This document shows, one piece after another, positions 1 to 21,918 of a stretch of 21,918 nt of DNA. Both the position numbers and the translations under genes were made by a program. Below the pieces are notes generated by a model. It saw only the letters and a program-made list of their open reading frames with translations. It did no database searches and had not been told where the DNA came from. This DNA comes from a virus. The stretch spans positions 1-21,918 of the IMG/VR virus record IMGVR_UViG_3300042325_000272. One strand, 5' to 3'. Positions within the stretch are counted from its first letter, which is position 1; every line of letters starts with the position of its first letter.

Positions 1-166
1 TAACCAAATTCTTAATTTTAATTAAATCAGCTTGGCTCTTATCAAATTCTTTTTTACCCGCTGAAAAAAAAGCATCTAACTCTTTTATATTAGCAAGTTT
101 CACCTCAATAGAATTTAATTCTACTAATTGATTATTGTACACGTCTTTTAAAATATTATCCCTCAT
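1..166 (-). CDS. Truncated hypothetical protein (N-terminal 55 residues)
   Basis: An ATG at 164-166 opens a frame that stays open for 55 codons to the left edge, so the C-terminus lies outside the window. The visible part starts MRDNILKDVYNNQLVELNSI and is rich in Lys, Asp, Asn and Leu with no Pro or Cys, which suggests an alpha-helical or coiled-coil protein. It follows the small Cys-rich gene after 36 nt and shares its strand. Its place next to the protease gene would suit a capsid-associated protein, but that is inference from position only. I do not recognise the family. Confidence 0.6.
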   Translation of the reverse strand, partial: MRDNILKDVYNNQLVELNSIEVKLANIKELDAFFSAGKKEFDKSQADLIKIKNLV

Positions 167-202
167 AACTATAAACTTTATTAATTTATTATTGTAACCT
201 TT

Positions 203-388
203 TCACCCTCTTTGAGTGGTCGTTGTTGTCCCTGAATTATTAATTACTATTGTAGATGTAGATTGACTTTCTAGTGAGCCAATACCTTGCGCTTGTAGTG
301 AACCATCGCAACACTTTTTAGAGTACGTTCCATCTGGACACGCGCAACCTCTTTTACCGCCCGTAGGACTTACTTTTACTGTTTTCAT
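203..388 (-). CDS. Small Cys-rich conserved phage protein
   Basis: A 61-residue protein with an N-terminal cluster of four Cys (C15, C17, C26, C27) in the context GCACPDGTYSKKCCDGSLQA, followed by AQGIG and a low-complexity Ser/Thr tail. I recall the CPDGTYSxKCCDGS...AQGIG signature in small proteins next to structural genes of Bacteroidetes phages, where the function is unknown. The CxC...CC spacing could bind a metal or form disulfides. It begins 1 nt after the stop of the jelly-roll protein gene, so the two are probably co-translated. The ATG at 386-388 is the only sensible start. A minor virion protein is possible but not shown. Confidence 0.7.
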   Translation of the reverse strand: MKTVKVSPTGGKRGCACPDGTYSKKCCDGSLQAQGIGSLESQSTSTIVINNSGTTTTTQRG

Positions 389-389
389 A

Positions 390-1004
390 TTAGTTTATTT
401 TATTCATTGTTAATATTACACTTGGAACGGCAGGATGTGGAATGATAGTATTAGCAGCTTCAAAAGTCAATATAATTGCATCGTCTTGAGTCCACATTAA
501 TTCCACATATTGCCCTGATGTCATATCTATAAAGAAATTCCATGCAGGCACTAAGTAATCAGAACTAGATTGAAAGGTTACGTGAGTAGCAGAGTTAGGA
601 ACGTCAACACCATTAACCCGTAGCCATATAATGACCTGCTTAGCCCCTCCTCCACTAGTACGTCTTAATTGCATGGAAAACTGTAAATTGTATATACCTG
701 CATAATCTACATTTATTCGAGAATTATTACTTACAGTTACACCATTTGAAAAGATTGTAGTTCCTAGTTTAACCGCTGCAATTGCTCCCGAAGTTACTGT
801 TTGAGTAGTTAAATCTAAAAATGAACCGTTCTTAGCAATAGAAGTTGAACTATCACTTGTCACTATTTCTTTAATCGTATTTTGTAAATGTACTTTTAGC
901 TTATCGTTATATACGTGTAAAGTTCCATTCTCTACTGAAATATTACTTTCAGATTCTAGTATATCAGTTCGTACGTTATAAGCCGTATTTAATATCGTAG
1001 CCAT
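390..1004 (-). CDS. Putative fibre or decoration protein with C-terminal jelly-roll domain
   Basis: A 204-residue protein. Residues 1 to about 60 are polar and may form an attachment region. Residues from about 65 to the end are beta-rich and match a C1q/TNF-like jelly-roll pattern seen in phage fibre and head-decoration proteins: a first strand (TTQTVTSG), an AGIYNLQFSMQL strand, IIWLRVNGVDVPNS, then GQYVELMW and a final strand ending PSVILTMNKI. Such domains usually trimerise and bind receptors or glycans. It lies one base downstream of the protease gene, so it could be a head fibre or decoration protein or a receptor-binding protein. The fold call rests on remembered sequence pattern only. 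Confidence 0.6.
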   Translation of the reverse strand: MATILNTAYNVRTDILESESNISVENGTLHVYNDKLKVHLQNTIKEIVTSDSSTSIAKNGSFLDLTTQTVTSGAIAAVKLGTTIFSNGVTVSNNSRINVDYAGIYNLQFSMQLRRTSGGGAKQVIIWLRVNGVDVPNSATHVTFQSSSDYLVPAWNFFIDMTSGQYVELMWTQDDAIILTFEAANTIIPHPAVPSVILTMNKIN

Positions 1005-1005
1005 A

Positions 1006-1593
1006 TTACAAAGTTTTTAGGAATTTCTTTAACGCTTCTAAGTCTTCATCTACTATTTCAACTTCTTTTAAAGCTTCTTTATTAGAAAAGAATTTACCCT
1101 CAATAGAATAACCGTTATAAGTTCCTAGCTTAATCTCATCCCACACTTTTTGATTATCAATTTTAGACATCAAACACCACTCGCCACCCTTAGCCCCTAA
1201 ATTGTAAATATTAGATTTATCGTTTTTAGCGTCTTCAACTATCCAACTTTCAATTATATTAACTCCATCGGTATTGTCTTCATGTTCCAAAGTGAACTCA
1301 TTACCTTTTTGGTTTTTCATGAATAGTTCTGCTGTAAGTTGTACCGTTTCTTTACTGAATTTTATATCGTATTCCGTTCCGTCTTCATCACGTCTTAATA
1401 TTTTCTTTTCAGGAACTAGAGCAAAACCTACAACAATCCTACGCTCTTCATCTACTACCTTTAACTGTATTTTTTCAGATGAAAGTTTAATAAAGTTTTC
1501 CTCAATTGCAGGTTTATCAACAAGTGAAATAGCAAACACACCATCCAACATCTCATCGTTAATAATCATTTCTATACATTGTCTTTTTTCCAT
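1006..1593 (-). CDS. XkdF-like putative prohead protease
   Basis: A 195-residue protein resembling the XkdF putative phage serine protease family. After an N-terminal segment (DGVFAISLVDKPAIEENF) comes the typical core RRIVVGFALVPEKKILRRD (about 51-69), then NEFTLEHED (98-106), whose H104 is a candidate catalytic His, ESWIVED (115-121) with S116 as candidate nucleophile, DKS (125-127), W151 and GYSIEG (161-166). Such proteases mature the prohead by cutting scaffold or capsid N-termini. It lies 11 nt downstream of the tape measure gene, an unusual place since the family normally sits between portal and capsid genes. The assignment of active-site residues is by position in the pattern and is not certain. 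Confidence 0.75.
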   Translation of the reverse strand: MEKRQCIEMIINDEMLDGVFAISLVDKPAIEENFIKLSSEKIQLKVVDEERRIVVGFALVPEKKILRRDEDGTEYDIKFSKETVQLTAELFMKNQKGNEFTLEHEDNTDGVNIIESWIVEDAKNDKSNIYNLGAKGGEWCLMSKIDNQKVWDEIKLGTYNGYSIEGKFFSNKEALKEVEIVDEDLEALKKFLKTL

Positions 1594-1604
1594 ATCTATA
1601 TAAT

Positions 1605-3770
1605 TTATAAAGTTGCATTTCGTAACCTATTGCGTTCTAACTCTTGGTAAGTTGTAACCTCACCACCTACCACGAAAGCCTGAATTGGTTTGCCTAGCAT
1701 ATCTAATTGATTTAAACCAGTTGCACCTACTAAGTTAAAATTAGGAGCACTTTGTGGGGCAGCAGGCGTAGAACCACCACCATTACCACCGCCTCCGCCT
1801 CCTCCTCCGCCAGCACCGCCAAATCCACCATATTGAGAACCTGCAATTTTAGCAATAGATACAGCACCTGAAGCCGCTGCAATTCCCGCTTCAACAAATT
1901 GCATTCCCGTAGCTAATTTTATTGGATTACCTCCTGCGGTTAATGCTCCCGTAACGGCTAAAGCTGTGTTAACAATTGCAGAACTTAAAGACAATGCTTT
2001 GTTTATTTGAAATTGTTTACGTGCGTCCTTGTCATTTTTAGCAGTGAATAATGTAGTCGCATCCTGAAGGACACTAAACGCCTGCACCGCCATTTCTAAC
2101 TTTTGCTTTTGGTTTGCTCTTGTTTTAGCTGCATCCTCTTTGTCTAATTCGGCAACGTCTTTAGCGTACTTTTGTTTAATAGCGAAAATTTCACCTTCAG
2201 TTAATTCAGTATTTAATAATGTAAAATCCCTTTCGACTAGTAATAAATCTTTTTTAAATTGTAGGTTTTTAGCGTCGTCACTTATAGCACCCTCTATAAA
2301 ACCTTTTTTACTTTTATATATATCTTCATCTACTTTTTGCGCGGCTTCTTTTATAGCTAAGTCATGGTCTTTTTGTAGCTGTATAGCGTCGGCATTATAC
2401 TTAGCCTTAATAGCTTCTTTTTGTCCTTCAGTTAATTTTAAATCAGCTAGCGCAAAATCTCTATTTTCTAGTAATAATCCTTTTTGTGCTTCAAAAGCTT
2501 TTTTACTTAATTTGTCATTAGAGGCAATCGTAGCTTCAAAGAATCCAACCTCGCTATTATGTATAGCAATCCTATTATCTTCTATTGCCTTAGCTGAATC
2601 TGCAAGGTGTTTTGCATCGTCTGCTTTTTTCTTATCGTTGTGAGCTTTATTAGCTTCTCTATTCTTTTTATTAGCTTCATCTTGCTTTGTTTGTGCTGCC
2701 TTTATACTTGCATTCTTAGCTTCAGCTTGAGACATTTCTACATTAATAAGTTCAGCAGCATATCTTTTACTTGCTTCATCTCTTGCCTTAAACGCAGCGT
2801 CTTGCTGTGCTTGAGTTCTTTTACTATTATCGTATGTTTTCTTTAAAAAATCTTTACTTGCTTCATACTCCCTTAATAAAATACCTAAATTATCTTGAGC
2901 TCCTTTTAATTTTATAGCGTTTAATTCTTTTTCACTTGCACCCGCATTCAAAGCGTTGATTAATTGTTTATCATTTGCAAACTTTGAAGCGGCTGCTAAC
3001 TTTTCATAAGCATTTTTTTGATTTTCTAAGGTTTTATTTGTAGCGGCTAGTGCATCATCTAATTTCTTTTGTGCTGCTTCACTATCTTCACTCCCTCCAA
3101 TAAATGACCCTAAATATTGAACTGCCATAACAAGCCCCGCAACTAATATCCCAATTCCCGTAGTTATTAATGCAGCTCTAAAAGCCTTCATAGCAACCGT
3201 TGCAATACCCGTGCTAGTAGATGTTCCTAACATTGCAGAACCTTGCAACTTAGTAGCTACTGTTTCCTCTATTACTGCGTTAGTAGTATCTTTAGCCGCT
3301 TTAAAACTACCCGTTTGTATAAAGTTGTATATACCTTGAAAAATAGAAGTAGATTTAATTACTGCTCCTAATTGCTTAAAACTGTCTATACTTTCCCCAA
3401 CAGATTGCAACCCCTGAGAAATAGCCATAGCACTTTGAACTTTCAATAACGCCGCTTCAACCTCTTGAGACTTAACACCTACTAAATTCATAGCACCCTC
3501 GTATGCAGCAAATCCACCCGCTACACCACTAATCGAAGCGGTTACAGATTTAAACTTTGCATCAGGATTGAACGCATCAGTTAAAGCCTTAGCATCTCCG
3601 ATTTTATCTTTAAGAATACCGGCAGCCTTTGCAGCATTGGAAGCCTCAACAGAAGCCGCTCCAAACTTTTCCGACATCTTAGCAACCTCCGCCTGCGCTT
3701 CTCGTAATTGAGACTTTAAACTACCTAAGTTTGTTTTTACTTCTAAGTCAATAACTTTACTTTCTGCCAT
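1605..3770 (-). CDS. Tail tape measure protein
   Basis: A 721-residue protein with the composition of a tape measure: long Ala/Lys/Glu-rich helices, a hydrophobic stretch at about 199-219 (LITTGIGILVAGLVMAVQYL), a helical central region, a second hydrophobic region at about 594-640 and a poly-Gly linker at about 649-667. The C-terminus (NQLDMLGKPIQAFVVGGEVTTYQELERN, positions about 684 onward) matches the end I recall for Bacteroidetes phage tape measures. An internal duplication is visible: residues 404-472 and 484-546 share the F-E-G/A-I...LLLxxRDFxLxxxxLTEGxxxAIKxKY pattern. At about 0.15 nm per residue a tail near 108 nm is predicted. Its start overlaps the 49-residue gene upstream by 14 nt. 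Confidence 0.9.
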   Translation of the reverse strand: MAESKVIDLEVKTNLGSLKSQLREAQAEVAKMSEKFGAASVEASNAAKAAGILKDKIGDAKALTDAFNPDAKFKSVTASISGVAGGFAAYEGAMNLVGVKSQEVEAALLKVQSAMAISQGLQSVGESIDSFKQLGAVIKSTSIFQGIYNFIQTGSFKAAKDTTNAVIEETVATKLQGSAMLGTSTSTGIATVAMKAFRAALITTGIGILVAGLVMAVQYLGSFIGGSEDSEAAQKKLDDALAATNKTLENQKNAYEKLAAASKFANDKQLINALNAGASEKELNAIKLKGAQDNLGILLREYEASKDFLKKTYDNSKRTQAQQDAAFKARDEASKRYAAELINVEMSQAEAKNASIKAAQTKQDEANKKNREANKAHNDKKKADDAKHLADSAKAIEDNRIAIHNSEVGFFEATIASNDKLSKKAFEAQKGLLLENRDFALADLKLTEGQKEAIKAKYNADAIQLQKDHDLAIKEAAQKVDEDIYKSKKGFIEGAISDDAKNLQFKKDLLLVERDFTLLNTELTEGEIFAIKQKYAKDVAELDKEDAAKTRANQKQKLEMAVQAFSVLQDATTLFTAKNDKDARKQFQINKALSLSSAIVNTALAVTGALTAGGNPIKLATGMQFVEAGIAAASGAVSIAKIAGSQYGGFGGAGGGGGGGGGNGGGSTPAAPQSAPNFNLVGATGLNQLDMLGKPIQAFVVGGEVTTYQELERNRLRNATL

Positions 3771-3906
3771 TTCTAATACGTTTCTTTTGTTTATACTTAT
3801 CGACTATTGTATTCTGTATCTTATACTTTCCTTTTGCAATATCAATCAATTCACTTTGTCCGTAAAATTCATCAATTGCTAGCAGTTCTATTATTTTTTG
3901 TATCAT
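3757..3906 (-). CDS. 49-residue basic protein between baseplate and tape measure genes
   Basis: Read from the ATG at 3904-3906 to the TAA at 3757-3759: MIQKIIELLAIDEFYGQSEL and so on, ending in a very basic tail (YKQKKRIRNGRK). It overlaps the upstream gene by ATGA and the tape measure gene by 14 nt, which fills a 132-nt gap that would otherwise be empty in a tightly packed operon. That coupling is the main evidence that it is translated. The charge and helical pattern would fit a small tail assembly factor, but I do not recognise the family and assign no function. Confidence 0.7.
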   Translation of the reverse strand: MIQKIIELLAIDEFYGQSELIDIAKGKYKIQNTIVDKYKQKKRIRNGRK

Positions 3907-6293
3907 TTCGTTTGTATTATAGGAATGGATATTGTTTCTGTTGTATCATCGTTGTAGGTATAAAGCAAGTCTATTGATATTAATATACTATCACCCAATT
4001 CAGACCTTAGATTAACGTGTGTTTCATCAATTAATTTACTACTATCCTCACCTATTAAACTAAAGTAGTTAGCAGTAACTGCAGGAATAGTAACGATTAC
4101 ATCAGTATCAGTGTAAATTGTAGATTCTGAAAACGTAACACCCGCAGTTGTTGACGTTAATACGCAGCTTTTAGTACCGCCCTTCATTAACACACCTATA
4201 TGAATATCCCCTCCCAAATAATCAGTTTTAAAAGGTTTACCCCCGCTCCATGTTTTACTTCTTACACTTCTAAAATCATTTAATAAAACTAAGTCAACTA
4301 TGCCCTTTGTAATATCACTTTTAATTTCGTTAATTATATAACGCTTATCTCGTATTATTAAACGGTCATTTAATTTTAGCTTAGTAATTAATGACAACGG
4401 AAATACACATTTTACTTTTGTTAACCTATTTTTGTTGTTGAATAAGTTTAATAAGTAAGGCTCGTAATATACTTTGTAAAGTGAGTTTTCGATAGGTGTT
4501 AATAGTAAACTAGAATTATCATTACCAAAATTCAAAGAATAATTAACTCCTGATAATTTCATATCTTGACCAAACGGCATATAAGTTGAAACAGTAGAGG
4601 TAGTAACCCCGTTGTTAAACTTAAAACTACAATTCTGCTTATCATACATATAAAGTAAAATAGGCTTAGGTATGTAAGGTTTGTAATCAGGCTCTTTTGT
4701 TAAGCAATATCCAACTTGTAAATCTGTACCCGTAAACTTCTGCATTATTAGATTTTCAAAAGGAACGGTAATAGCAAAGTCTGCACCGTCAAAAGTGGTA
4801 GCAGTTTTCACATCTCCATACTTCAAAGAGTTTAGCTCAAAGTATTTTTTATTTAAGAAGCTTTCAGAATCCGCGTGAGTGAACGATATAGTTTTAAACA
4901 ACTTAATACGTTCTATAATTATGCTTTCTGTAGTTGTGTAAGTTGTTATATCGTGAACCTTACCTTTGTTATACCAATCCTCCAAAGGCTCTATTTGAAA
5001 GGTATCTAAAGCTAAAGCATAGCAAGTTAAATTAAATTCTTTTAACACACCGCTAAAGAAATCAGCAATAGTAATATCAGGCATTATGCTATTGATATCC
5101 GTATTAGCTGAAAGTGTTTGCGTAGAGCAATAAATATATTGTGCAGTAGTATAAGGAGTAATTATAGGCGACCCAGCGCCTGCACTATCGTCTTCGTAAA
5201 TTAAATCAGCTTGAAATTTTATATACGAATCAAAAGTAATAGCAGCATCAGCACGAATAAGTATATAAATATCACTATCTAAACTTGGGTTATTATCAAA
5301 AGACCATACCGAATACTCTACATCTGTACCCATACCACTACCCGTATGAACTAATACACCATCTACATAAACATCAAAATAATAGTTGGCTGATAAATTA
5401 GAAACGTTAAACATTTTAACTCTAACATCCCATGACCCCGTAGTATACCATCCAAAAACCATTAGATATTGAATGTTTATAATATTGGTAGTAAAATTAG
5501 GTGTTATATTAGTAAAAGCATAAGAAGTCCCAGCCGTTGCAATATCCATTATTTGCGACTGATTAAAACTATCATTCACATCTTTATTTTTGCAATATAA
5601 AAAGCAATTTGTAAACTTCTTATTATTTAAGAATATACCAGTAAAATGAACACCAAACATTGATTGAATAGCTTCAAATATTTTAATAACTTTTATTGCA
5701 GGAAATAGTTCGTTATATGCTATATGACCCGGAGTAGTATTTATATCCGTTGCCGTTGAATCTCCATAGCTCCATAATCTACTAGAACTTATTAAAGGGT
5801 AACGTATATCATAATCCGTAGCATCTAAGGAAATCCTATCCTTAACCTCGTCACCTGTAAACGGGCTTGTAAAATCTGAATAGTCTAAATCTTTTAATTT
5901 TAAGACGCCAAACATATCTTTTAAGCTCGTTAAATTACCATAGAATGTAATTGTATAGCTCGATACTTTACCGTTCACTACACTACTATCTTCTATTTGT
6001 ATTCGACCACTTCTAAACGGTGTTTGTTCTATTTCAATATAAGCGTTTCTTTTAACTCCATGCTGTAAAGTTGTATCTACATCACTATTGTAAAAGTGTT
6101 TAAATATAGCGTTATTTATTGGTGAAGCAGGAACGGTAAATGACTTTGTGAAATCTGTGAACGTTTTAGATATATCAGCAATATTCTGCACCGACATAGA
6201 TAAGTCAATAGCTTGCTCGTCAAATAATTCAATCTTACTGTAATCGTTACTATCAGGAACCCCCTCAATATATATTTGTACAAATCTTTTCAT
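3903..6293 (-). CDS. Large tail/baseplate protein of Bacteroidetes phage type
   Basis: A 796-residue protein. The N-terminal 200 residues match a family I know from Bacteroidetes phages: VQIYIEG, then YSKIELFDEQAIDLS (about 19-33), QNIADISKTFTDFTKSFTVP (about 36-55), PINNAIFKHFYNSDVD, a R-x-A-Y-I-E-I-E strand and the ITFYGNLTSLKDMFG segment. The rest is beta-rich with many aromatic and Asn/Thr residues. The gene sits between the 352-residue tail protein and the tape measure, upstream in transcription, and is joined to both neighbours by 4-nt ATGA overlaps. A distal tail or baseplate hub role is inferred from size and position. No peptidase or glycosidase motif is obvious. Confidence 0.7.
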   Translation of the reverse strand: MKRFVQIYIEGVPDSNDYSKIELFDEQAIDLSMSVQNIADISKTFTDFTKSFTVPASPINNAIFKHFYNSDVDTTLQHGVKRNAYIEIEQTPFRSGRIQIEDSSVVNGKVSSYTITFYGNLTSLKDMFGVLKLKDLDYSDFTSPFTGDEVKDRISLDATDYDIRYPLISSSRLWSYGDSTATDINTTPGHIAYNELFPAIKVIKIFEAIQSMFGVHFTGIFLNNKKFTNCFLYCKNKDVNDSFNQSQIMDIATAGTSYAFTNITPNFTTNIINIQYLMVFGWYTTGSWDVRVKMFNVSNLSANYYFDVYVDGVLVHTGSGMGTDVEYSVWSFDNNPSLDSDIYILIRADAAITFDSYIKFQADLIYEDDSAGAGSPIITPYTTAQYIYCSTQTLSANTDINSIMPDITIADFFSGVLKEFNLTCYALALDTFQIEPLEDWYNKGKVHDITTYTTTESIIIERIKLFKTISFTHADSESFLNKKYFELNSLKYGDVKTATTFDGADFAITVPFENLIMQKFTGTDLQVGYCLTKEPDYKPYIPKPILLYMYDKQNCSFKFNNGVTTSTVSTYMPFGQDMKLSGVNYSLNFGNDNSSLLLTPIENSLYKVYYEPYLLNLFNNKNRLTKVKCVFPLSLITKLKLNDRLIIRDKRYIINEIKSDITKGIVDLVLLNDFRSVRSKTWSGGKPFKTDYLGGDIHIGVLMKGGTKSCVLTSTTAGVTFSESTIYTDTDVIVTIPAVTANYFSLIGEDSSKLIDETHVNLRSELGDSILISIDLLYTYNDDTTETISIPIIQTK

Positions 6294-7348
6294 ATAATAG
6301 ACATGATAGTATCAAATGAATAATCGAACTCTAAAGAATAATTAATATTTTTTGTATTTATAGACTTGAATAATTCAGTTTGTTTAGTCTTAATAGTTAC
6401 GGGCAAATCATTAAGTATTATTTTTTCGCTTAACATAATCTCTTTGATAGTTTCTTTAAATGATTCAGCAACCCACCCAGTATTGCATTTAATTGAATCC
6501 CTACCGTTAGCATTAAAAGTTTTCTTTTGTCCTTCAAATGGTTTAAAAGATACGATTGACGCGTTCATGATATTAAACTCCTGATTAGTCATATTAAAAC
6601 TATCATTTGAAGCCTTGAATAAAAATTCCCGTTGCCACGCTCCGTATTTATTTACAAAGTCAATTGGTAACGCTTGATATTTACACTCTTCTCTAGGCAT
6701 AAAAGTATATGTTCTTAACACGGCATCAGCACTTGTTTTTATCTCTAACTTATTACCATGCGCCCAATATGTAGGGTAAACTCTAAAAGACGTTTTCATC
6801 CCACTTGAAACAAATGTAGCCGTATTAACTGCACCATTAACTAAATCAGTATAAACCGCTTTTTGTCCTGCAGTAACCTCTAAGGTTAAATCCCCTGCCT
6901 TAGTATTAATATAGGTTAAATCACTATCGTAATGGTAATAATAAGTGCCTTCGTCTAACAAATACTGCCCTCTATCGTAGTTATACCCATCTGAATATTC
7001 TGCATATCCATCAAAAGCATAGTAAGTTGTAGTATCTAAATAAGTTCCCGTATTTTTGTACCGTTTAATAGTTACATTACAGTAAGCAGTTGACCCTAAA
7101 GCAGTACCTGTACTATTGTAGTTTATAGGTCTTAAATTAAAGTTTATGTATTCACGAATATAAGGTGAAACATCGTAGTAAGTTGCGGGTGCAGAAACAC
7201 TAGGAATAGCCTTGCTTAGTGTGTAAGTTGGTGAAGTGGGTGCAGAGCCCGTACCGTTCCATAAAAATATATCAATCTTACTACTTGTTTGCCCCGTTTC
7301 ATTAATTGTAATTATGTAAGGGCTTCGTGCAAATATTCTATTACTCAT
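6290..7348 (-). CDS. Conserved tail structural protein
   Basis: A 352-residue beta-rich, Tyr/Thr-rich protein. The N-terminus (NRIFARSPYIITINETGQTS) with YYDVSPYIREYI at about 57-68 recalls a conserved structural protein of Bacteroidetes phages that always precedes the large baseplate-type protein. Further matches to that family are EECKYQALPIDFVNKYGAWQ (about 220-239) and the C-terminal part with SEKIILNDLPVTIKTKQTEL and NYSLEFDYSFD. It overlaps the genes on both sides by 4 nt. The role is probably in the tail tube tip or distal tail, inferred from order only. Confidence 0.65.
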   Translation of the reverse strand: MSNRIFARSPYIITINETGQTSSKIDIFLWNGTGSAPTSPTYTLSKAIPSVSAPATYYDVSPYIREYINFNLRPINYNSTGTALGSTAYCNVTIKRYKNTGTYLDTTTYYAFDGYAEYSDGYNYDRGQYLLDEGTYYYHYDSDLTYINTKAGDLTLEVTAGQKAVYTDLVNGAVNTATFVSSGMKTSFRVYPTYWAHGNKLEIKTSADAVLRTYTFMPREECKYQALPIDFVNKYGAWQREFLFKASNDSFNMTNQEFNIMNASIVSFKPFEGQKKTFNANGRDSIKCNTGWVAESFKETIKEIMLSEKIILNDLPVTIKTKQTELFKSINTKNINYSLEFDYSFDTIMSII

Positions 7349-7860
7349 ATCTTAGGTTGTTGTATTGTCATATCAAATAATTCTAAAGCATCTAATCCAA
7401 ACTTATCTACTAATTCAGATGGTAATCTTTTATAAGCAGCTTCAAAAGGTTTAGTAAAAAATAAACTCGGTTTAATACCGTTCTTAAATATAGACCTAGC
7501 AATAGCGAATTTTAAACCTTGCCTAGAAACAAATTTACCATTCTTACCACGTGGTGCAATACCTCTTCTTACAATCCACTTATCTAAACTCCTTGTCGGA
7601 GGCATCTTAGTTGTATAGTTGTACGGTGTATCATATTTCTTTTCTATACCGCTTACCCCTTTATCTTGAAAGTGTCCATAGTCTTCCATAAAGAAGTCCA
7701 TACTAAATGAATTAGGCATAGCCTTAGCTTCACCCCTCAAAGAATTATATAACTTCTTACTGCTATTCTTTTTTAATTTAATTAAGTTCTTACAGCTTTC
7801 ACTAATTACATAAGCTTTAAACTTATCTAACTGTTTTTGAACTTCGGATTTATCTAACAT
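7345..7860 (-). CDS. Putative tail completion / head-tail joining protein (HK97 gp10-like position)
   Basis: A 171-residue basic protein. The central part, FMEDYGHFQDKGVSGIEKKY (about 56-75), then MPPTRSLDKWIVRRGIAPR (about 86-104), GKFVSRQGLKFAIARSIFKN and FFTKPFEAAYKRL, has the shape of phage proteins that occupy the HK97 gp10 slot: a Y/H-x-x-F-x-D-x-G-V-x-G motif, a Pro-flanked Trp helix, then a Phe-Phe segment. These proteins usually sit at the head-tail interface or in the tail terminator complex. It overlaps the upstream gene by 7 nt and the downstream gene by 4 nt. The exact role is inferred. Confidence 0.6.
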   Translation of the reverse strand: MLDKSEVQKQLDKFKAYVISESCKNLIKLKKNSSKKLYNSLRGEAKAMPNSFSMDFFMEDYGHFQDKGVSGIEKKYDTPYNYTTKMPPTRSLDKWIVRRGIAPRGKNGKFVSRQGLKFAIARSIFKNGIKPSLFFTKPFEAAYKRLPSELVDKFGLDALELFDMTIQQPKI

Positions 7861-8309
7861 GAACTCATTTCGTTAGGAATTAATACATCAAATGTCATAG
7901 TCCAACCTGCTAGTAAGTTTTCAAATCTATCAGTAAAAGGCTCACAACTTGGCTCGCCCTCTAATTGGTAATTATCCTTAAAGGTTTCTCCATTAGTTAA
8001 CTGTGCAACTATTCTGGATAACATTATAAGTTGTGTATTTAAAACGTCTTGCCTATTGTTATTATCTTTGAACATATCCGTAGGCTCACTCTTTGAAATG
8101 TCTACAATATCCATAGCAACTATGCTAATGTTAGCTTTTAAAACATTTGGTAATATAGAAACGTTATTAACTATTATATGGCTTAAAGGAAATATAGTTT
8201 GCTTAGATAAATCCACATCGTATAAATCCCCTTCAGTAACCTGATTTACAAAAGGTGAATCTATTAGTAATTGTTTTAAAGTATCGATTAAAGTATAATA
8301 TCCGCTCAT
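7854..8309 (-). CDS. Putative tail terminator / minor tail protein
   Basis: A 151-residue protein with a long N-terminal helix (YYTLIDTLKQLLIDSPFVNQ), a FPLSHIIVNN strand (about 41-50), an ISIVAMDIVDISKSEP segment (about 61-76) and a C-terminal GWTMTFDVLIPNEMSSC. The combination of FPLsHi.vn, MDIVD and a closing GWxxxFDV...PNxMSxC is one I recall from Bacteroidetes phage structural operons, without an experimental function. Its ATG overlaps the TGA of the frameshift reading frame upstream (ATGA), which also supports translation of that frame. Tail terminator is the most plausible role by gene order. Confidence 0.55.
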   Translation of the reverse strand: MSGYYTLIDTLKQLLIDSPFVNQVTEGDLYDVDLSKQTIFPLSHIIVNNVSILPNVLKANISIVAMDIVDISKSEPTDMFKDNNNRQDVLNTQLIMLSRIVAQLTNGETFKDNYQLEGEPSCEPFTDRFENLLAGWTMTFDVLIPNEMSSC

Positions 8310-8572
8310 CTATTTTGTCTTTTTATTTGTGCCACCTCAACGGCTAATTTTTGTTTTTCAAATGTTAAATACGTTAAGCATTGGTGAAGTGAAAGTGCGG
8401 TAACTGCATCGAATCGCTCCAAGTTTCCCTTAGCGATTGCATAAATTGATTGATACCATCCCCATCGTTTGCTAAATTGAGTTGACTCGCTAAAATCGTT
8501 TTCATCTGATTGCTCATCTTCTTCTCCAAAAAGTGTGGGATAGCCTTTATTAATTCGTTTCCTAAAGTCCAA
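8306..8572 (-). CDS. Tail assembly chaperone frameshift extension (-1 frame)
   Basis: An 88-codon frame that overlaps the 3' third of the upstream chaperone gene by 199 nt in the -1 frame. It has no ATG anywhere; the only possible initiator is TTG at 8570-8572, inside the T9 run. In-frame TAG at 8582-8584 closes it upstream, so ribosomes can only enter by frameshifting at or after that point. The product from RKRINKGYP onward is acidic and then contains WGWYQSIYAIAKGNLERFDA and LTYLTFEKQKLAVEV, a compact helical domain typical of the T part of G/GT chaperone pairs. Its TGA overlaps the next ATG. I read it as the extension of a G-T fusion protein that recruits tail tube subunits to the tape measure. 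Confidence 0.7.
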   Translation of the reverse strand: MDFRKRINKGYPTLFGEEDEQSDENDFSESTQFSKRWGWYQSIYAIAKGNLERFDAVTALSLHQCLTYLTFEKQKLAVEVAQIKRQNR

Positions 8573-9060
8573 AAAAAAACACTAGCTGCAATTGCAATAC
8601 CACAAGGCGCAAACTTCATTACGTCTGCATAGTTTACAGTCCCTGAATACTCCTGAATTTCGTAAGCGTTACCCTTAGTTTTTATAATTGGTCTATACAT
8701 AGCAGCCATAGCCTTATGCATATCCCCCCAACTTGAACTGTACTTAACTATATCAATATATTCACCCATACTTATATCTTCAATGCTAGGAATAAATCCG
8801 AACTCTTGAGCGCCTATTTTAAATCTGTGTGTAAATTCATTTTTAGTAGCAAATAACTTTGAAAAATGTGTAATCATTTCAGCTACTGAACTAAGCTTAA
8901 TTTTAACTACGTCTTTTAAATCAATACCACAGAATATCTCAATCATTTTCATAGAGATAAACTCTTCATCATTTGAAGTAGCGCAAACCTCTTGAAACTT
9001 TTGATAAGCTCCTAGACTAATTTCATTTACGTTTGTTGCTCTTGTAACTTCTAACTTCAT
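8374..9060 (-). CDS. Tail assembly chaperone (G-like)
   Basis: A 228-residue protein. Recognisable blocks are EEFISMKMIEIFCGIDLKDV (about 32-51), FKIGAQEFGFIPSIEDISMG (about 80-99) followed by EYIDIVKYS, WGDMHKAMAAMYRPI (about 111-125) and FFWTLGNELIKAIPHFLEKK. These match a family from Bacteroidetes phage tail operons that I associate with tail assembly chaperones. The overlapping -1 frame downstream, entered at a T9 run, fits the G/GT arrangement of long-tailed phages. The frameshift would remove the last 66 residues of this version and replace them with 88 others. It starts 34 nt after the large terminase gene. Confidence 0.65.
   Translation of the reverse strand: MKLEVTRATNVNEISLGAYQKFQEVCATSNDEEFISMKMIEIFCGIDLKDVVKIKLSSVAEMITHFSKLFATKNEFTHRFKIGAQEFGFIPSIEDISMGEYIDIVKYSSSWGDMHKAMAAMYRPIIKTKGNAYEIQEYSGTVNYADVMKFAPCGIAIAASVFFWTLGNELIKAIPHFLEKKMSNQMKTILASQLNLANDGDGINQFMQSLRETWSDSMQLPHFHFTNA
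8571..8579 (-). other. Putative -1 ribosomal frameshift site (T9 run)
   Basis: On the minus strand the chaperone gene reads GTT TTT TTT TGG here, so a T_TTT_TTT heptamer is in the correct zero-frame phase for a canonical X_XXY_YYZ slip. Moving back one base enters the 88-codon frame, just 2 nt after its last upstream stop. No downstream pseudoknot was worked out. Transcriptional slippage on the homopolymer would give the same product. Confidence 0.65.
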
Positions 9061-9094
9061 ACTTATAAACTAATTTAATTCATATTTGTACCCC

Positions 9095-10396
9095 CTATCT
9101 AATACCGTAATTTCCGACTGGCTTAATCTCGAACCAATATCGCATCATTATAGAATCCCACTCATCAGGTGAACGTCCTATCATTTCTTTAATCTTATCT
9201 TTTGGAATGATTGACAAACGCCCATCCTTATCAATGTCCTTCATTTTAATCTGCTCCATCTCTTCACTCGTAATATCCCTTACATTTCCATCATTGCAAA
9301 TCTCACCTACTTCTTTTAATACTATTTTCTTAGCCATTAAGATTGAACATTGACTCTTTAAATTGTCGTAGTTTTCTCCGTTCAATGCTTTACTATTATT
9401 TACAAAACCGTTTATCTTTGGCTTAGTGAAATCTATTAAACCACCCCCTACTCCGTCCTCATCTGCTATCACATTGCTAGAACTTATACCGTGCTTTCTT
9501 TGTAGTTCGTATAGTTTTTCTAATACCATATCTAAACCACTTTTAGCAATCTCAAATCTATCAATGACAAGCCAACCGTGCCATACTCTAAAAACCGTTT
9601 TATCTTTACCCATACGAGCAACGTCAATAGTCATGTATTTCTGTCCTTCACGCTTAATATGAATAGGGTTAAAATAATCTATAATACTATCTTGGTCTAT
9701 AAGCGTGCTAGGGTCATCATCGTACTCCCAATTACCGTAATACAATCTTTGCTTACTGTTCTTATCTAACTGCAATAACGATTTTAAGTAAGACGGGTGC
9801 AAGTGTGGGTTATCCTTTGGGAGGGCTTGTATGAACTTTCTGTAAGGTAGTAAGGTATTGTTCTTATCAGGGGAATAAAACTCTTTATACGTCCAATTCT
9901 TAGCAGGGTTACACGTGCCTAAAATCTTCGGCATTAAATCGTATTCGTTAAGCTTGTATCTAATCCTAGATTTTACTATTTGCCATGCTTTATAAACAAC
10001 CTGATTACATTCATCAATAAACGCTCCCGTAATCTCAAGCGAACCTAAACTATCATAGTTAGGGTCTGAAGGATACAGAAATAAATCTTTTAATATTATC
10101 TCACTACCGTTATTAAAGTAGATAATATTCGATTGAGCGTTATAGTTGTATTCAGCTCCAATATTTAAAGAAGCTGACAACTCAAAGAAAGTGTTTAATG
10201 TAGTTTCTTTTAACGTTTTTAGTTTTGCTCTACCCATTAACCACCTTGTGCCTTCGTACTTTTGGCACATAGATATTAACCACAAGCAACCGAAAGCAGA
10301 TTTGCCGCCACCCGCAGCTCCTCCGTATAAAACTTCTTCAGTTGTCCTGTCGTTTAGATAATAGGTTGCGTGTTCCTGCTTTACTAATAATCTCAA
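9095..10396 (-). CDS. terL: Terminase large subunit
   Basis: A 433-residue packaging motor and nuclease with all key motifs. ATPase domain: Walker A GGAAGGGKS (25-33), Walker B GAFIDE (124-129) with E129 as catalytic base, and coupling motif LGTCNPA (159-165). RNase H-like nuclease: D258 in YMTIDVARMGKDKT, an acidic cluster in IADEDGVGGG (310-319) and D411/D414 in DEWDSIMM. It cuts the concatemer and pumps DNA into the prohead. The ATG overlaps the stop of the small upstream gene by 4 nt. Length is normal. Gene order downstream is odd: tail genes follow at once, without portal or capsid. Confidence 0.96.
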   Translation of the reverse strand: MRLLVKQEHATYYLNDRTTEEVLYGGAAGGGKSAFGCLWLISMCQKYEGTRWLMGRAKLKTLKETTLNTFFELSASLNIGAEYNYNAQSNIIYFNNGSEIILKDLFLYPSDPNYDSLGSLEITGAFIDECNQVVYKAWQIVKSRIRYKLNEYDLMPKILGTCNPAKNWTYKEFYSPDKNNTLLPYRKFIQALPKDNPHLHPSYLKSLLQLDKNSKQRLYYGNWEYDDDPSTLIDQDSIIDYFNPIHIKREGQKYMTIDVARMGKDKTVFRVWHGWLVIDRFEIAKSGLDMVLEKLYELQRKHGISSSNVIADEDGVGGGLIDFTKPKINGFVNNSKALNGENYDNLKSQCSILMAKKIVLKEVGEICNDGNVRDITSEEMEQIKMKDIDKDGRLSIIPKDKIKEMIGRSPDEWDSIMMRYWFEIKPVGNYGIR

Positions 10397-10590
10397 TCTT
10401 TTTTAGGTAATGTTTGAAACCACTCATTCATCTCTTCACGTAGTTTACCACTGCAAACGTAATCATCTAAGAATTTATGCGGGTCTGTGCCACTAACATC
10501 TACGTCTAATTTTAAACCGTTGTATTCACATTCACTTTTTACCCTGAATGTAATTACACTTCCTTTAGTCTTTAATATTTTGTACTTCAT
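10393..10590 (-). CDS. Small hypothetical protein between terminase genes
   Basis: A 65-residue protein (MKYKILKTKGSVITFRVKSE at the start) with alternating hydrophobic residues in the first half, suggesting a small beta-sheet, and an acidic-aromatic C-terminal helix (REEMNEWFQTLPKKD). It overlaps the small terminase candidate by 26 nt and the large terminase by 4 nt, so it is embedded in the packaging operon. I do not recognise a function. A packaging accessory factor is possible from position alone. Confidence 0.65.
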   Translation of the reverse strand: MKYKILKTKGSVITFRVKSECEYNGLKLDVDVSGTDPHKFLDDYVCSGKLREEMNEWFQTLPKKD

Positions 10591-10879
10591 CTTTATTTGG
10601 ATTAATGCCTATTCCTAAACTAATAATGTTTTGTATCTTTTCTCCTTGTGTTGTAATATCGGTTTGTTGTTTAGGTAAACTAAAGAAGTATTTAAACCAC
10701 AATTCAATAGCCCATTTCTCACCTCCCTTCATAGCATATTCTAACTGCTGCAATGCTTCAGGTAAAAATGGTTTTAAGTTTTCATAAGCATCTTGCAATT
10801 CACTTTTAGTCATCAACCTTTTATCATCAGGTCGAACTGCTTTTGTACTATTGCCGCCATTTAAACTTCGCTTATCCAT
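10565..10879 (-). CDS. Putative terminase small subunit
   Basis: A 104-residue protein from the ATG at 10877-10879; a TTG two codons upstream is a worse start. The first 20 residues (RSLNGGNSTKAVRPDDKRL) are a basic Gly/Asn-rich tail. The centre, LPEALQQLEYAMKGGEKWAI followed by ELWFKYFFSLPKQQTDITTQ, has the EAL..L...M.xG..WAi.lwfkY.fgkPKQ..di pattern found at the end of many phage small terminases, where the helices assemble a ring that recognises pac/cos DNA. It lies just upstream of the large subunit, with one small gene between. It lacks a clear N-terminal helix-turn-helix, so it is short for the family. Confidence 0.6.
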   Translation of the reverse strand: MDKRSLNGGNSTKAVRPDDKRLMTKSELQDAYENLKPFLPEALQQLEYAMKGGEKWAIELWFKYFFSLPKQQTDITTQGEKIQNIISLGIGINPNKDEVQNIKD

Positions 10880-10913
10880 ATTCAATTCAAATCAATTAAT
10901 TGATTATTCAATA

Positions 10914-11279
10914 TTAATCTTGTTTATATTCAGCATGTAACAATCTCAAATCCTTAAGAATATCCCTCCAACAGTCTCCGCAACTTGTAGCCATCTGTTT
11001 ATCATTAAATACCCTGTTATATATCTTGAGTAGATAGCCTTGTTCAGCTGGTGAAACTTGATTTTTAAACGTCTTGAAAAAATCTGTAAGGAATTCATGC
11101 TCTGATTCGATTAAACATTCTATTTTTTTGTACTTCCATAACTTGTTAAGTTTCTCTTTTCGCTCCTCGCATCCACAATCCTCCCCTGCAATAAAGTGTA
11201 CTAATTTATCTACTCCCGTGGCGTGTAGTATTTTTTCTACAGTATCACCTAATCCTTTGCTTACTCTTCTTTTTGCCAT
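10914..11279 (-). CDS. Conserved Cys-rich phage protein, possibly zinc-binding
   Basis: A 121-residue basic protein. KGLGDTVEKILHATGVDKLV (about 8-27) leads into a CxC pair (C35, C37) in AGEDCGCEERKEKLNKLWKY, then C55, a helical middle and a CxxC pair (C100, C103) in TSCGDCWRDILKDLR. The two Cys pairs suggest one structural zinc site. The GLGDTxEKxxxATGxDKLVxFIAGEDCGC block is one I recall as conserved directly before terminase genes in Bacteroidetes phages, with no known function. It may be a DNA-binding or packaging accessory protein; that is inference. Confidence 0.7.
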   Translation of the reverse strand: MAKRRVSKGLGDTVEKILHATGVDKLVHFIAGEDCGCEERKEKLNKLWKYKKIECLIESEHEFLTDFFKTFKNQVSPAEQGYLLKIYNRVFNDKQMATSCGDCWRDILKDLRLLHAEYKQD

Positions 11280-11319
11280 TATATTAGTTATTTATAGTGT
11301 TTATTTATGTTTTTAGCTG

Positions 11320-11853
11320 TTATATTAGTTCGTAATCTTTGTTTATTAAATCCTGATAATCTTCACCTACATTTTGCCTTAACCTACGATAGCAATTCTC
11401 TAACGTCCTTTGTATGCTTCTCAAAGTTATTCCACTACCTTTTGAAATATCACGCATTGAAATTGAATCGTTCATGTAGATAGAAAATAGTAGTTGGTCG
11501 TACATATTCCACTTAGTTACTTCTTTGTTAATCTTTACGTTGAAATTAGAACGCGCTTTAACCTCATCTAAGGTACAATTCTCATCTATTTGTATATCAT
11601 AGTTGCTTAGTGAAATCGTTAAGTTATCCTGTTTAAATTGTTGAAACTGTAAATTTCGTAAAGTAATCCAAACATAAGACTTTGATAGCACCCCGTTTTT
11701 AAACAGTTTTTCATAGGATGATAATTTGTTAAGTCTTAAATACATATCTTGAACTACGTCTTCGCAAGTATCGGAGCTTACACCAAATGACCGCACAATC
11801 TTACACCATTCAGAATGATACTTTGATAGCTCTATCATTAATTTATTACTCAT
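11320..11853 (-). CDS. Sigma-70 family (ECF-like) RNA polymerase sigma factor
   Basis: A 177-residue protein from the ATG at 11851-11853 (the TTG one codon upstream is not needed). Residues about 10-75 resemble sigma region 2: an acidic EDVVQDMYLRLNKL helix (31-44), then SYVWITLRNLQFQQFKQDN. Residues 113-160 resemble region 4: a helix (TKWNMYDQLLFSIYM), then a helix-turn-helix SMRDISKGSGITLRSIQRTL (132-151) and CYRRLRQNV. Region 3 is absent, as in ECF sigma factors. It has its own promoter about 30 nt upstream and is the first gene before the packaging and tail operon, so it probably directs host RNA polymerase to late genes. Confidence 0.8.
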   Translation of the reverse strand: MSNKLMIELSKYHSEWCKIVRSFGVSSDTCEDVVQDMYLRLNKLSSYEKLFKNGVLSKSYVWITLRNLQFQQFKQDNLTISLSNYDIQIDENCTLDEVKARSNFNVKINKEVTKWNMYDQLLFSIYMNDSISMRDISKGSGITLRSIQRTLENCYRRLRQNVGEDYQDLINKDYELI

Positions 11854-11882
11854 CAATTCAAATAATATGTAAATACCATTGC

Positions 11883-11910
11883 CAAAGATACGTTTTTTTT
11901 CGTTCTACAA
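11883..11910 (-). promoter_or_regulatory. Bacteroidetes-type promoter for the sigma factor gene
   Basis: On the minus strand, TTG at 11910-11908, a 17-nt spacer and TATCTTTG at 11890-11883. This matches the -33 TTG / -7 TAnnTTTG consensus of Bacteroides and Flavobacterium, with the spacer at the short end. It lies in the 109-nt gap before the sigma gene and would start transcription about 20-25 nt upstream of its ATG. Confidence 0.65.
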
Positions 11911-11962
11911 TGATAGTTAAAATGTAAAAGTAGTATTTTAGTTTCAAATATATCCATTATTC

Positions 11963-13081
11963 TTAAAAAAGTGTAGTTAAACGTGCGACCTGCCCGAACT
12001 CCTTATGAAATATAAAACCCTCAATAGCTAAAGGTGAATGTTGGTAACCGCTTTTATGATGCCAGCTATCTGCAGGGCTAGGTGAACGTAATGACTCTAT
12101 TTGTACGCTCATAATATCGCGGCTGGTCTTGTGATGGACGTGGTGAGTAAACCAATAACGGTGCTTGCAGTCGTGCCAATAATTTGAAGCCTCATGGCAC
12201 ATTAGTAATGGTAAATCATTTTGCTTCGCTCCGTCTCCGTGAGTAGTTCCGATTAGATTTTTACCGTAGGTTGTATATTTTCTATGTGATGGGCTTCTAT
12301 TAAATTCTATATTCGAATGCGTGTTATACCATGAATAAAGCGAATCCATTAGAAAAAATCCGCTCATTTCATCATGATTAGAGACGTTATAAATTACTTC
12401 TAGGTCTGCAATTTGTACTAAGGTTTCTATAATGTCAATGTATAATTGTTTAGCCATTATGAACGCGTCGAACCATTTTAAGTGCGTGTCCTGTTGTGTG
12501 CCTTTTGTCGTTTGGCTCCTAGCGTTATCCGTATTTAAAACGTCGTTACCAACTATTAAAATAATCTTGTCAATGTTGAAATATTTACTTTTCTTAAGTA
12601 TTGAATAAACGCCTTGCTTAACCCTTTGAACTGCAATTTGTGAGTTGTATTCCTCTCCCGTTTCAAATGCAGAACAAAGTTTGTTTATATGAATATCGGC
12701 GGGGTCTATAAGTAAAGCGTGCGAGTCCTCGATGAGTTTGGAACGTTCAATCTTAATATGGTTAGGTCTAATCTTTTCAACGGCATCTATAAAATCCTGT
12801 TTAAATTCATGATAGTTAAACGTAGTGTCTTGACCTTTAACATTTATAGAATAGTGTTCACCTTTATACCAATAATGCTTAACCTTATCTATGTCTATCC
12901 CTACAGCTTCGCACTCCTGGTTTATTCCACTGTTTACCCTACGGTTTATTAATTTACCTATGCTTCGTCTATGGTTATGGTTAAATTCAATTCCTTGTTC
13001 TTGGCATATAGTTCTGGCTACATTTGTCCTTCCAATCCCAGAATTAAATAGCTCCATTATTCTATCAATGTTTTCTATCAT
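11963..13081 (-). CDS. Metallophosphoesterase with N-terminal HTH-like region
   Basis: A 372-residue protein of the calcineurin-like metallophosphoesterase superfamily (Mre11/SbcD-like nucleases and phosphodiesterases). Metal-binding motifs appear in order: DPADIH (126-131, D-x-H type), GND (178-180), NHDE (235-238), THGDG (280-284) and FTHHVHHK (311-318). Residues 1 to about 50 (DRIMELFNSGIGRTNVARTI then HRRSIGKLINRR) look like a small helix-turn-helix, so a DNA substrate is likely. I recall this architecture as common in Bacteroidetes phages, usually next to replication genes as here. The likely role is processing of DNA ends or of a nucleotide substrate; the substrate cannot be read from sequence. 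Confidence 0.85.
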   Translation of the reverse strand: MIENIDRIMELFNSGIGRTNVARTICQEQGIEFNHNHRRSIGKLINRRVNSGINQECEAVGIDIDKVKHYWYKGEHYSINVKGQDTTFNYHEFKQDFIDAVEKIRPNHIKIERSKLIEDSHALLIDPADIHINKLCSAFETGEEYNSQIAVQRVKQGVYSILKKSKYFNIDKIILIVGNDVLNTDNARSQTTKGTQQDTHLKWFDAFIMAKQLYIDIIETLVQIADLEVIYNVSNHDEMSGFFLMDSLYSWYNTHSNIEFNRSPSHRKYTTYGKNLIGTTHGDGAKQNDLPLLMCHEASNYWHDCKHRYWFTHHVHHKTSRDIMSVQIESLRSPSPADSWHHKSGYQHSPLAIEGFIFHKEFGQVARLTTLF

Positions 13082-13103
13082 AAGCTAAAGGTAAACAAGT
13101 TTT

Positions 13104-13337
13104 TTAAATAGATATATTATATTCTGATAAATACGAATGTATACTATCTCTTAATCCCTGTGCTAAATCAATTTCTTCTGATGTAGCTTCTCTATTTCTG
13201 TAAACTCCATGCTTAGTTATGCTTCTTAAATCATTATCTAACTGATGAAGTATTACGCTATACTTATAGCCATTCAATGCCATATTAATATCGTCTTGCT
13301 CTTCTACTGAATCGAACTCAATTATTACCTTTCCCAT
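13104..13337 (-). CDS. Conserved phage hypothetical protein
   Basis: A 77-residue acidic protein: EFDSVEEQDDINMALNGYKY (8-27), then a helix with HQLDNDLRSITKHGVY and an acidic C-terminal helix. The pattern FDSVEEQ-D...AL-GYK....L..LD..LR..TKxG is one I have seen in many phages and gene transfer regions of diverse hosts, always as a small protein of unknown function. It starts 2 nt after the stop of the 80-residue gene and is followed by the metallophosphoesterase 22 nt later. Confidence 0.75.
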   Translation of the reverse strand: MGKVIIEFDSVEEQDDINMALNGYKYSVILHQLDNDLRSITKHGVYRNREATSEEIDLAQGLRDSIHSYLSEYNISI

Positions 13338-13338
13338 A

Positions 13339-13581
13339 TTATTTGTATTTTCTAATTAATTCAAAGGTATACTTAATATCATGCCAATTAATATGATAAG
13401 TATCATTATTCATCGAAGGATACCAACCAATGCAATGACCGTGATTAGCATTCTTAAAATCATCTCGTTTAATTACATTACCGTTTACACTTCTTAAATA
13501 AATCCAAGGTATGTTTCCTGTTAGTTCAACATCAATACCTATTTTCTTTAATCTCTCAACTAATACATCTAGCTCGTTCAT
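13339..13581 (-). CDS. Conserved phage hypothetical protein (GNIPWIYL family)
   Basis: An 80-residue protein. The signature is VELTGNIPWIYLRSVNGNVI (about 18-37), then NANHGHCIGW and a C-terminal DIKYTFELIRKYK. The combination of a G-N-x-P-W-I-Y-L strand, a N-H-G turn and a DIKxTFxxIRKY helix is a widespread phage hypothetical protein I recognise, but its function is unknown. It overlaps the upstream Cys-rich gene by 4 nt and precedes the next gene by 1 nt, so the three small genes are translated together within the replication operon. Confidence 0.75.
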   Translation of the reverse strand: MNELDVLVERLKKIGIDVELTGNIPWIYLRSVNGNVIKRDDFKNANHGHCIGWYPSMNNDTYHINWHDIKYTFELIRKYK

Positions 13582-13778
13582 TTCATTATATCTTTTAATT
13601 GGTTTATAATTCCCTCGTTCCTACCACCCCAAAACATCTCACACGTAAATTTGTTTTCCACTATCTTAAATGGAGGCTCACTAAAGTAGCTTTGTCGGTG
13701 TTCATTTGCGTACGCTGTAAATCTATAACACTCTTCTTTTTTAGGGCAATTAGTGCCGCTACACATTGTTATGTCCAT
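13578..13778 (-). CDS. Small Cys-rich conserved phage protein
   Basis: A 66-residue protein with Cys at 6, 11, 17 and 46: MCSGTNCPKKEECYRFTAY, then QSYFSEPP and TCEMFWGG. The CxGxxCPxxxxCYRxTA...QSYF..PPF pattern is common in small phage proteins and suggests a single structural zinc or iron site. The function is not known. It overlaps the VRR-NUC gene by 10 nt and the next gene by 4 nt. A second ATG at codon 5 is also possible, giving 62 residues; the first ATG is chosen because it is the nearer partner to the overlapping stop. Confidence 0.75.
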   Translation of the reverse strand: MDITMCSGTNCPKKEECYRFTAYANEHRQSYFSEPPFKIVENKFTCEMFWGGRNEGIINQLKDIMK

Positions 13779-14044
13779 ATCGTTTCTATTATATTTTTAA
13801 ACTCATCTAAACTTCTTACTATGTAATATTCAAAATTTTGTTGTTCTATTTGTTTTTGAATATACTTTTGAATTTCGCTTTGTTTACCTTTCTCATTCTT
13901 AACTTCGACAAATATAGTTGAATTATCTTTAAATAATATTAAATCAGACATTCCATTTATATTACACTTAACAATCTTTAAAACTAAATAACCATTTTTT
14001 TTTGCTTCGGCTATTATTTTACTTTGAATAATTGATTCTAACAT
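13769..14044 (-). CDS. VRR-NUC domain nuclease
   Basis: A 91-residue protein that is a single VRR-NUC domain of the PD-(D/E)XK superfamily. Motifs: an N-terminal helix with E3 and Q7 (LESIIQSKIIAEAKKNG), a GMSDLILF strand with D34, FVEVKNEKGKQS with E47 and K49 (E-x-K), then Q59 and an alternating C-terminal strand and helix (YYIVRSLDEFKNII). These are the residues that hold the metal and cut branched or structured DNA in the family. It overlaps the SF2 helicase gene by 26 nt. Such helicase plus VRR-NUC pairs recur in phage replication modules, where they may resolve junctions. Confidence 0.88.
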   Translation of the reverse strand: MLESIIQSKIIAEAKKNGYLVLKIVKCNINGMSDLILFKDNSTIFVEVKNEKGKQSEIQKYIQKQIEQQNFEYYIVRSLDEFKNIIETIWT

Positions 14045-15263
14045 AGTCTTTTTTAAAATAATTACTTGTATATTTTTTCTTATCTTTTACTACTTTATAA
14101 ATTTTCTGTTCAATACCGCCTTTTGAAAATATCCAAAAAACTTCATTACTTAATCTTTCTTTAGTTGTAAGTCTATCTCTAGATTGAAAGTAAGACGTTG
14201 CAGAAAAATCAATATTAAAATAAACTAAATATTTTGCTTTGCTTAAATTAACACCTTCACGTCCTGAAACAATTTGATAAGCAATAGATTTATTCGTATT
14301 ATTAAACTCTTCTAATTCAGTTGTTAACTCATCTTTAAATACTTGCTTTAACATCTCTAGTTCTGCTTTAAATTTATAGAATATAGCTAATTTAATTCCT
14401 TTAAATCTTTCTTTTATAAATATAGCTTTACTATCATCCAAAATCATTGTGTTGCCACTTTCAAATTTGACAGTCCCTGAAAACATTTGATGGAATTTAC
14501 TCATTAATTTAACAGCAGTATCTCCTAAAATAGTTTCAGTTTGACCATCTATAACTAAATCTTTTGCTAGTTTATCAATCAATGAATATGTTATAGGTTT
14601 CATATCGCAATACATAATATTTTCTTTTACTTCCGTTTCAAATCCTGCTTCTTTTTGTGTAAATGTTATTAAATAGTCTTTAATCTTATCGTTTATCATT
14701 TCTACATTAGCATCTGAATAATCATTAATAAAACCAAAAGAAACTCGTTTTTGTTTTACGTTTACATAAGCTGAAGCCCAAGCATAAAAAGTAGGATTAG
14801 GAAAAGGACTGTATAAAGAAACCCAAAATTGATGATAAATCTGTGAGAAGGATTCTGGAGTAGGTGTCCCTGACAAAAAAATCATTGGTAAAGTATTAAA
14901 TCTTTGCGCAAATTCCTTTGTATACTTACCGGGTTTTGGGAAAGCTCCAAATCTATGATGCTCATCATGTATTATCAAATCAAATTTACCTTTTACTTTA
15001 CTTATAGATTCATCATTGATAACTTCTATTTCAAAATCATTTACATAATTAAATTTAGTGTAATCATCAATAATACTAGATATAGCTTTTTTCTTTGTTA
15101 AAAACAAAACTCGTTTTGCTCCATATAATTTAGCCGTTTCTAAAGCAGTTAAAGTTTTACCTGTTCTAACTTCCATTGATAAATAGACAATCTTTTTAAC
15201 CCTTAATATTTTAACAGCTTTTAATGAAAGTTCAATCTGATAATCTCTTAATTTATAAATCAT
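14019..15263 (-). CDS. SF2 (SNF2/DEAD-like) helicase
   Basis: A 414-residue superfamily 2 DNA helicase or translocase. An N-terminal LRDYQIEL motif (5-12) resembles the SNF2 Q-type motif. Motif I is EVRTGKT (31-37), motif II is DEHH (100-103), motif III is SGTP (131-134), motif V is GREGVNL (334-340) and motif VI is QSRDR (360-364). Both RecA-like lobes are present and the length is typical of compact phage versions. It is flanked by a coiled-coil protein gene (4-nt overlap) and the VRR-NUC nuclease gene. It probably remodels forks or recombination intermediates. The use of DEHH instead of the commoner DEAH or DEGH is mildly unusual. Confidence 0.9.
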   Translation of the reverse strand: MIYKLRDYQIELSLKAVKILRVKKIVYLSMEVRTGKTLTALETAKLYGAKRVLFLTKKKAISSIIDDYTKFNYVNDFEIEVINDESISKVKGKFDLIIHDEHHRFGAFPKPGKYTKEFAQRFNTLPMIFLSGTPTPESFSQIYHQFWVSLYSPFPNPTFYAWASAYVNVKQKRVSFGFINDYSDANVEMINDKIKDYLITFTQKEAGFETEVKENIMYCDMKPITYSLIDKLAKDLVIDGQTETILGDTAVKLMSKFHQMFSGTVKFESGNTMILDDSKAIFIKERFKGIKLAIFYKFKAELEMLKQVFKDELTTELEEFNNTNKSIAYQIVSGREGVNLSKAKYLVYFNIDFSATSYFQSRDRLTTKERLSNEVFWIFSKGGIEQKIYKVVKDKKKYTSNYFKKDYVRINYSK

Positions 15264-15619
15264 TTGAATTGAGATTTAAAATAATTTAACTTCTCTTCTA
15301 GTAATTGATTTTGTCTTTTCAAAGTTTGTATTTCCACATCCAACTTACTAAATTGATATTGGATAAACATAAGCCGTTTTAACGTGTTTTCTATAATCTT
15401 TGTATCTATGTCTTTAGATTGTTGCTTTAATAGCGTAGCTTCAGTCCTAAAGGCTAAATTCTTTATGTAATGAAATGCCGTATTAATATCTAATTCAGTT
15501 CTTAAATTACCGTTTATCTTTTCATGTTCTGATAATTCTATATATTGTTTAGCTAACTCCTCTTTGATGGATATGAAAGGAGTGTTTAGTATTATACATT
15601 TTGGGTTAGTTAGTTCCAT
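15260..15619 (-). CDS. Coiled-coil hypothetical protein in replication operon
   Basis: A 119-residue protein. The N-terminal part (NPKCIILNTPFISIKEELAK) may form a short strand-helix element; from about residue 55 on it is a continuous helix with heptad-like Leu/Ile/Phe spacing, ending in KLDVEIQTLKRQNQLLEEKL, a clear coiled coil. It overlaps the primase/helicase gene by 10 nt and the SF2 helicase gene by 4 nt. A dimeric adaptor between the two helicases is a reasonable guess, with no family evidence. Confidence 0.6.
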   Translation of the reverse strand: MELTNPKCIILNTPFISIKEELAKQYIELSEHEKINGNLRTELDINTAFHYIKNLAFRTEATLLKQQSKDIDTKIIENTLKRLMFIQYQFSKLDVEIQTLKRQNQLLEEKLNYFKSQFK

Positions 15620-17025
15620 TTGTCTAAGGTTTTTGGATTAATATTAGTTTTATTTATTTTAAATTTTTTAATACCACCAGGTGAAACACTTTCATATTCA
15701 TAATTATAGAAATCACAATACTTTTTAATACAAATTGAAACCTTATTTTTTGTTAATTTATTTCTGTCAAATTTATTAATCAATTGGCTTTCATAGAAAT
15801 CATAAAACCACTTAGATTCATACCATTCATTAGAAATTAAACCTATTAAACATTCCATTAACTCTTTAGTCAACTCAACCTCTAACTTTTTAAATGGTAA
15901 AGAAATACTATTATATTTCATTAAACCAAAACTTAAATATTTCTTAATACATTCAATCATGTAACAATCAAATCTAGCGTATTCCTGACTATCCCAATCA
16001 TCAAAAAGCATATGACCAAAGAAGTCCTGAGGGGAATGATTAGCGTTAAAAAAAGAACTTAATTCGACCTCAAACTTTCTAGCGTCATGACTTCCTCCTG
16101 TTCCTTTAATGACATAATTTGTAGTAATTAATATCTTTGGCGAATCTTCTACGGGTAATTTAATAGTATTTTGTCCTTTGTAAGTAATTTCCATTCCCTC
16201 TGTAATCATTGAAAATAAATTTATAAAAGCAAAATTAGGCTTTACATCATCATAAACTAATATTTGACAATCGGTCTTAATTGATTGATAAGGAAATTGA
16301 TCTAAAAAAGAAAATGATTTACCATTTAAAGATTGTACCCTTTTCATTAATCCTAAAGCATTCCAAAGTAAACCCTTACCACTCCTTCCATTTGGCTCAT
16401 CGCTTATCATTTCATCATTTAAAATAATAGCTTTATTGTCTACTTTTGACTTGTAACTATGAATCAAATAACCTATCACACTTTGAAACGTATTATATCT
16501 ATCTACATTCTCACCGCTTATTTTCCATATAAAAGTTCTAAACTCACTTTCATGGTGGTCTGATTCAATGTATTTTCTTTTAATAACCTGGTCTTTCCAA
16601 ATTGAAACTCCAAAATCACTATATTTTTTAAGAATTTTAACATCTTTTTTTACTTCTAAAATTCCGTTTTCATAAAACAAATATGCTGTATCTTTTGTAT
16701 CTTTTAATACCTTAATTTCTTTTGAAACTATTTGACTTAAAAAATCTCGTTTAAACGTGGTTGTCTTTCCAGCCATTAGATTGTAAACTGATTCATTGTC
16801 CTCACTATCTAAAACATAATCTAATACATAATCCTTAATATCTGTTTCGTCTTTTATCTCTAAAAAAATCCCTTCTTTTTTTATTAAATTAAAAGAGCTG
16901 TTTTCATTAGGCCTATTCTTAAAAAATCCACTACCTTCTAAAAATCTTCTAAAACCTAAAATACTTAATGATGGCTTACCGTCTTGACTTATTCTCCAAA
17001 ATGGTTCTAAATTATTATTATTCAT
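15610..17025 (-). CDS. SF3-type primase/helicase (DUF5906-like AAA+ ATPase)
   Basis: A 471-residue protein from the ATG at 17023-17025 (the TTG two codons upstream is rejected). An N-terminal domain (about 1-105) contains LEPFW and GFRRFLEGSGFFKNR. The ATPase domain carries Walker A NGRSGKG (212-218), Walker B ILVYDD (255-260), a sensor-1 strand ILITTN (298-303) and a candidate arginine finger in SHDARKFEVEL (R316). This arrangement fits the SF3/D5-like replicative helicases of phages and plasmids. A winged-helix-like C-terminus is likely. It is the main replication protein in the window and lies just downstream of the iteron region, a usual place for an initiator. Confidence 0.85.
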   Translation of the reverse strand: MNNNNLEPFWRISQDGKPSLSILGFRRFLEGSGFFKNRPNENSSFNLIKKEGIFLEIKDETDIKDYVLDYVLDSEDNESVYNLMAGKTTTFKRDFLSQIVSKEIKVLKDTKDTAYLFYENGILEVKKDVKILKKYSDFGVSIWKDQVIKRKYIESDHHESEFRTFIWKISGENVDRYNTFQSVIGYLIHSYKSKVDNKAIILNDEMISDEPNGRSGKGLLWNALGLMKRVQSLNGKSFSFLDQFPYQSIKTDCQILVYDDVKPNFAFINLFSMITEGMEITYKGQNTIKLPVEDSPKILITTNYVIKGTGGSHDARKFEVELSSFFNANHSPQDFFGHMLFDDWDSQEYARFDCYMIECIKKYLSFGLMKYNSISLPFKKLEVELTKELMECLIGLISNEWYESKWFYDFYESQLINKFDRNKLTKNKVSICIKKYCDFYNYEYESVSPGGIKKFKINKTNINPKTLDKWN

Positions 17026-17305
17026 TTTCAATTTCAGTTAGTATATTAATATTAAAATATTTTTTTTTATCTATTACAGAAAAAACATATTTACTTACAT
17101 TATTATCAATTAAGTATTTCATGACAAAATATTTAACTTCAAATAAATGTATGACTTTTATTATATCATTTTCCTTTAAAACAACTTCGTAACTATTAAA
17201 ATATTTTCTTTTAAAGAATCCATTATTTTCTAAAAATAAATTAAATAATCCCTCATTAATAAAATAACCACCTAAATGTCTTTCACTCCAAAATTCTTCA
17301 CTCAT
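17018..17305 (-). CDS. Stand-alone paralogue of the helicase N-terminal domain
   Basis: A 95-residue protein that aligns along its length with the first ~105 residues of the next gene product. Shared landmarks are E-x-FW (4-6 here; 7-10 there), LFNLFLENNGFFKRK (20-34) against GFRRFLEGSGFFKNR, a long amphipathic block ending VMKYLI against VLDYVL, and a final Phe-rich helix (YFNINILTEIENE against TFKRDFLSQIVSKE). It lacks the ATPase. It is the first gene after the origin-like region and overlaps the helicase gene by 8 nt. A gene duplication followed by loss of the ATPase part is likely. It may bind the same DNA or partner as the helicase and so modulate initiation. Confidence 0.75.
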   Translation of the reverse strand: MSEEFWSERHLGGYFINEGLFNLFLENNGFFKRKYFNSYEVVLKENDIIKVIHLFEVKYFVMKYLIDNNVSKYVFSVIDKKKYFNINILTEIENE

Positions 17306-17317
17306 AATTAACCGTTT

Positions 17318-17411
17318 TTAAAAACAAAAATCCCTATTAAAAAGCCACGGTCAAACAGCTGTTTTAATAAGGATTTTCTAAAAAATTTCTTTATATGGAT
17401 TTGACCGTTCC
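17318..17411 (-). ncRNA. Candidate ~90-nt leader RNA
   Basis: The promoter at 17446-17417 predicts a start near 17411 and the terminator ends near 17320, giving a discrete RNA of about 90 nt without a credible ORF. Its first bases (ACGGTCAAA, 17408-17400) are perfectly complementary to 9 nt in the loop of the terminator hairpin (TTTGACCGT, 17355-17347). Pairing would make a pseudoknot or a competing fold, as in attenuators and small control RNAs. The loop also begins with a 12-bp palindrome, AAACAGCTGTTT (17353-17364). No known riboswitch class was recognised. Confidence 0.5.
17320..17377 (-). terminator. Strong intrinsic terminator / attenuator in the replication leader
   Basis: In the minus transcript a 16-bp stem forms between 17377-17362 and 17342-17327 with a single G-U pair (17370/17334) and a 19-nt loop, followed by TTTTTGTTTTT (17330-17320). 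It ends 14 nt before the start codon of the 95-residue gene and lies downstream of the promoter at 17446-17417, so transcription of the replication operon must read through it. Confidence 0.75.
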
Positions 17412-17416
17412 GTTTA

Positions 17417-17446
17417 CAAATATAAGTATAATTTTCTAATCAACAA
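17417..17446 (-). promoter_or_regulatory. Bacteroidetes-type promoter of the replication operon
   Basis: Minus strand TTG at 17446-17444, a 19-nt spacer, and TATATTTG at 17424-17417: an exact fit to the Bacteroidetes TTG / TAnnTTTG consensus with ideal spacing. The repeated TTTTTACG sites begin 20 bp upstream of the TTG box, so a protein bound there could activate or repress this promoter. Confidence 0.75.
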
Positions 17447-17460
17447 CAAATAAATTAAAT

Positions 17461-17784
17461 TAAATGTTTTTACGGGTTTTTACGGTGTTTTTACGGTGTT
17501 TTTACGCAACTTTTTACGGCTCTTAAGTCAATGACAGTAAAGGTTTAACTATCAACTGTAAAAACTTTAGATGTTTTTTTAGGAAAAAATAAAAAAAAAT
17601 TGGAAAAGCGTGTTTTATATATCTATAATGACTGGTACTTTTTTAAAATGTTTTTACGTTTTTATCATAAACCGTTACTATCATTGGTTTATAGACTGTA
17701 AAAACATTCTTATTAGTTGAATCAACTTTTTACGCTTAACTGTAAACTTTTGATTATCAATACTAAAACCCGTAAAAACATTTA
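17461..17784. repeat. 20-bp perfect inverted repeat bracketing the iteron region
   Basis: Positions 17461-17480 (TAAATGTTTTTACGGGTTTT) are the exact reverse complement of 17765-17784, 284 bp apart. Each arm contains one TTTTTACG site. A second, shorter pair, 17647-17657 and 17699-17709 (11 bp, AATGTTTTTAC), lies inside. The arms could form a cruciform or bring bound proteins together across a loop. Confidence 0.85.
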
Positions 17785-17819
17785 TTTTAACTTTTTACGT
17801 TTTGGTTTAACTTTTTACG
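17467..17819. repeat. Iteron-like array of TTTTTACG, putative replication origin
   Basis: The octamer TTTTTACG occurs nine times on the plus strand (starts 17467, 17477, 17488, 17499, 17511, 17651, 17727, 17792, 17812) and once inverted (17771-17778). The first five are 10, 11, 11 and 12 bp apart, so they lie on one face of the helix. Near-copies with TGTAAAAAC occur at 17557 and 17698. A tandem repeat with unit TTTAACTTTTTACGTTTTGG lies at about 17787-17824. An AT-rich tract (about 17577-17630) sits in the middle. An iteron array next to a replication helicase gene is the usual layout of a plasmid- or phage-type origin. There is no gene in this stretch. Confidence 0.75.
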
Positions 17820-17836
17820 TTTGGTTTAATTTTGCG

Positions 17837-17868
17837 AAAAAAAATCCTACTAAATTAATAGCAGGATT
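17837..17868 (-). terminator. Intrinsic terminator of the lipoprotein gene
   Basis: Minus strand stem of 10 bp (17868-17859 with 17852-17843, one G-U pair), 6-nt loop, then a run of eight T (17844-17837, partly shared with the stem). It overlaps the TAA of the lipoprotein gene and separates that gene from the origin-like region. Confidence 0.85.
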
Positions 17869-18061
17869 ATCTAATTATAATCTTTTTACTCTTATTTATA
17901 TTAATTCTAAATAGTGTTTTACCCCTCCCATCTCTTATATTCTGCTGTTTACGTAGGCTTTGCTCGTCATATTTAAGCATAGTTTTACGTTGACTATCTA
18001 GGTTGTATTGGTGAACGCTAGTACTACATGATAATAATAGTAAGATTAGTAAGTATTTCAT
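17867..18061 (-). CDS. Small phage lipoprotein, possible superinfection-exclusion moron
   Basis: A 64-residue protein from the ATG at 18059-18061; a longer frame from a TTG at 18160 would run through the promoter and hide the signal peptide. MKYLLILLLLSCSTS is a short type II signal peptide with lipobox LLSC (9-12), so C12 should be lipidated and the 52-residue remainder anchored in a membrane. The mature part is polar and basic, ending NINKSKKIIIR. No acidic export signal of the kind known for surface lipoproteins of Bacteroidetes is evident after the Cys, which suggests it faces the periplasm. It has its own promoter and terminator. Small phage lipoproteins with that layout often block receptors or DNA entry. 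An Rz1-type spanin is less likely: no Pro-rich region or Rz partner. Confidence 0.7.
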   Translation of the reverse strand: MKYLLILLLLSCSTSVHQYNLDSQRKTMLKYDEQSLRKQQNIRDGRGKTLFRININKSKKIIIR

Positions 18062-18129
18062 GCACAAATATACGGTAAATGATTGTGTTTGTAGTGTATT
18101 TGTGTTTCGGCAGTAAGTGAATAATAGTG

Positions 18130-18162
18130 CAAAAGTAAGAATAAGGGGAGCTTTAGACAAAA
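18130..18162 (-). promoter_or_regulatory. Promoter of the lipoprotein gene
   Basis: Minus strand TTTTG at 18162-18158, a 20-nt spacer and TACTTTTG at 18137-18130, matching TTG / TAnnTTTG. The predicted start near 18124 leaves a leader of about 60 nt before the ATG. The -33 box sits inside a hairpin (18140-18190), which may affect read-through from upstream. Confidence 0.7.
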
Positions 18163-18190
18163 TAATTGCGTTTATTTTACTCCCCCTATT
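18140..18190 (-). other. Nested inverted repeat overlapping the lipoprotein promoter
   Basis: Outer arms 18140-18150 and 18180-18190 pair over 11 bp in the minus transcript (one G-U); inner arms 18159-18165 and 18172-18178 (AAAATAA / TTATTTT) form a second 7-bp stem with a 6-nt loop. No good U-run follows, so it is a weak terminator at best. It may be an operator or an RNA structure ending the transcript of the gene at 18626-18288. Confidence 0.5.
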
Positions 18191-18191
18191 C

Positions 18192-18275
18192 AGTTGCTTA
18201 ACCGAACAATACGCATTAAGCAGCTATGTTAACTTATCTTTTCGTTGGCTTCAACAATATGATACGACGTTATAA
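18192..18275. repeat. Palindromic sequence downstream of the single-gene cassette
   Basis: This stretch carries the core CGTTATAA at 18268-18275, preceded by GATACGA (18261-18267), which matches the core of the palindrome on the other side of the gene (18686-18701: AATACGGT then CGTTATAA). Further on is a 10-bp imperfect hairpin, 18192-18201 with 18216-18225 (AGTTGCTTAA / TTAAGCAGCT). No gene lies between 18062 and 18287. Confidence 0.4.
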
Positions 18276-18287
18276 GTAATATTATTT

Positions 18288-18626
18288 CTATTGGGCATAT
18301 CTAATATCGGCTGGATTAATATAGTTTTTTAATTTTATAATTTTTGAATATTTAGGTATATCAATTCCGTGTTGTGACATTTCACCATCTCTTTTTTTTA
18401 TCTTTTTAAAATGATAAGTATATCCTAAATAACCATCTTTCCTATGTGCAATATAATAAATATAACCTATTTCTTTTTCAGTTCCGTAATCTCGACTTTC
18501 CCAAGTTACTTCGACCATTTGACCAACTTTGAATTTACATCTTTTTACTCGTTTATTTTGTAATTCTTCAATACTTTTGTAAAAATTATATTTAAGTTGT
18601 TTTTCAATTATATCTAAATCTTTCAT
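18288..18626 (-). CDS. Hypothetical basic protein, possibly a mobile cassette gene
   Basis: A 112-residue protein from the ATG at 18624-18626; a TTG eight codons upstream is an inferior start. A Lys-rich N-terminal helix (IIEKQLKYNFYKSIEELQNK) is followed by a beta-rich domain, CKFKVGQMVEVTW, EIGYIYYIAHRKDGYLGYTY, and IIKL, that could be an SH3-like barrel. It is richer in Lys, Ile and Tyr than most neighbours and, unlike the rest of the early operon, is isolated by gaps of 69 and about 226 nt filled with palindromes. I do not recognise the family. Its isolation suggests it was acquired independently of the flanking genes. Confidence 0.7.
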   Translation of the reverse strand: MKDLDIIEKQLKYNFYKSIEELQNKRVKRCKFKVGQMVEVTWESRDYGTEKEIGYIYYIAHRKDGYLGYTYHFKKIKKRDGEMSQHGIDIPKYSKIIKLKNYINPADIRYAQ

Positions 18627-18651
18627 ATTTTTTACTTTTAAATTAAACAAC

Positions 18652-18701
18652 TATAACACTTGATTAGCGCAACTTCGCAGACGCTAATACGGTCGTTATA
18701 A
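18652..18701. repeat. Two-part palindrome, attC-like in layout
   Basis: Outer arms TATAAC (18652-18657) and GTTATA (18695-18700), an asymmetric internal loop of 5 and 6 nt, inner arms ATTAGCG (18663-18669) and CGCTAAT (18682-18688) and a 12-nt loop. An outer R-type and inner L-type stem split by unpaired bases is the general plan of integron attC sites. The TAA of the upstream gene lies in the outer arm. No U-run follows, so a terminator is less likely. Confidence 0.5.
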
Positions 18702-19004
18702 CTTATCTAAATCAGACTTTAACCTTGACACTAAGCTATCTTCTCCGTCATCACCTGAAAGAAACCAGTCAATCCTTTGAGCGTATACCTCAGCTTTTTT
18801 TAACGCGTCAATACCATCTTTAAATATTTGCTGTACGTCTTCTCTATAAATCTCTTCATACCTTGCCTCAGGGTATTTCTCAAAGTATTCTTTTTGCCAA
18901 GGTGAAAAATCTTTCTCTTTACCTTGTTTATCTAGTTCATGCTGAATAATCTCTAAAATCTGTCTTATTTTATATTGATTGTAATCAAATGCTCCACCGC
19001 TCAT
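18696..19004 (-). CDS. Conserved phage hypothetical protein (MSGGAFDY family)
   Basis: A 102-residue acidic protein beginning MSGGAFDYNQYKIRQILEII, then SPWQKEYFEKYPEARYEE, VQQIFKDGIDALKKAEVYAQ and RIDWFLSGDDGEDSLVSRLK. The MSGG-[SA]-FDY start and the R-[VI]-DWFLSGDDGE motif near the C-terminus mark a family found in phages of many hosts. It is mostly helical and its function is unknown. It comes after the tiny membrane protein gene and is the last gene of the compact early block before the irregular region near 18.7 kb. Confidence 0.8.
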   Translation of the reverse strand: MSGGAFDYNQYKIRQILEIIQHELDKQGKEKDFSPWQKEYFEKYPEARYEEIYREDVQQIFKDGIDALKKAEVYAQRIDWFLSGDDGEDSLVSRLKSDLDKL

Positions 19005-19017
19005 AATTTAGTTTTTA

Positions 19018-19104
19018 TTAATATTTATCTTTAATTCCGTAATAAGCAAAACAAAATGCCATTATAGCTACCGCTATTCCACAAATTATTATAAACACTG
19101 TCAT
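19018..19104 (-). CDS. 28-residue single-span membrane peptide
   Basis: ATG at 19102-19104 overlaps the TGA of the upstream gene (ATGA) and the frame ends TAA at 19018-19020, 13 nt before the next gene. MTVFIIICGIAVAIMAFCFA is an uninterrupted hydrophobic helix followed by YYGIKDKY, so the peptide should insert with a charged C-terminal tail. The tight coupling and the otherwise unexplained gap support it as a real gene. The function is unknown. Confidence 0.55.
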   Translation of the reverse strand: MTVFIIICGIAVAIMAFCFAYYGIKDKY

Positions 19105-19397
19105 AACTCAAAACTTTTATTAAAAAATTCTCTTAATTCCTTTGTATTTTGTATCTGCTCGTCTGCTACCCCCGCTAAGTCCTCATCTGATTGCTTATAG
19201 TACAGACTATTACTAAACATCTCTAACTTCTTAAGCAAGTCCGTTGTGAAGAACTCTGGCAATACCTCGTTAAGCTCCTCAAAGTTTTCTAAAAATAGCG
19301 GCTGCATTGTCATTGTCTCAGCTATTAGCTTATTATAGTGCAGTTGGTTGTTAATTAACTTCAACTTTCGTTCCTGTGTTTTAAATTTCTTATTCAT
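19101..19397 (-). CDS. Hypothetical helical protein
   Basis: A 98-residue protein with a basic N-terminal helix (NKKFKTQERKLKLINNQLHY) and an acidic second half with EELNEVLPEFFTTDLLKKLE and EDLAGVADEQIQ. The charge split suggests a helical dimer or an adaptor. No family is recognised. It overlaps the gene before it by 8 nt and the membrane peptide after it by 4 nt. Both overlaps, and the lack of a competing frame, support that it is translated. Confidence 0.65.
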   Translation of the reverse strand: MNKKFKTQERKLKLINNQLHYNKLIAETMTMQPLFLENFEELNEVLPEFFTTDLLKKLEMFSNSLYYKQSDEDLAGVADEQIQNTKELREFFNKSFEL

Positions 19398-19569
19398 ATT
19401 CGTTATTTTTAAACCATTCTAAGCCTTTTAAACACTTGTTAAATGCTATCTTATCTTTACGTTCGTATTTGTTTCTTAAAATACCCCCGTTGTGTTCTCT
19501 AGTTAGTGGCATTAATCTAGTACGTTTAAACTGTTTTAGCCATTTCATGTATGCTATTTCGCTATCCAT
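19390..19569 (-). CDS. Small basic hypothetical protein
   Basis: A 59-residue protein from the ATG at 19567-19569: MDSEIAYMKWLKQFKRTRLM and on, with RNKYERKDKIAFNKCLKGLE WFKNNEYE at the end (two parts). A longer version from an ATG at 19629 would overlap the preceding gene by 56 nt, whereas this start lies 4 nt after that gene's stop, so I prefer it. The protein is rich in Lys, Arg and aromatic residues, as for small nucleic-acid-binding proteins. No family is recognised. Confidence 0.6.
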   Translation of the reverse strand: MDSEIAYMKWLKQFKRTRLMPLTREHNGGILRNKYERKDKIAFNKCLKGLEWFKNNEYE

Positions 19570-19573
19570 ATTT

Positions 19574-19834
19574 TTAAATTTTACTATAAAATAATTTCTT
19601 TGATAGATTGTGTACTTTTCCGTTATCACATTGTATTCTGTACTGTTGCTTATAAGTTTCTATGATTGTGTAAATGTTCAATGTACTTATCAAATTAGCG
19701 TATCCAGCGCGTGCAATTACTTGTTTAGCTTCTAAGAAGTTTGGCTTAACGTAGTCTATCCCTGTTGTGTACTCGCTGCAGTTTTTGTGATGGTGTGTTT
19801 CTTTGCACCCTACTAGACAATATTCTGTTATCAT
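19574..19834 (-). CDS. Hypothetical protein with N-terminal Cys/His cluster
   Basis: An 86-residue protein. MITEYCLVGCKETHHHKNCS carries C6, C10, three His (14-16) and C19, a spacing that could hold a zinc ion. The middle, YVKPNFLEAKQVIARAGYAN, is helical and the C-terminus (YRIQCDNGKVHNLSKKLFY) looks beta-rich. The start codon overlaps the upstream stop in ATGA. I do not recognise a family; metal binding is inferred from the residues alone. Confidence 0.6.
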   Translation of the reverse strand: MITEYCLVGCKETHHHKNCSEYTTGIDYVKPNFLEAKQVIARAGYANLISTLNIYTIIETYKQQYRIQCDNGKVHNLSKKLFYSKI

Positions 19835-20157
19835 AGCTTTTGAAGTTCCAATTTTACTCTATCCCAAAAATCAATCATTACTATATCGTGTAACTGCAAG
19901 TGTTCTAAAACCTCATCACAACATATCATAGCGCATAATACGCTTTGGTCGTAGTCAATATTAAAGTCTACTGTCATTTGTCTTATTAGGTGTTCTGATT
20001 TTTCCTTAGCTGTCATTTCTTTTTTTATTAGTGTAAATTCGTTTATTACTATATCAATTGCTAGTGTTAACTCCTTAGGGTATATCATTTCTGTATCACC
20101 TCCTAGCCTCCATTCTTGGTGTCTTTTTAAAAGGTTTATAGCTTCTTCTAGTTTCAT
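19831..20157 (-). CDS. Conserved early phage protein, apparent fusion of two small families
   Basis: A 108-residue protein with two parts. Residues 1 to about 45 (EAINLLKRHQEWRLGGDTEM, then YPKELTLAIDIVINEF) match the common LxRHNxWRRGxxxxMxxPxxLGxAID small phage protein. Residues about 49-108 (TAKEKSEHLIRQM, then SVLCAMICCDEVLEHL and FWDRVKLELQKL) match another common small phage family with the pattern TAKExAxxL...K.CAlI.vDEi......YWxxVKxEIxxL. In the phages I remember these are usually separate genes. Neither has a known function. The start follows the remnant repeat at 20158-20230. Confidence 0.7.
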   Translation of the reverse strand: MKLEEAINLLKRHQEWRLGGDTEMIYPKELTLAIDIVINEFTLIKKEMTAKEKSEHLIRQMTVDFNIDYDQSVLCAMICCDEVLEHLQLHDIVMIDFWDRVKLELQKL

Positions 20158-20247
20158 GATTTAAAAGTTTATTGTAGTATTCTTGTATATAATCGGAATT
20201 TTTTCGGTTATTGTATAAAAATATAACATTTCATGATTTAAAAGTTT
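20152..20247. repeat. 19-bp perfect direct repeat
   Basis: TTTCATGATTTAAAAGTTT is at 20152-20170 and again at 20229-20247, 77 bp apart. The similarity continues a further 10-15 bp with mismatches. Each copy spans a gene end; the first also contains the start codon of the 108-residue gene. Recombination between the copies would remove the 77 bp between them. Confidence 0.85.
20158..20230 (-). pseudogene. Remnant of a duplicated gene 3' end
   Basis: This 73-nt gap contains, on the minus strand, GAATACTACAATAAACTTTT then AAATCATGA, which corresponds to the end of the gene just before it (EEYYNETFKS stop) with a one-base deletion (AAT-AAACT against AACGAAACT). The reading EYYN is preserved upstream of the deletion (SDYIQEYYN). 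It looks like the eroded tail of a second member of that family. Confidence 0.5.
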
Positions 20248-20455
20248 CGTTATAATACTCTTCGCTTGTTTCTCTTGGGAAAATATTTTCATCTTTTGTA
20301 ATGTCTAAACAACCTATACAATATGCTTCTATAATCTGTTGCTTCTCTTGTTCTAACATAAAATTTAATAAATTTAAAATCTGTTCCTTTGAATACGTTG
20401 ACTGCATCTTATCATTTTCAAATGAATGTATCAAATGTTCTACTGCTGTTTTCAT
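20231..20455 (-). CDS. Conserved phage hypothetical protein (YYNETF family)
   Basis: A 74-residue acidic protein. The central EKQQIIEAYCIGCLD and the C-terminal ETSEEYYNETFKS match a family very common in small early regions of phages (QQIIxAxxxG...AExYYNETF). Its function is not known. The ATG overlaps the upstream TGA in ATGA. The preceding N-terminal segment, KMQSTYSKEQILNLLNFMLE, is helical. A fragment of a second copy of its end lies just downstream. Confidence 0.75.
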   Translation of the reverse strand: MKTAVEHLIHSFENDKMQSTYSKEQILNLLNFMLEQEKQQIIEAYCIGCLDITKDENIFPRETSEEYYNETFKS

Positions 20456-20625
20456 GGTTTCAATATTTTTAAATCCGCTTCTACTAATCTATTAATTAAT
20501 TCAAAGGCTAATTTAACAAGGCTGTTTGCATCGTCTTTTAACCCGTTATTTTCTGTTATCATTAAGATATTAGTAAGGTCTATCTCGCTAAAATCTATAA
20601 TGTTTTTCTTCAATTGTCTTTTCAT
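20452..20625 (-). CDS. 57-residue hypothetical protein
   Basis: Read from the ATG at 20623-20625 to the TGA at 20452-20454: MKRQLKKNIIDFSEIDLTNI and on to EADLKILKP. It is joined to both neighbours by ATGA overlaps, which fills the space between the 41-residue membrane peptide and the YYNETF-family gene. It is helical, with a basic N-terminus and an amphipathic C-terminal helix (VKLAFELINRLVEADLKIL). No family is recognised; translation is supported by the coupling at both ends. Confidence 0.65.
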   Translation of the reverse strand: MKRQLKKNIIDFSEIDLTNILMITENNGLKDDANSLVKLAFELINRLVEADLKILKP

Positions 20626-20747
20626 TTTGTAAGTATTTCGTAAACTGTTAACCCTATCATTATTCCTACTAATCCTATTATTGTTAAGAATAATTTTAAT
20701 AGGAACCTTATCTCTTTTATATTCTCATCATCTTGAAACTCTCTCAT
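20622..20747 (-). CDS. 41-residue single-span membrane peptide
   Basis: ATG at 20745-20747 overlaps the TGA of the upstream gene and the frame ends in TGA at 20622-20624, overlapping the next ATG. The peptide starts with an acidic tail (MREFQDDENIKEIR) and continues with one hydrophobic helix, FLLKLFLTIIGLVGIMIGLT, then VYEILTK. One transmembrane span is predicted. The two ATGA overlaps make it a convincing small gene. Its function is unknown; host membrane takeover or exclusion are possible. Confidence 0.65.
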   Translation of the reverse strand: MREFQDDENIKEIRFLLKLFLTIIGLVGIMIGLTVYEILTK

Positions 20748-20965
20748 CTTACATCGTGTCTTAGGTCGTATTCTCTATTTTTTAGGTCAATGTATGCCTT
20801 TGTTGACTTCTTTTTTAATGCAGCCCAAATCTCATCGCTTGAGTAATCTATACCATCTACTTCAACTTTGTAGATATTTAAAGCGTTTCTTTGCTCGTCT
20901 TCTAGTTGTCTATATTGTTCCTCTTCCATTCTGAAGTGTAGAAATTCTCTTCCTGCTATACTCAT
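20744..20965 (-). CDS. Hypothetical acidic protein after ERF
   Basis: A 73-residue protein with a charged helix (HFRMEEEQYRQLEDEQRNAL, 10-29), a short strand (YKVEVDGIDYSSDEIWAAL) and a basic-acidic C-terminal helix ending RHDVR. It overlaps the ERF gene by ATGA, so the two are made together and it might assist annealing or bind the same DNA. No family is recognised and no motif supports a specific role. Confidence 0.6.
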   Translation of the reverse strand: MSIAGREFLHFRMEEEQYRQLEDEQRNALNIYKVEVDGIDYSSDEIWAALKKKSTKAYIDLKNREYDLRHDVR

Positions 20966-21474
20966 CTTTTAGTTATTCCGTTAATTACTAATTGTTGTTG
21001 TGCTGTTAATGTGTATGCTGTTTCAAGCTTGTCGAACACGTCTAACTCTAATCCTTCGTATCTATTAACTGCTTTCTCAAATAATACTACAGAACAAATA
21101 GGTTTCGTAATTGCTTGTGGCGCACTGGCTTTTTGTCCGTCATCATCATCAGCTTGTAACGATAAAATCGCCGAAATTTGGTACCTGCGATAGTACGTTA
21201 TTTGAGACCCGAGAGCCTGCGCAGTTAAGTTTGGAGTTAGTTCAATATTACTCTCAATCATTTCTCCGTTATCAATGTCTATTATCTGCGTGAAGACTTT
21301 ACCATCTTTTATCGGTTGTAAGAGTATTAAACCCTTTTCTAATAGTATCGGCTCAACTGCATCAATTAAAGCGTTTAAATCTGCGTATGTGTTTTTAAAA
21401 TGTGGATTCTTAGCATTTTTCTTAACTACTCCTATCTCTTGTTTGGCTGCGTGTATTTTTGCGAATAATTTCAT
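20962..21474 (-). CDS. erf: ERF-family single-strand annealing protein
   Basis: A 170-residue recombinase of the ERF family (P22 Erf type). Landmarks: N-terminal helix, NPHFKNTYADLNALIDAVEP (23-42), a LLEKGLILLQP strand (44-54), and the family signature ALGSQITYYRRYQISAILSL (88-107) with QADDDDG (107-113). These proteins form rings that anneal complementary single strands for phage recombination and repair. The last ~55 residues after SAPQAITKP are a variable tail. It overlaps the next gene by 4 nt and the preceding gene by 4 nt. The early location is standard for this type of phage. Confidence 0.92.
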   Translation of the reverse strand: MKLFAKIHAAKQEIGVVKKNAKNPHFKNTYADLNALIDAVEPILLEKGLILLQPIKDGKVFTQIIDIDNGEMIESNIELTPNLTAQALGSQITYYRRYQISAILSLQADDDDGQKASAPQAITKPICSVVLFEKAVNRYEGLELDVFDKLETAYTLTAQQQLVINGITKR

Positions 21475-21740
21475 AACTCTTGGTTTTTAAGGTAAATTTC
21501 TACTAATTCATTTTGCATCCATTCCTGCTCGAATAATTCTGTAATATCTACGCCAGCAACGTACACCCTTAATACATAAACATATTGACCGTCTTCAGGG
21601 AATCTATTGTCGTAGCTATCTTGAAATTCTACTTCTAAATCAATATCTTTATAATTGATAAATGTTGTTTTTGCATGACTAGGAATTAATTTCTTTAAAT
21701 CCGCTATGCACTCTTCTAGTGTTTTAATTGTGTTTTTCAT
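21471..21740 (-). CDS. Hypothetical early protein
   Basis: An 89-residue acidic protein: an N-terminal helix (TIKTLEECIADLKKLIPSHA), two likely beta strands (DIDLEVEFQDSYD and YVYVLRVYVAGVDITELF) and an acidic C-terminal helix (EWMQNELVEIYLKNQEL). The small alpha/beta layout suggests one folded domain. It overlaps the ERF gene by 4 nt and follows the 51-residue gene by 3 nt, so it belongs to the early operon. No family is recognised. Confidence 0.65.
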   Translation of the reverse strand: MKNTIKTLEECIADLKKLIPSHAKTTFINYKDIDLEVEFQDSYDNRFPEDGQYVYVLRVYVAGVDITELFEQEWMQNELVEIYLKNQEL

Positions 21741-21743
21741 AAT

Positions 21744-21899
21744 TTATTTGTTTATTGCTTTTAAATACTGTAAATATAATTCATAATTGAAGCTTCCCGT
21801 TGTAGCTTCTGCTTGTCCTTTTGATTTCCACCATTTAATACAGATTCCTAAAGGGGGTGCGATGTAAATGTTTTCTAATTTGTTTTGTGTTGCTTTCAT
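21744..21899 (-). CDS. 51-residue hypothetical protein
   Basis: Read from the ATG at 21897-21899 to the TAA at 21744-21746: MKATQNKLENIYIAPPLGIC then IKWWKSKGQAEATTGSFNYE and LYLQYLKAINK. It is basic, with a WW pair and an aromatic-rich C-terminus. It is followed 3 nt later by the next gene, so it fits the operon spacing. I do not recognise it. Nothing convincing is visible in the last 19 nt of the window. Confidence 0.6.
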   Translation of the reverse strand: MKATQNKLENIYIAPPLGICIKWWKSKGQAEATTGSFNYELYLQYLKAINK

Positions 21900-21918
21900 A
21901 ATTTGTGTTTTTATTATT

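Follow-up and report, generated by a model that had tools for sequence, protein, structure and literature searches.

The window analyzed here, the whole 21,918-nucleotide stretch of IMG/VR virus record IMGVR_UViG_3300042325_000272, carries a replication operon on its minus strand, and this operon is preceded by a leader of about 95 nt that has its own promoter. The features of the region are as follows.

17417 to 17446, minus strand: Bacteroidetes-type promoter, read from the sequence (TTG at 17446-17444, a 19-nt spacer, then TATATTTG at 17424-17417)
17397 to 17411, minus strand: H1, a 5' hairpin with a GGA/TCC stem around loop a (3- to 7-bp stems of other letters in relatives)
17400 to 17408, minus strand: kissing strand a, ACGGTCAAA, a perfect 9-nt complement of 17355-17347 that covaries in relatives
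17384 to 17392, minus strand: conserved linker AAAGAAATT, from alignment A2
17327 to 17377, minus strand: H2, a terminator-like hairpin with stem P2 at 17377-17362/17342-17327, whose G-rich base and U-rich tail recur in relatives
17360-17358/17345-17343, minus strand: P3, the small inner stem of H2 (AGC/GCT)
17347 to 17355, minus strand: kissing strand a', TTTGACCGT, within the H2 loop, from sequence and covariation
17320 to 17330, minus strand: U tract T5GT5, from sequence
17308 to 17315, minus strand: a2, a second partner of a', ACGGTTAA, with 8 pairs including one G-U, directly 5' of the start codon, from permutation tests over leaders
17018 to 17305, minus strand: the operon's first ORF (95 aa), paralogous to the N-terminus of the helicase (BLASTP E 7e-7, 26% identity over 93 aa)
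15610 to 17031, minus strand: replication helicase, D5/VirE-like, from homology to annotated relatives, phrog_28855 and a tblastn match to a 'vire al domain' protein

The minus strand was re-read against a first-pass annotation of this DNA, and all of its coordinates proved correct. The consensus promoter it proposed is present, as TTG, 19 nt and TATATTTG, the last of which fits the Bacteroidetes -7 consensus TAnnTTTG (PMC7366714) and lies directly before H1. A 16-bp hairpin and a T5GT5 tract 14 nt ahead of the first gene, whose ATG is at 17305, were likewise found as described, with 94% complementarity over the 16 positions of P2, and the perfect complementarity claimed between the 5' segment and 9 nt of the hairpin loop is exact. 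What had been overlooked is that the 5' segment sits in its own short GGA/TCC stem; because the H1 stem closes this segment, the pairing is a loop-loop (kissing) interaction. The position ahead of replication genes was borne out with one correction, in that the operon opens with a paralogue of the helicase N-terminus and not with the helicase itself. In this paralogue, the N-terminal domain of the helicase stands alone and has diverged. The helicase has no Pfam match, and phrog_28855, in which it falls, is labelled 'unknown function', although related proteins bear a VirE-type annotation and a fused BT4734-like N-terminus.

Close upstream of this promoter, at 17466-17521 on the minus strand, lies an iteron-like array of CCGTAAAAAC(A) with 10- to 11-bp spacing and scattered copies reaching 17746. 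In relatives, the arrays at this position consist of different words (TTTCTACA, GTGGACTTTAT, AGTAATCTTTTT and TTCCCGACTTTT). These arrays are likely an origin or operator with phage-specific sites.

The stability of the window RNA was moderate for its composition (z of -1.98, with 8 of 200 shuffles equally good), and of 3126 overlapping positions sampled, 4 carried a 9-nt complement to the window loop, some of these covering the true site. Since the fold by itself is just moderately unusual, comparison with relatives was decisive. Relatives were collected through the helicase of the operon, which yielded 80 homologous IMG/VR loci, and a second scan supplied more contigs. Upstream of their replication operons, these phages display the same architecture: promoter, H1, a linker of the form AAGAnnTT, an H2 with a GC-rich base, a U tract and an ATG. 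This order is kept in 51 curated leaders, in which H1 begins mostly 3 to 12 nt past the TTTG (mode 5), the 8 nt past the last GG of H2 contain a mean of 5.7 U, and the last GG of H2 lies 21.6 +- 4.7 nt from the ATG. After H2 and its U tract, the distance to the ATG is 13 to 26 nt in most relatives. Within the linker, AAG and TT are nearly invariant among the 27 divergent leaders of alignment A2, and AAAGAAATT of the window conforms. A hairpin with a G-rich base followed by a U tract, as expected of an attenuator, was found in most members; one subfamily (UUUUGUCA, UUUUGACG) has a weak tract. The internal loop of H2 below the kissing loop has (U)UAG opposite GAAA in L021, L027, L030, L102 and the cultured elemovirus L202, which is possibly a tertiary motif or a protein site.

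The first-pass annotation had suggested homologous leaders as a check on the long-range pairing, and in relatives this pairing is indeed kept through compensatory changes in the H1 and H2 loops. Loop letters are entirely different between related phages while complementarity is retained, as in the pairs GCCTTGGA/TCCAAGGC, GTCGGAAAACA/TGTTTTCCGAC, CATCTCAC/GTGAGATG and GTGGAAG/CTTCCAC. An alignment of 12 members shows the kissing helix 100% paired, with 4 of its 8 pairs changed on both sides. Covariation over the whole structure in the same alignment was 0.259 compared with 0.136 in shuffles, none of 500 reaching the real value, and it dropped to 0.015-0.090 when the structure was slid along the alignment. 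Automatic collection over all fetched sequence gave 82 distinct leaders, a small number of which are probably chance, and these fall into 39 clusters by kissing sequence. At a descriptor score of 20 or more, real promoter-proximal segments gave 47 matches and dinucleotide shuffles 1; at 22 or more, the counts were 20 and 0. The shuffled and cross-paired controls leave some relatedness, and kissing types repeated across contigs were collapsed where stated.

An unbiased scan of all IMG/VR was conducted with patterns naming the linker and the H2 base alone. It returned 21 rows in which the promoter is exact (a few being one site under two patterns), and complementary loops, defined as at least 6 nt including at least 3 G or C, were present in all 21; cross-paired H1 regions and H2 loops were complementary in 10.7%. 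A covariance model (R3) matched 25 of 32 phage contigs, many of which had supplied training sequences, usually once and sometimes twice; its alignment includes two probable chance rows (L182 and L026 3148). E-values that come from the short calibrations are rough. The model also found, at 39.6 bits, the leader of the cultured Flavobacterium phage elemoE, which had been left out of model building. Cultured Flavobacterium elemoviruses carry the leader with compensatory changes in the loop pair (TGAGAGC/GCTCTCA in elemoA vs GTGGAGG/CCTCCAC in elemoE), and their linker departs from AAGAnnTT. A single copy was found in the elemoA genome, ahead of the replication genes. No convincing leader was seen in the stretches examined of MW202828 and of Cellulophaga, Polaribacter, Maribacter and Bacteroides isolates, and a covariance-model scan of 296 Bacteroidota genomes gave no matches, the same scan also missing the known positive G031.

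Scans of whole loci that dropped the promoter requirement produced many chance matches. Several low-scoring descriptor matches on the minus strand and in coding regions were discarded as chance, and L022 2567, L029 432 and L037 930 were set aside as covariance-model false positives representing ordinary operon terminators upstream. L138, L140 and L156 look like genuine leader variants.

The claim that no RNA family of this design had been described agreed with the searches, which gave no Rfam matches to the leader: in Rfam 15, no family reached the gathering score for the window, and a permissive search of seven sources yielded two chance-level matches (E of 0.87 and 2.5), both outside the leaders. 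The H1-linker-H2 leader therefore looks like a conserved, apparently previously undescribed RNA family of Bacteroidetes phages, an assignment made from sequence comparison across contigs that are mostly metagenomic and may be incomplete.

The genes that follow the leader are mostly replication genes, of unrelated kinds. They encode D5/VirE-type helicases, BT4734-like N-terminal primase-helicases, DnaD-like helicase loaders and DUF6291 proteins, as well as SF2 helicase-methylases, ParB-like proteins/methylases and, in several phages, proteins resembling HNH homing nucleases. As these families are unrelated, the RNA travels with the replication operon and not with a single protein family. First ORFs whose starts resemble NUMOD4-HNH homing endonucleases stand directly behind the leaders of L005, L051, L052, L102 (two), L105 (the 10117 leader) and L126, and phages with such a gene sometimes have another leader at a different genomic position. 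The nuclease and its leader may be mobile as a unit.

Past H2, a second copy of a was found directly 5' of the start codon in at least 11 leaders (the window, L005, L015, L024, L026, L030, L037, L051, L052, L126 and L231). For duplexes of the H2 loop with the 45 nt past H2, 11 of the 51 leaders reached a permutation p of 0.032 or less, where about 1.6 were expected; one of these, L106, is probably a chance case, being located within coding sequence. Counted by kissing cluster, at least 6 exact nucleotides precede the ATG in 6 of 39, against an expectation of 0.57 and a maximum of 4 in 2000 permutations. The element a2 is present in about a sixth of kissing types and absent in most. The predicted duplex energies of a:a' and a2:a' differ by at most about 4 kcal/mol in ten leaders, among them L052 (-15.6 and -14.5 kcal/mol), L126 (-11.3 and -11.2) and the window (-14.3 and -10.1). 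By these predictions, the H2 loop of such leaders has two near-isoenergetic, mutually exclusive partners, a newly recognized feature, and the order a - a' - a2 is the layout of a two-way switch. Of the pseudoknot or attenuator that had been proposed for this site, the structured leader with a long-range pairing stands; in most members, however, the pairing is a kissing loop of two hairpins, and in a subset of kissing types that includes the window, the H2 loop is also contested by a third element, located at the start codon.

Together, we hold with about even confidence that the leaders are cis-acting attenuator or translation switches controlling the replication operons of Bacteroidetes phages. 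Polymerase would start at the dedicated promoter and H1 would fold at once. The emerging a' could then find its partner a in H1 before the 3' arm of H2 has been transcribed; in predicted folding of growing window transcripts, a:a' forms first (-9.7 kcal/mol at nt 70), and H2 takes over at about nt 86. H2 would close next and, with the U tract, act as an intrinsic attenuator about 20 nt ahead of the start codon. The choice of partner by a', either a or, in the subset, a2, would decide both read-through and accessibility of the mRNA start region, a2 serving as a translational arm in those kissing types, the window included. This choice is probably tipped by a protein, of the phage or of its host, that reads the nearly invariant linker, the obvious candidate site. 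Expression should need read-through of H2, because the 20 nt ahead of the gene leave no room for another promoter, and this need, together with the terminator form of H2 in most members, favors attenuation in cis. Against switching, a kissing complex can contain a:a' and H2 at once, and a classic either/or antiterminator is not evident. The weak U tract of one subfamily and the lack of a2 in most kissing types also count against this model.

Action in trans was weighed against this model. A leader terminated mainly at H2 could persist as a stable small RNA whose H2 loop pairs with a or a2 of other leaders, with a role in, for example, replication or superinfection control like that of phage P4 CI RNA. 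The U tract past H2 in most members would suit such an RNA, as would loops that diversify between related phages (39 clusters), which is expected of specificity determinants. P4 immunity is the nearest analogue in design: an untranslated leader in which upstream and downstream complements (seqA and seqC) surround a central RNA (CI RNA/seqB) and transcription is stopped before the replication genes (PMC4825925). The order a - a' - a2 mirrors seqA - CI - seqC in that a central strand has complements both upstream (a) and downstream (a2), a likeness confined to the window and a subset of kissing types. Here, in contrast, about 120 nt contain all three elements, the central strand is inside a terminator-like hairpin, and no processed antisense RNA is known for the kissing-loop leader. 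Moreover, a' is already bound in cis by a. A tyrosine integrase, the type searched, was found in 1 of 32 contigs, which may be incomplete, so that lysogenic immunity is improbable for most of these phages. Kissing sequences elsewhere in the same loci were not enriched (7 vs 13 expected), nor were antisense promoters opposite the leader (12 vs 14 expected); since there are no further targets in the loci and no excess of antisense promoters, action in cis is favored, and we consider the small RNA unlikely. The antisense count also separates the leader from the pseudoknot leader of IncI/IncB plasmid repZ, where a loop pairs with a distant segment near the start of the replication gene to control initiation, itself under antisense-RNA control. 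The c4 antisense RNA of P1/P22-type phages is another short structured RNA with complements in its own transcript. That family is listed as RF01695 (PMC2864571); the leader has no Rfam match and differs from it in host group, position and structure.

Further explanations were also considered. The 5' pseudoknot operator of T4 gene 32 mRNA precedes a replication gene and binds gp32, that gene's own product. A comparable operator, on which an operon product or a host protein would repress translation, or a paired 5' end protecting the mRNA, would agree with pairing from the first nucleotides, with narrow spacing to the ATG and with conserved linker and inner-loop letters between varying helices. 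The first proteins encoded behind the leaders are, however, unrelated to each other, leaving no common operon product as ligand, and a 5' protector has no need of a2; we judge this rather unlikely. Quite improbable, in our view, is an antiterminator that binds its own polymerase and carries it past terminators of the early operon, as the putL RNA of HK022 does. That RNA, about 70 nt with two hairpins directly behind an early phage promoter (PMC9378689), is similar in place and size when compared from the literature, and the nearly invariant linker could contact polymerase; yet putL has another structure with no internal terminator hairpin, the paper on the put structure makes no mention of a kissing loop or a pseudoknot, H2 itself resembles a terminator, and bypass of downstream terminators is conjecture. 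A DNA element, either an origin hairpin or an operator, would agree with the adjoining iteron-like repeats upstream of replication genes and is very improbable, as the fixed place behind a promoter, the U tract on the 3' side and the narrow ATG spacing point to RNA, and copies also precede HNH and methylase genes.

To our knowledge, the timing of replication in Bacteroidetes phages is largely unknown. The occurrence of one leader before such unrelated genes as D5/VirE-like helicases, DnaD-like loaders and DUF6291 suggests a common regulatory solution in these phages, with cis-acting attenuation and translational switching as the reading we prefer. In its widest form, which we put forward tentatively, one terminator loop would have a choice of two partners, located at the 5' end of the RNA and at the start codon, and the leaders would make up a large undescribed class of riboregulators coupling transcription attenuation to translation of replication genes through orthogonal, phage-specific loop codes, perhaps with a part in competition during co-infection. 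The cultured Flavobacterium elemoviruses (host BAL314) make the leader directly testable, and its naturally orthogonal loop pairs are a potential set of parts for gene control in Bacteroidetes.
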